Below are positions 1-64,000 of a stretch of 64,000 nucleotides of DNA, piece by piece. Origin of the DNA: Bacteroidaceae bacterium (GTDB lineage Bacteria > Bacteroidota > Bacteroidia > Bacteroidales > Bacteroidaceae). Below the pieces are notes generated by a model, which was not told the DNA's origin, made no database searches, and saw only the letters and a list, made by a program, of their open reading frames with translations. The stretch covers positions 1-64,000 of the forward strand of contig JAGBPB010000012.1 in NCBI GenBank assembly GCA_017633615.1, in the 5' to 3' direction. Position numbers and translations under genes: made by a program. Each line of letters starts with the position of its first letter. Within the stretch, counting starts at the first letter, position 1.

Positions 1-514
1 CCATTACGGAGTTTAGGTAGGGATCCTCACCGGGAGTCTCCTGGCCACGTCCCCAGCGCGGGTCACGGAATATGTTCACGTTAGGACACCAGAATGAGAG
101 TCCGTTGTGCCAGATGCTTCCGTTGGGCTGTGTTACGCCTAACTGATGATGGTCAGTGGTGTTCCATACGGCGCGGGCCTCATCGGATACTGCACTGTAT
201 ATCTCAAACTGCTGGGGCGCATCGAATGTGGCACCCAGGGCTATTACCTGAGGGAATACGGTTACGTCATCATAGCAGATTCCGTGGCAGGCCTCGTTCC
301 ACCAGTTATAGGCGGGTATGTCCAGACGGTCTACAGAGATGGAGCCGTTCATCATAAGTCCTATTTTCTCCTCGGGGGTGAGAATAGAAAGCAGGTTGTC
401 AACTCTTTTGTCAAAAGACAGCTTGGGATCTTGGAACGGATAATCATAAGTCTGGCCGATGGCGGGCATCATTGAAACAGCCAGAAGGCATGAAATTAAC
501 AGGGTTTTCTTCAT
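1..514 (-). CDS. Glycoside hydrolase family 3 (beta-xylosidase/beta-glucosidase-like), N-terminal part, cut by window edge
   Basis: Translating down from the ATG at 514 gives a signal peptide (MKKTLLISCLLAVSMMPAIG), then mature sequence starting QTYDYPFQD. About 171 codons are visible before the window ends. The string NIFRDPRWGRGQETPGEDP, preceded by NWWNEACHG, is the hallmark of GH3 enzymes of the xylan 1,4-beta-xylosidase type, which remove terminal sugars from plant oligosaccharides in the periplasm or at the surface. The catalytic Asp and the C-terminal domains lie outside the window, so xylosidase versus glucosidase cannot be decided. A TATATTTG box lies upstream at 557-564 on the same strand. 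The family call is secure; the substrate is inferred. Confidence 0.88.
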   Translation of the reverse strand, partial: MKKTLLISCLLAVSMMPAIGQTYDYPFQDPKLSFDKRVDNLLSILTPEEKIGLMMNGSISVDRLDIPAYNWWNEACHGICYDDVTVFPQVIALGATFDAPQQFEIYSAVSDEARAVWNTTDHHQLGVTQPNGSIWHNGLSFWCPNVNIFRDPRWGRGQETPGEDPYLNSVM

Positions 515-556
515 ATTTTATTGTTTAGAATTTGATTCTGGTTAGTTACGGGAAGC

Positions 557-564
557 CAAATATA
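557..564 (-). promoter_or_regulatory. -7 promoter box for the GH3 gene
   Basis: On the reverse strand this reads TATATTTG, an exact match to the Bacteroidetes -7 consensus TAnnTTTG, 42 bases before the GH3 start codon. I see no convincing TTTG at the -33 position. Confidence 0.45.
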
Positions 565-671
565 CGGATTGATTTTAATATGAGACTCCTGTATGTCCGT
601 TAAGTTTATGTATGTATATATTTATCCGATAAAAATGTAGAAATAATGCATTCGGAAAGAGGGAAAAGTGT

Positions 672-679
672 TACATTTG
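672..679 (+). promoter_or_regulatory. -7 promoter box for the rseC-rnf operon
   Basis: TACATTTG matches the Bacteroidetes -7 consensus and lies 26 bases before the rseC ATG, leaving a short leader. No TTTG is present about 20 bp upstream, so any -33 element is degenerate. It is the only good candidate promoter for the nine-gene operon that follows. Confidence 0.5.
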
Positions 680-705
680 TAGGATAAATCGGTTCAGGAG
701 CATAA

Positions 706-1119
706 ATGGCACAGGACATAAGGCATGATGGTGTTGTGGACTCTATTGACGGCCAGAACGTTATTGTTCGCATTACCCAGTCATCGGCTTGTGGCGGGTG
801 TCAGGCAAGGAACATTTGTCGTGCAGCCGAGTCTAAGGATAAGCTGGTGGAGGTGCATTGCGCTGATGCCGGCAGTTTTGATGTGGGGCAGACGGTGACG
901 GTGGCCGGTGCTGAGAGCCTTGGCATGAAAGCCGTGGCTTTTGCTTTCGGGCTGCCTCTGTTGCTTTTATTGGTTGCGCTCATCACGGCAATGTCTGTTA
1001 CAGGCAGCGAGAGGGTGGCCGCCATAGCTGCGTTAGGCATACTTGTTCCTTATTATATTGTGCTGTTCCTGTTCCGTGGCAGGATTAAGAAGGACTTTCA
1101 ATTCAGAATAATAGAGTAA
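706..1119 (+). CDS. rseC: RseC/SoxR-reducing-system family membrane protein
   Basis: A 137-residue protein with an N-terminal cysteine cluster (SACGGCQARNIC, about residues 27-38), a small beta-rich region and two hydrophobic segments (about residues 76-95 and 100-120). This is the layout of the RseC/MucC family. In Bacteroidales a member regularly precedes rnfB, and it is thought to assist Rnf assembly or redox function; that role is inferred from family and position. Seven bases separate it from rnfB, and it is the first gene of the operon. Its start follows the TACATTTG box closely. Confidence 0.85.
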   Translation: MAQDIRHDGVVDSIDGQNVIVRITQSSACGGCQARNICRAAESKDKLVEVHCADAGSFDVGQTVTVAGAESLGMKAVAFAFGLPLLLLLVALITAMSVTGSERVAAIAALGILVPYYIVLFLFRGRIKKDFQFRIIE

Positions 1120-1126
1120 ACAGGAT

Positions 1127-2020
1127 ATGACGTTTATTTTTACAGCCGTCCTTGTGCTTGGACTTACCGGACTTGTTTTAGGTCTTGTACTGTATGGCGT
1201 TTCAAGGAAATTCAAGGTTGAAGAGGATCCCAGAGTGGGTCAGATTACCGAACTTTTGCCCGGAGCCAACTGCGGAGGATGCGGATTCCCCGGTTGTGCC
1301 GCTTTTGCCGCTGCATGCGTCAAGAGTGACTCTATGGAGGGGCTTAAATGTTCGGCTTGCACGAGTGAGGTAATGCAACAGATCGCAGCCATAACCGGGC
1401 ATGCGGTTGAGGTTGGAGTGGAGAAGGTTGCTGTGGTAAGATGCAGCGGCTCATGTGAGAACCGCCCCAGGACAGGAATCTATGACGGAGCCAGGAGTTG
1501 TGCCGCGGCCGCTTTGATGAACGGTGGTGAGACTGGCTGTTTCTACGGGTGTCTGGGCTGCGGTGACTGCGTGGCTGCCTGTAAGTTCGATGCCATTCAC
1601 ATGGATCCTGAGACAGGTCTGCCTGTGGTTGACCAGGACAAGTGTACCGCATGCGGTGCCTGCGTCAAAGCCTGCCCGCGCTTTATCATAGAGCTGCGTA
1701 ACAAGAACAAGCTGGACCGCCGGGTTTATGTAAGCTGCGTCAACAAGGATAAAGGTCCGGTTGCCAAGAAAGCTTGTGCAGTGGGTTGCATAGGTTGCGG
1801 CAAGTGCGTTAAGGCATGTCCGTTTGAGGCTATCACGCTTGAGAACAATCTGGCTTATATTGATCCGGAGAAGTGCCGTCTGTGCCGTAAGTGCGTGGAT
1901 GAGTGCCCGCAGCATTCAATAGTAGCCGTTAACTTCCCGCCCAAGAAGGAGCCTGCCAAGACTCAAGAGCCGGCCGTTGAGGCACCCCGGGAGAATACAG
2001 AATCAACAGAAAACAAATAA
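1127..2020 (+). CDS. rnfB: Rnf electron transport complex subunit B (iron-sulfur)
   Basis: RnfB takes electrons from reduced ferredoxin and passes them into the membrane-bound Rnf complex (ferredoxin:NAD+ oxidoreductase). The 297-residue sequence has one N-terminal membrane helix, then the Cys motif GANCGGCGFPGC (Cys 49, 52, 57, with another Cys near 75), which binds a [4Fe-4S] cluster. Two ferredoxin-like regions follow (about residues 141-190 and 216-265) with repeated CxxCxxCxxxCP motifs. The tail is Lys/Pro/Glu-rich. It lies between rseC and rnfC with gaps of 7 and 6 bases. Confidence 0.97.
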   Translation: MTFIFTAVLVLGLTGLVLGLVLYGVSRKFKVEEDPRVGQITELLPGANCGGCGFPGCAAFAAACVKSDSMEGLKCSACTSEVMQQIAAITGHAVEVGVEKVAVVRCSGSCENRPRTGIYDGARSCAAAALMNGGETGCFYGCLGCGDCVAACKFDAIHMDPETGLPVVDQDKCTACGACVKACPRFIIELRNKNKLDRRVYVSCVNKDKGPVAKKACAVGCIGCGKCVKACPFEAITLENNLAYIDPEKCRLCRKCVDECPQHSIVAVNFPPKKEPAKTQEPAVEAPRENTESTENK

Positions 2021-2026
2021 GGTATT

Positions 2027-3364
2027 ATGAATACTTTCAAAATAGGTGGCGTACACCCCGAGCCTAACAAGCTTACGGCCGGCAAGAAGATTGAGACTTT
2101 GGGTCTTCCAAAGCAGGCTGTCTTCCCGCTGTCACAGCATATAGGTGCTCCGGCCGTACCCTGCGTCCAGAAAGGTGATATGGTCCGTGTAGGAACCAGG
2201 ATTGCTGAGCCGGGCGGCTTCATGTCGGCCTCAATACACTCATCAGTATCAGGCAAGGTTGCCAAGATTGACAGCATAGTCGATGCCAGCGGCCTGCGCA
2301 AGCCTGCCATATTCATTGATGTGGAGGGTGATGAGTGGGAGCCTTCAATAGACCGTACTGACAAGCTTTTGCTTCAGAATAACCTGTCACGAGAGGAGAT
2401 AATTGAGAAAATCAAGGACTCTGGCGTTGTAGGAATGGGCGGAGCCTGTTTCCCTACACATGTAAAACTCTCTCCTCCTAAGGATTGTACAATTGATACG
2501 CTGATAATAAACGCTGTTGAGTGTGAGCCGTATCTTACGGCTGACCACAGGCTGATGCTGGAACATCCGGATGAGATAATAGTTGGTATCAAGTTGATTC
2601 TCAAGGTTCTGGGCGTAGACCGTGCAGTGATAGGCGTTGAGGCCAATAAACCAGATGCCATAGAGCTGCTCAAGTCAAAGACTACAATGGTGAGCGGCAT
2701 TGAGGTGATGCCTCTCAAGATGAAATATCCGCAGGGCGGTGAGAAACAGCTTATTGAGGCTGTTTCCGGCCGCCAGGTTCCGCCTCCTCCTGCGCTGCCT
2801 GCCAATGTGGGCTGCGTGGTGCAGAACGTAGGTACGGTGTTTGCCATATATGAGGCCGTGATGAAGAATAAGCCTCTGATAGAGCGTATTGTAACCGTAA
2901 CGGGCAAGGATGTAAAGAATCCCTGTAACCTCAAGGTGAGAATGGGTACTCCGGTAAGCCAGTTGGTTGAGTACGCCGGCGGCATGCCTGATGATACCGG
3001 TAAGTTGATATCCGGCGGCCCCATGATGGGACGTCCGCTGCTGGATGATACCGCTCCGGTGGTCAAGGGAACATCGGGTATACTCTTGATTCCGGAGAGT
3101 GAGGCTGCACGCCATGAGGAGCGTAACTGCATACGTTGCGCCAAGTGTGTCCAGGCCTGTCCCATGGGCTTGGAACCCTATCTGCTTGCTACCGCATCAG
3201 AATCCGGTGACTGGGAGTGCGCTGAGGAGAACTGGATAATGAGCTGCATAGAGTGCGGTTGCTGCCAGAGCACCTGTCCATCACGCCGTCCGTTGCTTGA
3301 CTGGGTACGCCTGGCCAAGAACAGGGTAGGCGGAATAATCCGCGCACGTAACGCTAAGAAATAA
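2027..3364 (+). CDS. rnfC: Rnf electron transport complex subunit C (NADH/FMN, iron-sulfur)
   Basis: RnfC is the peripheral subunit where NAD(H) and FMN react, related to NuoF. The 445-residue protein has the glycine-rich nucleotide-binding stretch GVVGMGGACFPTHVKL near residue 136. Two C-terminal [4Fe-4S] motifs follow, CIRCAKCVQACP and CIECGCCQSTCP. The Lys/Ala-rich C-terminal extension of enterobacterial RnfC is absent, which is normal for this phylum. Gaps to rnfB and rnfD are 6 and 5 bases, so translation is probably coupled. Confidence 0.97.
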   Translation: MNTFKIGGVHPEPNKLTAGKKIETLGLPKQAVFPLSQHIGAPAVPCVQKGDMVRVGTRIAEPGGFMSASIHSSVSGKVAKIDSIVDASGLRKPAIFIDVEGDEWEPSIDRTDKLLLQNNLSREEIIEKIKDSGVVGMGGACFPTHVKLSPPKDCTIDTLIINAVECEPYLTADHRLMLEHPDEIIVGIKLILKVLGVDRAVIGVEANKPDAIELLKSKTTMVSGIEVMPLKMKYPQGGEKQLIEAVSGRQVPPPPALPANVGCVVQNVGTVFAIYEAVMKNKPLIERIVTVTGKDVKNPCNLKVRMGTPVSQLVEYAGGMPDDTGKLISGGPMMGRPLLDDTAPVVKGTSGILLIPESEAARHEERNCIRCAKCVQACPMGLEPYLLATASESGDWECAEENWIMSCIECGCCQSTCPSRRPLLDWVRLAKNRVGGIIRARNAKK

Positions 3365-3369
3365 CTATT

Positions 3370-4353
3370 ATGGCTCAGAAACTACATATTACAACTTCAC
3401 CGCACGTTCATTGCGGTGACACCATAGAGAGGAATATGCGCTGGGTGATAGTGGCACTGATGCCGGCACTCATTGCATCATTCATGGTATTCGGGTTGGG
3501 CTCACTGATTGTAACTGCTACATCAGTCTTATCCTGCCTCTTTTTTGAGTGGTTCATTACAAGGGTTTTCCTTAAGAGACCCTCTACGCTGGCTGATGGC
3601 AGCGCTATCATAACCGGTATCCTGCTGGCTTTCAACCTGCCGTCCAACCTGCCGCTTTATATGATTGTGGTGGGCGCGCTGGTGGCTATAGGAATAGGTA
3701 AGATGGCGTTTGGCGGTCTGGGCAACAACCCGTTCAACCCCGCGCTTGTGGGCCGCGTGTTCCTGCTCATATCATTCCCCGCCAAGATGACATCATGGCC
3801 GGTACCCCATCAGCTTACAGCTTATGCCGATGCCGTGACAGGTGCCACCCCAATGAACCTGATAGGTCAGATAGCCGGCGGTAACACCGCAGCGATGGAT
3901 CAACTGCCCGCCCTGAAGGATCTGTTCCTTGGTACTATAGGCGGCTGTATAGGTGAGGTCAGCGCCTTGGCTCTGCTCATAGGCCTGCTCATACTGTTGT
4001 GGCGCAAGGTCATCACATGGCACATCCCTGTAACCATCCTGCTTACCGTTGCAGTGCTTACAGGCATCATGTGGCTCATCAATCCGGTGCTCTACGTGAA
4101 TCCGCTCTACCATCTCTGCTCCGGCGGTCTCATGCTGGGTGCCATTTTCATGGCTACTGATTATGTGACATCGCCCATGACTCCTAAGGGTATGGTATGG
4201 TACGGTATAGGAATAGGTTTCCTTACCGTGGTTATAAGATATTTCGGTTCTTATCCGGAGGGTATGTCGTTCGCAATACTTCTGATGAACGCCGTCACTC
4301 CGCTTATCAACAACTGGTGCAAACCTAAACGTTTCGGGGAGGCAGTAAAATGA
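3370..4353 (+). CDS. rnfD: Rnf electron transport complex subunit D (covalent FMN)
   Basis: A 327-residue polytopic membrane protein of the NqrB/RnfD family with about nine hydrophobic segments. The motif D154-A-V-T-G-A-T160 matches the Dxx(S/T)GAT signature to which ApbE attaches FMN through a phosphoester bond, so Thr160 is the predicted flavinylation site facing the periplasm. The GLGNNPFNPALVGRV segment is characteristic of the family. The last four bases overlap the rnfG start (ATGA). No apbE gene is present in this window. Confidence 0.96.
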   Translation: MAQKLHITTSPHVHCGDTIERNMRWVIVALMPALIASFMVFGLGSLIVTATSVLSCLFFEWFITRVFLKRPSTLADGSAIITGILLAFNLPSNLPLYMIVVGALVAIGIGKMAFGGLGNNPFNPALVGRVFLLISFPAKMTSWPVPHQLTAYADAVTGATPMNLIGQIAGGNTAAMDQLPALKDLFLGTIGGCIGEVSALALLIGLLILLWRKVITWHIPVTILLTVAVLTGIMWLINPVLYVNPLYHLCSGGLMLGAIFMATDYVTSPMTPKGMVWYGIGIGFLTVVIRYFGSYPEGMSFAILLMNAVTPLINNWCKPKRFGEAVK

Positions 4354-5021
4354 AGAAACTGGAATCTAACATAGCTAATATGGCCATTGTGCTGACCGTG
4401 ATTGCCGTTGTGGCAGGCGGTCTGCTGGCTTGGGTCAACAATGTGACCACAGGCCCCATTGAGCAGATAAACAATCAGGCCATTGAGAACGGTATCAAGA
4501 GCGTGATCCTGGGTGACCGCAATATTGAGTTCCGTGTGGATGAGCCTACTGAGAAGGACGGATTTGTCTTTCATAATGTATATGATATGAATGACAACCT
4601 GCTGGGTACGGCAGTTGAATCAACTGATAAGAACGGATTCGGCGGTGCATTCAAGGTTATGGTGGGCTTTGACTCTGAGGGTCAGATTCTGGGTTATGAG
4701 GTGCTTGAGCACAGCGAGACCCCGGGATTGGGCGCACAGGCTAATGACTGGTTCCGCCAGAAAAGCGGTGAGGTGGCTGAGCAGTCAGCTGTTGCCACTC
4801 TGCTGCTGGGTGCTCCCGGCAAGCCCGGTAACCACAATATAATAGGTATGAACCCCGGTGATAACGTTATGACCGTGAGCAAGGACGGAGGTGAGGTTGA
4901 TGCCATTACAGCATCAACCATTACATCAAAGGCTTTCCTGCGTGCCGTGAATGCCGCTTACAAGGCAGTGTTCGGATATACCGCCGCTGATGGCGTGAGC
5001 GGAGCTTCATCACAGAACTAA
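4350..5021 (+). CDS. rnfG: Rnf electron transport complex subunit G (covalent FMN)
   Basis: RnfG is anchored by one N-terminal helix (about residues 9-29) and exposes an FMN_bind domain to the periplasm. The motif D184-A-I-T-A-S-T190 aligns with Dxx(S/T)GAT, with Ala-Ser replacing Gly-Ala. Thr190 is therefore the likely flavinylated residue. The ETPGLGA segment near residue 123 is also typical of the family. Length is 223 residues. The start overlaps rnfD by four bases, indicating coupled translation. Confidence 0.96.
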   Translation: MKKLESNIANMAIVLTVIAVVAGGLLAWVNNVTTGPIEQINNQAIENGIKSVILGDRNIEFRVDEPTEKDGFVFHNVYDMNDNLLGTAVESTDKNGFGGAFKVMVGFDSEGQILGYEVLEHSETPGLGAQANDWFRQKSGEVAEQSAVATLLLGAPGKPGNHNIIGMNPGDNVMTVSKDGGEVDAITASTITSKAFLRAVNAAYKAVFGYTAADGVSGASSQN

Positions 5022-5036
5022 AACTGATGCAAGGCG

Positions 5037-5627
5037 ATGAATTACTTTAAGACAATAATAAACGGAATAGTCAAGGAGAATCCTACGTTTGTTCTCCTTC
5101 TGGGTATGTGCCCCACGCTGGCTACAACCACATCGGCTGTCAACGGACTGGGTATGGGCGTGGCCACCATGTTCGTGCTCATATGTTCCAACACATTCAT
5201 ATCACTGCTCAAGAACCTGATTCCTGACGGTGTGAGAATACCCTGTTACATAGTGGTGATAGCATCATTCGTTACTTTACTGCAGATGCTCATGCAGGCG
5301 TATGTGCCTGATCTCTATAAGACCCTGGGCATTTTTATCCCTCTGATTGTGGTTAACTGCGTCATCCTGGGCCGTGCTGAGGCATTCGCTGCCAAGAACA
5401 ATGTGTTTGCTTCAATTTGTGACGGCATCGGAATAGGCATCGGTTTCACGCTGGCTCTCACCATTTTAGGATTTGTACGTGAGTTGCTGGGTAACGGTGT
5501 CGTATTCGGTTACCGTATATTCCCCGAGTCAATGAACATGCTGGTATTCGTGCTGGCTCCCGGAGCATTCATTACGCTTGGTCTCCTTATGGCCATCGTC
5601 AATTCAGTAAAGAACCGTAAAGCCTGA
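5037..5627 (+). CDS. rnfE: Rnf electron transport complex subunit E
   Basis: A 196-residue integral membrane protein with six predicted helices, homologous to NqrD. RnfE and RnfA form the inverted pair of membrane subunits around a buried iron-sulfur centre in the ion-pumping core. The family segments NPTFVLLLGMCPTLATT (with the conserved Cys) and VVNCVILGRAEAFA are present. It follows rnfG by 15 bases and precedes rnfA by 5. Confidence 0.96.
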   Translation: MNYFKTIINGIVKENPTFVLLLGMCPTLATTTSAVNGLGMGVATMFVLICSNTFISLLKNLIPDGVRIPCYIVVIASFVTLLQMLMQAYVPDLYKTLGIFIPLIVVNCVILGRAEAFAAKNNVFASICDGIGIGIGFTLALTILGFVRELLGNGVVFGYRIFPESMNMLVFVLAPGAFITLGLLMAIVNSVKNRKA

Positions 5628-5632
5628 ACACT

Positions 5633-6253
5633 ATGGAATATTTTCTGATTTTTATTGCGGCTATATTCGTCAACAATATAGTTCTTTCCCAATTCCTGGG
5701 CATCTGCCCGTTCCTGGGTGTGTCAAAGAAGATCAGCACTGCTGCCGGTATGGGACTGGCCGTGACGTTTGTGCTTACGGTTGCTGTCATCGTTACTTAC
5801 GCATTGCAGAACTGGGTGCTCAATCCGTTGGATCTGGGTTATCTGCAGACAATAGTATTTATACTTGTGATAGCCGGACTGGTTCAGATGCTTGAAATGA
5901 TACTCAAAAAGGTATCTCCTTCACTTTATCAGGCTCTGGGCATATTCCTGCCGCTTATCACTACCAACTGCTGCATACTGGGCGTATCCATCCTGGTGGC
6001 CAATGCAACATATAATGCACAGGGTCTTGAGCCGAACCTGCTTACAGGTGTGGTTTACGCGATAGCCACTTCAATAGGTTTTGCGCTTGCACTGATCATA
6101 TTTGCCGGCATACGTGAGCAGCTGGCCAAGGTACGTATCCCGGGGAGCATGGAGGGTATGGCTATAGCACTGATCACAGCCGGCCTGCTGGCCCTGGCTT
6201 TCATGGGATTCAGCGGCGTGGATCACGGCATCGCCGTAGCTGCAGGATTGTAG
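5633..6253 (+). CDS. rnfA: Rnf electron transport complex subunit A
   Basis: A 206-residue six-helix membrane protein homologous to NqrE and paralogous to RnfE. The segments VNNIVLSQFLGICPFLGVS and TTNCCILGVSILVA carry the conserved cysteines of the membrane [2Fe-2S] site known for the family. This is the last canonical Rnf subunit; a flavoprotein gene follows after 17 bases on the same strand and probably on the same transcript. Confidence 0.96.
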   Translation: MEYFLIFIAAIFVNNIVLSQFLGICPFLGVSKKISTAAGMGLAVTFVLTVAVIVTYALQNWVLNPLDLGYLQTIVFILVIAGLVQMLEMILKKVSPSLYQALGIFLPLITTNCCILGVSILVANATYNAQGLEPNLLTGVVYAIATSIGFALALIIFAGIREQLAKVRIPGSMEGMAIALITAGLLALAFMGFSGVDHGIAVAAGL

Positions 6254-6270
6254 TTTAAAATAATTGAAAT

Positions 6271-8829
6271 ATGAGAATTTCTGGAGTTTGTTTTTCAGCT
6301 TTAGCCTTGGTACTCGCTGCCTGCGGAGGTGGCGCACCGGCCGATGGTACTCAGTTGGCTAACGGCAAGTATACTGCCGATGCCCTTAATGTTGAGAGTA
6401 CAATAACTGCTACTGTGACCATTAAGGGTCACAAGATCTCTGCTGTTACCGTAAAGGATAACGGTAGTACCTATGCGCAATACACATCACCTTACACTGA
6501 GATTCCCAAGAGGATAGTTGAGGCTCAGAGCACTGATGTGGACGGTATAACAGGTGCTACATATTCATCGGATGCCGTTAAGAAGGCTGTTGATCTGGCA
6601 CTTGCCCAGGCTCGCGGTGAGAAGACAGTTCCTGATAAGAATGCTACTCTTGCTTTCACTCCCGGTACATACACGGGCAGTGGAAAAGGTTACGGCGGTC
6701 AGGTTCAGGCCCGCGTAACATTCAGCGAGACAGGCGTTACAGATATCCGTATAGGCCAGCAGCGTGAGACTGCTCATGTGGGTGATGTGGCTCTGCAGAA
6801 TCTTCCTGCTAAGATCATTGCCGCCAACGGTCTGAATGTTGATGCCGTATCGGGTGCTACAATGTCAAGCTTCGGCCTTAAGGAGGCAGTGCTTGATGCT
6901 GCTGACCAGGCTGGCGTTACCAATCGTAAGGCATTCATTGACAACACTGTAAGAAATGGTCATGCAGATGCTAAAATTGCAGATACATGGGATGTTGTTG
7001 TAATAGGCGGTGGCGGTGCAGGTCTCTGCGCTGCAGCACAGGCTGCCCAGGACGGAAACACTGTCCTCATCATTGAGAAGAACGCTGAACTGGGCGGTAA
7101 TACCCTTGTATCAGGCGGTGTATATCAGTCAGTTGATCACAGCTTGGTATGGGATATCAATAATCCTACGGCTACCAGTGCCAAGGGCTTTGATGGCAAG
7201 ATGCATAACAAGGTCCGCGCCACAGTGGGCTGTGTAAATGACCTCAAGGTTATCTACGGCTGGAGTGAGGCTCCGTTTGATGCATCATACTATAAGGATC
7301 ATGAGTTTGTGGCCGGCGATATTGAGGAACTCTCCAAGCATGGTGTTCATGCTGAGTATCTGCCTGTGCTTCAGGATCTAAAGAAAGAGATCAAGGCATA
7401 TCTGGATTATGCAGAGCCTCAACTCAAAAAGGGTGTTCCTGAGAACCAGCTTTTACTCTTCTCCACCACTAATCTGCATATTTTCCAGACCTACTACGGC
7501 GGACTGCGTCAGAATACTGCCAAGGATGAATGGATTTACGGCGAATATGAGCTTGTAAAGCAGTTTGTGGAGGAGGGTGAGCAACTCAAGCCCTGGCTCA
7601 TGCAGATGGGCGTAGGTTTCAGTGACAGCCAGTCAACACTGGTGGGTGCATTGTGGTATCGTGGTAACACCATGAATGGTTGTACAACCGATGCCGACGG
7701 CGACGGTACCCCCGAGCGTTATCAGGGTAACTGGGGCTCATATGTCATGGCTCCTCTTGCAGTGGTCAGAAACGCCAACAGACACAATCGCGTACTTAGA
7801 GAGACCAGCGCCAATGAACTCATATTTGAGAACGGCCGCGTAACTGGTGTAAAGGCCAAGATGGCCGATGGTACTGAGGTTATCGCTCTTGCAAGGAAGG
7901 GTGTCATCATAGCTACCGGCGGATATGCCGCAAACATACAGAGGGTGCTCAAGACCAACAAGTACTGGTCACGCCAGTATCTGTCACCCAATATCGGTAC
8001 AACCAACCGTTCTTCACTGCGTGGTGATGGTATTGATATGGCACAGAAACTGGGTGCCGCCACACTTGGCGAAGGCTACACTCAGCTTCTGCCGTTGGCA
8101 TATTTCTCAGATGGTGCAATTGCATTCGGAGGTGTTGAGAATGCCGTGTTCATCAGTACCAAGACCGGAAAACGCTATGTGGATGAGTGCTCTGAGCGTG
8201 ACGTGCTCTCTCTGAACGGATTCAAATACGGTGTTGAACTGGATGGCCGCCGTGGCGTTTATCTGTATGTGATGCGCGGATTCGGTGGAGGCTTTGGAGG
8301 CGGTTTCGGAAGCAATGAGGCTGTAGTTGCCGCCAATGGTGCCGCAGGTAATAGGACCGGCCGTTTCAACGGTCGTGAATGGAGCGGCAGAGCATCGGAA
8401 CTGCCTGAGTTCTTTAAAGAACTGGGTATAGACATTGATGCCGAAACCGTTAAGAACAGTATCCGTGAGTATGATATGGCTATTATGGATGGCCGTCAGC
8501 CGGAGGTGGGCAAGCGCCACGCTACAGGTATAATAGGTAACGCCCGCCGCGGTGCCGACGGAACATATGACAAGTCAACCTACAGCATAGATGATGTAAA
8601 CCTCTCAATCCGCGTGCTGGCTCCTTCAACCCACCACACAATGGGCGGACTCAAGATAGATCTGGACCGTCGTGTCCTGGATGAGAGCGGCAAGGCCATT
8701 CCCGGCCTCTATGCGGCAGGTGAAGTTACCGGCGGCTTCTTTGGCGGCAACCGTCTGGGTGGTAACGCCCTTACCGAGTGCATGGCATCGGGCCGTATCG
8801 CCGCAAAAGGCGTTGAAAAAGACAACTGA
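6271..8829 (+). CDS. Lipoprotein flavoprotein reductase: two FMN_bind domains plus fumarate/urocanate-reductase-type FAD domain
   Basis: An 852-residue protein exported as a lipoprotein (lipobox LAAC, Cys18). Two FMN_bind domains carry flavinylation motifs DGITGAT (Thr97) and DAVSGAT (Thr197). A FAD-binding Rossmann motif VVVIGGGGAGLCAAA follows near residue 243. The C-terminal catalytic domain keeps HHTMGG (788-793), GGNRLGGNAL (Arg828) and SERD (Arg643), seen in fumarate and urocanate reductases. Where fumarate reductases have a His in a Q-x-HPT context, this protein reads QLLPLAY, so fumarate may not be the substrate. A glycine-rich insert GFGGGFGGGFG sits at 670-680. Its place in the rnf operon suggests electrons arrive from Rnf through periplasmic flavins. 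The true acceptor is unknown. Confidence 0.88.
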   Translation: MRISGVCFSALALVLAACGGGAPADGTQLANGKYTADALNVESTITATVTIKGHKISAVTVKDNGSTYAQYTSPYTEIPKRIVEAQSTDVDGITGATYSSDAVKKAVDLALAQARGEKTVPDKNATLAFTPGTYTGSGKGYGGQVQARVTFSETGVTDIRIGQQRETAHVGDVALQNLPAKIIAANGLNVDAVSGATMSSFGLKEAVLDAADQAGVTNRKAFIDNTVRNGHADAKIADTWDVVVIGGGGAGLCAAAQAAQDGNTVLIIEKNAELGGNTLVSGGVYQSVDHSLVWDINNPTATSAKGFDGKMHNKVRATVGCVNDLKVIYGWSEAPFDASYYKDHEFVAGDIEELSKHGVHAEYLPVLQDLKKEIKAYLDYAEPQLKKGVPENQLLLFSTTNLHIFQTYYGGLRQNTAKDEWIYGEYELVKQFVEEGEQLKPWLMQMGVGFSDSQSTLVGALWYRGNTMNGCTTDADGDGTPERYQGNWGSYVMAPLAVVRNANRHNRVLRETSANELIFENGRVTGVKAKMADGTEVIALARKGVIIATGGYAANIQRVLKTNKYWSRQYLSPNIGTTNRSSLRGDGIDMAQKLGAATLGEGYTQLLPLAYFSDGAIAFGGVENAVFISTKTGKRYVDECSERDVLSLNGFKYGVELDGRRGVYLYVMRGFGGGFGGGFGSNEAVVAANGAAGNRTGRFNGREWSGRASELPEFFKELGIDIDAETVKNSIREYDMAIMDGRQPEVGKRHATGIIGNARRGADGTYDKSTYSIDDVNLSIRVLAPSTHHTMGGLKIDLDRRVLDESGKAIPGLYAAGEVTGGFFGGNRLGGNALTECMASGRIAAKGVEKDN

Positions 8830-9749
8830 TGATAGCATTTCCAAACGCAAAGATTAACATAGGACTTAATGTCGTGGCAAAACGCAGTGACGGATACCAC
8901 GACATTGAGACCGTGTTCTATCCGGTGCTCCTGCAGGATGCGCTGGAGATAACGCTTATGCGTCCGCTTGATCCGGCCCAGCTTATCAAACGTCTGGAGG
9001 CCGGTCTCCTGGTTCAGCCCGATGACGCATTCGTGCCGTACCGTCTGCTGCGCAAGAAGGAGGATATCCCTTGCTGCTCACTCGATATGACTGGTAACGA
9101 GTTCCCGTTCAAGGCGGCCGATAATCTGGTGGTCAAGGCATACCTTCTGCTCCAGCAAGATTTTGACCTGCCGTCAATTGATATCAAGCTGCACAAGCAT
9201 ATCCCGTCAGGCGCAGGGTTGGGAGGAGGCTCATCGGACTGCGCATTCATGATTACGCTCTTGAATCGCCGGTTCAACCTGCGTATGCGTGAAAGCATGA
9301 TGGAGCGTTACGCCGCACGTCTGGGTTCTGACTGCGCGTTCTTTATCTCCAACACTCCGTCAATAGCTACGGGTAGGGGTGAGATACTCAATTCCATAAA
9401 CCTTTCACTCAAGGGCTACACCATCCTGCTTGTCAAGCCGGAGGAGTCTGTCAGTACAGCCGAGGCATATGCAGGCGTTACTCCGCACAAGCCTGATATT
9501 TCACTCGCTGAAGCGGTTATGAGGCCTGTCTGTGAGTGGAAGGATTGTGTTTTCAATTACTTTGAACCATCAGTATTCGCCAAGCATCCCCTGCTGGGTG
9601 AAATCAAACAGAAACTATATGATCTTGGAGCGGACTATGCTGCAATGACGGGTTCAGGATCCACAATCTACGGCATCTTCCGCCAACCTCTTGACAATCC
9701 CGCAGACCTGTTCCCAGGCATGTTCACCTGCCAAAGGGAATTGATGTAA
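8829..9749 (+). CDS. ispE: 4-diphosphocytidyl-2-C-methyl-D-erythritol kinase
   Basis: IspE phosphorylates CDP-methylerythritol in the MEP isoprenoid pathway. The GHMP-kinase ATP-binding motif PSGAGLGGGSSD is at residues 126-137, the N-terminal FPNAKINIGL matches the family, and the C-terminal MTGSGSTIYG is the third GHMP motif. At 306 residues it is 15-25 longer than most IspE proteins, due to an insert around residues 40-70. The start codon overlaps the stop of the flavoprotein by one base, so it is translated with the rnf operon although its function is unrelated. Confidence 0.95.
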   Translation: MIAFPNAKINIGLNVVAKRSDGYHDIETVFYPVLLQDALEITLMRPLDPAQLIKRLEAGLLVQPDDAFVPYRLLRKKEDIPCCSLDMTGNEFPFKAADNLVVKAYLLLQQDFDLPSIDIKLHKHIPSGAGLGGGSSDCAFMITLLNRRFNLRMRESMMERYAARLGSDCAFFISNTPSIATGRGEILNSINLSLKGYTILLVKPEESVSTAEAYAGVTPHKPDISLAEAVMRPVCEWKDCVFNYFEPSVFAKHPLLGEIKQKLYDLGADYAAMTGSGSTIYGIFRQPLDNPADLFPGMFTCQRELM

Positions 9750-9755
9750 TTTTTT

Positions 9756-9832
9756 AAAACGCATTTTGAATAATCTGCAGTTTATTGAGTGTAAGGCTCA
9801 GTAAACCTGTTAATGTTTCAAAATGCGCTTTA
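9756..9832. terminator. Large imperfect palindrome after the rnf-ispE operon
   Basis: The outer arms 9756-9770 (AAAACGCATTTTGAA) and 9816-9832 (TTTCAAAATGCGCTTT) pair. An inner pair TTTATTGAG/CTCAGTAAA (about 9781-9789 and 9797-9805) stacks inside. A T-run precedes the left arm. It probably ends the operon transcript, and its size also fits an extragenic palindrome. Confidence 0.55.
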
Positions 9833-9881
9833 ACTTGCAGCCCATTGCGGATTATTAACAGTATATTTCAGAAAAAGTGAT

Positions 9882-11279
9882 ATGAAGTTCAAAATAGTTT
9901 TGGCAGCAATGCTGTTGTGTGCGGTCGCTCCCGCCAGTGCCGATAAGGCGCGCATTCTTGAACAGAAACAGGGCAGCATTACGTTTGTGGTTGATGAGAA
10001 TCTGCCTAAACCCCGCAGAGAGTTCTTTAACGGTATCCCGCAGTCTCGCAGAATTAAGAGTTTGGGTGCGGAAAAGTATCACAATCTGGATGACAACTAC
10101 ATTGCCGCCAGTTTCTGGGATATGCCGCTGGCTATTGATGACACTCCGTTCTATACGGGAATGGTCCGTGCCTTTTCTGACCATCGGCCCATCACACTCT
10201 CACCTGATTTAATATGGATGCTCATAAGCCAGGCATTCTCACATGACGTGAATGCCGATCCCGAGAAGTTCCGCGACAAACTGGTGGATTTTGACGGAAA
10301 GATTGACCTGATTATCCAGGTTGATAAACCTCTCTACGATCCTGATTTCAACTGGACCGCAGCCATTGACGGTTTTGCCAAGAAGATTGACGCCAACACC
10401 AAGAACGATATAGCCAAACTCATTACGGCTGATTTCTCAACAACCGGACCGGTTGAGCGTCTGGCATCAGAGATTGTGCTGATGGAGACTACCAAATCAT
10501 TCTTTGAATTCATAATGATGTATAGTGGATGCGGATTCCCGTCCATTACGCTGACAGGTACCGTGGAGGACTGGCAGTCCATAGTTGACAAGACCGCCCG
10601 TTTGAGGGAACTGGGTGCCGGTAAATGGGCATCGGACCTTAAGCCTATACTGGAACAGTTCGTACAGGCCGCTCAAGGTAATCCGGATCAGGCTTTCTGG
10701 CAGGATATAGTAATGAAGAATACCGTTGGAAACCTGCGTGGCGGAGCTTGTTCTGAAGATGAGCCCACTGAACTTGACGGCTGGTTCCTCAAGTTCCTGC
10801 CATATGACAAAGACGGTAATCCTACACCGTCCAAGATACCGCACAACTATGACAAATTCCCCAAACAGATGTCATCGGTACCGGTCAAGTACATTGAAAC
10901 GGATCCCGCAACCGGCCAGGTCATAGCAACTATTCCATTGGATTTATCAGGCGGCATAGTAGGATTCATGGCCGATGAAAACGACTGCGTGTCATTCCAT
11001 CTGGGATGGGCTGTGAACATAACTGAAGATGACAAGAATCTTGAAAGGATTAATAATGCAGGGGGGTGGGTACACCTGCGAGTAAGCAAGGTTCCAGAAG
11101 CGTTGCGTGCCATAAAGCACTTTGACATGCTTGAACTGACATTCACTGACAAGGTTGAGATACCCGATTGGTTGTATCGCATGGATATAGGCCATCTGAT
11201 CATTCGGGGTGATATAAGCAAGAATGACCGGAAGAAAATGGAAAACCGTTTCAGGGGGCGCGTGGATTTCAAGAAGTAG
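9882..11279 (+). CDS. Secreted DUF4419 family protein (copy 1 of 3)
   Basis: A 465-residue protein with a cleavable signal peptide (MKFKIVLAAMLLCAVAPASA). The body aligns by eye with two other genes in this window (20791-22356 and 23574-25157). Shared blocks are LSPDLIWMLISQ, FSTTGPVERLASEI followed by a run near an ME(T/S)xKxFF motif, and a GCGFPSITLTGT block. These are features of the DUF4419 family, whose function is unknown. It is the most diverged of the three copies. It stands alone between the ispE palindrome and dnaB, with its own start 49 bases past the palindrome. No catalytic residues can be assigned. Confidence 0.75.
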   Translation: MKFKIVLAAMLLCAVAPASADKARILEQKQGSITFVVDENLPKPRREFFNGIPQSRRIKSLGAEKYHNLDDNYIAASFWDMPLAIDDTPFYTGMVRAFSDHRPITLSPDLIWMLISQAFSHDVNADPEKFRDKLVDFDGKIDLIIQVDKPLYDPDFNWTAAIDGFAKKIDANTKNDIAKLITADFSTTGPVERLASEIVLMETTKSFFEFIMMYSGCGFPSITLTGTVEDWQSIVDKTARLRELGAGKWASDLKPILEQFVQAAQGNPDQAFWQDIVMKNTVGNLRGGACSEDEPTELDGWFLKFLPYDKDGNPTPSKIPHNYDKFPKQMSSVPVKYIETDPATGQVIATIPLDLSGGIVGFMADENDCVSFHLGWAVNITEDDKNLERINNAGGWVHLRVSKVPEALRAIKHFDMLELTFTDKVEIPDWLYRMDIGHLIIRGDISKNDRKKMENRFRGRVDFKK

Positions 11280-11329
11280 TGTTCTGTTGAAAACGCGGGG
11301 ATAAGTATAGTATCGGTTCGCACATACTC

Positions 11330-11353
11330 CTCTCGGCTTGCACTATCTTTGTA
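11330..11353 (+). promoter_or_regulatory. Promoter of dnaB, shared with the TamL gene
   Basis: The segment contains CTCGGCTTGCAC followed by the -7 box TATCTTTG (11344-11351). The same 24 bases occur at 56525-56548 upstream of the TamL gene. The dnaB ATG at 11370 follows 18 bases after the box. Confidence 0.65.
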
Positions 11354-11369
11354 CCAGAAGAAAGAAGAT

Positions 11370-12887
11370 ATGGCAGATTCCAAAAGCAGACAGCGCAGCT
11401 CGCGCACCAACAATACTGACGGCATAGTACTCAATCATCTGCAACCGCAGGCTCTTGAACTTGAGGAGGCTGTGATTGGCGCATTGATGATAGAACAGGA
11501 TGCGTTCCCCAAGGTGAGTGACATACTTAAAAAGGAGTCATTCTATGACCATCGGCATCAGGTTATTTATGAGGCTGTGGCAAACCTGTCGCTTAATCAG
11601 CGCCCCATAGATATCCTCACTGTTACTGAGCAGCTCAAGAGCAACGGTACTCTTGAGGAGGCTGGTGGTGCCCTCTACGTGACACAGCTGGCCGGTAAGG
11701 TTACATCATCGGCCCATATTGAGTATCACGCCCGCATCATTGCCCAGAAGGCTATGGCCCGTGAGCTGATAACTTTTACCAGTGAGATCCAGACTGAGGC
11801 TTTTGATGATACTACCGATATCTCAGAACTGCTGTGCGAGGCTGAGAACAAGCTGTTTCAGATAGCTCACCGCAATGTAAAGAAGGATTTTGCATCAATT
11901 GATGCGGTGCTGCAGGAGTCTGTGGAACGTATCCGTACTGCAGCCAAGCGTGCAGAGGGAATGAGCGGGCTGGCCAGCGGATTCCATGATCTGGATAACA
12001 TAACTTCAGGCTGGCAGAAATCAGACCTCATCATTCTGGCCGCCCGCCCGGCTATGGGTAAGACTGCATTTGCGCTCTCTATGGCTAAGAACATTGCCGT
12101 TAACAATGAGCATCCGGTGGCTCTCTTTTCACTTGAAATGAGTAACGTTCAGCTTGTGAACCGTCTTATTTCAAGCGTATGCGAGATTCCCGGTAACAAA
12201 CTGCGTGACGGCCGTCTGGCACCTTATGAGTGGAATGTTCTTGACAGCAAGATAAACGCCCTGCAGAATGCTCCCATCTATCTGGATGATACCCCTTCAC
12301 TCTCCATCACGGAGTTCCGCACCAAGGCCATTCGTCTTAAGCAGGAGCATCAGGTGGAGCTCATAATCATTGACTATCTGCAGCTTATGAATGCCAGCGG
12401 AATCCGTTTCGGTAACCGTCAGGAGGAGATAAGCACCATATCGCGTAACCTCAAGGGCATAGCCAAGGAGCTGGATATTCCTATCATCGCTCTGTCACAG
12501 TTGAACCGTGGCGTTGAGGGGCGTGAGGGCTATGAGGGCAAGCGTCCGCAGCTGAGTGATCTGCGTGAGTCTGGTGCCATTGAGCAGGATGCAGATATCG
12601 TGTGCTTCATCCACCGTCCGGAGTACTACAAGATCTATGAGGACAACAATCACAATGATCTGCACGGCATAGCTGAGATCATCATAGCCAAGCACCGTAA
12701 CGGTGGAGTGGGTGATGTACGCCTCTCATTCCAGAGTGATCTGGCTCTGTTTGACAACATCGGCACAGGCGGAGTAGCTCCCGGTGCCCGCAAACCCAGC
12801 GTCAAGCGCTCCAAGATGAATGATGAGCCGCTGCCGCCTGAGGATCCGCTGGATTCCTATCCCGATTCCGGTGATGCTCCGTTCTGA
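11370..12887 (+). CDS. dnaB: Replicative DNA helicase DnaB
   Basis: DnaB is the hexameric helicase that unwinds DNA at the replication fork. The 505-residue product has the N-terminal DnaB domain (LEEAVIGALMIEQDAF) and a RecA-like helicase domain with Walker A ARPAMGKTAFALS, Walker B LIIIDYLQLM and the motif SQLNRGVE. I use the ATG at 11370 because an upstream TTG in frame falls inside the -7 promoter box and a purine-rich tract (AGAAGAAAGAAG) precedes 11370. The C-terminus is Pro/Asp-rich. Confidence 0.96.
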   Translation: MADSKSRQRSSRTNNTDGIVLNHLQPQALELEEAVIGALMIEQDAFPKVSDILKKESFYDHRHQVIYEAVANLSLNQRPIDILTVTEQLKSNGTLEEAGGALYVTQLAGKVTSSAHIEYHARIIAQKAMARELITFTSEIQTEAFDDTTDISELLCEAENKLFQIAHRNVKKDFASIDAVLQESVERIRTAAKRAEGMSGLASGFHDLDNITSGWQKSDLIILAARPAMGKTAFALSMAKNIAVNNEHPVALFSLEMSNVQLVNRLISSVCEIPGNKLRDGRLAPYEWNVLDSKINALQNAPIYLDDTPSLSITEFRTKAIRLKQEHQVELIIIDYLQLMNASGIRFGNRQEEISTISRNLKGIAKELDIPIIALSQLNRGVEGREGYEGKRPQLSDLRESGAIEQDADIVCFIHRPEYYKIYEDNNHNDLHGIAEIIIAKHRNGGVGDVRLSFQSDLALFDNIGTGGVAPGARKPSVKRSKMNDEPLPPEDPLDSYPDSGDAPF

Positions 12888-12892
12888 AAACA

Positions 12893-13188
12893 GAATAGGG
12901 ACAGTTCCTTTTGTATATATATTTTTTGGGTATAGGTATGGGAAACCATGGCCGCCCGTGGGCTTGTGAACCGACGAAGGAAGTGAGAGTAGAGAAAGCT
13001 GGCTTTCTTTACCGAACGACGAGGAGGAAAAGAAAGACTTAACGGGAGGGGCCCGCGACGAAGGAGCCTTTTGCGATAGCAAAATAAAACGAGGTCCATC
13101 CCATTGGCCAATGGACAATGGGATAGCGCGAAGCGCGTAGTTTCAGATACCTATACCCAAAAAATACACAGAAGGAACCGTCCCTATT
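12893..13188. mobile_element. MITE-like element with ~42-bp terminal inverted repeats
   Basis: This fills most of the 348-base gap between dnaB and pheT. The left end (12893-12938: AATAGGGACAGTTCC, then a TATATAT tract, TTTTTTGGGTATAGGTAT) is mirrored with few mismatches by the right end (13147-13188: ATACCTATACCC ... GGAACCGTCCCTATT). The roughly 200-base interior is GC-rich with small hairpins (for example TTTTGCGATAGCAAAA and GCGCGAAGCGCG) and no credible gene. The size and ends fit a non-autonomous element or large extragenic palindrome. No transposase is present here. Confidence 0.6.
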
Positions 13189-13201
13189 GCGTACTTTTTT
13201 G

Positions 13202-13209
13202 TACCTTTG
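13202..13209 (+). promoter_or_regulatory. -7 promoter box for pheT
   Basis: TACCTTTG follows a T-run (ACTTTTTTG) and lies 26 bases before the pheT ATG. It starts 13 bases past the right end of the palindromic element. Confidence 0.6.
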
Positions 13210-13235
13210 CGGGTTGAAAAAGAAATAGGTGTTTT

Positions 13236-15728
13236 ATGAACGTTTCATATAAGTGGCTTAAGGAGTACGTTGACTTTGATCTTACCCCCGATGAGGTTGC
13301 TGCTGCGCTTACATCAGTAGGTCTTGAGGTTGACGGAGTAGAGGAGGTTCAGTCTGTAAAAGGTGGCCTTAAGGATATCGTGATTGGTGAGGTTCTTACC
13401 TGCGTGGAGCATCCCAATTCAGACCATCTGCATGTAACCACAGTTAATCAGGGCAGCGGAGATCCTGTACAGATTGTATGCGGTGCTCCCAACGTGGCAG
13501 CCGGCCAGAAGGTTGTCGTGGCTACCATCGGCGCCAAGATTTATGAGGGTGATGAGTGCTTTACCATCAAGCCTTCAAAATTGCGCGGTGTTGAGTCATT
13601 CGGTATGCTCTGCTCTCAGAAGGAGCTTGGTCTGGGCGATGACCACTCTGGTATCATGGTACTACCGGCCGATGCCGTTCCTGGCACTCCTGCCGCTGAG
13701 TATTTCCACCTGGAGTCAGACTTTGTGATTGAGGTTGACATCACTCCCAACCATTCCGATGCATGCTCACACTGGGGCGTGGCCCGCGATTTCTACGCAT
13801 GGTTGCTCCAGAACGGTTACAAGACTGCTCTGCATCGTCCTGACTGTGATGGCTTCAAGGTTGATAACCAGGACCTCAAGATTGACATTGACGTTCAGAA
13901 TACTGAGGCTTGCCCGCGTTATGCCGGCGTAAGCATCAAGGGCGTTACCGTTAAGGAGAGCCCTGATTGGCTCAAGAACAAACTTACCGCAATAGGTTTG
14001 CATCCCATCAACAATATCGTTGATATCACAAACTACATACTGTTCGCTTACGGACAGCCTCTGCACAGCTTTGATGCCGATAAGATCAAGGGCGGCAAGG
14101 TGGTTGTAAAGACTATGCCGGAAGGCACTCCGTTCGTTACGCTTGACGGCATTGAGCGCAAGCTCTCCGAGCGTGACCTGATGATCTGCAACACAGAGGA
14201 GCCCATGTGTATGGGTGGCGTGTTTGGCGGTCTGGACTCAGGTATATCAGACAGCACCAAGAACGTGTTCCTGGAGAGCGCCTATTTCCATTCCACTTGG
14301 ATCCGCAAGAGCGCGCGCCGTCATCAGTTGAGCACCGATGCTTCATTCCGCTTTGAGCGCGGTATTGATCCCAACGGCACTCTGTATGCACTCAAGCAGG
14401 CTGCCATGCTGGTTAAGGAACTGGCCGGCGGTACCATTTCAATGGATATCAAGGATGTTTATCCTTCCAAGATAGAGAACTTCAAGATTGACTTTGAGTT
14501 TGACTACGCTGACCGTCTTATCGGCAAGCAGCTTGACCGCAAGGTTATGAAGAGCATTGTCGAGAACCTGGGCATTACCGTAGAGTCATTCTCTGAGCAG
14601 GGTATGAAGCTCTCAGTTCCTCCTTTCCGCGTAGATGTTCAGCATCCGTGCGATGTGGTTGAGGAGATTCTCCGTATCTACGGTTACAATAACATAGACT
14701 TTGACAAGTCTGTCAAGTCAAGCCTGACCGTTCAGGGTGAGGTTGACCGATCTCACAAGCTGCAGGATCTGGTATCTGAGCAGTTGGTAGGTTGCGGATT
14801 CAATGAGATCCTGAATAACTCACTTACTCGCGCCGCATATTATGACGGTCTGGAGTGCTGCCCGCCCGAGAAACTGGTTCACGTTATCAATCCGCTCAGT
14901 GCTGATCTTAACGTACTGCGTGAGAACCTGGTATTCGGCGGACTGGAGAGCCTGTCACACAACATACGTCGTCAGAGTGCTGACCTGAGATTCTTTGAGT
15001 TCGGCAAGTGCTACTATTTTGACGGTGTAAAGCGTGAGGCACTCAAGGAGCCGGGTAAGGACGGCGAGCCTCAGAACCCGCTGCGTGCATACTCTGAGGA
15101 TTATCACCTGGGTCTCTGGATTACCGGTCAGCGTGTATCGGGCTCATGGGCACATGCCGATGAGAAGAGTTCCGTGTATGAGCTTAAGGCATACGTAGAG
15201 AACGTGTTCAAGCGCATCGGTCTGGCACAGAACGCTCTGCAGATTGAGGAGTTTGAGAACGCCATATACAGCTGCGGTCTGCGTTATAAGTTGCGCTCGG
15301 GCAAGACTGTTGCTGAGCTGGGTCTTGTAAGCCGCGCTCTGCTTAAGGCTACCGATGTTGAGCAGCCTGTCTATTATGCCGATATCAACTGGGATGAATT
15401 GCTCAAGGCTACCCGCAAGGTAAAGACCAGCTTCACTGAGTTGCCCAAGTATCCGGCTGTACGCCGTGACCTGGCTCTGCTGGTTGACAAGACAGTCAAG
15501 TTCAGTGATATTGAGAAGCTTGCTTATCAGACTGAGAGCAAGATCTTGAAGGAGGTTAGCCTGTTTGACGTATATGAGGGTAAGAACCTTGAGGCCGGCA
15601 AGAAGAGCTACGCTGTAAGTTTCCTGCTGCAGGATGAGGCTCAGACTCTGAACGATGCCCGCATAGACAAGGTCATGAACAACATGATTAACGCCATGCA
15701 GAGTAAGCTGGATGCAAAACTGAGATAA
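13236..15728 (+). CDS. pheT: Phenylalanyl-tRNA synthetase beta subunit
   Basis: PheT pairs with PheS to charge tRNA-Phe. The 830-residue chain has the full domain series: an N-terminal tRNA-binding OB fold (about 40-150, GVESFGMLCS), B3/4 editing domain (about 210-380), B5 (about 410-475), the catalytic-like core (about 490-720) and a C-terminal anticodon-binding FDX-ACB domain (from about 735, FTELPKYPAVRRDLALLVD). pheS is not in the window, so the subunits are encoded apart. yebC follows after 21 bases. Confidence 0.97.
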   Translation: MNVSYKWLKEYVDFDLTPDEVAAALTSVGLEVDGVEEVQSVKGGLKDIVIGEVLTCVEHPNSDHLHVTTVNQGSGDPVQIVCGAPNVAAGQKVVVATIGAKIYEGDECFTIKPSKLRGVESFGMLCSQKELGLGDDHSGIMVLPADAVPGTPAAEYFHLESDFVIEVDITPNHSDACSHWGVARDFYAWLLQNGYKTALHRPDCDGFKVDNQDLKIDIDVQNTEACPRYAGVSIKGVTVKESPDWLKNKLTAIGLHPINNIVDITNYILFAYGQPLHSFDADKIKGGKVVVKTMPEGTPFVTLDGIERKLSERDLMICNTEEPMCMGGVFGGLDSGISDSTKNVFLESAYFHSTWIRKSARRHQLSTDASFRFERGIDPNGTLYALKQAAMLVKELAGGTISMDIKDVYPSKIENFKIDFEFDYADRLIGKQLDRKVMKSIVENLGITVESFSEQGMKLSVPPFRVDVQHPCDVVEEILRIYGYNNIDFDKSVKSSLTVQGEVDRSHKLQDLVSEQLVGCGFNEILNNSLTRAAYYDGLECCPPEKLVHVINPLSADLNVLRENLVFGGLESLSHNIRRQSADLRFFEFGKCYYFDGVKREALKEPGKDGEPQNPLRAYSEDYHLGLWITGQRVSGSWAHADEKSSVYELKAYVENVFKRIGLAQNALQIEEFENAIYSCGLRYKLRSGKTVAELGLVSRALLKATDVEQPVYYADINWDELLKATRKVKTSFTELPKYPAVRRDLALLVDKTVKFSDIEKLAYQTESKILKEVSLFDVYEGKNLEAGKKSYAVSFLLQDEAQTLNDARIDKVMNNMINAMQSKLDAKLR

Positions 15729-15749
15729 TAACAAACAAAAATATAGACT

Positions 15750-16484
15750 ATGGGAAGAGCATTTGAATTCAGAAAGGCCCGTAAGCTCAAACGCTGGGGC
15801 AACATGGCCAAGACATTTACCCGCATCGGCAAGCAGATTGCCATTGCCGTAAAGGCTGGTGGTCCTGATCCTGACAACAACTCAACACTGCGTGCCATCA
15901 TCGCTACCGCTAAGCATGAGAACATGCCTAAGGACAACATCGAGCGCGCCATCAAGAACGCGATGGGTAAGGATCAGAAGGACTACAAGGAGATGAACTA
16001 TGAGGGTTACGGTCCTCACGGAATAGCCATCTACGTAGAGACTCTGACTGATAACACCACCCGTACCGTTGCCAACGTACGTTCAGTATTCACCAAGTTC
16101 GGCGGCACACTGGGTACCAGCGGCAGCCTGGACTTCATGTTCAGCCACAAGTGCCAGTTCACCATCGCCCTCAAGGACGGTGTTGATATGGATGACCTTA
16201 TCCTGGAGCTTATCGACCTTGGCATTGAGGAGGAGTACGATATCGACGAGGAGGAGAACGAGGTAACCCTGTACGGTGATCCCAAATCATACGCCGCAAT
16301 CCAGAAGTGGTTTGAAGAGAACGGATTTGAGGTTAAGGCCGCAGAGTTTACCCGTATCCCGAACGATCTGAAGGACGTAACTCCTGAGCAGCGCGAGACA
16401 ATTGACAAGATCGTGGAGCGTCTGGATGAGGATGATGATGTTCAGAACGTTTACACCAACATGAAGCCTCTGGAAGAGGAATAA
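15750..16484 (+). CDS. yebC: YebC/PmpR family protein (translation/transcription factor)
   Basis: A 244-residue member of the YebC family. The N-terminal MGRAFEFRKARKLKRWGNM is the conserved start of the family, followed by AGGPDPDNNSTLR and NMPKDNIERAI. Members act as DNA-binding regulators or, as more recently shown for some, as factors that relieve ribosome stalling at proline tracts. The acidic stretch near residue 155-175 (EEEYDIDEEENEV) is family-typical. It lies 21 bases after pheT and probably shares its transcript. Confidence 0.95.
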   Translation: MGRAFEFRKARKLKRWGNMAKTFTRIGKQIAIAVKAGGPDPDNNSTLRAIIATAKHENMPKDNIERAIKNAMGKDQKDYKEMNYEGYGPHGIAIYVETLTDNTTRTVANVRSVFTKFGGTLGTSGSLDFMFSHKCQFTIALKDGVDMDDLILELIDLGIEEEYDIDEEENEVTLYGDPKSYAAIQKWFEENGFEVKAAEFTRIPNDLKDVTPEQRETIDKIVERLDEDDDVQNVYTNMKPLEEE

Positions 16485-16502
16485 TCATCCGGATAAATAA
16501 TT

Positions 16503-16539
16503 AAAAGGGACAGATTCCATAAAAGGGGTCTGTCCTTTT
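16503..16539. terminator. Hairpin between yebC and nadE (REP-like)
   Basis: Arms AAAAGGGACAGA (16503-16514) and TCTGTCCTTTT (16529-16539) enclose a 14-base loop. It follows the yebC stop and may end the pheT-yebC transcript. The GGGACAG core resembles the ends of the palindromic element at 12893. Confidence 0.6.
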
Positions 16540-16557
16540 AGGTAAGTCATATGTAGA

Positions 16558-17313
16558 ATGAAAGACTTTGATTCCAAAAAGGTAAAAGACCAGGTGGTCA
16601 ATTGGATCCGAGACTGGTTTGAGGCAAACGGTAAGGGCTGTAATGCCGTTATAGGAATATCTGGCGGAAAGGACAGCAGTGTCGTTGCCGCTCTGTGTGT
16701 TGAAGCTCTTGGACGTGACCGCGTTATAGGTGTGACAATGCCCAACGGGGTGCAGGCGGATATATCGGACAGCATGATGCTGATAAACCATCTGGGAATC
16801 CGCCACTTTAACCTGAATATAGCCAATACATACCAGGCTCTGATGGCGTCTATTCAGGAGCAGTTTGCTCCCGATGGTATAGAGGTGAGCCGTCAGACCA
16901 TCATCAATATGCCGCCGCGCCTGCGCATGACTACCCTCTACGCCATATCACAGTCCATGAACGGCCGTGTGGCCAACACATGTAACCTTTCTGAGGACTG
17001 GGTGGGCTATTCTACCCGTTACGGCGATGCTGCCGGTGACTTTGCTCCTCTGGGCGGTCTTACTGTTGCTGAGGTTAAAGCCATAGGCAAGGAACTGGGT
17101 CTGCCTGTTGAACTGGTTGACAAGACTCCGTCAGACGGTCTGAGCGGTAAGAGCGATGAGGATAACCTGGGCTTTACATATGCCGTTCTGGACCGATACA
17201 TCCGCACTGGTGTCTGTGACGATCCCCTGATTAAGGCGTCTATCGATGACAAGCATGTAAAGAATTTGTTCAAACTGAAGCCAATTCCTTATTTTGATTA
17301 TAAAGCCGAATAA
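16558..17313 (+). CDS. nadE: NAD(+) synthetase (ammonia-dependent type)
   Basis: NadE amidates deamido-NAD+ in the last step of NAD synthesis. The 251-residue protein has the ATP-pyrophosphatase P-loop SGGKDS (residues 35-40), NLSEDWVGYSTRYGDAAGDFAPLGGL for the NAD-binding region (shown here only as the family's conserved block after residue 140), and KTPSDGLSGKSDEDNLG near the C-terminus. There is no glutaminase domain, so ammonia or a separate glutaminase must supply nitrogen. It follows a hairpin, so it may have its own promoter. Confidence 0.95.
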   Translation: MKDFDSKKVKDQVVNWIRDWFEANGKGCNAVIGISGGKDSSVVAALCVEALGRDRVIGVTMPNGVQADISDSMMLINHLGIRHFNLNIANTYQALMASIQEQFAPDGIEVSRQTIINMPPRLRMTTLYAISQSMNGRVANTCNLSEDWVGYSTRYGDAAGDFAPLGGLTVAEVKAIGKELGLPVELVDKTPSDGLSGKSDEDNLGFTYAVLDRYIRTGVCDDPLIKASIDDKHVKNLFKLKPIPYFDYKAE

Positions 17314-17417
17314 TTATACCAAAAAGTGTCCACGTTGAATGAAATAAAGGCCTGCTTTGGAATAATTTGTTGAAAAAATATGTAATTTCGCGGCGATTTT
17401 TAAAAACACATATAATC

Positions 17418-17615
17418 ATGAACGAAATGGTAGGTGAATTCGCCGGTCTGATCTGGCGCACACTGGAGGGTAAGAACGCCCTTTCACAGAAGGAAATTAA
17501 AAAGGCAACTAAGTTGAAGGACAAAGAGTTCTATCTGGGACTTGGATGGTTACTCCGTGAAGACAAGATCAACGTTACCGAAGGTGAGGAGGAGAACTAC
17601 TACGCTTTGAAGTAA
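17418..17615 (+). CDS. Small winged-helix protein (DUF2582-like)
   Basis: A 65-residue protein with the pattern of a single winged helix-turn-helix: EFAGLIWRTLEGKNALSQ, then KEIKKATKLKDKEFYLGLG, then an acidic C-terminus. This matches the DUF2582 family of small Bacteroidales proteins of unknown role, possibly DNA-binding. I chose the ATG at 17418 because the longer in-frame reading begins with basic, non-conserved sequence overlapping the promoter region (TAATTTCG at 17383-17390). A strong terminator follows 19 bases after the stop. Confidence 0.75.
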   Translation: MNEMVGEFAGLIWRTLEGKNALSQKEIKKATKLKDKEFYLGLGWLLREDKINVTEGEEENYYALK

Positions 17616-17633
17616 TTTTCAACCTTTACAAAT

Positions 17634-17667
17634 AAAAAGAGTCGGAAACTTTCTTCCGGCTCTTTTT
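17634..17667 (+). terminator. Rho-independent terminator after the winged-helix gene
   Basis: The hairpin arms AAAAAGAGTCGGAA and TTCCGGCTCTTTTT enclose a 6-base loop and are followed by GTTTTTAT. This is a textbook intrinsic terminator and may also act on the other strand. Confidence 0.9.
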
Positions 17668-17688
17668 GTTTTTATGAGATTGTGTTTT

Positions 17689-17704
17689 TTTGTAATTTTA
17701 CAAA
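17689..17704. promoter_or_regulatory. Palindrome upstream of uxuA, candidate operator
   Basis: TTTGTAATTTTACAAA is a perfect 16-bp palindrome 27 bases before the uxuA start codon, where a repressor of the uronate genes could bind. It overlaps the likely -7 region. Operator function is inferred. Confidence 0.4.
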
Positions 17705-17731
17705 CTAGAATCAATTAATCAAATATAGAGT

Positions 17732-18985
17732 ATGGAAAGAACATGGCGCTGGTTTGGCAAGAAGGATAAGATAACGCTTGCCATGCTTAAGCAGATAGGC
17801 GTAGAGGGCATTGTGACCGCTCTTCATGACGTACCGCTTGGCCAGGTGTGGACACGTGAAAAGATACGTGACCTTAGAGAGTATATTGAGAGTTACGGTA
17901 TGCGCTGGAGCGTTGTTGAGAGCCTTCCCGTTGTCGAGACAATTAAATATGGCGGTCCGGACCGCGACCATCAGATTGAAGTCTATAAGGAGAGTCTGCG
18001 CAACCTCTCGGCTGAGGGCATTCACTGCATCTGCTACAACTTCATGCCTGTTCTTGACTGGGCCCGCACAGACCTGCTGCATGAGAACCCCAACGGCTCA
18101 ACCAACCTATATTTCAACTACGCTGAGTTTGCCTACTTTGACATATATATCCTTAAGCGTGCCGGTGCACGTGAGGAGTGGGCCAAGTTCCGTTTCCCGG
18201 AGGGTGTTGGCCAGGGCCGTAACGTTCTGGCAGAGGCCGATGAACTGGCCAAGACCATGACCCCTGAAGGTGAGCACAAGCTGGTTGAGACCATCATCAT
18301 CAAGACTCAGGGATTTGTAAGCGGTAACTTCAGTGAGAACGATGAGGCTCCTATCCAGAAGTTCCGTGATTTCCTGAACCTGTACAAAGGCATCGACAAG
18401 GCACAGCTCCGTGCCAACATGAAATATTTCCTGGAGGCCATCATGCCTACATGTGAGGAGTATAACATGAACATGTGCGTACACCCTGATGATCCCCCAA
18501 TCGAAGTTCTGGGCTTGCCGCGCATAGTACGCACCGAGGAGGATATCCAATGGTTCCTGGATGCAGTGCCCAACAAACACAACGGCCTGACATTCTGCGC
18601 AGGTTCTCTCTCAGCCGGTGCATACAACAATGTGGTTGAGATGGCTAAGAAATTTGCATCACGCACACACTTTGTACATCTACGTTCATGCCACATATTC
18701 CCCAACGGTGACTTTACCGAGGCTTCACACTTGGGTGGCCGTGCCGACATCATTGAGTTGTGCCGCATATTTGAGAAGACCAATCCTGCTCTGCCTATGC
18801 GTGTGGATCACGGTATGACATTTACCGATGAGCCCGGCGGCATAATGGATGAGTCCAGTCACGGACATAATGCAGGTTACACCCTGCTGGGACGTATGTT
18901 CGCAATGGGTCAGGTTCAGGGAATATTGGCTACCGTGGACCGCGAGCTTGGAATTGAGTACAAACAACCCGGATTCTTTGATTAA
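17732..18985 (+). CDS. uxuA: Mannonate dehydratase
   Basis: UxuA dehydrates D-mannonate to 2-keto-3-deoxy-D-gluconate in hexuronate breakdown. The 417-residue protein begins MERTWRWFGKKDKITLAML and carries the family blocks CIHPDDPP-like (here MCVHPDDPP near residue 250), FCAGSLSAG and VHLRS, plus RVDHGMTFTDE, which hold the metal and substrate ligands of this TIM-barrel enzyme. Length is normal. It is followed by uxuB on the same strand after 80 bases. Confidence 0.96.
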   Translation: MERTWRWFGKKDKITLAMLKQIGVEGIVTALHDVPLGQVWTREKIRDLREYIESYGMRWSVVESLPVVETIKYGGPDRDHQIEVYKESLRNLSAEGIHCICYNFMPVLDWARTDLLHENPNGSTNLYFNYAEFAYFDIYILKRAGAREEWAKFRFPEGVGQGRNVLAEADELAKTMTPEGEHKLVETIIIKTQGFVSGNFSENDEAPIQKFRDFLNLYKGIDKAQLRANMKYFLEAIMPTCEEYNMNMCVHPDDPPIEVLGLPRIVRTEEDIQWFLDAVPNKHNGLTFCAGSLSAGAYNNVVEMAKKFASRTHFVHLRSCHIFPNGDFTEASHLGGRADIIELCRIFEKTNPALPMRVDHGMTFTDEPGGIMDESSHGHNAGYTLLGRMFAMGQVQGILATVDRELGIEYKQPGFFD

Positions 18986-18990
18986 AGAAC

Positions 18991-19034
18991 GATGCTTCGC
19001 ATCGGCTGTTGGCTGTTAGCTATTGGCTGTTGGC
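18991..19034. repeat. Small hairpin and degenerate GGCTGTT repeats between uxuA and uxuB
   Basis: A hairpin GATGC-TTC-GCATC (18991-19003) is followed by imperfect tandem units of the type GGCTGTT/GGCTATT through 19034. This is low-complexity spacer sequence; no coding potential is evident. Confidence 0.5.
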
Positions 19035-19065
19035 TTCCATCCGGCAGAGAATTTTTAAGTATATT

Positions 19066-20652
19066 ATGAAACTGACAGAAATAACAAGCGGTAGTTTTAA
19101 AGCTGCTGAATGGGAGGCTAAAGGATACCTTCTCCCTAAGTTTGATATAAAGGCTGTACGCCGCAAGACACATGATGAGCCCACATGGGTACATTTTGGC
19201 GGCGGCAACATATTCCGCGCCTTCCCGGCTGCTATAATCAATGACGCACTTAACACGGGCAAGTATGACCGCGGTGTCATTATGGCCGAGACTTTTGACT
19301 ATGAGATCATAGATAAGGCCTACGCTCCCTATGACAACCTCTCGCTTCTGGTAAGCCTGCAGTCAACCGGCACCATTGAGAAGAAGGTCATAGCATCTGT
19401 AACCGAGGCCCTCAAGGCCGATCCGCAATTCCCTGACTGGGAGCGCCTGGTGGAGATATTCCGCAAACCGTCACTGCAGATGATCTCATTTACCATTACA
19501 GAGAAGGGTTACACATATAATGAAGCCGATCTGGCACGCGGTCTTAAGCCTTTGTTCGCCATGGGTAAGGTCTGTGCCCTGTTGCTGGAGCGTTACAACG
19601 CAGGTAAGTTGCCTCTGACCGTTCAGAGCATGGACAACTGCTCACACAACGGTGACAAGGTAAAGGCCGGCGTTATGGCTTATGCAGAGCGTTGGGTGGC
19701 AGACAAACTGGTTCCTGCCGATTTCCTGGCATACCTCAAGGACGAGAAAAAGATTACATTCCCTTGGTCAATGATTGACAAGATCACCCCGCGTCCGCAT
19801 GAGAAGGTTAAGGAACTGCTTGCTAAGGACGGCTTTGAGGATAATGATTACATAGAGACTGAGAAGCATACCTTTACCGCTCCGTTTGTGAATGCCGAGG
19901 AGGTACAGTATCTGGTAATTGAGGATAACTACACCAACTCACGTCCGCCGCTGGATCTGGGAGGTGCGCTCTACACCACACGTGAGACCGTTGACAAGGT
20001 TGAGACCATGAAGGTTACCACCTGCCTCAACCCGCTGCACACTGCTATGGCTCTCTACGGCTGCATGCTGGGCTACACACTTATCAGTGCTGAGATGGCC
20101 GATGAGGATATCCGCTCATTCATCCAGAAGATGGGCTACATGGAGGCAATGCCGGTAGTTGTTGATCCGGGAATCCTGAACCCGTATGAGTTCATCGGCG
20201 CCGTAATCAAACGCCGTCTGCCTAATCCCTTTATGCCTGATGCTCCGCAGCGAATAGCATGCGACACAAGCCAAAAGATTCCCATTCGCTTTGGCGAGAC
20301 CATCAAGAAATATATAGCCCGCGGACTTGATATGGACAACCTGGTGCTCATTCCGCTTGCACTCGCAGGCTGGGCACGTTATCTCAAAGGTATAAAGGAT
20401 GACGGAACTCCGTTTGAGCCTTCACCCGATCCGCTGCTCGCAGAGATGCAGGCAATTGTAGCTCCGCTGGAAATCGGCAAACCCGATCAGGACTACTCAT
20501 GCCTTAAGAAACTCTATAGCCGCAAGGACATATTCGCCGTAGATCTCTACGAGGCTGGTCTTGGTGAGCGTATAGAAGGCATGGTCAAGGAACTCTACGC
20601 CGGACCCGGTGCCGTCCGCAAAACCCTGCACAAATATGTTTTAGCTCGCTAA
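19066..20652 (+). CDS. uxuB: D-mannonate oxidoreductase / fructuronate reductase (mannitol dehydrogenase family)
   Basis: UxuB reduces D-fructuronate to D-mannonate with NADH, feeding UxuA. The 528-residue protein belongs to the long-chain mannitol dehydrogenase family: VHFGGGNIFRAFPAAI is the nucleotide-binding segment near residue 45, and VDPGILNPYEFIGAV and RFGETIKKY are in the catalytic domain. I use the ATG at 19066 (MKLTEITSGSF); the upstream in-frame codons translate repeat sequence. A 38-base piece of its coding sequence (19765-19802) recurs at 26600-26637. Confidence 0.93.
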   Translation: MKLTEITSGSFKAAEWEAKGYLLPKFDIKAVRRKTHDEPTWVHFGGGNIFRAFPAAIINDALNTGKYDRGVIMAETFDYEIIDKAYAPYDNLSLLVSLQSTGTIEKKVIASVTEALKADPQFPDWERLVEIFRKPSLQMISFTITEKGYTYNEADLARGLKPLFAMGKVCALLLERYNAGKLPLTVQSMDNCSHNGDKVKAGVMAYAERWVADKLVPADFLAYLKDEKKITFPWSMIDKITPRPHEKVKELLAKDGFEDNDYIETEKHTFTAPFVNAEEVQYLVIEDNYTNSRPPLDLGGALYTTRETVDKVETMKVTTCLNPLHTAMALYGCMLGYTLISAEMADEDIRSFIQKMGYMEAMPVVVDPGILNPYEFIGAVIKRRLPNPFMPDAPQRIACDTSQKIPIRFGETIKKYIARGLDMDNLVLIPLALAGWARYLKGIKDDGTPFEPSPDPLLAEMQAIVAPLEIGKPDQDYSCLKKLYSRKDIFAVDLYEAGLGERIEGMVKELYAGPGAVRKTLHKYVLAR

Positions 20653-20674
20653 AACATACATTATCAGATTGAAG

Positions 20675-20723
20675 GAGCGTTGCAAAAACGTTGCAGAAAA
20701 ATTGCAACAGTAATGCAACGCTC
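20675..20723. promoter_or_regulatory. Four TGCA half-sites phased 11 bp apart upstream of DUF4419 copy 2
   Basis: TTGCA occurs at 20680, 20691 and 20702, and ATGCA at 20713: four half-sites with an exact 11-bp period, ending about 30 bp before the -7 box TAACTTTG (20752-20759). The outer arms GAGCGTTGCA and TGCAACGCTC also form a hairpin followed by TTTT, so it may double as the uxuB terminator. The position fits an activator-binding array. Confidence 0.55.
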
Positions 20724-20790
20724 TTTTCTTGTCCTGCGCCCAGAGCCACTCTAACTTTGTCGGCAGAACAAACAAAAAACTGACGACGAT

Positions 20791-22356
20791 ATGAAAAAGC
20801 TGGTTATTATTCTCATTTCACTGATGTGTGTGAGTGTGGCATACGCCCGCAAGGAAAAGAAGGTAAAGACCAATGAAACTGTTGAGTATCTGAATGGGGG
20901 TGGAGTACGGTTCCATCTTGAGGACAAAGACAGACCGACTAAACGGTTGGATCAGAAATCGGCTGCCGATTGCTGGGAAAAGATTCTTTATGAATCAGGT
21001 GTAGGGGTGCCTGACCAGAATATCAAGACCCAAAGCGCCGGCGATAAGGAACTTGTCTGCTTTAAACGTAACTCTTGCTTTGAGGGTTTCCTTACAGCAT
21101 ATGACAAGCACTATTCGCTGATACTGTCGCCCGATATAATCTGGCTGCTCATTAGTCAGGGCATAGCCACACAGATCAATGAGAACGCCGAGCAGTTGCG
21201 TGACCGTCTGGTGGATTTTGAAGGGCAAAAGACACTGACCATCAAATATGAAGGTGAAGATCTGATGAAGCGTGACGATTACTGGGAATGGATAATCCCG
21301 GCTTTCAGTGATTCCATTGACAAAAACATGAAGGCGCAGTTCTCGGATCTTATGGTCTGTAATTTTACCACAACCGGTCTTGTGGAACGTATTTCATCGC
21401 AGATAACCATGATGGAGAGCGTCAAGAAGTATTTCAAATACGTGGTAATGGGTTCGGGCTGCGGCATTCCCGACATAACGGTTCTGGGTACTCCCGATGA
21501 CTGGAAAAACATACGTTCACGCCTCTCAAGACTTGATGACCTGGATCTGGGCTGGTGGCGAGAGGAACTGGAGCCTGTCATTGACGAGTTCGTGAACGCA
21601 TCGGAAGGGAATATAAACAAAAAATTCTGGCTTGATATGGTGGATCAGTACGCTCCCGAAAAAAGGACAGCGGCTTTCTGTGGATGGGATGGCGTTACCC
21701 CTGCGGAGTATAACGGTTGGTTCACAGTATTTTTTCCGTTCATTAAAACAGACGTATATAACGGTACTAGTCGTATAGAGCGTACTCCTAAAACCGTTAC
21801 CCATAATACCAAGGTTTGCCCGGAGATTAAGAAGGTCGATGTAAAATACATCTGGAATGATCCTATAAGTCATACTGAGGAGATACATTATCTGGAGTTG
21901 TGGGCCGGATTCATCGGCATGGAGATGGATTGGGATAATTACACCCTAAAGCCTTCCATAAGCTGGATGATGCGTGAAAAGAGCGGCAAGGACAGTGCAT
22001 TGGAAAAACTGGAACCTGAAGATATTGCATTGCTCAAACGGTTTGGTGAGGATGGTGTACTTGATTATACACGAAGTGTCCCGTATCCTGAATACAGATA
22101 TGAAAAGAATGGTGAGCTAACGCTTACAGCCTGCCAGTTCCCTCTTGTTGCAATGTCTGAATGCTACAAGCAACTGCAAGAAAAGTGCAAAAGCTATATG
22201 ATGATTTCTCTCAAGGAGGTTGTGGTTCCTGATGACCTGGGAGAATGGTGCCGTAAGTTCGGAATAGAGGAGGTTACCATCAAGGCTCCCCTGAGCAATG
22301 ACCAGAAAACTGATATCCTGCGTCAGGTTCCCACTGCCACAGTAGTCCAACTCTGA
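20791..22356 (+). CDS. Secreted DUF4419 family protein (copy 2 of 3)
   Basis: A 521-residue protein with a signal peptide (MKKLVIILISLMCVSVAYA) and a basic segment after it. It shares DKHYSLILSPDIIWLLISQ, FTTTGLVERISSQITMMES and GCGIPDITVLGTPDDW with copy 3 at 23574 and, less closely, copy 1 at 9882. The DUF4419 family has no known function. The last 51 bases of the gene region (22310-22360) are identical to the end of copy 3, and about 88 bases of upstream DNA are nearly identical too, so copies 2 and 3 come from a recent duplication or exchange sequence. A converging ATPase gene ends 7 bases downstream. Confidence 0.75.
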   Translation: MKKLVIILISLMCVSVAYARKEKKVKTNETVEYLNGGGVRFHLEDKDRPTKRLDQKSAADCWEKILYESGVGVPDQNIKTQSAGDKELVCFKRNSCFEGFLTAYDKHYSLILSPDIIWLLISQGIATQINENAEQLRDRLVDFEGQKTLTIKYEGEDLMKRDDYWEWIIPAFSDSIDKNMKAQFSDLMVCNFTTTGLVERISSQITMMESVKKYFKYVVMGSGCGIPDITVLGTPDDWKNIRSRLSRLDDLDLGWWREELEPVIDEFVNASEGNINKKFWLDMVDQYAPEKRTAAFCGWDGVTPAEYNGWFTVFFPFIKTDVYNGTSRIERTPKTVTHNTKVCPEIKKVDVKYIWNDPISHTEEIHYLELWAGFIGMEMDWDNYTLKPSISWMMREKSGKDSALEKLEPEDIALLKRFGEDGVLDYTRSVPYPEYRYEKNGELTLTACQFPLVAMSECYKQLQEKCKSYMMISLKEVVVPDDLGEWCRKFGIEEVTIKAPLSNDQKTDILRQVPTATVVQL

Positions 22357-22362
22357 TTGCAA

Positions 22363-23400
22363 TTAAAAGGTGGTGGCGAGCCATTCCCCAAAGAAACGGT
22401 CGTAGATCATATAACCATCGGCGGAACGATATACGACTTCATCATCAAGCAGTCGTGTGAGTGCAGTTTTTACGCTGCTGGTAGCTGTCAGGCTATATTT
22501 TGAAATAAATACTCCAGATGTAATCTCTTTTACTTTCTTCTCTTTTGCTATGGCTTTCAGAAGTTTGGCCTGTCCTTTGGGGTATGCTCTGAGAAGTTGC
22601 TGATAATAATACTCGTTTTCGTTGATGATGTCCGATATGCATTCGTGAACCAAGTCAGATTCGATTGCTCTGGACCTTTTGGAATAGAGACGGTTAAGAA
22701 TCATCTGGATGTACCAAGTGTGACCCTCAAACAACTGATATAAGTCATTGAATATAACTACAGATAGCTCCCTTTCCTGATTCTTAAAGAATTGAGAGGC
22801 AAATTCATAATAAGCATCCTGATTTATTGTTTCTATTGTTTTGCCGGCTGTACTTTGATAGAACGGGCGTTTTGGTGACAGGAACATCTCTTGAAGCATG
22901 TGTGCCTGGCTTCCGGAAAAAATAAGATGTGTGTTGTGAAGGTCCTGGATGTGTGAACGGAGCAGTGCTTCAACATTCTGTTCCGGATATTTGGCTATTT
23001 GCTGGAATTCATCAAAAGCTATGTAGCAGTTTTTTCCAGATTGTTTCAAATACTGGAATACCTGTTCAAGGGTGTGGCTTTCGTTTCCTTTTGAAATATC
23101 CAATGTTATCTTTGGTTTTCCTCCAAGTACGGCCGATGCAAACACCTGCGTGAAATCCGCCAGATTCTCAGTAGGGAAGAGATCGATATAGATTGTTGTA
23201 ATATCGCGATTCTGCTGTTTCAACAGATGAAACGTATGCTTTATAAGCCCGGTTTTACCCATTCTGCGGGGAGAGGTGAGCATTACATTGCGGCCATTAC
23301 TTAATGTTTCCATTAAGTCTGCAGTCTCTTGTTTCCTGTCACAGAAATACTCTGGTGACTCATATCCGGAAACCAGGAAGGGGTTTTCTATCTTCTCCAT
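22363..23400 (-). CDS. STAND-type ATP-binding protein (archaeal-ATPase-like)
   Basis: A 345-residue P-loop NTPase. Walker A is SPRRMGKTGLIKH near residue 43 and Walker B is CYIAFDEFQQI near residue 148, preceded by ENPFLVSGYESPEYFCDR, the usual N-terminus of the ATPase family first described from archaea. The C-terminal third (KGQAKLLKAIAKEKKVKEI onward) looks like a winged helix. Such proteins are abundant in Bacteroidales and mostly uncharacterised. It sits on the opposite strand between two DUF4419 genes. Its upstream region (23404-23452) is packed with TTGCGTTA direct and inverted repeats. Confidence 0.8.
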   Translation of the reverse strand: MEKIENPFLVSGYESPEYFCDRKQETADLMETLSNGRNVMLTSPRRMGKTGLIKHTFHLLKQQNRDITTIYIDLFPTENLADFTQVFASAVLGGKPKITLDISKGNESHTLEQVFQYLKQSGKNCYIAFDEFQQIAKYPEQNVEALLRSHIQDLHNTHLIFSGSQAHMLQEMFLSPKRPFYQSTAGKTIETINQDAYYEFASQFFKNQERELSVVIFNDLYQLFEGHTWYIQMILNRLYSKRSRAIESDLVHECISDIINENEYYYQQLLRAYPKGQAKLLKAIAKEKKVKEITSGVFISKYSLTATSSVKTALTRLLDDEVVYRSADGYMIYDRFFGEWLATTF

Positions 23401-23403
23401 ATC

Positions 23404-23452
23404 GTTGCGTTAATTACGTTGCGTTAATTGCGCAACGCAAATAACGCAATTG
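23404..23452. repeat. TTGCGTTA direct and inverted repeats upstream of the ATPase gene
   Basis: TTGCGTTAATT occurs twice 14 bp apart (from 23406 and 23420), and AACGCAA/TAACGCAA occur in inverted orientation up to 23449. The palindromic cluster directly precedes the ATPase start codon, as an autoregulatory operator would. The TTGC core recalls the phased half-sites in the neighbouring promoters. Confidence 0.5.
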
Positions 23453-23463
23453 TTTTTTAACTA

Positions 23464-23505
23464 CGCAAGAAATATGCAACTTTTTTGCAACGGTTTTGCA
23501 ACGCT
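23464..23505 (+). promoter_or_regulatory. Phased TGCAA half-sites upstream of DUF4419 copy 3
   Basis: TGCAAC occurs at 23475, 23486 and 23497, with CGCAA at 23464: an 11-bp period again. The last site lies 30 bp before the -7 box TACCTTTG (23535-23542), and the ATG is at 23574. The array extends the TTGCAAC-N5-TGCAACGCT core found in the other two promoters. Confidence 0.6.
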
Positions 23506-23573
23506 CTTTTCTTGTCCTGGGCTCAGAACCACTCTACCTTTGTCGGCAGAACAAACAAATAACTGACAACGAT

Positions 23574-25157
23574 ATGAAAAAGTTAGTCATTATCCTCATT
23601 TCACTATTATGTGTGAACGTAGTGTACGCCCGTAAGGAAAAGAAAGAGAAGGCCAGTTTGAAAGATACAACGTCCCAGATTATAAACGTTCCTATAACTC
23701 GGCTTGAGAGTGGTGGAATAAAGTTCCATCTTGAAGACAAGGATGCACCCACAAGTCCATTAGCACAAATATCGGGACAGGAGTGCTGGGAAAAGATATT
23801 GAGTGAGACAGGCGTTGCGGTATCGGGCTATAATATATGGACACACAGTGCCGATGACAAGGAACTGGTCTGCTTTGACCGCAATGCATGCTTTGAAGGT
23901 ATTCTGACTGCATTTGATAAGCACTATTCGCTTGTACTTTCACCCGATGTGATCTGGCTGCTTATAACTCAGGGTATTGCCACTTATATTAATGAAAACG
24001 CCGAGCGGCTGCGTGACCGTCTTGTTGATTTTGAAGGCCAGAAGACGCTTAAAATCATGTCATTCCGTGATCTGTTGGAGTATGAAGAAGACTGGGACTG
24101 GATAATCCAGGCTTTCAGCGATTCAATTGACAAGAACATGAAGGCGCAATTTTCGGACCTTATGGTCTGTAATTTCAGTACAACCGGCACGCTGGAACGA
24201 GTTACGTCACAGATTACAATGATGGAGAGTGTCAAGAAGTTCTTCAAATATGAAGTAATGTATTTGAAATGCGGTATACCGGATATTACCCTTCTGGGTA
24301 CTCCCGATGACTGGAAAGAGATACGCTCACGCATCAAGAGGCTGGATGATTTGGACCTGGATTGGTGGCGTGAAGAGCTGGAGCCTGTTCTCGATGAGTT
24401 TGTAAATGCGTCCCAAGGTAATGTCAACCATGAGTTCTGGCTCAATATGGTACAGGAATATTCGCCGGAACGAAAGGGGGCGGCCGGGTGTGGCTCAAAC
24501 GGAATTGTTCCCGCAGAGTATAACGGTTGGTTCACTATTTTCTTTCCGTTCTGTGAATCAAAATACGGGGCGTCGGGTTCACTCATTGAACGTACTCCAA
24601 AGATTGTTACACACAACACAAAGGTGTGCTCCGAGATAAAAAAGGTTGATGTCAAGTATGTAATTATTTTGCCTGATCGTGAAGAAACCCATAATCTCGA
24701 GCTTTGGGCCGGGTTTATTGGCATGGAGATGAATTGGGAAACCAGGACTCTCACACCGGCCATGAGTTGGATGATGCGCGAGAAGAATGAAAAGGAAATG
24801 ACATTGAGTCTATTGGAAGCAGAGGACCTGGACTTACTGAAATCTCTTGGAGAATTTGGTATGATTGATTCTGACAAATCCCACGTATCGGGTGTTTTAA
24901 GCTTTTATAAAGGGGAGGAAACAATGGTGACCTGTAGATTTCCTGTAGTATCAATGTCTGAAAACTACGGGAACGCATTTAAAGGATACAAGAGCTTTGC
25001 TCTCATCTCTCTCCAAGAGATAACCGTTCCTCAAGACTTGGGTGACTGGTGCCGCAACAATAACATAGAAAAGGTAACCATCAAAGCCCCCATGACCGAT
25101 GAACAGAAAGCTGATATCCTGCGTCAGGTTCCCACTGCCACAGTAGTCCAACTCTGA
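23574..25157 (+). CDS. Secreted DUF4419 family protein (copy 3 of 3)
   Basis: A 527-residue close paralogue of the gene at 20791, with signal peptide MKKLVIILISLLCVNVVYA. Shared blocks include DKHYSLVLSPDVIWLLITQ, FSTTGTLERVTSQITMMES and CGIPDITLLGTPDDW. I use the ATG at 23574 because the upstream in-frame region is the promoter with the -7 box TACCTTTG. By eye the two copies are about two-thirds identical in protein sequence, with identical last 51 bases, suggesting gene conversion. The function of the family is unknown; secretion is the only firm inference. Confidence 0.75.
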   Translation: MKKLVIILISLLCVNVVYARKEKKEKASLKDTTSQIINVPITRLESGGIKFHLEDKDAPTSPLAQISGQECWEKILSETGVAVSGYNIWTHSADDKELVCFDRNACFEGILTAFDKHYSLVLSPDVIWLLITQGIATYINENAERLRDRLVDFEGQKTLKIMSFRDLLEYEEDWDWIIQAFSDSIDKNMKAQFSDLMVCNFSTTGTLERVTSQITMMESVKKFFKYEVMYLKCGIPDITLLGTPDDWKEIRSRIKRLDDLDLDWWREELEPVLDEFVNASQGNVNHEFWLNMVQEYSPERKGAAGCGSNGIVPAEYNGWFTIFFPFCESKYGASGSLIERTPKIVTHNTKVCSEIKKVDVKYVIILPDREETHNLELWAGFIGMEMNWETRTLTPAMSWMMREKNEKEMTLSLLEAEDLDLLKSLGEFGMIDSDKSHVSGVLSFYKGEETMVTCRFPVVSMSENYGNAFKGYKSFALISLQEITVPQDLGDWCRNNNIEKVTIKAPMTDEQKADILRQVPTATVVQL

Positions 25158-25168
25158 TTGCCTTGTTT

Positions 25169-25197
25169 GTCACAGGGAAATGATACTATTGTGTCAC
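25169..25197. repeat. Short intergenic repeat, copy 1
   Basis: GTCACAGGGAAATGATACTATTGTG followed by TCAC. Near-identical copies are at 26154-26182 and 26552-26598. The ends (GTCACA, TGTGTC) are roughly inverted, so it may be a small palindromic element or fragment. Confidence 0.55.
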
Positions 25198-25238
25198 TAT
25201 TGCGTCATTTTGCTATATTTGCCAAAAATAGTCTGGTT

Positions 25239-26156
25239 ATGAAAAAGATTTCAAAGTGGTTGCTCACTCTCGTGATTGTTGGCTTCAGTACTGTCTCGAC
25301 GCTGGCTCAGAAGGCTAAGGATATTGTGATTCTGTATGAGAATGATGTGCATTGCAGTATTGAAGGATATACCAAATTGGCTGGACTGCGCGATGCCATT
25401 GCCAAGGCCGATACGTGTTACGTCGGTATTGTGAGCTGCGGTGATTTTGCAGCCGGAGCCGATGTGGGTAAGAACTCACAAGGTAAGTATATAGTGGATA
25501 TACTCCGTTCTGTGGGTTATGATGCCATCACGTTAGGTAACCATGAGTTAGACTATGGAGTGCCCCATATCAAGGAACTGATGCAGCAGGCAGGTGCCCC
25601 GGTTATATGCTCCAACCTGTTCGATATGGAAGGCAATCAGATTTTCCCGTCATACACAATACACCAGTACGGAAACAAGCGCGTGGCGTTTGTGGGTGCA
25701 CTTACACCACAGACCATGCAGATTGAAAGGAGTGCATTCTATGACGCTGATCGCAACCAGCTTTATGACTTAAGGCGCGATGCAATCTATGATTTGGTTC
25801 AGCAAGCCGTGGATGAAGCTCGTGCCAAAGGAGCCGATTATGTGATCATGCTCTCACACCTTGGTGAAAGACCTGCCAGCCGCGTTGACTCCCATGAACT
25901 TATAAGCAAGACCAATGGTATTGATGCATTGCTCGATGCCCATACCCATTCCACAGTACCCTGTGTCTTTGTTGAGAACAAGGATGGCAAGCAAATCCCC
26001 ATCACCCAGACCGGTATCCATTTTGCCAACATCGGCAAACTGATAATATCAACAAGCGGCAAGGTAAGCGTCCAGCTCATGCCCGTGGAAGAAATTACCT
26101 ACACCAGCCCCCGGGTAACCGCCGTCACTGACAGCATAAAGTCTCTCCTCCCTTGA
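25239..26156 (+). CDS. Secreted metallophosphatase (5'-nucleotidase metallophosphoesterase domain)
   Basis: A 305-residue protein with signal peptide (MKKISKWLLTLVIVGFSTV) and the calcineurin-like metallophosphoesterase motifs of 5'-nucleotidases: NDVHCSIEG, SCGDFAAG, TLGNHELDYG and AHTHSTVPC. It would hydrolyse nucleotides or similar phosphate esters in the periplasm. The separate C-terminal substrate-binding domain of full-length 5'-nucleotidases is missing; some Bacteroidales encode that domain as a separate gene, but none is next to this one. The TGA stop lies at the first bases of a short intergenic repeat. The -7 box TATATTTG (25214-25221) supports the ATG at 25239. Confidence 0.88.
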   Translation: MKKISKWLLTLVIVGFSTVSTLAQKAKDIVILYENDVHCSIEGYTKLAGLRDAIAKADTCYVGIVSCGDFAAGADVGKNSQGKYIVDILRSVGYDAITLGNHELDYGVPHIKELMQQAGAPVICSNLFDMEGNQIFPSYTIHQYGNKRVAFVGALTPQTMQIERSAFYDADRNQLYDLRRDAIYDLVQQAVDEARAKGADYVIMLSHLGERPASRVDSHELISKTNGIDALLDAHTHSTVPCVFVENKDGKQIPITQTGIHFANIGKLIISTSGKVSVQLMPVEEITYTSPRVTAVTDSIKSLLP

Positions 26157-26182
26157 CACAGGGAACCGATACTATTGTGCCC
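26154..26182. repeat. Short intergenic repeat, copy 2
   Basis: TGACACAGGGAACCGATACT followed by ATTGTGCCC. The first three bases are the stop codon of the metallophosphatase gene. Confidence 0.55.
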
Positions 26183-26338
26183 TATTTCTGTTCAGAAATA
26201 GATTTGAAATTATTAAGGACTTCGTTTCTTAGTATATCAACTAACTCCAACCAGTTCGGTAATATATGGATAAAACGAATTAAGGGAAACAACTATTTTG
26301 TCTCCCTCTTTAGTTATGACATCAAATGACAGATTCAT
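26182..26338 (-). pseudogene. Frameshifted small gene following the 46-codon gene
   Basis: Reading from the ATG at 26338, the frame gives MNLSFDVITKEGDKIVVSL and then drifts into a stop after 33 codons. Removing one A in the CTTAATTCG stretch restores a protein-like continuation, RFIHILPNWLELVDILRNE... ending at a stop at 26184-26182, total about 52 codons. Its ATG overlaps the stop of the upstream small gene by one base, so the two were translated together. The likeliest reading is a one-base insertion that broke the gene. I do not recognise the family. Confidence 0.45.
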
Positions 26339-26478
26339 TATAACTGAATGCTGAAATTATGAGTCTTTTTATCCAGTAATTCCTTGCGCCGAGTCTCTTT
26401 GTCTCTACGCATCTTTTCAATGAAATCCAACACCTTCTTGGGCGGATTTTCAATTACTATTTTCTCATTGCTTTCCAT
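26338..26478 (-). CDS. Small charged protein, 46 residues
   Basis: The frame from the ATG at 26478 encodes MESNEKIVIENPPKKVLDFI and continues with a highly charged helix (EKMRRDKETRRKELL) to a stop at 26340-26338. It is supported by a well-formed promoter on the same strand: a TTTG box, 20 bp, then TACTTTTG (about 26500-26531). The gene overlaps the next small reading frame by one base. The size and pairing resemble a small toxin-antitoxin or accessory operon, but no family is recognised and the partner appears frameshifted. Confidence 0.5.
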   Translation of the reverse strand: MESNEKIVIENPPKKVLDFIEKMRRDKETRRKELLDKKTHNFSIQL

Positions 26479-26551
26479 AGTGTATGTTTTGATTTTTGGC
26501 AAAAGTATAAATCAAAAAACAATTTTCCAAATATAAATCTGAATATTATTG

Positions 26552-26598
26552 GTGACACAGGGAAACGATGTCACAGGGAAACGATACTATTGTGCCAC
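26552..26598. repeat. Short intergenic repeat, tandem copy 3
   Basis: A partial unit (TGACACAGGGAAACGATG) is followed directly by a full unit (TCACAGGGAAACGATACT, then ATTGTGCCAC). The fragment of uxuB begins two bases later. Confidence 0.55.
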
Positions 26599-26599
26599 G

Positions 26600-26637
26600 T
26601 GGTCAATGATTGACAAGATCACTCCGCGTCCGCATGA
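26600..26637 (+). pseudogene. Displaced 38-base fragment of the uxuB coding sequence
   Basis: TGGTCAATGATTGACAAGAT followed by CACTCCGCGTCCGCATGA matches uxuB positions 19765-19802 with one mismatch (CACCCC to CACTCC). It lies between the tandem repeat and the TGCAAC promoter array of the next gene, and cannot be expressed as protein on its own. Confidence 0.7.
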
Positions 26638-26696
26638 TTGCAACAGTTTTGCAACGCTAAACAGTTTGCTTGGTTTATTGCCGATTGTACTTTTGT
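26638..26696 (+). promoter_or_regulatory. Promoter with two TGCAAC half-sites for the FISUMP-like gene
   Basis: TTGCAAC-N5-TGCAACGCT occupies 26638-26658, with half-sites 11 bp apart. The -33 box TTTG is at 26665-26668, then 20 bp, then the -7 box TACTTTTG at 26689-26696. The core matches those at 20702 and 23485 although the downstream gene is unrelated. Confidence 0.65.
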
Positions 26697-26718
26697 CGCA
26701 AACAAAACAATTTCACAG

Positions 26719-28899
26719 ATGAAAAAGATTTGCGTCACATTGTTGCTTTCGGCAATTACTGTTGTTTCTGTGTTAGCTCAGGATAAGTCCAATTCCGGTG
26801 ATTTGTCTTTTACTTATGTAGATCTGGGTTTAAGCGTGCTTTGGGCCGATTGTAACCTGGGTGCTGCCGCTCCCTCTGAGTATGGCAATTATTATGCATG
26901 GGGAGAGACTGAGCCCAAGGCTTTCTATTCATGGGATAATTACCATAACTACGAGCCGCCCCGTGATGAACCGTTAGAAGAATATGATGAATTGCTGCAA
27001 GAGTTAAGACAGATTGGCGGAAACCGGGGCAGAAACCGGGGCAGGAACTACGAACCGCTCAAGTTGCAGCCGGCAAACGATGCGGCAACCGTTCTGTTGG
27101 GTGCAGAATGGCATATGCCCACTATTGACGATTATGATGAGTTGTATGCCAACTGTGATTATGATACGGTTACAGTGAACGGTGTCATTGGATTGAGGTA
27201 TACCAGCAGGATAGCAGGCTATGAGGACCGCAGCATTTTCATTCCTTACGGAGGATATATAGAGGATACTGAAATAACAGGGGAGTATCTGGCTTTCTGG
27301 ACATGGACATCACAGGCAGATAACAGATGGGAAGGCGACAGCGGTGCCATATTGGTAAGTACCAGTAACACCATAAATCCTGCATATTTCTTCAAAGATG
27401 AAGAAAAGAGGAATGATATAGGGACGAAACCCTCTCAAGCTCAACATTGGCGTTACAGGGGATTGAGCATACGTCCGGTAAGACAGTATGACTTGGACTC
27501 CATAATCTCATTTGAACTATCCACCGATAAAATGAATCTTGATTTTGGTGAGATAGTCAAGGTAAATGCTGTCTCCAGACCGTCGGGGCGTCAGATAGAA
27601 AACGGCAACATACAGTGGGGCACGTCATCAGATCAGGTGGCAGTATGCAAAGACGGTAAAGTCACGGCCATAGGAGTGGGAACGTGCGTTATCACAGCAG
27701 AGTATAACGGTCAGAAGGCACAGATGACGGTCAACGTCACCATGCCGGAACTCATACCCGTCGATTTGGGATTGAGCGTCAAGTGGGCATCGGCCAACTT
27801 GGGGGCATCATCGCCACGCAAAGCCGGAGCATATATCGCATGGGGAGATACAAGCCCCAAGGTGGGTCTGTATTTAAGGGATGATTATAAGACTGTATGG
27901 ACTGAGAAACTGGAGCCGGAAAAAGATGCGGTCATGGTCAGGATTGGCGGCGGCTGGCGTATGCCGGATGCCGATGATCTGTGGGAGCTTAAGAATAAAT
28001 GCAGCTGGCAAACCATAGACACAAAAGACAGTTGCGGTTACATCATCACCAGCAATGTGCCCGGTTATGAGGACCGCAGTATATTCCTTCCGGCTGTCGG
28101 TCATAAAACAGATAGTGAAGGCAGGGTGGGAATGAATCTGATGAGTTATGGGAGCTATAAAACAATTACATATAACACTTTGGTCGCAGATGTGAGCCTG
28201 GGTTCAACTTTCAAGTGGGAAGGTTGTCCCATCAGACCTGTATTGGACACAGGTGAAGGCAAAAAGGCTGGGCCTGATCCGGTTAAGCCGTTAAACCATG
28301 ATGCAATGGTTGACCTGGGTTTAAGTGTGTTGTGGGCCGATTGTAATGTGGGCGCCGACTCTCCGGAGGAATGTGGTGCTCGTTTTGCATGGGGTGAAAC
28401 AGCCGAGAAGACATATTATACCAAGTATAATTACAAACTGAATGGCAAGTATAATTCCTGGGAGGACAGAAATAAGCTTGATGCTGCCCATGATGCTGCT
28501 CATGTAAATTGGGGTGGAGAGTGGAGAATGCCCACCAAAGAGGAGTATGCTGAACTCTTCAAGAACTGTGAATGGGCAGATACGACGATTAATGGCGTAG
28601 AAGGATTCCTGTTTACCAGCAAGGTCCCGGGATACACTTCAAATTCCATCTTTTTGCCGTTTACAAATGGAGGAATATACAAGGCCGACAGAGGTCTATA
28701 TCTTACATCCGATGCCTCTTTCCGTTATGAGAACAGTTGTGTGGCATTTACAATCTCCAAATACAAATCAGGTACAAATGATGAGGTAGATTTGGGATTG
28801 GAGAACTATGAGGATTGGGGCTACCCGAATTCAGAGATCCATATGCCTTCAAGAAGCAGGCATGAAGGCGGTTGGGTCCGTGCCGTATGTCCTAAATGA
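26719..28899 (+). CDS. Secreted FISUMP-like protein with three modules and a BIG2 domain
   Basis: A 726-residue secreted protein (signal peptide MKKICVTLLLSAITVVSVLA). Three modules start with VDLGLSVLWADCNLGA-type sequence near residues 33, 348 and 531, and each contains an (E/G)WRMP or EWHMP turn, a GY/GF...SIF(L/I)P segment and an RPV/RAV end. This resembles the Fibrobacter succinogenes major paralogous domain. A bacterial Ig-like (BIG2) domain lies between modules 1 and 2 (about 263-345; VTAIGVGTCVITAEYNGQK). A 12-base tandem duplication gives NRGRNRGRN near residue 105. The modules are probably surface-exposed; function unknown. ATG 26719 follows a clear promoter. Confidence 0.75.
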   Translation: MKKICVTLLLSAITVVSVLAQDKSNSGDLSFTYVDLGLSVLWADCNLGAAAPSEYGNYYAWGETEPKAFYSWDNYHNYEPPRDEPLEEYDELLQELRQIGGNRGRNRGRNYEPLKLQPANDAATVLLGAEWHMPTIDDYDELYANCDYDTVTVNGVIGLRYTSRIAGYEDRSIFIPYGGYIEDTEITGEYLAFWTWTSQADNRWEGDSGAILVSTSNTINPAYFFKDEEKRNDIGTKPSQAQHWRYRGLSIRPVRQYDLDSIISFELSTDKMNLDFGEIVKVNAVSRPSGRQIENGNIQWGTSSDQVAVCKDGKVTAIGVGTCVITAEYNGQKAQMTVNVTMPELIPVDLGLSVKWASANLGASSPRKAGAYIAWGDTSPKVGLYLRDDYKTVWTEKLEPEKDAVMVRIGGGWRMPDADDLWELKNKCSWQTIDTKDSCGYIITSNVPGYEDRSIFLPAVGHKTDSEGRVGMNLMSYGSYKTITYNTLVADVSLGSTFKWEGCPIRPVLDTGEGKKAGPDPVKPLNHDAMVDLGLSVLWADCNVGADSPEECGARFAWGETAEKTYYTKYNYKLNGKYNSWEDRNKLDAAHDAAHVNWGGEWRMPTKEEYAELFKNCEWADTTINGVEGFLFTSKVPGYTSNSIFLPFTNGGIYKADRGLYLTSDASFRYENSCVAFTISKYKSGTNDEVDLGLENYEDWGYPNSEIHMPSRSRHEGGWVRAVCPK

Positions 28900-28924
28900 C
28901 CCATTGTGTTTGCGGTTTTTTCAC

Positions 28925-28932
28925 TAATTTTG
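28925..28932 (+). promoter_or_regulatory. -7 promoter box for lepA
   Basis: TAATTTTG matches the Bacteroidetes -7 consensus, 18 bases before the lepA ATG and just after the end of the preceding gene. Confidence 0.5.
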
Positions 28933-28950
28933 CAGCGTAATTTCTACGAG

Positions 28951-30732
28951 ATGAAAAATATCCGCAACTTTTGTATAATTGCACATATAGATCACGGTAA
29001 GTCAACGCTGGCTGACCGCCTGTTAGAGTACACTCATACCATCAATATCACCGAGGGTCAGATGCTCGATGACATGGATCTGGAGAAGGAGCGCGGCATC
29101 ACAATCAAGAGCCACGCCATCCAGATGGAGTACGAGTATCAGGGACAGAAATACATTCTGAACCTTATTGACACTCCGGGACATGTGGATTTCTCATATG
29201 AGGTGAGCCGATCCATAGCCGCTTGCGAGGGCGCAATCCTGGTGGTTGATGCCACTCAGGGCGTGCAGGCTCAGACCATAAGCAACCTCTACATGGCCAT
29301 AGAGCATGACTTGGAGATTATCCCGGTCATAAACAAGTGTGATATGCAGAGTGCCATGCCTGATGAGGTTGAGGATGAAATCATAGAACTTCTGGGCTGC
29401 AAGCGTGACGAGATCATCCGCGCATCGGCCCGTACCGGAATGGGCGTTGAGGAGATTCTGAACGCAATCGTTGAGCGCGTGCCGCATCCCGTGGGTGACC
29501 CCGATGCTCCGCTGCAGGCATTGATATTTGACTCCGTATTTAACTCATTCCGTGGAATAATAGCATATTTCAAGATTGAGAACGGAAGCATCCGCAAGGG
29601 TGACAAGGTCAAGTTCTTCAATACCGGTAAGGAGTATGATGCCGATGAAGTTGGCGTACTCCGTATGGATATGGTGCCGCGCGACGTGATGACCACAGGT
29701 GATGTGGGTTACATCATATCGGGCATAAAGACATCGACCGAGGTCAAGGTGGGTGATACAATTACCCATGTGGCCCGTCCCTGCAGCAGTGCCATTGCAG
29801 GATTCGAGGAGTCCAAGCCTATGGTATTTGCCGGCGTCTATCCCATTGAGGCCGATGAATTTGAGGACCTGCGTGCCTCACTTGAGAAACTGCAGCTGAA
29901 CGATGCCTCACTGAGTTTCTTCCCGGAATCATCGGCAGCGCTGGGATTCGGATTCCGCTGCGGATTCCTGGGCCTGCTCCACATGGAGATTGTGCAGGAG
30001 CGTCTGGACCGTGAGTTTGACATGAGCGTTATCACAACCGTGCCCAACGTATCATACATGGTATATGACAAGCAGGGTAACGCTACAGAAGTCCATAACC
30101 CCAGTGGAATGCCTGACCTTACACTGATAGACCATATCGAAGAGCCCTATATTGACGCATCCATAATCACCATTACTGATTATATCGGTCCCATCATGAC
30201 ATTGTGCCTTGACAAGCGCGGAGAGCTGGTAAAGCAGCAGTTCATAGCCGGTAACCGTGTGGAGATTTACTTCAAGTTGCCGTTGGGTGAGATTGTGATT
30301 GACTTCTATGACAAGCTCAAGAGCATATCCAAGGGTTACGCATCATTTGATTATCATCCCGCAGGATACCGTCCGTCAAAGCTTATCAAACTGGATATCC
30401 TGCTTAACGGTGAACCCGTGGATGCTCTGTCAACTCTTACTCACGTGGATAATGCGTATGACCTGGGCCGTCGCATGTGCGAGAAACTTAAGGAACTCAT
30501 ACCGCGCCAGCAGTTTGATATTGCCATCCAGGCAGCCATCGGCTCCAAGATCATAGCCCGCGAGACCATCAAGCAGGTGCGCAAGGATGTAACCGCCAAG
30601 TGCTACGGCGGTGACGTATCACGTAAACGCAAACTGCTGGAGAAGCAGAAGAAGGGTAAGAAACGTATGAAACAGATAGGTAATGTTGAGGTGCCTCAGA
30701 AAGCCTTCCTTGCTGTTCTTAAATTAGATTAA
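28951..30732 (+). CDS. lepA: Elongation factor 4 (LepA), ribosomal GTPase
   Basis: LepA/EF4 is a translational GTPase that acts on ribosomes during assembly or under stress. The 593-residue protein shows the G motifs AHIDHGKST (G1), the RGITIK switch, DTPGHVDF (G3) and NKCDM (G4), then domain II, EF-G-like domains III and V ([14 protein letters not shown]) and the specific C-terminal domain ending [21 protein letters not shown] use the ATG at 28951; earlier in-frame codons cross the -7 box. A shared bidirectional terminator follows. Confidence 0.97.
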
Positions 30733-30736
30733 GGAG

Positions 30737-30791
30737 ATACTGATATGAAAAAAGCCCGTTCTGAATGAGCGGGCTTTTTTCATATCAGTAT
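30737..30791. terminator. Bidirectional terminator between lepA and the DUF975 gene
   Basis: Perfect 22-base arms (30737-30758, ending AAAAAAGCCCG, and 30770-30791, starting CGGGCTTTTTT) enclose an 11-base loop. The A-run and T-run allow termination on both strands, serving the two convergent genes. Confidence 0.92.
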
Positions 30792-30795
30792 TTTG

Positions 30796-31515
30796 TTACT
30801 CGGTAACTTGTTCTGCAATCTGAGGCTTTTCTGATTCTATGCGTTCACGATAGAATGCGGCAAATGAAGTCCTGACGTAAGGAGTGAGCCATATGAAACC
30901 TACACCAAGAGAGAGTATGCAGAGCAGGAACCATCCGATGAAGCTCAGCCACAGACCGAACAGTTTTCCTTTGTATCCGCGCATCAGCTCAATGCTCTTA
31001 AGACGGGCCTCATTGGGACCCAACTCAGGATTGTCAACCAGAATATAGGGAGTCAGCGCATAAGCTAATCCCTTGATGATACCGGGTACTATAAAGAGGA
31101 GAGTCCACAAGGCCGTGAACAGTTCCATCAGGAACATACCCCAAACATTCTTCCAGTAACGTCCTCCTGCAAATCCCAGACGGAACATGTTTCCAATGGT
31201 GTTGTAGTCAGAATCTGAGTAGTATCTGTTGAATGCATTCTGGAAACCTACTGATAAAGGACCTGCACCGAACAGATTCAGCAGACCGCTCACAAGAGAC
31301 AGTGCCATTGAGGTGAAGAGTGCTGTAACCAAAACGGCAGGGTTGAACACACCCATACCTCCGTTAACTGCAGATGATGTAAGTGATGAAATAAGTGACG
31401 GGGTAGCTAATACACCTGAAATTGCTCCAAAAACAATGCAAACAAGAATTGCCCATCCCCAATGGCCGTTCAACGCCTGGCGTGCGGCCGCTCTGATTTC
31501 TTTGTTTCTTTTCAT
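30796..31515 (-). CDS. DUF975 family integral membrane protein
   Basis: A 239-residue protein starting MKRNKEIRAAARQALNGHWG, the typical N-terminus of DUF975 proteins, followed by five or six hydrophobic segments and a charged C-terminal tail. The family has no known activity; members are inner-membrane proteins. I use the ATG at 31515, not an upstream TTG. A TACATTTG box (31568-31575, reverse strand) lies 52 bases upstream. It converges on lepA and shares its terminator. Confidence 0.8.
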   Translation of the reverse strand: MKRNKEIRAAARQALNGHWGWAILVCIVFGAISGVLATPSLISSLTSSAVNGGMGVFNPAVLVTALFTSMALSLVSGLLNLFGAGPLSVGFQNAFNRYYSDSDYNTIGNMFRLGFAGGRYWKNVWGMFLMELFTALWTLLFIVPGIIKGLAYALTPYILVDNPELGPNEARLKSIELMRGYKGKLFGLWLSFIGWFLLCILSLGVGFIWLTPYVRTSFAAFYRERIESEKPQIAEQVTE

Positions 31516-31567
31516 AGTTGTAAAAAACAATAATTGGTTAAAAGGTTTGTAATAAATATTCTTTTTG

Positions 31568-31575
31568 CAAATGTA
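31568..31575 (-). promoter_or_regulatory. -7 promoter box for the DUF975 gene
   Basis: Reads TACATTTG on the reverse strand. The spacing to the start leaves a 50-base leader. Confidence 0.45.
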
Positions 31576-31589
31576 GTAAAAGTTTTTAG

Positions 31590-33281
31590 CTATTCTTTCT
31601 GATAAAGGAATCGTTTGATGCTCTTTTTGGGAGTTTTCTCAAATTCCTCATGATAGATACGTATCTGCGATATCTTCTCATATGCCGGCAGAATCTCATT
31701 GAGCTCTACGCGGTTCTGTTCCATTATGGTGGCAATTTGCTCATCGGACATGCCGGCTTTCATGGCTTCATCAAAGTCAGGATATACCAGAGCCACTAGT
31801 TTCTCGTTCTCAGATATTACCACTGACTCGTTTACAAGGTTCATGTTGTTGAGGTGATCCTCAATCTCCTCGGGGTAGATGTTCTGGCCCGAAGGTCCAA
31901 GTATGAGGCTCTTGCTGCGGCCTTTGATGAATATGTTGCCGTCCTTGTCCATGATACCAAGGTCACCGGTGTACATCCAGCCGTCCTTGTCAATAGTCTC
32001 CTCGGTCAGCTTCTCATTCTTGTAATAACCCAGCATCACGTTGGGACCGCGGCAGATAATCTCACCGGGTACATGCTCTGGATCAGAACTCAGGATCTTA
32101 ACCTCCATGTTGGGTACGGGCTTGCCGCATGAACCGGGTGCAAATGTGGTCTTGTCATCATATGCTATGATAGGACCGCACTCTGTTGCGCCATAACCTA
32201 CGGTATATGGAAATCTTATAGATGATATGAATTTCTCAACCTCCTGGTTGAAGGCTGCGCCGCCCAGGATTACTTCATAGAAGTTACCTCCAAATCCTTT
32301 GATCATCTCCTCACAAACCTTCTTCTTGATCTGGTCATTAACGATGGGCACCTTAAGCAGAAGTTTCATTGAAGGAGTTTCAAGTTTGGGCAGTATGTTC
32401 TTCTTGATGATCTTTTCAATTACCAGCGGAACGGATACAATAAGCATGGGCTTGATTTCACCAAGAGCCTGGAAAATGATCTTGGGGCTGGGCAGACGTG
32501 TCAGGAAATATACGTGGCATCCCATTAGGAACTCATGGAAGAACTCAAATGCAAATCCGTACATGTGTGCCATAGGCAGCATGGATATGATCTTGTCACC
32601 CGGCTTCATCACATACAATGCCCTGCGTGCAAACATATGGTTGCTTATGAGTGAACGGTAGGGGAGCATTACGCCTTTGGAGAATCCAGTTGAGCCTGAT
32701 GTGTAGTTGATCATGGCCATGTCATCAAAGCCGGCCTCAAAGTACTTAATATCCTTGGCGGTGAACTCCTTGGGGTATTTGCGACCGAACAGTTCGTTAA
32801 GACGTTCGCGGGCCTCTGTGAGCTTGTTGTTGCGTGATATTGCTATCTGGAAATCATCCAGCAGGATTATACCTTCCAGGTCAGGCATCGAGGCCTCATT
32901 CAGGTTCTCCCAGATCTGGTCACCGCAGAAAAACAGCTTGGTTTCAGAGTGGTTGATGATATGATGAATGTTATCGGCCTTGAATTCATGCAGGATAGGT
33001 ACAACAACGGCTCCATATGTGATCGCGGCCAGACAGGCGGTACCCCAGTTGGAACTGTTCTTGCCACACAGGGCAATGCGGTCGCCGGGTTTCAGCCCGG
33101 TCTCTTCAAACAGGATATGAAGCTTTGCAATACGGCGGGCTACATCGCGGTAAAGCAATGTGGCACCTTTATAGTCGGTGAACGCCTCCAGGTCCCAGTT
33201 GTTGATGATGGCGTTGCTTATGAAAGCATTCAGATTCTTCTCCGTAAAGACGTTGTCTGATCTGTCGTAATGATCAATCAT
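31590..33281 (-). CDS. AMP-forming acyl-CoA synthetase-like enzyme (ANL superfamily)
   Basis: A 563-residue adenylate-forming enzyme that would activate a carboxylic acid, probably a fatty acid, with ATP and CoA. The P-loop-like motif YTSGSTGFSKG is near residue 197. The A5 and A8 motifs are VGYGATECGP and YTGDLGIMDKDGNIFIKGR, and the C-terminal lid contains a late Lys (TPKKSIKRFLY). The exact substrate cannot be told. It follows yggS after 12 bases on the same strand, so they are probably co-transcribed. Confidence 0.88.
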   Translation of the reverse strand: MIDHYDRSDNVFTEKNLNAFISNAIINNWDLEAFTDYKGATLLYRDVARRIAKLHILFEETGLKPGDRIALCGKNSSNWGTACLAAITYGAVVVPILHEFKADNIHHIINHSETKLFFCGDQIWENLNEASMPDLEGIILLDDFQIAISRNNKLTEARERLNELFGRKYPKEFTAKDIKYFEAGFDDMAMINYTSGSTGFSKGVMLPYRSLISNHMFARRALYVMKPGDKIISMLPMAHMYGFAFEFFHEFLMGCHVYFLTRLPSPKIIFQALGEIKPMLIVSVPLVIEKIIKKNILPKLETPSMKLLLKVPIVNDQIKKKVCEEMIKGFGGNFYEVILGGAAFNQEVEKFISSIRFPYTVGYGATECGPIIAYDDKTTFAPGSCGKPVPNMEVKILSSDPEHVPGEIICRGPNVMLGYYKNEKLTEETIDKDGWMYTGDLGIMDKDGNIFIKGRSKSLILGPSGQNIYPEEIEDHLNNMNLVNESVVISENEKLVALVYPDFDEAMKAGMSDEQIATIMEQNRVELNEILPAYEKISQIRIYHEEFEKTPKKSIKRFLYQKE

Positions 33282-33293
33282 GGATGTTATGGG

Positions 33294-33974
33294 TTATTTG
33301 TTGATATTGTAGTTTCTTTCACCGAATATGGAACTGCCTATGCGCACCATATTGCTTCCCTCGCGGATGGCCAGCTGATAATCACCGCTCATACCTGCCG
33401 ATATGGTGTTGAAATCAGGGCTCTCCTTGAAGTATTTCTCCTTATATGTATCAAAGAGCTGCTTCAGGCGGCGGAATTCGCCCAGAACCTGAGCCTCATC
33501 ATCGGTGTTGCTGGCCATTCCCATCACACCACCTATGGTTATATTCTTAAGCTCCTTCCACTTACCCTCGTCAAGCATTGCGGTGCATTCATCGGCCGAG
33601 AAACCGAACTTGGTCTCCTCCTGTGCAATATGGAGTTGCAGAAGGCATGTTATGTGACGGCCGAATCGGGTGGCCTGGCGGTCTATCTCAGCAAGTTTGT
33701 CATATGTATCAATGCCTTGTATGACCGATACATACGGAGCCATAAGCTTGATCTTATTGCTCTGAACGTGGCCTATGAAGTGCCATTCTATGTCTTTGGG
33801 AAGAACCTGGCTCTTTGCCGTCATCTCCTGAACCTTGTTCTCGCCGAATACGCGCTGGCCGGCATCATAAACCTCCTGCAGCATCTCTGCCGGATGGGTC
33901 TTGGATACTGCTACAAGCTTTACTCCTACGGGGAGGGTGGCTTTGATTCTGTTCAGGTTCTCTTTTATATCCAT
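33294..33974 (-). CDS. yggS: YggS family pyridoxal phosphate homeostasis protein
   Basis: A 226-residue single-domain PLP-binding TIM barrel of the YggS/PROSC/PLPBP family, involved in vitamin B6 balance. LVAVSKTHP holds the PLP lysine near residue 26. FGENKVQE, WHFIGHVQSNK, MGMAS and LRIGSSIFGERNY-type C-terminus (here VRIGSSIFGERNY) are conserved. A -7 box TAACTTTG is at 33991-33998 on the reverse strand, 17 bases upstream of the start, with a candidate TTTG further up. It heads a two-gene unit with the acyl-CoA ligase. Confidence 0.94.
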   Translation of the reverse strand: MDIKENLNRIKATLPVGVKLVAVSKTHPAEMLQEVYDAGQRVFGENKVQEMTAKSQVLPKDIEWHFIGHVQSNKIKLMAPYVSVIQGIDTYDKLAEIDRQATRFGRHITCLLQLHIAQEETKFGFSADECTAMLDEGKWKELKNITIGGVMGMASNTDDEAQVLGEFRRLKQLFDTYKEKYFKESPDFNTISAGMSGDYQLAIREGSNMVRIGSSIFGERNYNINK

Positions 33975-33990
33975 AGTTGGAAAAGCGTTG

Positions 33991-33998
33991 CAAAGTTA
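33991..33998 (-). promoter_or_regulatory. -7 promoter box for yggS
   Basis: Reads TAACTTTG on the reverse strand. A TTTG at 34016-34019 (reverse strand) lies 17 bp upstream and may be the -33 element. Confidence 0.5.
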
Positions 33999-34033
33999 CT
34001 TAGAGGCTGTAACTACAAATTTTTTATTTGTCA

Positions 34034-36562
34034 TTATTTGGATTTCTGTGCACACTTGATGGTAGTTTGTGCATAGTTTAGTCCTTTTGATGTAGCTTTA
34101 AGTTTTATCTTTCCCTTGTTTCCGTCATTTTGGAGTACTACCAGACACTTCCCATAGAATGCCTTGCGCTTATTGTCCTTGAAACGTTCCAGTGATATGG
34201 GGCTGCCGTTGTCAACACCGGCTATGAAACCTTTTCCGTCAATCTCAAACTCAATCAGATTGTCTGCATTGGGGCACAGGTTGCCGTCTTTGTCCAGTAT
34301 CTCAACGGTTACAAAACTCAAGTCTGTTCCGTTGCTCTTTATAGTGTAGCGGTCCGGTGTGAGACGTATCTGTGCGGGTTCGCCGGCGGTATGTATCTCC
34401 TGGCTGGCGGTCTCAATGCCGTTCCTGCGTGCCACAACCTTTACCGTGCCCGGCTCAAAGGTTACGTTCCAAACCACATGCAGATGCTCTGCATCCTTGC
34501 TGCGAACGCCTTGTGACTTGCCGTTTATGTAAAGTTCTACCTCATCGGCATTGTTGTAGTAGCACCACATGTCAATCTGCTCACCCGGTGTCCAGTTCCA
34601 GTGCGGGAACAGGTGCAGTACGGGGGTATCGGTCCACTCTGACTGGTAGAGGTAGTAGATGTCTTTAGGGAACCCGGCCAGATCAACAATGCCAAAGTAT
34701 GAACTGCGGGCGGGCCAGCCGTAAGGGGTGGGCTCGCCAATGTAGTCGAATCCGGTCCAGATGTACTGACCTGCCACAAAAGGCTGGCTGTTAAGGAATA
34801 TCAGGTTCTCCTCATGGTGGCTGCCCCACGGGGTGGCCACATTATCATACGCAGAGCATGAGAATGTCTCGTTAAAGTAGGGGCGGTCCCAGCGTACAGG
34901 GCGCGTCATCATCTTGTCAGACGGCATCTCATAGAATCCGCGTGTCATCAGGGCCGATACGCTCTCAGTTATGATGAAGGGCTTGCCCGGGAACAGGCGC
35001 GGTACTGAGGGCACGTTCTGGTTGTGGTAGTTGTATCCTATAACGTCAATGGCGCCTGAACGGAACAGGTGGTTGCCGGGGCTGGGCTCGTTGCAGCCTG
35101 CCGTTACCGGACGCGTATTGTCATATTGCTTGATGATCTCTACCAGATTTTTTGTTATGAAAGAGTTTACGTTACCTACATCCTCTTTCCTGTCGTAAAC
35201 AAAGCTATCTTCCCTGGAAGAAAGAGTCTCGAATAGCTCGTCCGATAAGGTGTCTGCGCGTGCATCGGACCACTGTTCCTGAACCTCATTTCCGATACTC
35301 CATATTACTATTGACGGGTGGTTTCGGTCACGTTTTACCAGGTCGCTCAGGTCCAGGTTTGCCCATGTCTCAAAGAACCGGGCATAGTCGCGTTCGGTCT
35401 TGCGGCGGTGCCACATGTCGAAGGCCTCATCCATGACCAGGAATCCCATACGGTCACACAGGTCCAGAAGTTGGGGAGAGGGCGGGTTGTGTGAGCAGCG
35501 TATGCCGTTGCAGCCCATAGCCTTGAGTATCTGCAACTGACGCTCTATGGCACGTTCGTTGACTGCGGCACCCAGGCAGCCTAAGTCATGGTGAAGGCAC
35601 ACTCCGTTTATACGTACATGCTCTCCGTTAAGGAAGAATCCGCTATCGGCTTTGAACTCAATTGAACGTATACCGAATACAGTACTGTAACTGTCAAGCA
35701 ACTTCTTTCCGTCTTTGTCATAAATATCGGTTGTTACAGTGTAAAGGTAAGGCCTTTCCAGATCCCATAATACGGGATTGTTTATCTGTAATGTATCTGT
35801 TCTTTCCTGCGTGTATGCAGTGCTCAGGACAATTTGTCTGGATGGCTCTGTCTTTGCAACAATATTGTTGTCTGCATCAAATACGGTTTGTCCTATTTTT
35901 ACGGTTTCTCTAGGAGTGGTATTATCATAAGGTTTTACAATCTCGCAATTGACCTTAACGGTAGCCGTTCCGTCGGGATTGATATCGGATATGACAGCTG
36001 TTCCCCATTGTGGAATATGAATGGGATTCAGTTTTACGATCCTCACATCACGGTATATTCCGCAGCCTGAGTACCAGCGACTGTTGGGCTGGTCAGAGTT
36101 GTCTACCTTGACGGCTATGACATTGTCTCCGTCCCAGTTGATGTAAGAATTCAGGTTATAACTGAACGATATGTATCCGTAGGGGCGTGTGCCCAGCAAG
36201 TGTCCGTTCAAATAGACCGAGCTGTTCATATATACGCCGTCAAACTCAATCCTGATTATGCTTCCATTATCCTTCTTGGAAACCTTAAATGTCTTGCGGT
36301 ACCAGCCAATGCCGCCGGGAAGTGCACCTCCGCCTGTGCCGGAGGGGTTGTGCTCGTCGAAATCACCCTCGATGGCCCAGTCGTGAGGCAGATTCAGTTT
36401 CCGCCAGCCGCTGTCATCATATCCGGGTGCTTCAGGGTTCTCCTTGGCCCCTACATTAAGACTGAATTTCCAATCTTTATTGAAGTTGATAACTTCCCTT
36501 GCACCAAGGCCGGTTGCGTATAGGGCAAACAGGAAAATAAGTATATGTTTTAGCCGTTTCAT
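34034..36562 (-). CDS. Glycoside hydrolase family 2 beta-galactosidase-like enzyme
   Basis: An 842-residue exported enzyme (signal peptide MKRLKHILIFLFALYATGLG) with the GH2 layout: N-terminal sugar-binding domain (NFNKDWKFSLN ... LPHDWAIEGDF), Ig-like domain, TIM barrel, then C-terminal Ig-like domains typical of Bacteroidales enzymes. The acid/base Glu is in VIWSIGNEVQEQWSD and the nucleophile Glu in PFIITESVSAL. It probably releases beta-linked galactose (other GH2 activities are possible) in the periplasm. I place the start at 36562, not further upstream, because the signal peptide begins there. The -7 box TATCTTTG ends only 5 bases before this ATG, implying a leaderless or nearly leaderless mRNA. 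Confidence 0.9.
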   Translation of the reverse strand: MKRLKHILIFLFALYATGLGAREVINFNKDWKFSLNVGAKENPEAPGYDDSGWRKLNLPHDWAIEGDFDEHNPSGTGGGALPGGIGWYRKTFKVSKKDNGSIIRIEFDGVYMNSSVYLNGHLLGTRPYGYISFSYNLNSYINWDGDNVIAVKVDNSDQPNSRWYSGCGIYRDVRIVKLNPIHIPQWGTAVISDINPDGTATVKVNCEIVKPYDNTTPRETVKIGQTVFDADNNIVAKTEPSRQIVLSTAYTQERTDTLQINNPVLWDLERPYLYTVTTDIYDKDGKKLLDSYSTVFGIRSIEFKADSGFFLNGEHVRINGVCLHHDLGCLGAAVNERAIERQLQILKAMGCNGIRCSHNPPSPQLLDLCDRMGFLVMDEAFDMWHRRKTERDYARFFETWANLDLSDLVKRDRNHPSIVIWSIGNEVQEQWSDARADTLSDELFETLSSREDSFVYDRKEDVGNVNSFITKNLVEIIKQYDNTRPVTAGCNEPSPGNHLFRSGAIDVIGYNYHNQNVPSVPRLFPGKPFIITESVSALMTRGFYEMPSDKMMTRPVRWDRPYFNETFSCSAYDNVATPWGSHHEENLIFLNSQPFVAGQYIWTGFDYIGEPTPYGWPARSSYFGIVDLAGFPKDIYYLYQSEWTDTPVLHLFPHWNWTPGEQIDMWCYYNNADEVELYINGKSQGVRSKDAEHLHVVWNVTFEPGTVKVVARRNGIETASQEIHTAGEPAQIRLTPDRYTIKSNGTDLSFVTVEILDKDGNLCPNADNLIEFEIDGKGFIAGVDNGSPISLERFKDNKRKAFYGKCLVVLQNDGNKGKIKLKATSKGLNYAQTTIKCAQKSK

Positions 36563-36567
36563 AAGGG

Positions 36568-36596
36568 CAAAGATAAATTGAAAATGCATATCTTCG
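36568..36596. promoter_or_regulatory. Divergent promoter pair between GH2 and the permease gene
   Basis: The reverse-strand box TATCTTTG (36568-36575) faces GH2, and the forward box TATCTTCG (36589-36596) faces the permease. Both boxes lie within 10 bases of their start codons, so both leaders must be very short. Confidence 0.55.
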
Positions 36597-36605
36597 CGTT
36601 GAGAT

Positions 36606-37844
36606 ATGGAGAAGTTTCTGGCCAGACGTTTGTACGGTAGGGACGAGGGCGTAAAAGGCGGCTCGCGTCCGGCCATAATCATTGCCACAGCCGGAATTGC
36701 GGTGGGTATTGCGGTTATGGTAATTACTCTGGCTGTGACGCGCGGATTCAAGAGCCAGATACGTGACAAGGTAATGGGCTTCTCACAGCATATCACCGTA
36801 ACCAACTACCGTATCGGTATGGGCACGGTAGAGGATCCTGTCACCTGTACGGATTCAACCATGAATGCCTTGCTCGCCAAGAGCCTGATAGAGCGTGTGC
36901 AGCCATATGTAAACAAGCCCTGCATAATCAGGACACAGGAGGCTTTCCACGGATTCATGCTCAAGGGCGTCAATGCCGGTTATGACCGCACATTCCTTAA
37001 TCATTATATGGTTAAAGGCGGTTTCCCCGAACCGCAGGATTCTCTTGGTAACAACTGGATAATACTGTCTGCCGATATAGCCGGTATGTTGGGGCTTGAT
37101 GTTGGTTCCCGTGCCGATGTCTATTTCATGCAGGATCAGGTACGCATACGCCGTCTTACCGTTACGGGTATTTATGAAACCGGGTTCCTGGAATATGACC
37201 GCATGTACGGAATAACTGAACTGCAGCTGCTGCAGCGCCTCAATGACTGGGAGCCTTATGAATACAGCGGCCTTGAGATAGGAATAACAGACATAGACAG
37301 GATAGACTACGGATACGGGCAGGTGCGTGAGGTGCTGATAGGGCTGGAGAAACAGACCGGTGAGGATTACCTGGTACAGACCATGTATGATACACATTCA
37401 GGCCTGTTTGCCTGGCTTGATGTATTGGATCTCAATGTCTGGATAATACTGGCACTGATGCTGGGCATAGCCAGCTTTACAATGATATCGGGCTTGCTCA
37501 TAATCATATTTGAGCGTACGGCAACAATAGGAACGCTAAAGTCTCTCGGCGCATCGGACAAGGCAGTCCGCGGGGTGTTCATGCGTCTGGCGTCATACAT
37601 CATTATTAAGGGAATGGTGATAGGTAACGTGATAGGAATAGTAATATGTCTTGTACAGCAGTGGTTGCGCATCATTCCGCTTGATCCCGCCAATTACTAT
37701 CTGGACAGCGTGCCTATGCAGGTGGGTCTGGGCTGGCTTATCATACTCAACGTGGTCATGTTCCTATTGTCCATGCTGATGATGCTTATACCCAGCGCTG
37801 TAATATCGCGTATAGTTCCGTCTAAGTCAATAAGGTTTGAATAA
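36606..37844 (+). CDS. ABC transporter permease, LolC/LolE-like (FtsX domain)
   Basis: A 412-residue permease with one N-terminal membrane helix (IIIATAGIAVGIAVMVITLAV), a large periplasmic domain and three C-terminal helices, the LolC/LolE arrangement. In that family the proteins extract lipoproteins from the inner membrane for delivery to the outer membrane, with LolD as ATPase. No ATPase gene adjoins it; ftsE at 43636 is a different family. rmuC follows after 7 bases. Confidence 0.87.
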   Translation: MEKFLARRLYGRDEGVKGGSRPAIIIATAGIAVGIAVMVITLAVTRGFKSQIRDKVMGFSQHITVTNYRIGMGTVEDPVTCTDSTMNALLAKSLIERVQPYVNKPCIIRTQEAFHGFMLKGVNAGYDRTFLNHYMVKGGFPEPQDSLGNNWIILSADIAGMLGLDVGSRADVYFMQDQVRIRRLTVTGIYETGFLEYDRMYGITELQLLQRLNDWEPYEYSGLEIGITDIDRIDYGYGQVREVLIGLEKQTGEDYLVQTMYDTHSGLFAWLDVLDLNVWIILALMLGIASFTMISGLLIIIFERTATIGTLKSLGASDKAVRGVFMRLASYIIIKGMVIGNVIGIVICLVQQWLRIIPLDPANYYLDSVPMQVGLGWLIILNVVMFLLSMLMMLIPSAVISRIVPSKSIRFE

Positions 37845-37851
37845 ATAGATT

Positions 37852-39144
37852 ATGGAAATACTGATATACATACTGTGTGCCGTTTTAGGCATAGCAATAG
37901 GCTTCCTGATAGGCCGTAACCGCAAGAGAGAGCATGAACTGGAGGCGCAGGTCAAGGTTCTGGAGCAACGCATTGCGGATTCAGACTTGCAGCTCAAGCA
38001 ATCCAAGGAGGAGTGGCAGGCACATACCCGTGAACTTCTTGACGCACAGCAGGCCAAGTTTGATGAGACCATTGCCAAGGTGACATCACAGATGCGTGAT
38101 GCCACTGCTGAGATGCTCAAGAAACGTCAGGAGGAGTTCGCGGCCACAAGCAATACCAGCATAGGCCAGATAGTCAATCCTCTAAAGGAGACCATTGACA
38201 AGATGAAGGAGGCCATGAAGGAGAACACTATCAAGCAGACTGAGATAGGCGGTGAGATAAAGACCCAGGCCATAAATATGATGCGTCAGAGTGAGGCCGC
38301 CAAGAACAGTGCCGATGAGCTTACCCGCGTGTTCCGTCACGCCGGCCGTGTGCAGGGAAACTGGGGTGAGATAATACTGGATGAACTGCTTGAGTCACAA
38401 GGCCTTACCAAAGGTGTGCATTATGATATCCAGTCATCCATACGCGATGCTGCTGGTGATGTGGTGCGTAATGATGATGAACACAGCATGCGCCCCGATG
38501 TTATACTTCACCTGGACCAGAAGCGTGATGTCATAATAGACTCAAAGGTGTCACTTACCGCATTCATGGATTATGTGAACGCAGAGGATGAGACCAGTCG
38601 CCAGAAGTACCTCAAGGCACATGTAGATAGCATCCGCAAACATGTAAAGGAACTCTCAACCAAGGACTACTCATCATACGTGAAGCCTCCCAAGGTAAAG
38701 ATGGACTACGTCATAATGTTCGTGCCCAATACCGGTGCCCTGTGGACAGCAGTAAACGCTCAGCCGGATTTGTGGCGTAATGCCATGGACAGCAATGTCT
38801 ATATTGCCGATGAGCAGACTCTCTTTGCCGCACTGCGGATCATCAACCTCACCTGGACACAGATAACCCAGGCTCAGAACCATGAGAAGGTGTTTGAGCT
38901 GGCCAATGAGCTGATGGACCGCGTAGGTCAGTTTGTGGGTAAGTACAAGAATATGGGTGATGCGCTTTCCAAAGCCCTTAAGGCGTATGAGGACGGCGAG
39001 AAAAAGCTGCAGCCGGGCGGACAGAGCATACTGCAGACCTGTGGCAAGCTGCAGAAACTGGGTGCAAAACAAAGCACCAAGAATCCCATCCCTGAATTAC
39101 AGGATGCTGATGTTATTGATGACAATACAAAAGAGCTTGAATAA
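37852..39144 (+). CDS. rmuC: RmuC family protein (putative nuclease-like recombination limiter)
   Basis: A 430-residue protein with an N-terminal membrane helix (ILIYILCAVLGIAIGFLIG), a long coiled coil (about 25-150) and the RmuC domain (HAGRVQGNWGEIILDELLE, then RPDVILHLDQKRDVIIDSKVS). The latter carries PD-(D/E)XK-like residues. RmuC reduces inversion-type recombination in E. coli; the exact biochemistry is unproven. It follows the permease closely, and a small GGACGG hairpin lies after its stop. Confidence 0.92.
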   Translation: MEILIYILCAVLGIAIGFLIGRNRKREHELEAQVKVLEQRIADSDLQLKQSKEEWQAHTRELLDAQQAKFDETIAKVTSQMRDATAEMLKKRQEEFAATSNTSIGQIVNPLKETIDKMKEAMKENTIKQTEIGGEIKTQAINMMRQSEAAKNSADELTRVFRHAGRVQGNWGEIILDELLESQGLTKGVHYDIQSSIRDAAGDVVRNDDEHSMRPDVILHLDQKRDVIIDSKVSLTAFMDYVNAEDETSRQKYLKAHVDSIRKHVKELSTKDYSSYVKPPKVKMDYVIMFVPNTGALWTAVNAQPDLWRNAMDSNVYIADEQTLFAALRIINLTWTQITQAQNHEKVFELANELMDRVGQFVGKYKNMGDALSKALKAYEDGEKKLQPGGQSILQTCGKLQKLGAKQSTKNPIPELQDADVIDDNTKELE

Positions 39145-39150
39145 TACAAT

Positions 39151-39193
39151 ATGGACGGTTCCCATCCGTCCCTATTGTGTCCCTTCTGTGTCA
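39151..39193. repeat. REP-like hairpin between rmuC and a convergent gene
   Basis: GGACGG-TTCCCAT-CCGTCC is followed by CTATTGTGTCCCTTCTGTG. It shares GGACGGTTCC, CCGTCCCTATTGTG and TGTGTC strings with the element at 12893 and the repeats near 25169. It separates two convergent genes and could terminate both. Confidence 0.5.
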
Positions 39194-40027
39194 TCGATAA
39201 ATATAAGAACGTTCTATGATTTTTACAGACCTGGGCGTTTCACCCGGGTCTTTTACTTTACGGGTGCACCTGGTCCAGTTTCCGTTTTCATCATACTCAA
39301 AATCCTCAAAAATCACGTTCAGCTCACTGCCGTCTTTCCATTCTGACAACTGCTTTATGATATGACCGCGCTCATTATACGTGTATCTGGTGGTCATTCC
39401 GTCACGGTCCGTGTATCTTATCAGGTTCCTCTCAGAGTCAAAACGGTACTCCCGGGTTTTGCCGTCATCGGTTATTATGTTCCAGCCTGTGCGGCCCTGT
39501 TTCTGGAGTCGGCCTGTCAACACCGCGCTGTCACGCATCACGATAATATCGCTCCACAATCCGGTTGGGTCATATATGCATGAATCAGACTCCGTAATCA
39601 CGCTGTCACCGGCATTGAAACTCCATACGCATCTTGTAACAAGTTTGTTCTCATCATAAAACTGCAGGGTGCGGGTATCGGGAACATCGCGGCTTATCTC
39701 ATTGGCTTGGAAATCTATATTGCCCTCATCGTCCATACCTACGCTCCCCACATTTGCATCACGCTGTACGTAACGGGTTATCACGGTCTCGTTTCCGTAC
39801 TCATCAAACTCATGGCATACTATGCTTTCAGGGCGCTTGATGGCTTGGACTGTCTGCCCGCTTTCTGATGTGAGACGCAGGTTCCACAGATTGAAGGTAC
39901 ACTCCTCATAGTACGCCACATTACCGTTCAGATGCTCGGTGGCGTAGGGTGGGAGGTTTACTGCCTGCGCATGCATGATGCAGTAACCGCACAGCGTGGC
40001 TATACAGATAAGGAGTCTTTTCATCAT
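39191..40027 (-). CDS. Secreted protein with YD-like repeats, function unknown
   Basis: A 278-residue protein with signal peptide (MMKRLLICIATLCGYCIMHAQA). The body contains repeated FDEYGNE, FDSERNLIRYTD, YNERGHIIKQ and YDENGNW units, resembling the YD/RHS repeats of bacterial surface proteins. No toxin or core domain follows, so it is not a full RHS protein. It is likely a periplasmic or surface repeat protein with no assignable activity. The start is taken at 40027; the -7 box TACATTTG on this strand (40032-40039) ends only 4 bases before it. Confidence 0.65.
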   Translation of the reverse strand: MMKRLLICIATLCGYCIMHAQAVNLPPYATEHLNGNVAYYEECTFNLWNLRLTSESGQTVQAIKRPESIVCHEFDEYGNETVITRYVQRDANVGSVGMDDEGNIDFQANEISRDVPDTRTLQFYDENKLVTRCVWSFNAGDSVITESDSCIYDPTGLWSDIIVMRDSAVLTGRLQKQGRTGWNIITDDGKTREYRFDSERNLIRYTDRDGMTTRYTYNERGHIIKQLSEWKDGSELNVIFEDFEYDENGNWTRCTRKVKDPGETPRSVKIIERSYIYR

Positions 40028-40031
40028 AATG

Positions 40032-40039
40032 CAAATGTA
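40032..40039 (-). promoter_or_regulatory. -7 promoter box almost touching the start of the YD-repeat gene
   Basis: Reads TACATTTG on the reverse strand, 4 bases before the ATG at 40027, implying a leaderless or nearly leaderless transcript. Confidence 0.5.
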
Positions 40040-40135
40040 AGGCAAAATTAAAGGGATTTCCCCGAATCTTTTAGGGAAAATACCTTATCGGAGTAAACTT
40101 TCCTCTTTATCTTCGCGGTGTCTAAAACAAAAGAA

Positions 40136-41182
40136 ATGAAAAAGTATCTGGTATTGATGATGGCCTTAATGCTGCCTGTAATGGCAATGGCTGCCAAGAA
40201 AGAGAAACAGAATATAATGGTGTGGGGAGAGGTTCAGACTGCCTCTGACGGCAAGGACTATCTCACCATGTACAAAAACTGTCCTGCTGAGGTTACGGCC
40301 CAGTTCCATTTTATATATAAGGACAAGACCAAGTCAGTCATGTATGATATGTTCATGCCTGACAGCGTAGCAGAGGTTCTTGATCCCGTACCGGTTGAGA
40401 AACCTGTAAAAGAGGTGGTTCTTGACAATATAATATACAGCGCCCTGCAGGAAGACGGTCAGGTATATCGTACCAAGGATCCTGATGATCCTGTATTGGC
40501 TATGCTGCTGGTTGACATGTTTGACCTGTATCGTGATATATTCTGGTGGGATGCGGCACACCGTGCACGTTATTATCACAATAAGCACTATACAGACTGG
40601 ACACCCTCCACAAGCAAGTATAACAAGACACATGGCGGTAGTACTTCCGCCCCAAAGGATATCAATCTTGATAAGCTTGATGATACTGCACTTCTTATAG
40701 GAGCGGCTGCCGTTGCGGCTGCATCGGTAGGGATGGCCATTGCCGTGAGCAAGCAATGGGATGTGCCTGATGACCGCTTCCCTTATTTCTCATTCTCACC
40801 GCAGATGCAGTATTTTACCCAGACCGGAACCATGCGTGATGTAGTACAACTCAAGTACCGTTTCGGCAACTACGGCGGCATGTCTCTCCTGGCCGATATG
40901 GGTTACACCACCGGTTCCATGAATGAGAGAAACCTCTTTGACCCGGGCTTTACCTGGAGTATCGGTGTGGGTTTTGATTTGGGCGCTTTCTCACTCTCAT
41001 TGAGAGGCAAACCGTCCACCAGCCGATATGATGAGAACTTCCTGACCTGTCAGGCTGTCTATGACATATTCATAACCCGGGATTTTGCGCTTGACCTGAG
41101 CGCCGGTGCCGGCGTCTTTGAGCACAATAATGACTATTACCTTGATATCCCGTTCTCAGTAGGTGTACTCTGGAAGTTCTGA
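40136..41182 (+). CDS. Secreted or outer-membrane protein of unknown function
   Basis: A 348-residue protein with a signal peptide (MKKYLVLMMALMLPVMAMAA). After residue 190 a hydrophobic Ala-rich segment (AAAVAAASVGMAIAV) precedes a C-terminal half of alternating hydrophobic strands ending in VGVLWKF, with the terminal Phe typical of outer-membrane beta-strands. This suggests a small barrel or membrane-associated domain. I recognise no family. The start is the ATG at 40136, 20 bases after a TATCTTCG box (40108-40115). It converges on lysA with no spacer. Confidence 0.6.
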   Translation: MKKYLVLMMALMLPVMAMAAKKEKQNIMVWGEVQTASDGKDYLTMYKNCPAEVTAQFHFIYKDKTKSVMYDMFMPDSVAEVLDPVPVEKPVKEVVLDNIIYSALQEDGQVYRTKDPDDPVLAMLLVDMFDLYRDIFWWDAAHRARYYHNKHYTDWTPSTSKYNKTHGGSTSAPKDINLDKLDDTALLIGAAAVAAASVGMAIAVSKQWDVPDDRFPYFSFSPQMQYFTQTGTMRDVVQLKYRFGNYGGMSLLADMGYTTGSMNERNLFDPGFTWSIGVGFDLGAFSLSLRGKPSTSRYDENFLTCQAVYDIFITRDFALDLSAGAGVFEHNNDYYLDIPFSVGVLWKF

Positions 41183-42295
41183 TTATATCGTCTCAGACGG
41201 TGGCAGGGGACGGCAGTTGTACTGTGATGACATGGCCTCACCGTATGCTCCGGCTGACATTAGGGCTATCAGGTCACCGCGGTGTGTCTCGGGCAGCATC
41301 TCATCCTTGCCGAATACATCCGATGACTCACATATAGGACCTACCACATCATACTTCTGGAGCGGGCCGTTTGAGGTCAGGTTCACTATCTTGTGATGCG
41401 CTCCGTAGAGTGCGGGGCGTATCAGTTCCGTGAAACCGGCATCAACAATGGCAAACTTCTTTATAGTACCCTGCTTAACATAAAGCACCTTGGTGACCAG
41501 ACGTCCGCACTGTGCCACTACGGCACGACCCAACTCAAAGTGAAGCTGCTGTCCGGGGCGCAGTTTAAGCTCATCACGGAACAGGCTGAAGAACTTGTCA
41601 AACTCCGGTACGGGGTTCTGCTCCGGGTTCTCATAGTCAACACCCAGGCCGCCGCCTACATTGATGCTGTTCAGCCTGATACCCTCTTTCTCCAGCATAT
41701 CCTGCAGGTCATTGACCTTACGGCATAACTGGTGGAACGGGTCCATATCAAGTATCTGTGAACCTATATGGAAATGCAGACCTTCAAACTTGAAGCAGGG
41801 GTTCTGCTGAGCCTTGCGGATTATGGGCAGCAACATTGGTATTTCAATACCGAACTTGTTCTCTGCCTTTCCTGTGGTTATGTTCTTGTGGGTGTGGGCA
41901 TCAACATCAGGGTTTACACGCAGAGCGATGTGAGCTGTCTTACCCAGTGCGGCGCAGCGCTCGGCAATTACGTCAAGTTCCGCCTCTGATTCCACATTGA
42001 AGCATGCTATTCCGGCCTGGAGTGCCAGGTCAATCTCCCAGTCTGCCTTGCCTACACCGGCAAATACTATAGATGATGCCTTGAAACCGTTGTCAAGGGC
42101 AACTTTGATTTCACCGCCGCTTACTGCGTCTATGCCCAGTCCGTACTCCCTGATGAGTTTCAGAATAAGCGGATTGGCATTAGCCTTGATGGCATAGTGT
42201 ACGTGCCAGTCAGGATTGCCGGCAACAGCGCTGTTTATTGACTTGAGGGTATTCTCTAAGATACCCAGGTCATATTGGTAGCAGGGGGTACGCAT
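41183..42295 (-). CDS. lysA: Diaminopimelate decarboxylase
   Basis: LysA decarboxylates meso-diaminopimelate to lysine. The 370-residue fold-III PLP enzyme has the Schiff-base Lys in HYAIKANAN near residue 38, GGLGVDYENP for the phosphate-binding glycine loop, and CESSDVFGKDE near the C-terminus, which holds the family's substrate Cys/Glu site. It is somewhat shorter than E. coli LysA. The start codon overlaps the lysC stop by one base, so aspartate kinase and the last lysine step are translated together. Confidence 0.94.
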   Translation of the reverse strand: MRTPCYQYDLGILENTLKSINSAVAGNPDWHVHYAIKANANPLILKLIREYGLGIDAVSGGEIKVALDNGFKASSIVFAGVGKADWEIDLALQAGIACFNVESEAELDVIAERCAALGKTAHIALRVNPDVDAHTHKNITTGKAENKFGIEIPMLLPIIRKAQQNPCFKFEGLHFHIGSQILDMDPFHQLCRKVNDLQDMLEKEGIRLNSINVGGGLGVDYENPEQNPVPEFDKFFSLFRDELKLRPGQQLHFELGRAVVAQCGRLVTKVLYVKQGTIKKFAIVDAGFTELIRPALYGAHHKIVNLTSNGPLQKYDVVGPICESSDVFGKDEMLPETHRGDLIALMSAGAYGEAMSSQYNCRPLPPSETI

Positions 42296-43620
42296 CAGGC
42301 CTTACCGTTGAAAAGTACATCGCTCAGTCGCTGCAGGGCGGCTTTCTTGTCACTCTCCTTGATAAGGAATGATATGTTGTAGTTGCTACCGCCGTATGAG
42401 ATCATGCGTACGGGGATATCGGCCAGAGCGTCCATGGCGCGTGACTCAAATCCCAGATTCTCCCATACCATATCACCTACCACGCATACTATGCACATGC
42501 CGCTGTCCACGGTCACGGTGCCGTATTTCTTGAGTTCGGCTACAATCTCATCCAGGTGCTTGGTGTTGTCAATAGACATTGATACACCTACCTCGGATGT
42601 GCATATCATATCAATTGATGTGCGATAGGTCTCAAACACCTCAAATACCTTCTTGAGGAAACCGTGTGCCAGCAGCATTCGGCTGGATTTGATCTTGATA
42701 GCGGTGATCTTGTCCTTGGCGGCAACGGCTGCTATGCGGCCCGGTTCTGAACGGTTGTCTATGAGCGTGCCGGGAGCTGACGGCTCCATTGTATTGAGCA
42801 GGCGTACAGGTATGTTGGCTGCCTTGGCAGGCTGTATGCAGGTGGGGTGGAGTATCTTGGCTCCAAAGTAAGCAAGCTCAGCTGCCTCCTCAAAGTGCAG
42901 ATGGCGCACGGGCTGGGTCTTGTCAACCACACGCGGGTCATTGTTGTGCATGCCGTCTATGTCTGTCCAGATCTGGATCTCATCAGCCTTGATGGCGGCA
43001 CCCAGTATTGAAGCGGTGTAGTCACTGCCTCCGCGCTGCAGGTTGTCAATATCACCCTGTGCGTTGCGGCAGATAAAGCCCTGGGTTATATATATCTGCA
43101 TGTCTGGAATAGACTTCAGCTGCTTGTTAGCGTGTTCTGATATATAAGCCATATCGGGCTCTGCATCGGCATCGGTCTTCATGAAATCAAGTGCCGGCAG
43201 CAGTGTGGCTTTGATACCCTGCTCCAGGAGGTAGCAGGTTACCATATATGTGGAGATGAGCTCACCCTGGGCAAGTATTATCTTCTCATCTTTTTCTGAA
43301 AAACTGTCCTTGGAGAAAGACTGCAGATATGTGAACTTGTCCTCAAGGAAGTTCATCAGGTCCTCTCTGTTCTGCTTATCGGAAAGGAGCTCCGGAACGT
43401 GCGCAAAATACTTGGTGCGCAGGCGGTTAATCACGTCATCGGCGCCGGCTTTGTTGCCGCCGTACAGGTATTGGGCTATCTCTACAAGTGAGTTTGTCGT
43501 ACCGGACATGGCTGACAGTACAACCAGCTTCTGTTGGCCGTCCTCAGTTATAAGGCGGCTTACTTCTTTCATTCTCTCGGGGCTTCCAACTGATGTGCCT
43601 CCGAATTTCAATACTTTCAT
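42295..43620 (-). CDS. lysC: Aspartate kinase (monofunctional)
   Basis: Aspartokinase phosphorylates aspartate, the first step to lysine, threonine, methionine and diaminopimelate. The 441-residue protein starts MKVLKFGGTSVGSPERM, the conserved kinase N-terminus, and has RGGSDYTASILGAAI in the kinase domain. Two ACT domains follow from about residue 300 and probably give feedback control. It is not fused to homoserine dehydrogenase. It lies between ftsE and lysA. Confidence 0.95.
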   Translation of the reverse strand: MKVLKFGGTSVGSPERMKEVSRLITEDGQQKLVVLSAMSGTTNSLVEIAQYLYGGNKAGADDVINRLRTKYFAHVPELLSDKQNREDLMNFLEDKFTYLQSFSKDSFSEKDEKIILAQGELISTYMVTCYLLEQGIKATLLPALDFMKTDADAEPDMAYISEHANKQLKSIPDMQIYITQGFICRNAQGDIDNLQRGGSDYTASILGAAIKADEIQIWTDIDGMHNNDPRVVDKTQPVRHLHFEEAAELAYFGAKILHPTCIQPAKAANIPVRLLNTMEPSAPGTLIDNRSEPGRIAAVAAKDKITAIKIKSSRMLLAHGFLKKVFEVFETYRTSIDMICTSEVGVSMSIDNTKHLDEIVAELKKYGTVTVDSGMCIVCVVGDMVWENLGFESRAMDALADIPVRMISYGGSNYNISFLIKESDKKAALQRLSDVLFNGKA

Positions 43621-43635
43621 ATGGTAGGTTTGTTG

Positions 43636-44334
43636 TTATTCTTCTTGTATCCGCGGTTCGGCATCAACCACGAGCTTACGGTTCTCACATTTGAACACGC
43701 GGCCGGGGAATTCCTGAATCCATTGCAGGTTATGGGTTATCATGAGTATGGTGGTTCCGCTCTTGCCCACCTTGTGCAGAATCTCCATGATCTGGTGCCC
43801 GGTCTCGGGATCCAGATTGCCGGTGGGCTCATCGGCCAGAATCAATTTGGGGTCATTAAGCAGGGCGCGGGCTATGCATATACGCTGCTGCTCTCCGCCG
43901 GAGAGCTCATGCGGCATCTTGTAGCCTTTGGTCTCCATTCCCACCAGGTCAAGCACCTGGAATATCTTTTGGTGTATGAGCTTCTTGTCCTTCCATCCGG
44001 TTGATTTAAGTACAAAACTCAGATTATCAAACACGTTGCGGTCAGTGAGCAGCTGGAAATCCTGGAACACTATACCCATCTGGCGGCGCAGGCGGGGTAT
44101 CTGACGTTTCTTGATAGTCATCAGGTTCATTCCCAGTACCGTAGCGTAGCTGTCAGGCATAGGACAGAGCACGTCCAGTTCACAGTAGAGTGTCTTGAAA
44201 AGTGAGCTCTTGCCTGAGCCCACCTTGCCTATCAGATAGACAAAATCACCCTCCTGTACCGTAAAGGTAACATCGCCCAGGACGAACATATCCTCCTGGC
44301 GCACCTCAACGTTCCGATAATCAATTATATCCAT
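43636..44334 (-). CDS. ftsE: Cell division ATP-binding protein FtsE
   Basis: A 232-residue ABC ATPase with Walker [10 protein letters not shown] near residue 37, signature [16 protein letters not shown], Walker [17 protein letters not shown] and the switch His in MITHN. FtsE works with FtsX in septal peptidoglycan hydrolase control. It starts one base after hisIE and sits in an amino-acid operon; ftsX is not nearby. By sequence alone it could also be another small ABC exporter ATPase, but the N-terminal pattern matches FtsE. Confidence 0.85.
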
Positions 44335-44931
44335 TTATTCCTTGTGTCGTTTTACCAGTTCGGCGGCCAGTTCCTCAATGCGATGTCCCTTTGAGGTGAG
44401 CAGCACAATGAGGTGGTAGATCAGGTCCGATGCCTCATAAATCAGGCGGTCGTCAGTGCCGTTGGTGGCCTCGATTACGGTCTCAACAGCCTCCTCGCCA
44501 ACCTTCTGGGCCATGCGGTTCACTCCACTCTTGAAGAGTGATGTGGTGTATGAGCCCTCAGGCATCTCCTTGAAGCGGCGGTCTATGAAATCCTGTAGAT
44601 ATGACAGGAAGTTCAGGTCAACGGAGTTCTGCTCGTTCCAGCAGGTATCAGCTCCGGTATGGCATACGGGGCCTGCGGGCTTAGCCTTTATGAGCAGGGT
44701 ATCCTTGTCGCAATCCAACAGGATCTCCTTTACGTTCAGAAAGTTGCCGCTTGTTTCACCTTTGGTCCAAAGGCAGTTTCTGGAGCGGCTCCAGAATGTG
44801 ACTTTTCCGGTCTCAACGGTCTTGTCATATGCTTCCTTGTTCATGAAACCAAGCATCAGGACCTTGCGTGTTACATTGTCCTGAATGATAGCGGGCACAA
44901 GACCGCCCATTTTTGCAAAATCTATATCCAT
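44335..44931 (-). CDS. hisIE: Bifunctional phosphoribosyl-AMP cyclohydrolase / phosphoribosyl-ATP pyrophosphatase
   Basis: A 198-residue fusion performing steps 2 and 3 of histidine synthesis. HisI comes first (TFWSRSRNCLWTKGETSGN, then CDKDTLLIKAKPAGPVCHTG with zinc-binding Cys/His). HisE follows from about residue 110 (SYTTSLFKSGVNRMAQKVGEE is split here as the substrate-binding block, and EASDLIYHLIVLL as the pyrophosphatase helix). It is followed directly by ftsE and preceded by hisF with a 12-base gap. Confidence 0.96.
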   Translation of the reverse strand: MDIDFAKMGGLVPAIIQDNVTRKVLMLGFMNKEAYDKTVETGKVTFWSRSRNCLWTKGETSGNFLNVKEILLDCDKDTLLIKAKPAGPVCHTGADTCWNEQNSVDLNFLSYLQDFIDRRFKEMPEGSYTTSLFKSGVNRMAQKVGEEAVETVIEATNGTDDRLIYEASDLIYHLIVLLTSKGHRIEELAAELVKRHKE

Positions 44932-44943
44932 CTTATGGTATAA

Positions 44944-45699
44944 TTATAATCTTATAGGAATTTTCAAACTGCAAAGGTACTGTTTTAATTCGGGAATCGG
45001 TATCTCACCGAAGTGAAAAACGCTGGCTGCCAGAGCGGCATCGGCATTTCCCTCAATAAATGCATCCCTGAAGTGCTCTTTCTTGCCTGCTCCGCCTGAT
45101 GCTATGACTGGAATGGTAAGCTCGTCAGAAAGTTTCTTCAAGGCCTCATTTGCATATCCTTGCTTTACTCCGTCATGATCCATGCTGGTAAAAAGTATCT
45201 CACCGGCGCCGCGTTCATTGGCTTCTTTGGCCCATTCAAACAGTTTGCGCTCCGTGGGTACGCGGCCTCCGTTGAGGAAACAGCGCCAACCGTCCGGTAA
45301 CTGCTTGGCATCAATGGCCACCACACATACCTGTGATCCGAAATTGTGGGCTATCTCATCAATCAGCCCGGGGTTCTTGAGAGCGGCAGAGTTTACTGAT
45401 ACCTTATCAGCTCCTGCACTCAGCAGACGCTCCACGTCTTTTAGCTCATGTATGCCTCCGCCTACAGTGAAGGGGATTGATATGTTGGCGGCTATGCGCT
45501 CAACCAATTCTGTAAATGTTTTTCGTTCCTCGAACGATGCGGTTATATCCAGAAACACAAGCTCGTCGGCACCTTGTTCACTGTACAGGCGGCCCAGTTC
45601 AACGGGATCGCCCGCATCACGCAGGTTTACAAAGTTGGTTCCTTTTACGGTGCGTCCCTTGTTTATGTCAAGGCAGGGAATTATTCTTTTGGCAAGCAT
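44944..45699 (-). CDS. hisF: Imidazole glycerol phosphate synthase cyclase subunit
   Basis: HisF is the cyclase half of IGP synthase and uses ammonia from HisH to make IGP and AICAR. The 251-residue TIM barrel starts [16 protein letters not shown] (catalytic Asp11) and has VAIDAK (second catalytic Asp near 130) and phosphate-binding VGGGI and VIASGGAG. It is 3 bases from hisA. Confidence 0.97.
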
Positions 45700-45702
45700 A
45701 GT

Positions 45703-46425
45703 TCAATTGTTGTTCAGTTCAGCAAGCTGCGCCAGTGTTACGCGGCCCTCATAATAGGCTTTACCTACTATGGCGGCGGGCAGACCGGCCTGTTTCAGTG
45801 CTATAAGGTCATCGACTGAACTCACGCCTCCGCTGGCTATGAGACCCAGCCCCGGGAACTCAGTCAGTATCTTTTTATATAGTTCTACTGCGGGGCCCTG
45901 CAGCATTCCGTCGCGGTTTATGTCAGTGCAGAGTACCTGAGTTATTCCTTTCTCTATATAGTCGTGTATAAAGTCGCTCAGAGTCAGCGCACTGTCCTCT
46001 TTCCATCCGTTTACAGATATCTTGCCGTCACGGGAATCGGCACCCAGTATTATGTGCTCCTGGCCAAAGTCTTCAATCCACTGTGCCATAAGCTCCGGCT
46101 GGCTTACTGCTGTGCTGCCTACAGTCACCATAGCGGCGCCGCAACCCAAAGCTGTTTCCAAATCAGACGTGGATTTTATTCCGCCTCCAAAGTCAACAGT
46201 CAGGTCCGTGTGCCCGGCTATAGCTTCAAGGGTGGGGTAGTTGACAATGTGCTTGCTCTTGGCTCCGTCCAGGTCAACCAGGTGGAGCCTGGTAAGACCT
46301 GCATCCTGAAAGCGCAGAGCCATATCCAGAGGGTTGTCACTGTAGGTCTTGCAGATGTTGTAGTCACCCTTGGTCAGACGTACGCATTTGCCGTCTATTA
46401 TATCTATTGCAGGTATGATCTCCAT
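45703..46425 (-). CDS. hisA: ProFAR isomerase
   Basis: HisA isomerises ProFAR to PRFAR, the substrate of HisHF. The 240-residue barrel starts MEIIPAIDIIDGKCVRLTKG (catalytic Asp8) and has DFGGGIKS and LIASGGVSS phosphate sites plus CTDINRDGM with the second catalytic Asp. It lies between hisH and hisF in the operon. Confidence 0.97.
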   Translation of the reverse strand: MEIIPAIDIIDGKCVRLTKGDYNICKTYSDNPLDMALRFQDAGLTRLHLVDLDGAKSKHIVNYPTLEAIAGHTDLTVDFGGGIKSTSDLETALGCGAAMVTVGSTAVSQPELMAQWIEDFGQEHIILGADSRDGKISVNGWKEDSALTLSDFIHDYIEKGITQVLCTDINRDGMLQGPAVELYKKILTEFPGLGLIASGGVSSVDDLIALKQAGLPAAIVGKAYYEGRVTLAQLAELNNN

Positions 46426-46430
46426 AAACG

Positions 46431-47021
46431 CTAAATGTCAAGAAAATTTCTCAAGATACGCTCTCCTGTAGCACCGCTCTTTTCTGGGTGGAACTGAGTG
46501 GCGTAGAAGTTGTCCTTATGCAGTGAGGCACTGAACGGAAGTATGTATTCAGTCTTTGCTGCGGTCCACTCACAGACAGGAATGTAGAAACTGTGTACAA
46601 AATATACGTACTCTGGTTTGTCAAAGCCCTTGAACAGACCCTTACCTGTGGTCTCAATGGTGTTCCAGCCCATATGCGGAACCTTGTCCTCATGCTTGCC
46701 AGGAATGAACTTAAGTACGGGTACATCAAATATACCCAGACACTGGGCGTTACCCTCCTCACTGCGGCTGCACATGAGCTGCTGCCCCAGGCAGATACCT
46801 AAAACAGGCTGCTTAAGATCCTTTATTATGCGGTCCAGATTGTGGGCACGGAGATACTCCATTGTGGTGCTTGCTTCACCCACACCGGGAAATATCACCT
46901 TATCGGCACGCCTCAGCTGCTCTTCATTGTCAGTCAGCAACGCTTCAACGCCAAGACGTTTCAGCGCACCCAAGACCGAGCGTATGTTTCCGGCATTGTA
47001 TTTGACTATTGCAATATTCAT
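46431..47021 (-). CDS. hisH: Imidazole glycerol phosphate synthase glutamine amidotransferase subunit
   Basis: HisH hydrolyses glutamine and channels ammonia to HisF. The 196-residue class-I amidotransferase has the nucleophile Cys in LGICLGQQLM near residue 78 and His/Glu in FHPEKSG near residue 180. It is the first gene of the hisH-hisA-hisF-hisIE-ftsE-lysC-lysA unit on this strand. The other his genes are not in the window. Confidence 0.96.
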   Translation of the reverse strand: MNIAIVKYNAGNIRSVLGALKRLGVEALLTDNEEQLRRADKVIFPGVGEASTTMEYLRAHNLDRIIKDLKQPVLGICLGQQLMCSRSEEGNAQCLGIFDVPVLKFIPGKHEDKVPHMGWNTIETTGKGLFKGFDKPEYVYFVHSFYIPVCEWTAAKTEYILPFSASLHKDNFYATQFHPEKSGATGERILRNFLDI

Positions 47022-47130
47022 AAAGTGTCGGTATCCGTTTTTCAGCCGCGAAGTTACTAAGAATCCAAATATGACACAAAGGGATTGTTTCTATTTGTAT
47101 TACGAATAATAGTAACTGCTAATATTCATG

Positions 47131-47356
47131 CCCCGCCGGAAAGGACAAAGGTGGGTGTGAGACAGTTGCTCCAGGCTACTCCAGACCCATCCGATGCCTA
47201 AACACCGATCGCCTCCCTTTTAATCCCCTTCGGGACTTAACGGTCGTTGGACGCAACGGTGTTCTTAACGGCATCTCTGTGGGCCTTCCGCTTACGCCCT
47301 CCACAAATACTCACAGCCACTCTTTGCCCTTTCTCGGCTCAGTGTATGGGGGGAAA
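47131..47356 (+). ncRNA. Rod-like structured RNA, 6S RNA candidate (strand uncertain)
   Basis: The 386-base gap between hisH and the next gene holds a sequence whose ends pair over about 27 bases. GCCGGAAAGGACAAAGGTGG from 47134 pairs with CCACTCTTTGCCCTTTCTCGGC ending near 47342, both continuing inward (GTGTGAG/CTCACAG). A central bubble separates this from a second stem (GACCCA..GATGCC..AACACCG with CGGTGTT..GGCATC..GGGCC), capped by small hairpins (TCCCCTTCGGGA, CGTTG/CAACG). Closing stem, large bubble and terminal stem are the 6S RNA architecture. A TTTG box at 47094-47097 and weak TAATATTC (47120-47127) precede it, and a terminator follows at 47368-47396, favouring the plus strand. Confidence 0.5.
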
Positions 47357-47367
47357 ACAAAAACTGG

Positions 47368-47396
47368 TGAGCGCGTGCCCACCAGCTATTTTTAGT
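47368..47396. terminator. Bidirectional terminator between the structured RNA and the lipoprotein gene
   Basis: Arms CTGGTG and CACCAG with a GC-rich inner part (GAGCGCGTGCC) are flanked by AAAAA on the left and TATTTTT on the right. It can end both the plus-strand RNA and the reverse-strand gene whose stop codon is at 47408. Confidence 0.8.
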
Positions 47397-47407
47397 TAAA
47401 AGCTCGG

Positions 47408-49282
47408 TTAAGGACAAACGGGTCGAATGTAAAAACACTGACTGCGTGATTTGGATCCAATCGTATAAGTGCCACTGTTATCTGATGATAATAATAAATA
47501 TGATGCTGCATATGATGGAGTCATCCACGAATTTGGATCATCATCTAGCGTACTTGCCCAATAATTACCTATAGGTATAAGTATAAAATGACCTTTAAAT
47601 CCATCTTTATTACTTGTTACTTTAAAATACGTATAGGATTGATTATAACCAAAAATATTATTCTTAATACATTCAATCTTTTCCCATGTACAATTATCAA
47701 TCAATTCTTTCATTTCATCTTTTGTAGGCATACGCCATTCAGCGCTCCACATAACATGTGCTGCATCATCTTCTGGTTGTAGGGTGGTTAAATAATCTAC
47801 AAATCCTTCATATCCATAAGAACTATCGGTACAGTATTTAGTCAGTTGGGTTCCACTACCGTTCTTGCAGAATCTGTTTTCTGTCCAACCATTATTATAA
47901 TTATAAGTAGTGTCGCCCCATTGAAATGTGCCTCCAGAATATTCAGGATATGATGCTCCTATGTTACATGTCGCCCACTTTACACTTAATCCAAGATCTA
48001 CATACTCGCTAACAGCATGTTTTACAATAACTACACACTTGGCGGTTACACCCATACATGTTGCAGTAATAGTGGCTGTGCCTTCAGAACCCAGGATAAC
48101 ATACACATCTCGACCTGTTATTTCATCATACCCCCATGTGGATGCAGAAAGTGATGCGACAGCAGGATTATCCGATTTCCATGTAATTGGAAAGTAATTG
48201 TAACTAACGCTATCTATCTTGGCATCAGCATATAATTCTAAGTACCGATAATCTTGTAAAGCAACGATAGTATCTTTATTTAATTCAACCCTAGAAATGC
48301 CTTTCCAAGTTTCAGATTTACATACAGGTCTTACATAACAACTACGACAACGTTCAGCGGAACTCAATATAAATCCCATCTCATTGTAATCCCTATTCAC
48401 AATTTGAATGGTTTGTGCACCTTTACCCCAACCATCATTTAACCAGTATTGACCGTATGCGTAATAGAGGCTAGCACCACTTTTATCCAACTTAGCCGGT
48501 ATAAAAATTGACTTGTCTGTGTAACCCTCAATTTTACTAGTAATCTTATAGCCATTTACATCACCTTGAGCAACCCATTCACAAATGGTATTTCCTATCA
48601 GTTCTTGATATTGTTCTGGGGTGGGTATTTTCCAATTTCCGCCCCATAAAACGTTGGCTACATCATCCTCATCATCCAATGGGCTAGACAAATGATTATC
48701 GCCATCGTATTTAGCTAAAGTAGGACTACCACTCATATACCACTTGTAAGTATTCCAGTTATATTTATTTTTGGTCTCAGTTTCGCCCCATGCATAATAG
48801 TCTCCAAGGTCTTCTGGTTTTTCGGCTCCTACGTTACACGTCGCCCAATTGACACTCAAACCCAAGTCTACATATTCTTTAACGAGTTGAATAGCAAGAG
48901 TGTTAAAAGCTCTGACTTCTCCTTTGAACCATACGCCACCTTGATATACAAAAGCACAGTAGTAATACTTACGGCCAGCTTTCAAATCTAAGGCTGTCAG
49001 GGTGTAGTTATTGTGGCTGTCTAATTCTTTAGCAAATAGTTCTGTGCTATTATCGGATGTAATGTTCTCTTCCAGAGAATATAGTATTCCTACTTTAATC
49101 TCACCATTACCAGGTGTAATATTTGCAGTTCCGGATAATACTGCCGTATGTGTTGAAACCTCAGTAGCATCACCGGTTACAGCCACAGCCTTTTCTTGTG
49201 TTTCTAAGCCTTTCTCATCATTACAAGATATTATTCCCAGGAATAGAGCAGATATTGAAAGAAATGTGATAATCCTTTTCAT
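47408..49282 (-). CDS. FISUMP-like lipoprotein with FN3-like, two FISUMP and one BIG2 domain
   Basis: A 624-residue lipoprotein (lipobox IISC, Cys about 20). The order is a fibronectin-like domain (about 35-125; AGRKYYYCAFVYQGG), module 1 from VDLGLSVNWATCNVGA near residue 137, a BIG2-like domain (about 335-425; SEGTATITATCMGVTAKC), and module 2 from VDLGLSVKWATCNIGA near residue 428. The modules match those of the protein at 26719. The gene is visibly AT-richer than the his operon beside it, with many TAT and AAT codons, suggesting separate acquisition. A TTTG-N19-TATATTTG promoter precedes it. Function unknown; probably surface-exposed. Confidence 0.75.
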   Translation of the reverse strand: MKRIITFLSISALFLGIISCNDEKGLETQEKAVAVTGDATEVSTHTAVLSGTANITPGNGEIKVGILYSLEENITSDNSTELFAKELDSHNNYTLTALDLKAGRKYYYCAFVYQGGVWFKGEVRAFNTLAIQLVKEYVDLGLSVNWATCNVGAEKPEDLGDYYAWGETETKNKYNWNTYKWYMSGSPTLAKYDGDNHLSSPLDDEDDVANVLWGGNWKIPTPEQYQELIGNTICEWVAQGDVNGYKITSKIEGYTDKSIFIPAKLDKSGASLYYAYGQYWLNDGWGKGAQTIQIVNRDYNEMGFILSSAERCRSCYVRPVCKSETWKGISRVELNKDTIVALQDYRYLELYADAKIDSVSYNYFPITWKSDNPAVASLSASTWGYDEITGRDVYVILGSEGTATITATCMGVTAKCVVIVKHAVSEYVDLGLSVKWATCNIGASYPEYSGGTFQWGDTTYNYNNGWTENRFCKNGSGTQLTKYCTDSSYGYEGFVDYLTTLQPEDDAAHVMWSAEWRMPTKDEMKELIDNCTWEKIECIKNNIFGYNQSYTYFKVTSNKDGFKGHFILIPIGNYWASTLDDDPNSWMTPSYAASYLLLSSDNSGTYTIGSKSRSQCFYIRPVCP

Positions 49283-49385
49283 AATAAAACAATTACTGGT
49301 TCACAAATATAGACTTATTAATACTCAAAGCAAAGGTAAGTAACACAAAAGTATCAGACTGAAGTGAACTTTTTTGTGCGGAATA

Positions 49386-49418
49386 TTTGGAGGTTTGGTA
49401 CCAAATTTAGTACCTTTG
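49386..49418 (+). promoter_or_regulatory. hicAB promoter with internal operator palindrome
   Basis: TTTG (49386-49389), 21 bp, then TACCTTTG (49411-49418). Between the boxes lies TTTGGTACCAAA (49394-49405), a perfect 12-bp palindrome, and GGTAC/GTACC also pair across 8 bp. The position fits autorepression by HicB. Confidence 0.6.
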
Positions 49419-49439
49419 CGCAAATGCCTAATGAAAACT

Positions 49440-49697
49440 ATGAGTACTAAGGAAAAACTAAAGGAAAGGTTTAAGAAGAAACCTAAGGATTTTACTTATG
49501 AGGAGACCGTTTGCTTGCTTGAATATTTGGGGTACAAGGTACACAACAAGGGGGCGACATCGGGCTCTCGTGTGCGGTTTAAAAATGAGCAAATTGGTGA
49601 ATACATTGATATTCATCGGCCTCACCCGGGGAGTATTATGAAAGAGTGGATGATTAATACCATTTATGAACACTTAAAGAGTAACAAACTGATATGA
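49440..49697 (+). CDS. hicA: HicA-like toxin
   Basis: An 85-residue protein of the HicA mRNA-interferase family: KDFTYEETVCLLEYLGYKV, GATSGSRVRFKN and the late EYIDIHRPHPGSIMK block. In many HicA proteins the GSHH-type motif holds the catalytic His; here the position reads GSRV, and the conserved histidines are in IHRPHPG, as in other members from this phylum. The start may be 49440 or 49431 (MKTMSTKEK). It overlaps hicB by four bases. Confidence 0.82.
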   Translation: MSTKEKLKERFKKKPKDFTYEETVCLLEYLGYKVHNKGATSGSRVRFKNEQIGEYIDIHRPHPGSIMKEWMINTIYEHLKSNKLI

Positions 49698-50053
49698 ACG
49701 AAAATATGGATTTTTTGGAGTATAAGGGCTATAAGGGAAGCGTTGAGTACAGCAAGGAGGACAATTGTCTTTGCGGTAAGGTACAGGGCATGAGCAAGGC
49801 TCTGATCCTTTATGAGGGTCAGACTCTGGACGAGTTGCGCAGGGATTTTGAGGCTGGCATTGACAGTTATATTGAGGGTTGTATGGCTGATGGCAAGGAG
49901 CCCGATAAACCATACAGCGGACGTCTGAATTTGAGAATGTCATCGGAACTTCATTCACGTGTGGCTCATTTTGCATCGGCCACGGGTACTACTATCAATG
50001 ACTTTATTAATAAAGCCATTGTTGATGAGCTGGCTCATTCTGCAGTATTTTGA
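49694..50053 (+). CDS. hicB: HicB-like antitoxin
   Basis: A 119-residue antitoxin with a degenerate RNase-H-like N-terminal domain (YKGSVEYSKEDNCLCGKVQG) and a ribbon-helix-helix C-terminus (GRLNLRMSSELHSRVAHFA, then TTINDFINKAI) that should bind operator DNA. The start overlaps the hicA stop (ATGA), as in other hicAB operons. It likely represses the promoter at 49386 via the palindrome there. Confidence 0.88.
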   Translation: MNENMDFLEYKGYKGSVEYSKEDNCLCGKVQGMSKALILYEGQTLDELRRDFEAGIDSYIEGCMADGKEPDKPYSGRLNLRMSSELHSRVAHFASATGTTINDFINKAIVDELAHSAVF

Positions 50054-50065
50054 TACAAAACGTGC

Positions 50066-50146
50066 AATTGGGGTCTGTCCCCAATTGTACTATACACTAA
50101 ATTCTTGCTCCCCTTAAGAAGGGGAGTTTTTTTTCTTAAGGGGAGC
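50066..50146. terminator. Two hairpins between hicB and ileS, the second with alternative pairings
   Basis: The first hairpin is CAATTGGGG-TCTGT-CCCCAATTG (about 50066-50088). In the second region, GCTCCCCTTAAGAA (50107-50120) can pair either with the adjacent AAGGGGAG (50119-50126), followed by eight T, or with TTCTTAAGGGGAGC (50133-50146). The first pairing is a normal terminator for hicAB; the second excludes it. Confidence 0.7.
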
Positions 50147-50197
50147 CGTAATTCTACATTTCACAATATACATCTTTAAAATTAGGGATAAAATGAG

Positions 50198-50205
50198 TAA
50201 ATTTG
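50198..50205 (+). promoter_or_regulatory. -7 promoter box for ileS
   Basis: TAAATTTG, 64 bases before the ileS ATG, with a weak TTTA 19 bp upstream. The leader contains a short GC hairpin CGGGG/CCCCG (50216-50231). I see no T-box features. Confidence 0.5.
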
Positions 50206-50269
50206 CGGCAAATTTCGGGGCGGGGTCCCCGGATTAAAGTAGCAATAGTTTGAATATCAGTAAATTATA

Positions 50270-53200
50270 ATGAAAAAGTTCGCTGAACGTGGACAACTTG
50301 ACTTGTCAAAAGTCAACAAGGAGGTGTTGGAAGACTGGCTTAAGGAAGATCTTTTTGCCCGCAGCATAAAGGAGCGTGAAGGTTGCCCTTCATTTGTATT
50401 CTATGAGGGACCTCCCTCGGCTAACGGAATGCCCGGTATCCACCACGTTATGGCACGTACCATTAAGGACACTTTCTGCCGCTACAAGACCATGTGCGGC
50501 TATCAGGTAAACCGTAAGGCCGGCTGGGATACCCACGGACTGCCGGTTGAGCTTGGAGTAGAAAAGAAACTGGGCATAACCAAGGAGGATATAGGCAAGA
50601 AGATTTCTGTTGATGACTACAACATGAACTGCCGTACCGAGGTTATGAAGTACAAGGCCCACTGGAGTGACCTGACACAGAAGATTGGTTACTGGGTGGA
50701 CCTGGACAATCCCTACATCACATATGATAATCGCTATATAGAGACCCTCTGGTGGCTGCTCAAGCAGCTTTACGGCAAGGGTTATCTTTATAAAGGATAT
50801 ACCATCCAGCCTTATTCACCCGCAGCAGGTACAGGCCTTTCCAGCCATGAGCTGAACCAGCCCGGCTGCTATCGTGATGTCAAGGACACCACCGTTACCG
50901 CACAGTTCACGATGACTGATCCCAAGCCTGAGATGACAGGGTGGGGCACACCGGTGTTCCTGGCATGGACCACAACCCCGTGGACTCTGCCTTCAAATAC
51001 CGCACTCTGCGTAGGTAACAAGATTGACTATGTGGCAGTACGTACTTACAATCCGTATAACGGTCAGCCCATTACCGCTGTTATGGCTAAGGAGCGTCTC
51101 TCTGCCTACCTTGACCCCAAGGGCGCTGAGCTGGCTCTTGACTCATACACACAGGGTGATAAGATAATCCCTTACCGGATTGTGGGCGAGTACAAGGGTG
51201 CAGACCTGGTAGGCATGCACTACAAGCAGCTCTTCCCGTGGGTTAAGCCTGTATTCAAAGCTGATGACGGCTCAATCCAGACATCCGATGCCGGTTTCCG
51301 CGTAATTCCCGGTGATTACGTAACCACTGAGGATGGTACCGGTATAGTACACATAGCACCCACATTCGGTGCCGATGACGCATTCGTAGCCAAGGCCGCC
51401 GGCATACCTTCACTCTTTATGATCAACCGCAAGATGGAGACCCGTCCCATGGTTGACTTTACCGGTAAGTACTGGCTGATGGATGAGTTGGATCCTGATT
51501 TTGTAAAGAACTGCGTTGATGCAGACCTTTACAAGGAGTATCAGGGCGCCTATGTCAAGAACGCATATGATCCCAAGTTCAATGAGGGTGGCAAGTATGA
51601 TGAGGCTGCCGCATCAAAGGCTGAGGATCTTAACGTTTATCTGTGCATCCGCATGAAGCAGGAGGGCACAGCTTTTAAGATTGAAAAGCACGTCCACAAC
51701 TACCCGCACTGCTGGCGTACTGATAAGCCTGTGCTCTACTATCCTTTGGACAGCTGGTTTATCAAGGCATCGGCCGCACGCGAGAAGATGATGGAACTCA
51801 ACAACACCATCAAATGGAAGCCTGAGTCAACCGGTACAGGCCGTTTCGGCAAGTGGCTTGAGAACCTGAATGACTGGAACCTGAGCCGCAGCCGCTACTG
51901 GGGTACTCCGCTGCCCATATGGCGCAATGATGAGGGCGATGAGCTGTGCATCGGCTCTGTTGAGGAACTCTATAACGAGATTGAGAAGGCTGTCAAGGCC
52001 GGTGTGATGAAATCCAACCCGTTCAAGGAGAAAGGTTTTGTACCCGGTGTATATACAGCTGAAAACTACGATAAGATTGACCTGCACCGTCCGTACGTGG
52101 ATGACATAGTACTGGTATCAGAGGCCGGCCGCCCGATGAAGCGTGAACTTGACTTGATAGACGTGTGGTTTGACAGCGGTGCCATGCCGTTTGCCCAGAT
52201 GCACTATCCGTTTGAGAACAAGGAACTGATTGATAACGGTACAGTTTTCCCGGCCGATTTCATTGCCGAGGGTGTTGACCAGACACGCGGTTGGTTCTAT
52301 ACATTGCACGCCATTGCTACAATGGTCAAGGGTGGTGTTTCATTCAAGACTGTGATTTCAAACGGTCTTGTGCTTGACAAGAACGGCAACAAGATGTCCA
52401 AGCGTCTGGGTAATGCCGTTGATCCGTTTGAGGAGATTGAGAAATTTGGCAGTGATGCCCTGCGCTGGTACATGATAACCAATGCCCAGCCTTGGGATAA
52501 CCTTAAGTTTGATGAGGAGGGCGTTAAGGATGTCACCCGCAAGTTCTTTGGCACATTGCACAACACATACAAGTTCTTTGCCCAGTATGCCAACGTAGAT
52601 GGTTTCACCAACTCAGAGGTGCAGATACCTGTGGCTGAGCGTCCTGTAATGGACCGCTGGATACTGAGTGAGCTCAATTCACTCACTAAGGATGTCCGCG
52701 AGAGTCTTGATGACTACGAGCCTACACGTGCAGGCCGTCTGATTACCAACTTTGTGAATGACTACCTGTCCAACTGGTATGTTCACCTTACACGTGACCG
52801 CTACTGGGGCAGTAGCATGAGCCAGGACAAACTGGCCGCATATCAGACTCTTTATACATGCCTGGAGACAGTGGCAAGACTCATGTCACCTATAGCTCCG
52901 TTCTACTCAGACCGTCTGTACCGTGACCTTACCGCAGTTACTTTAGGTGCTCCGCAGTCTGTTCATCTGGCTGAGTTCCCCAAGTGTGATGATGCTCTTG
53001 TTGACAAGGAACTTGAGACCCGTATGGAGCTGGCACAGAAGCTCACCTCAATGGTACTTGCCCTGCGTAAGCGTGATGACGTAAAGATAAACGTGCGCAA
53101 GCCGTTGCAGAAGATACTTATTCCCGTTACCGCCGAGCTCCGCTCACATCTGGAGCCTGTCAAGGAGCTTATCCGTGATGAGGTGAACGTGAAGGAGGTT

Positions 53201-53752
53201 GAGTTCGTGGAGGGTGCTACAAGCGTTCTGGTCAAGAAGGTAAAGTGTAACTTCAAGGTGCTGGGCAAGAAGTTCGGTCCGCTTATGAAGGGTGTAGCCG
53301 CAGCAGTACAGAACATGAGTCAGGAGGATGTGGCTGCTCTTGAGCAGAACGGCAGCTTTACATTTGATATAAACGGTACTTCCGCTACTGTTGATACCAC
53401 TGAGGTTGAGATATTCAGTGAGGATATACCGGGATGGGTAGTAGCCAACGAGGGCACACTGACCGTTGCACTTGACATACAGCTTACTGATGAACTTAAG
53501 CGTGAGGGTGTAGCCCGTGAACTCAAGAAACGTATCCAGGATTCGCGTAAGCAGAACGGTCTGGAGATAACTGACCGCATCAAGGTGATGTTGAGTTCCG
53601 GTGCAGAGACTGATCCTGCCGTCCGTGAGTATGAGGAGTGGATCAAGAGCCAGGTACTGGCTGATTCAATTGAACTTGTTCCCGGCATGGAGCAGGGTGA
53701 GGATATCTCATTCGACGATTACACGTTCAAACTGATAATAGAGAAAATATAA
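50270..53752 (+). CDS. ileS: Isoleucyl-tRNA synthetase
   Basis: IleRS charges tRNA-Ile. The 1160-residue class-I synthetase has the HIGH-type motif in NGMPGIHHVMA near residue 52, a CP1 editing domain (about 190-440; TWTTTPWTLPSNTALCVG spans its entry) and KMSKS as NKMSKRLGN near residue 707. The anticodon-binding domain and a long C-terminal region follow. The length and lack of a C-terminal zinc cysteine cluster fit the longer, eukaryote-like IleRS type. Confidence 0.96.
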   Translation: MKKFAERGQLDLSKVNKEVLEDWLKEDLFARSIKEREGCPSFVFYEGPPSANGMPGIHHVMARTIKDTFCRYKTMCGYQVNRKAGWDTHGLPVELGVEKKLGITKEDIGKKISVDDYNMNCRTEVMKYKAHWSDLTQKIGYWVDLDNPYITYDNRYIETLWWLLKQLYGKGYLYKGYTIQPYSPAAGTGLSSHELNQPGCYRDVKDTTVTAQFTMTDPKPEMTGWGTPVFLAWTTTPWTLPSNTALCVGNKIDYVAVRTYNPYNGQPITAVMAKERLSAYLDPKGAELALDSYTQGDKIIPYRIVGEYKGADLVGMHYKQLFPWVKPVFKADDGSIQTSDAGFRVIPGDYVTTEDGTGIVHIAPTFGADDAFVAKAAGIPSLFMINRKMETRPMVDFTGKYWLMDELDPDFVKNCVDADLYKEYQGAYVKNAYDPKFNEGGKYDEAAASKAEDLNVYLCIRMKQEGTAFKIEKHVHNYPHCWRTDKPVLYYPLDSWFIKASAAREKMMELNNTIKWKPESTGTGRFGKWLENLNDWNLSRSRYWGTPLPIWRNDEGDELCIGSVEELYNEIEKAVKAGVMKSNPFKEKGFVPGVYTAENYDKIDLHRPYVDDIVLVSEAGRPMKRELDLIDVWFDSGAMPFAQMHYPFENKELIDNGTVFPADFIAEGVDQTRGWFYTLHAIATMVKGGVSFKTVISNGLVLDKNGNKMSKRLGNAVDPFEEIEKFGSDALRWYMITNAQPWDNLKFDEEGVKDVTRKFFGTLHNTYKFFAQYANVDGFTNSEVQIPVAERPVMDRWILSELNSLTKDVRESLDDYEPTRAGRLITNFVNDYLSNWYVHLTRDRYWGSSMSQDKLAAYQTLYTCLETVARLMSPIAPFYSDRLYRDLTAVTLGAPQSVHLAEFPKCDDALVDKELETRMELAQKLTSMVLALRKRDDVKINVRKPLQKILIPVTAELRSHLEPVKELIRDEVNVKEVEFVEGATSVLVKKVKCNFKVLGKKFGPLMKGVAAAVQNMSQEDVAALEQNGSFTFDINGTSATVDTTEVEIFSEDIPGWVVANEGTLTVALDIQLTDELKREGVARELKKRIQDSRKQNGLEITDRIKVMLSSGAETDPAVREYEEWIKSQVLADSIELVPGMEQGEDISFDDYTFKLIIEKI

Positions 53753-53783
53753 CAATAACCTTAACCAATTAAAATTCCCCGCT

Positions 53784-54161
53784 ATGGCAGAGAAGAACCG
53801 CTATTCTGATGAAGAGCTTGAGGAGTTCCGTCAGATAATCAATGAAAAACTTGAGATTGCACAGAGGGACTATGATGCTCTCAAGGCTTCACTCATGAAT
53901 GCCGACAACAACAGTACTGATGACACATCGCCTACCTATAAGGTTCTTGAAGAGGGCGCCAACACCCTTTCAAAAGAGGAGACCACACGTCTGGCCCAGC
54001 GTCAGATGAAGTTCATCCAGTCACTTCAGGCCGCTTTGGTCCGCATAGAGAACAAGACCTACGGAATATGCCGTGAGACAGGCAAGCTCATCCCCAAGGA
54101 GCGTCTCCGCGCAGTGCCTCACGCTACTCTCTGCATAGAGGCTAAGCAGAACAAGCATTGA
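53784..54161 (+). CDS. DksA/TraR family protein with incomplete zinc motif
   Basis: A 125-residue protein with a coiled-coil hairpin (about 10-85) and the DksA-type C-terminal block GICRETGKLIPKERLRAVPHATLCIEAK. DksA binds RNA polymerase and modulates the stringent response with ppGpp. Canonical members have CxxC-x17-CxxC; here only one Cys remains in each half, so zinc is unlikely to be bound normally. It lies 31 bases after ileS and 9 bases before lspA. Confidence 0.85.
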   Translation: MAEKNRYSDEELEEFRQIINEKLEIAQRDYDALKASLMNADNNSTDDTSPTYKVLEEGANTLSKEETTRLAQRQMKFIQSLQAALVRIENKTYGICRETGKLIPKERLRAVPHATLCIEAKQNKH

Positions 54162-54170
54162 TCTAAAGAG

Positions 54171-54857
54171 ATGGATATTTTTCAGCCGGAGGGCAAAAAG
54201 AGCTCCCGTCAGGGGATGCTTGCGCTGGCAATAATCTTGTTGGTGCTTGTTATTGACCAGATTATCAAGATTCTGGTCAAAACAAACATGTCCCTGGGTG
54301 AAAGCATAGACATTACATCCTGGTTCAAGATACTGTTTGTTGAGAACAATGGTATGGCTTTTGGAATGGAGATAATGGGTAAGTTGTTCCTTTCCATTTT
54401 CAGGATAATAGCCATAGCGTTCTTTCTCTGGTATCTGTTCAAGATTGTAAATAAAGGCTTCCCTACGGGTTACATCGTAACGGTGGCGTTCGTGGTAGCC
54501 GGTGCAACGGGTAATCTCATTGACTGCATGTTCTACGGGCTGATGTTCAGCGAGAGTATGTACGGTCCGGATGGGATCTCCGTCATTATGCCGTTAGGTG
54601 ACGGCTATGCGCCGTTCCTGTACGGCAAGGTGGTGGATATGTTCTATTTCCCGCTATGGACATGGCCTGATTGGGTTCCGTTCATCGGCGGGGATATATT
54701 CTTTGGTCCGGTATTCAATTTTGCCGATGCCTGCATAACATGCGGAGTGCTGGCATTGCTCCTGTTCTATACCAGGTACGTGAATATGGGCCTTCATTAT
54801 CATGAACCGGAGGAGCCGGAAACAACCCAAACAACCGGTGCTGATGAGGAGGGGTGA
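54171..54857 (+). CDS. lspA: Lipoprotein signal peptidase (signal peptidase II)
   Basis: LspA cleaves signal peptides of lipidated prolipoproteins in the inner membrane. The 228-residue protein has four membrane helices, DQIIKILV and ENNGMAFGM near the N-terminus, and the catalytic aspartates in AGATGNLID and FNFADACIT. It is about 60 residues longer than E. coli LspA, mainly through an insert between the two catalytic Asp motifs (about residues 122-180), as in other Bacteroidetes. The 3' end overlaps the next gene. Confidence 0.94.
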   Translation: MDIFQPEGKKSSRQGMLALAIILLVLVIDQIIKILVKTNMSLGESIDITSWFKILFVENNGMAFGMEIMGKLFLSIFRIIAIAFFLWYLFKIVNKGFPTGYIVTVAFVVAGATGNLIDCMFYGLMFSESMYGPDGISVIMPLGDGYAPFLYGKVVDMFYFPLWTWPDWVPFIGGDIFFGPVFNFADACITCGVLALLLFYTRYVNMGLHYHEPEEPETTQTTGADEEG

Positions 54858-55656
54858 TTTCCTGGCCCTGGTGCTGCTTTGCGTCATTCTGTCCGGTTGC
54901 CGTCTGAACCGTCCTGATGATGTCCTTTCTCCCAAAAAAATGGAGCAGTTCCTCTATGATTATCATCTGGCACAGGCTGTGGCGCAGGAGCTGCCCCGTG
55001 AGGAGAAATATACTACTGATGCCTATATTGATTGGGCTTATAAGAAAAACGGCATCACCAAAGAGGAGCTTGACCGTTCACTCATATGGTACACACGTTA
55101 TCCTAAAGAGTTTGCCAAGATTTACAAGCGCCTGTCAAACAGGGTGGATGATGAATACAAGGCGGCCAGTAAGGCGTTATCACAGATAGAGAAGAAATCC
55201 ATTGCAATCCAATCCGGTGACAGCGTTGACCTGTGGTATCTGGGTAAGACGGCTCTGCTCAATACATCGGGCATGATGGGCAAACTGACATATCGTGTCA
55301 ATAAGGATACCACATTTTACAATGGTGATACCATCTGCCTTAATATGGACGGGTTGTTTGTGTCAACTGATACAGTCTTACCCCATTATGCATATATATC
55401 GTTGTCTGCATATTATGGTGATACCCTGACTACCGCCGATACCATACTTGAGAGCTCGGGCAGGGTGGAACTATCTGTAGTGCTTGACTCTAAAAAGGAT
55501 TTTACAAGTATAAGCGGTTCAATCAATTACCTGGATTCTACCGATAACAGGAACGGCCTGATGATCCTTTCAAATCTGGAACTGATGAGGTATCATGAGA
55601 AGGCTGTGATAGATACCGCGCAATCCGTTCTATCTGTTCCTGCGCCTGAACTCTGA
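54844..55656 (+). CDS. DUF4296 domain lipoprotein
   Basis: A 270-residue lipoprotein (MRRGDFLALVLLCVILSGC) with the DUF4296 domain at the N-terminus (MEQFLYDYHLAQAV, then ITKEELDRSLIWYTRYP). The C-terminal half is beta-rich and not recognised. An earlier in-frame ATG at 54802 would add 14 basic residues inside lspA; I prefer 54844 for the compact signal peptide. It overlaps lspA by 14 bases and its end overlaps the convergent methyltransferase by 27. Function unknown. Confidence 0.8.
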   Translation: MRRGDFLALVLLCVILSGCRLNRPDDVLSPKKMEQFLYDYHLAQAVAQELPREEKYTTDAYIDWAYKKNGITKEELDRSLIWYTRYPKEFAKIYKRLSNRVDDEYKAASKALSQIEKKSIAIQSGDSVDLWYLGKTALLNTSGMMGKLTYRVNKDTTFYNGDTICLNMDGLFVSTDTVLPHYAYISLSAYYGDTLTTADTILESSGRVELSVVLDSKKDFTSISGSINYLDSTDNRNGLMILSNLELMRYHEKAVIDTAQSVLSVPAPEL

Positions 55657-56388
55657 GCAGACTATGGCTGTGGCTATTGCCACGTTCAATGACTCTGATG
55701 TCTTGGCTCCTTGCGGCCAGTTGGGTATATAAAGCCTGCGATTGACTGCCTTGCCGGTTTCTGCGCTGATGCCGTTTCCCTCATTTCCCATTATTATCAC
55801 TCCGTTGCGGGATAATTCTGCATCATAGATTATATCCCCGTTCAGGAATGTGCCGTAAACGGGAACGTTGACGGGTAATTGGCCTATGGCTTTTGCCAGA
55901 TCCGTATAATGGACCTTGACCCTTGCAATGGCGCCCATGGTGGCCTGAACGGCTTTGGGGTTGTAAATATCAGCGGTACCCCTGGTGCAGAATATGTCTT
56001 TTATTCCAAACCAGTCAGCAATGCGTACTATTGTTCCCAGGTTACCGGGATCCTGAACGTCATCAAGCGCCAGCACGAGATTTTCTTTTGCAGTATCATA
56101 GAGTGTTGTGGCGTAATCGGGAATGCGGAATACGGCAAGCACATCCTGGGGGTTCTGCAATAGGCTTGCTCTCTTCAGTTCATCAGGAGTGACGGCCTCA
56201 ATGCGTTGAGCGGAGATATGCCGGTGGGTTTCAATCCAGTCCTGAGTGGAGATGAGCAGAGTGCAGCTGAAAATGCCCATAAGCTCCTGTACGGTCTTGT
56301 GTCCTTCAGCTACAAAAAGGCCTTTTTCTGCGCGGAACTTCTTCTGTTCCAGACTCTTGATGTTTTTTATATCGTTTTTGCTCAGCAT
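55630..56388 (-). CDS. SpoU/TrmH family RNA 2'-O-methyltransferase
   Basis: A 252-residue SPOUT-class methyltransferase that would use SAM to methylate a ribose 2'-OH in rRNA or tRNA. The N-terminal L30e-like substrate domain (KFRAEKGLFVAEGHKTVQEL) precedes the knot motifs DVQDPGNLGTIVRIADWFG, IIMGNEGNGIS and SLNVAIATAIV. It resembles RlmB, but the exact target nucleotide cannot be told. It converges with the DUF4296 gene. Confidence 0.92.
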   Translation of the reverse strand: MLSKNDIKNIKSLEQKKFRAEKGLFVAEGHKTVQELMGIFSCTLLISTQDWIETHRHISAQRIEAVTPDELKRASLLQNPQDVLAVFRIPDYATTLYDTAKENLVLALDDVQDPGNLGTIVRIADWFGIKDIFCTRGTADIYNPKAVQATMGAIARVKVHYTDLAKAIGQLPVNVPVYGTFLNGDIIYDAELSRNGVIIMGNEGNGISAETGKAVNRRLYIPNWPQGAKTSESLNVAIATAIVCSEFRRRNR

Positions 56389-56524
56389 ACAGACTTATTT
56401 AGGCTGCGTAAAGATAACTATTTTTTAAAATAGGTTTTTGACTTGCCATTGACTTTAGTTACCTTTGACCTTCGGTCCAAGAAAGGCGGTGTCTCGGAAT
56501 AAAAAGAAGTAAACTTCTTTTTTT

Positions 56525-56548
56525 CTCTCGGCTTGCACTATCTTTGTA
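56525..56548 (+). promoter_or_regulatory. Promoter of the TamL gene, identical to the dnaB promoter segment
   Basis: The same 24 bases as 11330-11353: CTCGGCTTGCAC, then TATCTTTG (56539-56546), then TA. The ATG at 56555 is only 8 bases after the box, so the leader is very short. Confidence 0.65.
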
Positions 56549-56554
56549 TGATAA

Positions 56555-58885
56555 ATGAACAGGGTGCTGAAATATATGGTGATTGCTGTGACGGCTCTTA
56601 TGGGGCTGGCATCCTGTTCTGTATACAAATATGTGCCGGAAGGTCAATATCTGCTTGATAAAGTTGAGGTTGTATCAACAGACAAGACAGTGCAGGATGT
56701 CTCTAAACTTAAGAACCTTTCCAGTCAGACTCCAAATTCGCGCTGGTTCGGTCTGTTCCGTTTCCCGCTACGGATATATTCTCTTTCCAACCCGGATAAT
56801 ACGGGCAGGTGGTTGAACCGTATGTTACGTAATGCAGGTGAGCCGCCGGTTATATATGACCAGCTGCTGGCAGAGACATCATGTGCTGACATGAAGCGCT
56901 CTATGATGAACTCCGGTTATCTCAATGCCGATGTTACAGTATCAACCAAGGAGGGCCGTCGCCCTAAGACTACAGTACAATATAATGTCACTCCGGGTAA
57001 GATGTTTGTGGTTGATACCATAAGATATACTGTTCAGGACAGTCTGATAGAACGCATTATCTATAACAACAGCAGTCAGACTCTTCTGGTTCCGGGTATG
57101 AACCTGGATGCAAGTATTCTGAATGATGAACGTAACCGTATAGTGGAACTGGTGCATCGTTACGGATACTACCGGTTTAACCGGGATTACATATCTTTTG
57201 TGGCTGATACCGCTGCCGGGAGTGACAAGGTGGGCTTGAGGATGATTGTTGCGCCGGAGAGTGTTGACGAGTACGGAAAGGTTCATCCTCACAGGCAATA
57301 CAACATCTCATCTATTGATTATATCCTGTCAGACAGGGATGGTAATATCCCGGGGACTACGATTGCCGCTGTTGCCGATACATGCAACGGATTCAGGCTC
57401 ATTCACTCTGCTACTGATGATAAACCACAGCTTCGTTCCAAGGTTGTGGATGTACATTCATACCTAAGGGAGGGTATGCTGTACAATTCAGATTCCATAT
57501 CCAAGACATATTCATCACTTTCACGATTGGGTATCCTGAGATACTCCAATATCAGTCTTGATACTATTGGCGGTGAGAGAAATAAGCTTAAAGCCAATGT
57601 TCTCATGGTGAGTCAGCCCAAACACTCATTCTCGTTGGAGATGGAGGGTACAAATACTGCCGGTGATCTGGGTGCTGCCGCATCTATGTCACTTACTGAC
57701 AGAAACCTGTTCAGGGGTTCTGAGCAGTTGACTCTTAAACTGCGCGGCGCATATGAATCCATTACCAATCTGCCGGGTTATTCAGGTGATACCTATCTGG
57801 AATACGGTATGGAGGCTAATCTTGATTTCCCTGAGTTTCTGGCGCCGTTCATAAGTCAGGAACTGCAACGTCGCAGTCAGGCCACGTCCCGTTTCAGTTT
57901 CAAGATTAATGCACAGCGCCGTCCGGAGTTCCAGAAGACTATTTTCTCTGCCGGCTGGAGTTACAAGTGGAGTGCCAGGAATGAGTCCTGGCAGAAGACT
58001 CATCAGCTTGATGTACTTGACTTGAACTATGTGGTTGTTCCTTGGATATCGGATCATTTCAGGGCAGAGTATCTGGATCAGATTACATCGGCCAAATCTA
58101 TCCTCAAGTACAGTTATGAGGATCTGCTTATCACAAAACTGGGATACACATATTATTACTCCAATGCAGGCGTGAATTCAGTCGCACCGTTCCAGTATTC
58201 AGTCCGTGTGGGAATAGAAACATCGGGTAATATGCTGAACCTGTTGTCTGAGCCGTTGGGATTTGACAAGAATGACAACGGTCAGTATAAGTTTCTTGGA
58301 GTAGCGTTTGCCCAATATGTCAAGCATGACTTCTCTTTTACGGCCAATTGGCGTTTAAACAGGATAAACAACCTGGTGGCTCATCTGGAATGGGGTATAG
58401 CAATACCGTATGGCAATTCTACCAGTTTGCCTTTTGAAAAACGATATTTTGCCGGCGGAGCCAACAGCGTCAGAGGTTGGGCCGTACGCGGGCTGGGTCC
58501 CGGCACATACAGTGGTGATGACAAGACTATTGATTACATCAAGCAGTCCGGTGACATAAAACTTGGAGCCAGCATTGAATACCGTTCCAAGTTATTCTGG
58601 AAGTTGAATGGTGCTGCTTTTGTGGATGCCGGTAATATTTGGACTATGCGTGATTACGCGGAGCAACCGGGCGGTGCATTTGGCTTCAACACATTCTACA
58701 AGCAGATAGCAGTCTCCTACGGTTTGGGACTGAGGCTTGATTTCAGTTTCCTTGTGTTGAGACTGGATGGTGGTATCAAAGCATATAATCCGTCCGGGAC
58801 CACCATGTACAGGAAACTTCCTTTGATTCATCCTTCCATGAACAGAGATTTCACTCTCCATCTTGCGGTAGGATATCCGTTCTGA
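56555..58885 (+). CDS. TamL-type outer membrane Omp85 lipoprotein
   Basis: A 776-residue outer-membrane protein with a lipoprotein signal (MALMGLASC-type; Cys near 22). POTRA-like domains occupy about residues 25-370 (SVYKYVPEGQYLLDKVEV starts the first), followed by a C-terminal Omp85 barrel with the family motif GGANSVRGWAVRGLGPG near residue 635, ending LHLAVGYPF. Bacteroidetes TamL works with TamB in outer-membrane biogenesis; that role is inferred from homology. tamB is not in the window. The WalJ-like gene follows after 49 bases. Confidence 0.88.
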   Translation: MNRVLKYMVIAVTALMGLASCSVYKYVPEGQYLLDKVEVVSTDKTVQDVSKLKNLSSQTPNSRWFGLFRFPLRIYSLSNPDNTGRWLNRMLRNAGEPPVIYDQLLAETSCADMKRSMMNSGYLNADVTVSTKEGRRPKTTVQYNVTPGKMFVVDTIRYTVQDSLIERIIYNNSSQTLLVPGMNLDASILNDERNRIVELVHRYGYYRFNRDYISFVADTAAGSDKVGLRMIVAPESVDEYGKVHPHRQYNISSIDYILSDRDGNIPGTTIAAVADTCNGFRLIHSATDDKPQLRSKVVDVHSYLREGMLYNSDSISKTYSSLSRLGILRYSNISLDTIGGERNKLKANVLMVSQPKHSFSLEMEGTNTAGDLGAAASMSLTDRNLFRGSEQLTLKLRGAYESITNLPGYSGDTYLEYGMEANLDFPEFLAPFISQELQRRSQATSRFSFKINAQRRPEFQKTIFSAGWSYKWSARNESWQKTHQLDVLDLNYVVVPWISDHFRAEYLDQITSAKSILKYSYEDLLITKLGYTYYYSNAGVNSVAPFQYSVRVGIETSGNMLNLLSEPLGFDKNDNGQYKFLGVAFAQYVKHDFSFTANWRLNRINNLVAHLEWGIAIPYGNSTSLPFEKRYFAGGANSVRGWAVRGLGPGTYSGDDKTIDYIKQSGDIKLGASIEYRSKLFWKLNGAAFVDAGNIWTMRDYAEQPGGAFGFNTFYKQIAVSYGLGLRLDFSFLVLRLDGGIKAYNPSGTTMYRKLPLIHPSMNRDFTLHLAVGYPF

Positions 58886-58934
58886 CCATTAAAACACATT
58901 TGGATTATGAAGAAAGAAATAAGACAATATAAAA

Positions 58935-59738
58935 ATGAAGATTTATTTTATGAGTCTGTCAAGTGGAAGCAGCGGCAACTGCTACTATCTTGGTACAGAC
59001 GAACATGCAATCCTGATTGATGCCGGCATCCCTGTAAAACAGATCAAGGGATATCTCAAGGATGTGGGTATCCCGTTTGAGAAGATTATGGCAGTGTTTG
59101 TAACCCATGATCACGCTGACCACATCAAGGCACTTGGTAACCTGGGTGAGAAATGTGCCATACCTGTTTATGCCACCCGTGAAACTCATGAGGGTATAAA
59201 CAACAACTACTGTATGACAGAGAAACTGTCCAGTTCAGTGCGTTTTATTGAGAAGGAGGCTCCCTTCCGGTTTCATGAATTTGTGATAACTCCGTTTGAG
59301 GTTCCTCATGACGGTACAGACAATGTGGGTTATCGTATTGAGGTGGACGGCAAGGTGTTCTGCTTTGTGACTGACCTTGGTCATATTACAGAGACTGCTT
59401 CCAAGTATATACTGCAGGCCAATTATCTCATCATGGAGGCCAATTATGATGAGGATATGTTGCGTATGGGTAACTATCCGCAGTTCCTTAAGGACCGTAT
59501 TACGAGTCCTCGCGGTCACTTGAGCAATAAGACTACCGCCAGGTTCCTGGCAGAGAATATGACGCCGGACCTTAAGAACATCTGGCTCTGTCATCTTAGC
59601 GGTGAGAATAACCACCCTGAAATAGCTTACAAGACCGTAGAGTACGAACTCCGTAGCGTAGGCATCATCCCTGGCAAAGATGTCCAACTCTGTGCGTTAA
59701 AGCGCACCACCCCCAGCCAACTCTATATTTTTGAATAA
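58935..59738 (+). CDS. MBL-fold metallo-hydrolase, YycJ/WalJ-like
   Basis: A 267-residue metallo-beta-lactamase-fold protein. SLSSGSSGNCYY and THDHADH (residues 56-62) with later His/Asp (FVTDLGH, LCHLSGENN) give the metal site. The family includes B. subtilis YycJ/WalJ, a DNA exonuclease linked to mismatch repair and cell-wall signalling; the substrate here is not proven. It is downstream of TamL on the same strand. Confidence 0.88.
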   Translation: MKIYFMSLSSGSSGNCYYLGTDEHAILIDAGIPVKQIKGYLKDVGIPFEKIMAVFVTHDHADHIKALGNLGEKCAIPVYATRETHEGINNNYCMTEKLSSSVRFIEKEAPFRFHEFVITPFEVPHDGTDNVGYRIEVDGKVFCFVTDLGHITETASKYILQANYLIMEANYDEDMLRMGNYPQFLKDRITSPRGHLSNKTTARFLAENMTPDLKNIWLCHLSGENNHPEIAYKTVEYELRSVGIIPGKDVQLCALKRTTPSQLYIFE

Positions 59739-59744
59739 TTGAGA

Positions 59745-59860
59745 ATTGACGCAGGTACGAGCGTATTGGAGCGAGTGAGGCGACGAACGAGACCGCGGTC
59801 CCGGAGGGCCGCCAAGCTCCCGAAGGGAGCGCTTTCGCGGAAGCGAAATAAAAAAAGGAA
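59745..59860. repeat. GC-rich multi-hairpin element, similar to the interior of the 12893 element
   Basis: It contains GACCGCGGTC, GGAGGGCCGCC, CTCCCGAAGGGAG and TTTCGCGGAAGCGAAA hairpins in series and ends with AAATAAAA. The interior of the palindromic element before pheT has matching pieces in the same order (CGACGAACGAG-like, GGAGG..CCGC, CGAAGGAGC, TTTTGCGATAGCAAAA then TAAAA). It may be a dispersed element or structured RNA. A long arginine-rich reading frame across it is not convincing. Confidence 0.5.
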
Positions 59861-59864
59861 CCCT

Positions 59865-59916
59865 GAATCCCTGGCGCGAATACGAAAAAGGAGGTCATCG
59901 AGACCTCCTTTTTCGT
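59865..59916 (-). terminator. Terminator of tRNA-Lys, with an inverted copy of the tRNA 3' end
   Basis: The core hairpin is CGAAAAAGGAGGT/ACCTCCTTTTTCG (59883-59895 and 59903-59915). The left arm continues (59865-59882, GAATCCCTGGCGCGAATA) as an imperfect inverted copy of the 3' part of the tRNA gene (59917-59934). Confidence 0.85.
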
Positions 59917-59917
59917 G

Positions 59918-59990
59918 TACGCGATCAGGGATTCGAACCCTGGACCCATTGATTAAGAGTCAATTGCTCTACCAACTGAGCTAATCGCGC
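59918..59990 (-). tRNA. tRNA-Lys (anticodon CTT)
   Basis: On the reverse strand the 73 bases start GCGCGATTAGCTCAGTTGG and fold as a cloverleaf. The acceptor stem GCGCGAT/ATCGCGT has one G-U pair at its end. The D arm is TTAGCTCAGTTGGTAGAGC, the anticodon arm ATTGA-CTCTTAA-TCAAT with anticodon CTT, and the T arm contains GGTTCGAATCC. The discriminator base is A and CCA is not encoded. Confidence 0.96.
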
Positions 59991-60067
59991 AAATGCTTTC
60001 CTGAAAAGCGTTGCAAAGGTATTGCTTTTAATTGATTCTCCAAAAAGAAAAGATAACTTTTTTACAA

Positions 60068-60102
60068 AAAAATGATGCCCTGAACACAACTGTCCAGGGC
60101 AT
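60068..60102 (-). terminator. Terminator of the fasciclin gene
   Basis: On the reverse strand GATGCCCTG and CAGGGCATC (60074-60082 and 60094-60102 on the plus strand) form a hairpin followed by TTTTTTT. It lies about 20 bases after the fasciclin stop codon. Confidence 0.85.
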
Positions 60103-60122
60103 CAATAGAGAAAACATATTAA

Positions 60123-62186
60123 TCAGTTCCTGTCTTCACCAAAATCGTAAACGGTTTTTGGCACGAGTTCTATATAGTCAAACAGGAACTCTGCCTTGCT
60201 GCTGTCCAGAAGCTGTTTGATTCTGAGATAATATACAGTGTTGCTAGTCAAATACTCTGTGGCCATAATGAGGCGTCCCATAGTGTTTATTGAACGATGT
60301 GGATCTCCATTAACTGTTTGCTGAGAGACCGAACCTTTCATCCATCCTCTGTTCTTCATTGCCTTATCCAAGGCATCAATGGCCTCCTCATCATATTCAT
60401 CATCGTTTATCTTATAATCATCATCTGAGAACCAACCAATATTGCGGGTGTCATTAAGCTGGCTGGCCTTAAGGTCTACGGGAATACCCAGAGGAACCCA
60501 GTCTGTCATCTGCAGCTCCTGTCCCGGTGCAATGCCGGCCAGATAGTTCTGAACAATGCCACACAGGTTATTGCATCGTATTGACAATCTGATCTGCCAG
60601 GTTCCGTCATGCGGAATAGGCGGCAGTTTTACATACATGTCAAAGTTACCCTCAATGTCAATGCCGTCACCTTCATAGGCATAGCTGTTCTTGGCTGGTG
60701 CACGCACTGACAGTGTGTAGTCTGAGATAAATGATACAAAGTTTGTAGGATCTTTGTATCCTGTGCCAATCTTCTCGTCGCTTTGAGGATTGCGCTGACG
60801 TCCTCCGGATGTAATGAAGTCAGGTGAGAGGGTGGTGCAGTCTACCCTGATGCGGCGGTCAAGAATATCTTCCCTTACTTTTTTGTCATATTGAAGGATT
60901 CCGTCAATGTAGTAATAGTTACCATTCATGGACGACTGTTTGTCTACCTTCATTTCACCGACAGAAAGTATCTTTATGCCTCTCTCTTTTGATCCCTTGA
61001 AATCCAATGTTCCGTTACCCTCTCTGTCGCGACGGTTGATATAAACAGAGCCGAGCTTTCCGTTTGTGTAGTCAGTTGATATTCTCATCAGAGTTCTTTG
61101 AGCCACGGGTTCAAAGTAGTCCTCCGGATCAGTAATCTTTGCATTGTAGATTCCTATGATATCCTTTCGGCCATTGATTATGTTTATATCTGCGTAGAAC
61201 GGCAGGATATGATAAGCGATGAATCTGTTCAACGGATTCAAAGGATTGGTGTAATCCTGCATAATGGAATCCACTCCGTTATACTCATCATATATTTTCT
61301 TGGCATATTCAAGCATTGACTTTTCCGGTGCAGAAGCATCAGGGAGAACGCAGCTGATTCCATGACTCCTATATAAAGTGTCCGGTTCAACAAGCAGGGT
61401 GAACATGGTTTTTCTTTTTTCCCAATAGTACACTTTGTACTTGTTGCCTGCAGATGTCAGTTCAATGCCTTTGTAGACGGAATCATAGTCTATTTTGTAA
61501 TCATCATCATAATACGTGTTCAGGAGATTATGATAACCGGTCAGTTTGAGAGCCTCACTGAACAGTCTGGTATTAGGATCATTGTCTACAAGGTCGTAGA
61601 CGTAGTCACCTGTAAAGTCTATGCAGTTGTCTATGAGATGTACTACACCGTTCTCACAGGTGTCATCCCTTGCTATGATGACAGAATTATGATTGAGTCG
61701 TCTTCTAAGTTCGTATACACCATCCGGGGCGCCTTCTTTGGCTGCCGAATCAAATGTGAGAATAAGATATCTGTCGTTGAGATTGACCTTAGGGAACGGT
61801 CCTTCAACCATTTCTCCAACAAAACAGGTAATGTCAAGCAGATGTGTCCAGGCCAGTGTGTCGCACACTTCACCGGGGAGGTCTTCTACGCAGGTGTAGA
61901 CAGTACCGTCCTTAATGGAGCGTTCTTCAAGAAATCTCTGAATACTTGCGTTGTTGGGTGCAAAGCAGGTATGCTCTCCGTATGTGGACAATTCTCCCCA
62001 TACGCCGGCTTTCTTGAGAACTTTGACAAACTCGCTGAAATCAGGATTATTTTCCAGGTTTGAAGCTATTGTCTGGCCACTGAAGGTGTAGTAAGTGCCG
62101 GGGTGTTGCTCTTCCCAGCATCCGGAAAAGGTTAATGAAAACAACGCCAAACTGGCGATGAATGCTCCAAGGATAAACTTTCTCAT
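60123..62186 (-). CDS. Fasciclin-domain lipoprotein
   Basis: A 687-residue lipoprotein (LTFSGC, Cys 23). Fasciclin-like (FAS1) features are at the N-terminus (NPDFSEFVKVLKKAGVWGEL, TCFAPNNASIQRFL, NGVVHLIDNCI) and again in the middle (LNRFIAYHILPFYADIN, YYIDGIL). The C-terminal region is unassigned and beta-rich. Such proteins usually accompany SusC/SusD-type nutrient systems, but none is visible here. It lies 81 bases after uxaC on the same strand. Confidence 0.78.
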   Translation of the reverse strand: MRKFILGAFIASLALFSLTFSGCWEEQHPGTYYTFSGQTIASNLENNPDFSEFVKVLKKAGVWGELSTYGEHTCFAPNNASIQRFLEERSIKDGTVYTCVEDLPGEVCDTLAWTHLLDITCFVGEMVEGPFPKVNLNDRYLILTFDSAAKEGAPDGVYELRRRLNHNSVIIARDDTCENGVVHLIDNCIDFTGDYVYDLVDNDPNTRLFSEALKLTGYHNLLNTYYDDDYKIDYDSVYKGIELTSAGNKYKVYYWEKRKTMFTLLVEPDTLYRSHGISCVLPDASAPEKSMLEYAKKIYDEYNGVDSIMQDYTNPLNPLNRFIAYHILPFYADINIINGRKDIIGIYNAKITDPEDYFEPVAQRTLMRISTDYTNGKLGSVYINRRDREGNGTLDFKGSKERGIKILSVGEMKVDKQSSMNGNYYYIDGILQYDKKVREDILDRRIRVDCTTLSPDFITSGGRQRNPQSDEKIGTGYKDPTNFVSFISDYTLSVRAPAKNSYAYEGDGIDIEGNFDMYVKLPPIPHDGTWQIRLSIRCNNLCGIVQNYLAGIAPGQELQMTDWVPLGIPVDLKASQLNDTRNIGWFSDDDYKINDDEYDEEAIDALDKAMKNRGWMKGSVSQQTVNGDPHRSINTMGRLIMATEYLTSNTVYYLRIKQLLDSSKAEFLFDYIELVPKTVYDFGEDRN

Positions 62187-62267
62187 ATGTTAATCGGTTA
62201 CTATAGTATCAATTATAATAATTATACATTCATGGCCGTAAAGTTAAATATAGAATTCAAAAAATAT

Positions 62268-63677
62268 TTAAAACTTGAAGAATTTCTTTGCATTCCAATA
62301 AGAGATATCTTCAATCATCTGCTCAATACGTGTCATTTCACTTGCGGGAATCTCTCCTTTTTCCACATCGTTGCCTATAAGATTGCACAGTATGCGGCGG
62401 AAATATTCATGACGGGCGTATGATACGAATGAACGGCTGTCAGTAAGCATACCTACAAATCTTGACAGCAGTCCAAGCATGCTGAGAACCTGCATCTGCT
62501 GTTCCATTCCGTTCTTCTGGTCCAGGAACCACCAGCCTGCACCAAGCTGTATCTTGCCGGGTACGCTTCCGTCCTGGAAGTTGCCTATGGTGGTGCCCAC
62601 CATCTCAAAGTCAGACGGGTTAAGATTATAGATTATGGTTTTTGTGAGTTTGTCCATGCTGTTCAGGGTGTCAAGATAACGGTTCATGGCCTTGGCGGTC
62701 ATTACCTGTGACATTGAGTCAAAACCTGTATCTTTACCTATGAGCTTGAACATCTTGCTGTTCTGGTTGCGTATTACGCCGTAGTGAAACTGCTGGGTCC
62801 AGCCGGTATCTGCATCCATTTTTCCGAATTCTATGAGCATGGCGCTCTTGAACTTGCGTATTTCTGAATCAGAAAGGGCTGTGCCTCCGTAAACTTTTGC
62901 AAATATCGCATCCAGTTCAGCGGGAGTGAAATCATCGGCGTAGAACTCCTCCATTCCGTGGTCGCTAAGACGGCATCCTTGCTCCTCAAAGTATTTGTGG
63001 CGTATGAGCAACGCCTTTACAATGTCATCAAAGCAGTTGATAGATACACCGCTTACCTTTGACAGTTTGTCAATGTAATCACGATATGCAGCGGGGTTCT
63101 CGACGGTCATTGCCATATCGGGACGCCAGGTGGGCAGTACCTTTACCTTGAATCCGCTCTCGCGTACCTGCTTGTGGTATTCAAGTGAATCAACGGGGTC
63201 ATCGGTGGTGCATACTGCCTCAACATTGTAGTGGAGCATGAGGTTGCGGGCGCTGAATTCAGGGCTGGCAAGTTTCTCATTGCACTCATCATATATCTCC
63301 TTGGCGGTATCGGGATTCAGGACCTTGTCTATTCCAAAGCAGGTCTTGAGCTCCAGGTGTGTCCAGTGGTAGAGCGGGTTGCGCATGCAGTAGGGCATGG
63401 TCTCAGCCCATTTCTGGAACTTGTCCCAATCAGATGCATCGCCGGTAATATATTTCTCTGCTACACCGTTGGTACGCAGGGCACGCCATTTGTAATGGTC
63501 ACCTCCCAGCCACAATTCTGTAATGGAGCGAAACTTGTGGTCCTCAGCTACCTCCTGAGGATTAAGGTGGCAGTGGTAGTCTATTATGGGCAGTTTCTTT
63601 GCGTGGTCGTGAAACAGATGTTCTGCGGTCTTGGACTGAAGCAGAAAGTTCTCATGAATGAACGGTTTGTTGGTCAT
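62268..63677 (-). CDS. uxaC: Uronate isomerase
   Basis: UxaC isomerises D-glucuronate to D-fructuronate and D-galacturonate to D-tagaturonate. The 469-residue amidohydrolase-fold protein begins MTNKPFIHENFLLQSKTAEHL and has the metal-site IIDYHCHLNP near residue 31. Later blocks are CTTDDPVDSL, LPTWRPD, GTTIGNFQDG and TDSRSFVSYARHEYFRRIL. Length is normal. It is 31 bases after the UxaE-like gene; its products feed UxuB-UxuA at 17732-20652. Confidence 0.96.
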   Translation of the reverse strand: MTNKPFIHENFLLQSKTAEHLFHDHAKKLPIIDYHCHLNPQEVAEDHKFRSITELWLGGDHYKWRALRTNGVAEKYITGDASDWDKFQKWAETMPYCMRNPLYHWTHLELKTCFGIDKVLNPDTAKEIYDECNEKLASPEFSARNLMLHYNVEAVCTTDDPVDSLEYHKQVRESGFKVKVLPTWRPDMAMTVENPAAYRDYIDKLSKVSGVSINCFDDIVKALLIRHKYFEEQGCRLSDHGMEEFYADDFTPAELDAIFAKVYGGTALSDSEIRKFKSAMLIEFGKMDADTGWTQQFHYGVIRNQNSKMFKLIGKDTGFDSMSQVMTAKAMNRYLDTLNSMDKLTKTIIYNLNPSDFEMVGTTIGNFQDGSVPGKIQLGAGWWFLDQKNGMEQQMQVLSMLGLLSRFVGMLTDSRSFVSYARHEYFRRILCNLIGNDVEKGEIPASEMTRIEQMIEDISYWNAKKFFKF

Positions 63678-63708
63678 ATGGGTTGTAATAATATGGTTTG
63701 CAATAGGT

Positions 63709-64000
63709 TTAAAACAGACGTGCTATATGTCTGTCCTGAATATTCTCTTTTACTTGCAGGGCTATTACCTCTGCATTACGTTTAAGAGCGGGGTAGAATT
63801 CATCGCCCAGTTCTGCCGCAATCTTGTAGCTTACGTGTACAAGCTGGCGGAAGTCAGGGTTGTAGAGAGGATCCTGGAGATTATGCCTCAGGGCACGTGC
63901 ATATTCACTGCCGCTCCATGATTCAATCTGTTTTGCTGTAGGTAATTTGGCGGGATTTATGTCAATGACTGTGGCGTATGGTATGCACAGCTCCTCCATA
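63709..64000 (-). CDS. C-terminal part of a probable tagaturonate/fructuronate epimerase (UxaE-like), cut by window edge
   Basis: About 96 residues before the stop at 63709 are visible; the frame stays open to the window edge, so the Met at 63999 is not necessarily the start. Blocks such as WSGSEYARALRHNLQDPLYN, FRQLVHVSYKIAAELG and IALQVKENIQDRHIARLF fit the end of UxaE-type proteins, which convert tagaturonate to fructuronate. Position directly before uxaC supports the role: it would link galacturonate to UxuB. The identification is from memory of the family pattern and is moderate. Confidence 0.45.
   Translation of the reverse strand, partial: MEELCIPYATVIDINPAKLPTAKQIESWSGSEYARALRHNLQDPLYNPDFRQLVHVSYKIAAELGDEFYPALKRNAEVIALQVKENIQDRHIARLF

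Follow-up and report, generated by a model that had tools for sequence, protein, structure and literature searches.

The 11-bp-phased arrays of TTGCAA half-sites upstream of three secreted-protein genes probably serve as fixed-register sites for an activator bound directly upstream of the −33 element, switching on genes for secreted and surface proteins. The motif, its period, its register and position, the content of the genes behind it and its conservation are established; we infer activation rather than repression, the class of the binder, autoregulation and a signal.

Phased Arrays Upstream of Three Secreted-Protein Genes

The window is the whole 64,000-nucleotide stretch of a Bacteroidaceae contig (JAGBPB010000012.1), from a gut bacterium of rumen type, that was analysed. 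It contains the following arrays, promoter elements and genes.

20680..20721 (+), array 1: TTGCAA at 20680, TTGCAG at 20691, TTGCAAC at 20702 and ATGCAACGC at 20713, in 11-bp steps (sequence); conserved in related DUF4419 promoters
20728..20731 (+), CTTG at the −33 position of gene 1, at a fixed distance from the array (sequence and logo of related promoters)
20752..20759 (+), −7 box TAACTTTG of gene 1
20791..22356 (+), DUF4419 secreted protein a (PF14388, E 1e-64)
23463..23504 (+), array 2: ACGCAA at 23463, ATGCAAC at 23474, TTGCAAC at 23485 and TTGCAACGC at 23496
23511..23514 (+), CTTG at the −33 position of gene 2 (sequence)
23535..23542 (+), −7 box TACCTTTG of gene 2
23574..25157 (+), DUF4419 secreted protein b, 67% identical to protein a
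26638..26657 (+), array 3, two sites only: TTGCAAC at 26638 and TTGCAACGC at 26649
26665..26668 (+), TTTG at the −33 position of gene 3 (sequence)
26688..26695 (+), −7 box TACTTTTG of gene 3
26719..28899 (+), secreted protein of gene 3, in which three similar stretches (VDLGLSV...) can be read

When the sites were read directly in the window, every step was 11 bp, as the original prediction had stated. TGCAR starts at 20681, 20692, 20703 and 20714 before gene 1, CGCAA or TGCAA at 23464, 23475, 23486 and 23497 before gene 2, and TGCAAC at 26639 and 26650 before gene 3, which has the promoter-proximal pair only. Some of the outer sites are degenerate (TTGCAG, ACGCAA). The last TGCAAC start lies exactly 38 bp before TAnnTTTG in all three promoters (boxes at 20752, 23535 and 26688), which agrees with the predicted placement of the last site just upstream of −33. 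In array 1 the left pair is inverted relative to the right pair, and the four sites can also be read as two inverted 20-bp halves; within the window, the left pair has no TAnnTTTG at 38 or 39 bp on its own side. The third gene had been said not to be a DUF4419 gene, and its protein indeed gave no DUF4419 match in Pfam, while an Lcl_C match fell below the Pfam cut-off. Identical copies of the array 3 module sequence are present in two other genomes, G006 (L073) and G226.

The pattern TGCAA-N6-TGCAA with at most one mismatch gave 23 matches in the window, a number not attained in any of 100 dinucleotide shuffles (7.6 ± 2.9 matches); TTGCAA being palindromic, some places are counted on both strands in these numbers. 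Exact plus-strand pairs start at 20703, 22175, 23475, 23486 and 26639, and four of these five lie inside the three promoters, the pair at 22175 being located within the DUF4419a coding sequence. Rfam at the gathering threshold detected nothing in the window except a tRNA, the 191 bp surrounding promoter 1 had no match among plasmids, and tblastn at 1e-3 with five queries found no close copy of the candidate HTH regulators described below in the window.

Register of the Array in Related Genomes

Related genomes were located by a DUF4419 scan. The pattern TGCAAC-N(0–25)-TGCAACG gave 121 matches in 11 of them (reversed control, 19), with an 11-bp period in 97. Spacing was read for 96 of these 97 arrays, L001 (G001:C4) being left out: TAnnTTTG was found at 38 bp in 54 arrays and at 39 bp in 27, and other offsets up to 120 bp occurred once or twice each. 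Once an overlapping pair was merged, this box stood precisely 38 or 39 bp away in 81 of 95 arrays, with the −33 TTG approximately 20 bp upstream of it, which is the Bacteroidota sigma-A (−33/−7) promoter pattern. The pair is thus not equally common outside promoters, a point on which the original prediction had staked itself. The −33 TTG starts 15 bp after the second TGCAAC start, and the logo shows this distance to be constant in both spacing classes. By inspection, the other 14 arrays are mostly one half of a four-site array; they include two with the GATATTTG variant, one pair lying upstream within a longer array, and one located in a coding sequence. Additional in-register sites were observed at −11 in 9/81 and at −22 in 5/81, other offsets having 0–2, and at L048, L054 and L066 arrays of two inverted halves serve two divergent promoters. 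The phasing, likewise expected to persist in orthologous promoters, was in register at 12 of 14 DUF4419 loci despite drift of individual half-sites; the two exceptions, L005 and the more distant L014, lack the array.

The minimal unit would be WTGCAAC-N4-WTGCAACGC, followed by TTG 15 bp and TAnnTTTG 38 or 39 bp past the second TGCAAC start. In PMC9723704, TAnnTTTG is placed at −12 to −5 in a flavobacterium, so that the pair would lie at about −62 to −44, a position appropriate for class-II activation via the sigma factor. The same TAnnTTTG −7 box and the TTG at −33 are found in the Bacteroidota housekeeping promoters covered by that paper; unlike these, the promoters examined here carry an added upstream pair in fixed register. 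The housekeeping promoter, together with an activator on the array, would turn on the gene for a secreted or surface protein, and some three- and four-site arrays may represent two pairs common to divergent genes.

Taxonomic Spread and Gene Content

Of the 37 genus genomes, 30 carried the module (reversed control, 0); it was present in 33 of 399 genomes sampled from the family and in 1 of 295 sampled from the order, which amounts to one genus and six single cases among the genomes sampled; regarding the single cases G009 and G402, the module of G402 was left out of the reading. A crude rule classed 74 of 78 proteins downstream of the module as signal-peptide-like, versus 104 of the 221 remaining ORFs at those loci. 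The promoters are not all independent, because 60 of these 78 proteins chain into one cluster. Pfam was run on 69 of the 89 ORFs downstream of arrays; inspection by eye showed the remaining 20 to be largely homologues of ORFs in the set, plus four that lacked a −7 box, and a few ORFs without this box stayed in. The secreted or surface families of the proposed regulon are DUF4419, CarboxypepD_reg-like, Lcl_C/FISUMP-like, LRR_5 and alpha-2-macroglobulin-like proteins. The small regulon of secreted proteins originally proposed is hence secreted as expected, but it is not small in places, as G003 alone has 24 module matches.

Candidate Regulators

The binder could well be a NarL/LuxR-type HTH protein, acting by analogy like ComA at TTGCGG-N5-TTGCGG, and its best candidates would be membrane-anchored HTH proteins (TPR-TM-HTH, HTH-DUF805 and a short form in L139). 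A search by co-occurrence, the route suggested in the original prediction, yielded these candidates: with the thresholds used, and with TPR-HTH and HTH-DUF805 counted together, membrane-anchored NarL-like HTH proteins are encoded in 29 of 30 module-bearing versus 0 of 7 module-free genus genomes, a comparison confounded by phylogeny and MAG completeness. The joint count was made because the HTH stretches of the two families are similar (39% over 66 aa). At a cut-off of E ≤ 1e-20 fixed before the search, TPR-HTH was found in 28/30 versus 0/7. HTH-DUF805, counted at E ~1e-30 or better by a cut picked after inspection of the list, reached 21/30 versus 0/7 by itself and was set aside as a sole tracker, being weaker than TPR-HTH. 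The TPR-HTH matches of G006 (8 modules) are weak (1e-7), and this genome is covered through HTH-DUF805; G372 (2 modules) has neither family. Weak short matches to the HTH part were obtained in module-free G394 and G403 (1e-5 and 3e-7), and the array-free G014, G015, G016 and G019, outside the genus, have TPR-HTH relatives (5e-20 to 3e-4).

An HTH-family gene stands behind the module in 6 of 11 single-module genomes read, versus 0 of 87 other promoters read. Five of the six (L131–L135) are outside the genus and one is L139 (G319); since L131–L135 are one orthologous operon, the six represent about two independent cases. No HTH-family member was present among the module-driven proteins read in the 11 main genomes. 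An HTH gene located behind its own single module is what autoregulation would give. This comparison adds weight to a NarL/LuxR-type binder and to the membrane-anchored HTH proteins, and takes weight from the OmpR/PhoB alternative considered below.

Pfam did not recognise the HTH of the candidates; in these membrane proteins it detected TPR or DUF805, but not a receiver domain. The HTH-domain model (pLDDT 89) had NarL/LuxR-type proteins as its best structural neighbours in Foldseek, namely StyR (probability 0.93), VqmA (0.92–0.93) and the LiaR DNA-binding domain (0.90; TM 0.69 by target), with no match at E 0.001 (best 0.25) and with sigma factors and MarR-like proteins also among the matches. 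PDB profile matches were weak (EvgA and StyR, E 0.4–0.6; LicT, 0.007 on another part), and the best 50 of 1456 structural matches to the full TPR-HTH model were TPR proteins.

In geometry, the nearest known site is the direct repeat bound by ComA of Bacillus subtilis, TTGCGG-N5-TTGCGG, for which PMC4797271 describes an optimal 5-nt spacer, a position adjoining −35 and contact with sigma-A. TTGCAA-N5-TTGCAA likewise repeats a TTGC-core hexamer in direct orientation, with a 5-nt spacer (11-bp step), and adjoins the −35 region in the manner of class II. ComA is a tetrahelical HTH regulator, and according to PMC4797271 an inverted arrangement of its element is also used, as it is here. Unlike the ComA site, the half-site is TTGCAA(C) rather than TTGCGG and the promoter is of the Bacteroidota −33/−7 type; unlike ComA, the candidate regulators are membrane proteins for which Pfam gives TPR or DUF805 but not a receiver domain.

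Alternative Readings

The original suggestion of an array for a response-regulator-like activator held with regard to the array, whose geometry fits ComA/NarL repeats and OmpR/PhoB boxes alike, activation being the presumed mode. When read as WTGCAAC-N4-WTGCAAC, that is, 7-bp tandem motifs with a 4-bp spacer, it might be a site resembling a Pho box and bound by a winged-helix regulator of the OmpR/PhoB family (RprY-like, PhoB-like or an Na/Pi cotransporter-PhoU-wHTH fusion), which we regard as unlikely. Regulators of this family are tandem-repeat binders, and PhoB and VicR boxes are further boxes of the family. Those of M. tuberculosis PhoP, according to PMC4832192, require directly repeated 7-bp motifs separated by strictly 4 bp, and runs of three or four motifs are also bound. 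Trans_reg_C proteins were found in all 27 genomes tested, and the fusion, our first best candidate, in 21/30 module-bearing versus 0/7 module-free genus genomes. The fusion was demoted because its own promoter has a different 11-bp repeat, TTAAGAT-N4-TTACAAT, at 18 of the 20 loci when one T variant is counted, and because it is absent from G274 (8 modules), G002 (8) and G130 (2). That repeat gave 20 matches in the genus, 18 of them just upstream of the fusion on its contig (reversed control, 2). The universal response regulator, which we take to be RprY-like, shows almost no difference in its recognition-helix region between module-bearing G002 and G007 and module-free G012 and G017, and hence fails to explain the restriction of the module. 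The RprY paper PMC3646045 makes no mention of a consensus, motif, direct repeat or binding site. The array differs from OmpR/PhoB boxes in its half-site; the PhoB-like fusion of the genus has its own box, and none of the tested winged-helix regulators fully follows the module in its occurrence. LytTR regulators were rejected as not discriminating at the family level, as they occur in 27/27 genomes tested, with or without arrays.

A repressor operator immediately upstream of −33 would suit a position so close to the promoter, but it is very improbable, since the sites are clear of −33 and −7 and locked to −33, as would be expected for activators. It is scarcely credible that the arrays are non-regulatory ends of, or targets for, repeated DNA copied along with genes. 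For 32 of 77 modules (at least 4 of them through the array sequence only), the 80 bp immediately upstream contain a 16-mer that recurs in front of a module with which no 16-mer is shared downstream, versus 0 of 69 for flanks ~600 bp further up. Against this reading, the boundary is common to several unlike repeats, the flank varies while the 11-bp step and the distance from the array to −33 stay constant, and orthologous promoters hold the spacing while half-sites drift.

Implications

For an activator array, the fullest reading, which we put forward tentatively, is that a diversified, receiver-less, membrane-anchored NarL/LuxR-type HTH family (with TPR, DUF805 or a short TM form) may exert direct control over a regulon of secreted and surface proteins throughout the genus via a ComA-like TTGCAA-N5-TTGCAA site locked to −33, and that the single-copy module may ancestrally have been the regulator's own promoter, later spread to secreted-protein genes. 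No description of the TTGCAA array motif was found in the open-access literature, which is weak evidence with subscription papers and preprints lying outside it, and for DUF4419 that literature gave nothing beyond an amoeba genome. The recurrence of the module upstream of many secreted-protein genes in relatives points to a putative common activator. The sequence rule allows co-regulated genes for secreted proteins to be predicted in an uncultured genus, many of them from families without a known role such as DUF4419, and it predicts that moving a half-site out of phase would abolish expression. Orphan membrane HTH proteins are thereby tied to a concrete candidate DNA site, and, if the fullest reading is true, uncultured Bacteroidales of the rumen would have a one-component counterpart to ComA-type activation.

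Phased Half-Sites in the Window Promoters

Direct reading of the promoters confirmed the original observation that half-sites phased at 11 bp precede three secreted-protein genes of the window, listed here with a divergent neighbor.

20791..22356: DUF4419a gene
23574..25157: DUF4419b gene
26719..28899: third gene
22363-23400, minus strand: AAA-type ATPase gene (Pfam ATPase_2), divergent

The two DUF4419 proteins share 67% identity, and the sole Pfam match of the third product is Lcl_C, below cut-off. The start of the last TGCAAC lies 38 bp before the -7 box TAnnTTTG in all three promoters (boxes at 20752, 23535 and 26688); the left pair of the first gene showed no register-correct -7 box on its own side. 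With up to one mismatch, TGCAA-N6-TGCAA matched 23 times in the window versus 7.6 ± 2.9 times in 100 shuffles, none of which reached 23, palindromic sites being scored on both strands. Five exact pairs occupy the plus strand, four within these promoters and one (22175) within the DUF4419a coding sequence. GCAACG/AACGCAA repeats at 23401-23453, by eye off the 11-bp step, lie in the short region before the ATPase gene, and a CACAGGGAAACGATACTATTGTG-like element occurs between the genes in three similar versions, at 25171, 26157 and 26572.

Conservation and Spacing in Related Genomes

Scanning genome contigs for DUF4419 gave 14 loci, 13 of which come from MAGs carrying Bacteroidales, Bacteroidaceae or Prevotellaceae in their titles, with ruminant sources named in several. 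The phasing proved to be retained in orthologous promoters: the pair is in register at 12 of the 14 loci, the exceptions being L005 and L014, a distant Bacteroidota locus (39% identity). The half-site letters vary (ATGCGAC, TTGCAGC, TTGCGGC) and the step is constant. In the 11 whole genomes containing 13 of these loci, TGCAAC-N(0-25)-TGCAACG matched 121 times versus 19 times for the reversed control; the step was 11 bp in 97 matches and different in 24, the biggest other class being 9 bp (n = 5).

Sequence was fetched around 95 arrays (96 counting an overlapping one). They are mostly promoter-linked rather than equally common elsewhere, as TAnnTTTG lies 38 bp (54) or 39 bp (27) from the second TGCAAC in 81 of the 95, and at 50 bp in one more. 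The other 13 showed no TAnnTTTG between 25 and 60 bp; by inspection, eight or nine are half of a four-site array, two carry GATATTTG, another makes up a longer array's upstream pair, and the last falls within coding sequence. Logos built from 53 (38-bp class) and 25 (39-bp class) unique promoters place the -33 TTG at an equal distance from the array in both classes (T100 T94 G94; T76 T92 G72), indicating that array and -33 are locked together and that only the -33 to -7 distance varies, by one. A C directly follows the second TGCAACG in 96% and 92% of promoters, respectively, and information upstream of -4 is at most 0.29 bit, apart from position -8 of the smaller class, which reaches 0.61. 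Extra WWGCAR sites in the 81 promoters were found at -11 (n = 9) and -22 (n = 5), with 0–2 at other tested offsets. A scan for two register-correct divergent promoters sharing one array picked out a three-site array at L048 and four-site arrays at L054 and L066.

An upstream flank was common to otherwise different modules (the pair plus the -7 box) in 32 of 77 cases versus 0 of 69 control flanks, which shows that repeated DNA adjoins the arrays; some promoters may have been moved or copied. A repeat of ~31 bp (AGTCAAC...TTAGGAATAAGA) ends a few bases from the arrays of different genes (L072, L074, L075, L078, L111 and L113), and other repeats in the upstream flanks stop at the same boundary.

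Taxonomic Range and Candidate Regulators

Among 399 sampled genomes of the family, 33 contained the module, as did 30 of 37 genus genomes (reversed control 0 in both); a sample of 295 genomes across the order gave one, G003. Six of the 33 lie outside the genus with one copy apiece, and in five of these (L131-L135) the module precedes an orthologous TPR-TM gene with a C-terminal HTH-like domain, which is followed by a serpin gene in L132 and a gene of similar appearance in the other four loci.

An HTH-family match was found in 6 of 98 module-driven proteins read, all from single-module genomes: L131-L135 and L139 (G319, within the genus). This corresponds to 6 of 11 single-module genomes versus 0 of 87 other promoters read, although L131-L135 represent one operon, so that the 6 amount to about two independent cases. 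None of the module-driven proteins read in the 11 main genomes was an HTH protein. The candidates considered beside the TPR-TM-HTH proteins of L131-L135 are as follows.

L139 (G319), behind the sole G319 module: protein of 263 aa, hydrophobic segments, the same HTH domain at its C-terminus
L271-L290 (e.g. L272:2174-3217, plus strand): HTH-DUF805 proteins, N-terminal HTH-like domain and DUF805 membrane domain
L221-L240 (e.g. L221:523-2442, plus strand) and L241: Na/Pi cotransporter-PhoU-wHTH fusion (PF02690, PF01895, PF00486)

The fusion, a Na+/Pi cotransporter-PhoU protein joined to a PhoB-type winged-helix domain, occurs in 21 genus genomes (21 of 30 module-bearing versus 0 of 7 module-free) and in G060 outside the genus. 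As a candidate binder of the arrays it is disfavored by a repeat of its own, TTAAGAT-N4-TTACAAT, at 18 of 20 fusion promoters; these account for 18 of the 20 matches across the genus (reversed control 2). The fusion looks like a one-protein phosphate circuit.

The membrane-anchored HTH proteins are distributed similarly: TPR-HTH (E ≤ 1e-20) in 28 of 30 module-bearing genomes, HTH-DUF805 in 21 and either in 29, versus 0 of 7 module-free genomes each, in a comparison of 37 genus genomes that is confounded by phylogeny and by MAG completeness and whose Fisher values ignore kinship. Weak HTH matches also occur in module-free G394 and G403, and TPR-HTH relatives in array-free genomes outside the genus. 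The HTH stretches of HTH-DUF805 and of the C-terminal domain of TPR-TM proteins are alike. A Pfam search assigned this domain no name; the first five structural neighbors of its model (pLDDT 89) were all of NarL/LuxR type (probability 0.84–0.93), none with a significant E-value.

Proposed Mechanism

TAnnTTTG is placed at -12 to -5 in a flavobacterium (PMC9723704); with this placing the pair would occupy one helix face just upstream of -33, spanning roughly -62 to -44. Contact with sigma region 4 would account for an array locked to -33 rather than -7. Judged from sequence, the arrays are almost certainly a binding site, and the predicted binder is very probably an activator; whether it is a NarL/LuxR-type protein is evenly balanced. 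ComA binds TTGCGG-5 nt-TTGCGG beside -35, where it touches sigma-A and works as a class-II activator, with a spacer of 5 optimal (PMC4797271); for M. tuberculosis PhoP the repeats are 7 bp long and the spacer is strictly 4 bp (PMC4832192). Both have an 11-bp step, as in the arrays; by analogy, the ComA class would be favored over the PhoP type because the half-site core is TTGC.

Secreted-Protein Regulon

Of the 81 register-correct promoters, 78 have an ORF with an ATG start and at least 60 aa within 260 bp downstream. A crude rule based on hydrophobicity scored 74 of the 78 products as signal-peptide-like versus 104 of 221 other ORFs, which bears out the proposed regulon of secreted proteins. 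Pfam domains, searched in 69 of 89 ORFs, included CarboxypepD_reg (23), CarbopepD_reg_2 (20), DUF4419 (14), LRR_5 (5), Lcl_C (5), Big_2 (4) and MG2 (3). With signal regions removed, the 78 proteins formed nine single-linkage clusters, the largest comprising 60 members chained through common domains. These clusters and the Pfam range show that the regulon is composed of several secreted families, some strongly expanded, rather than one duplicated gene.
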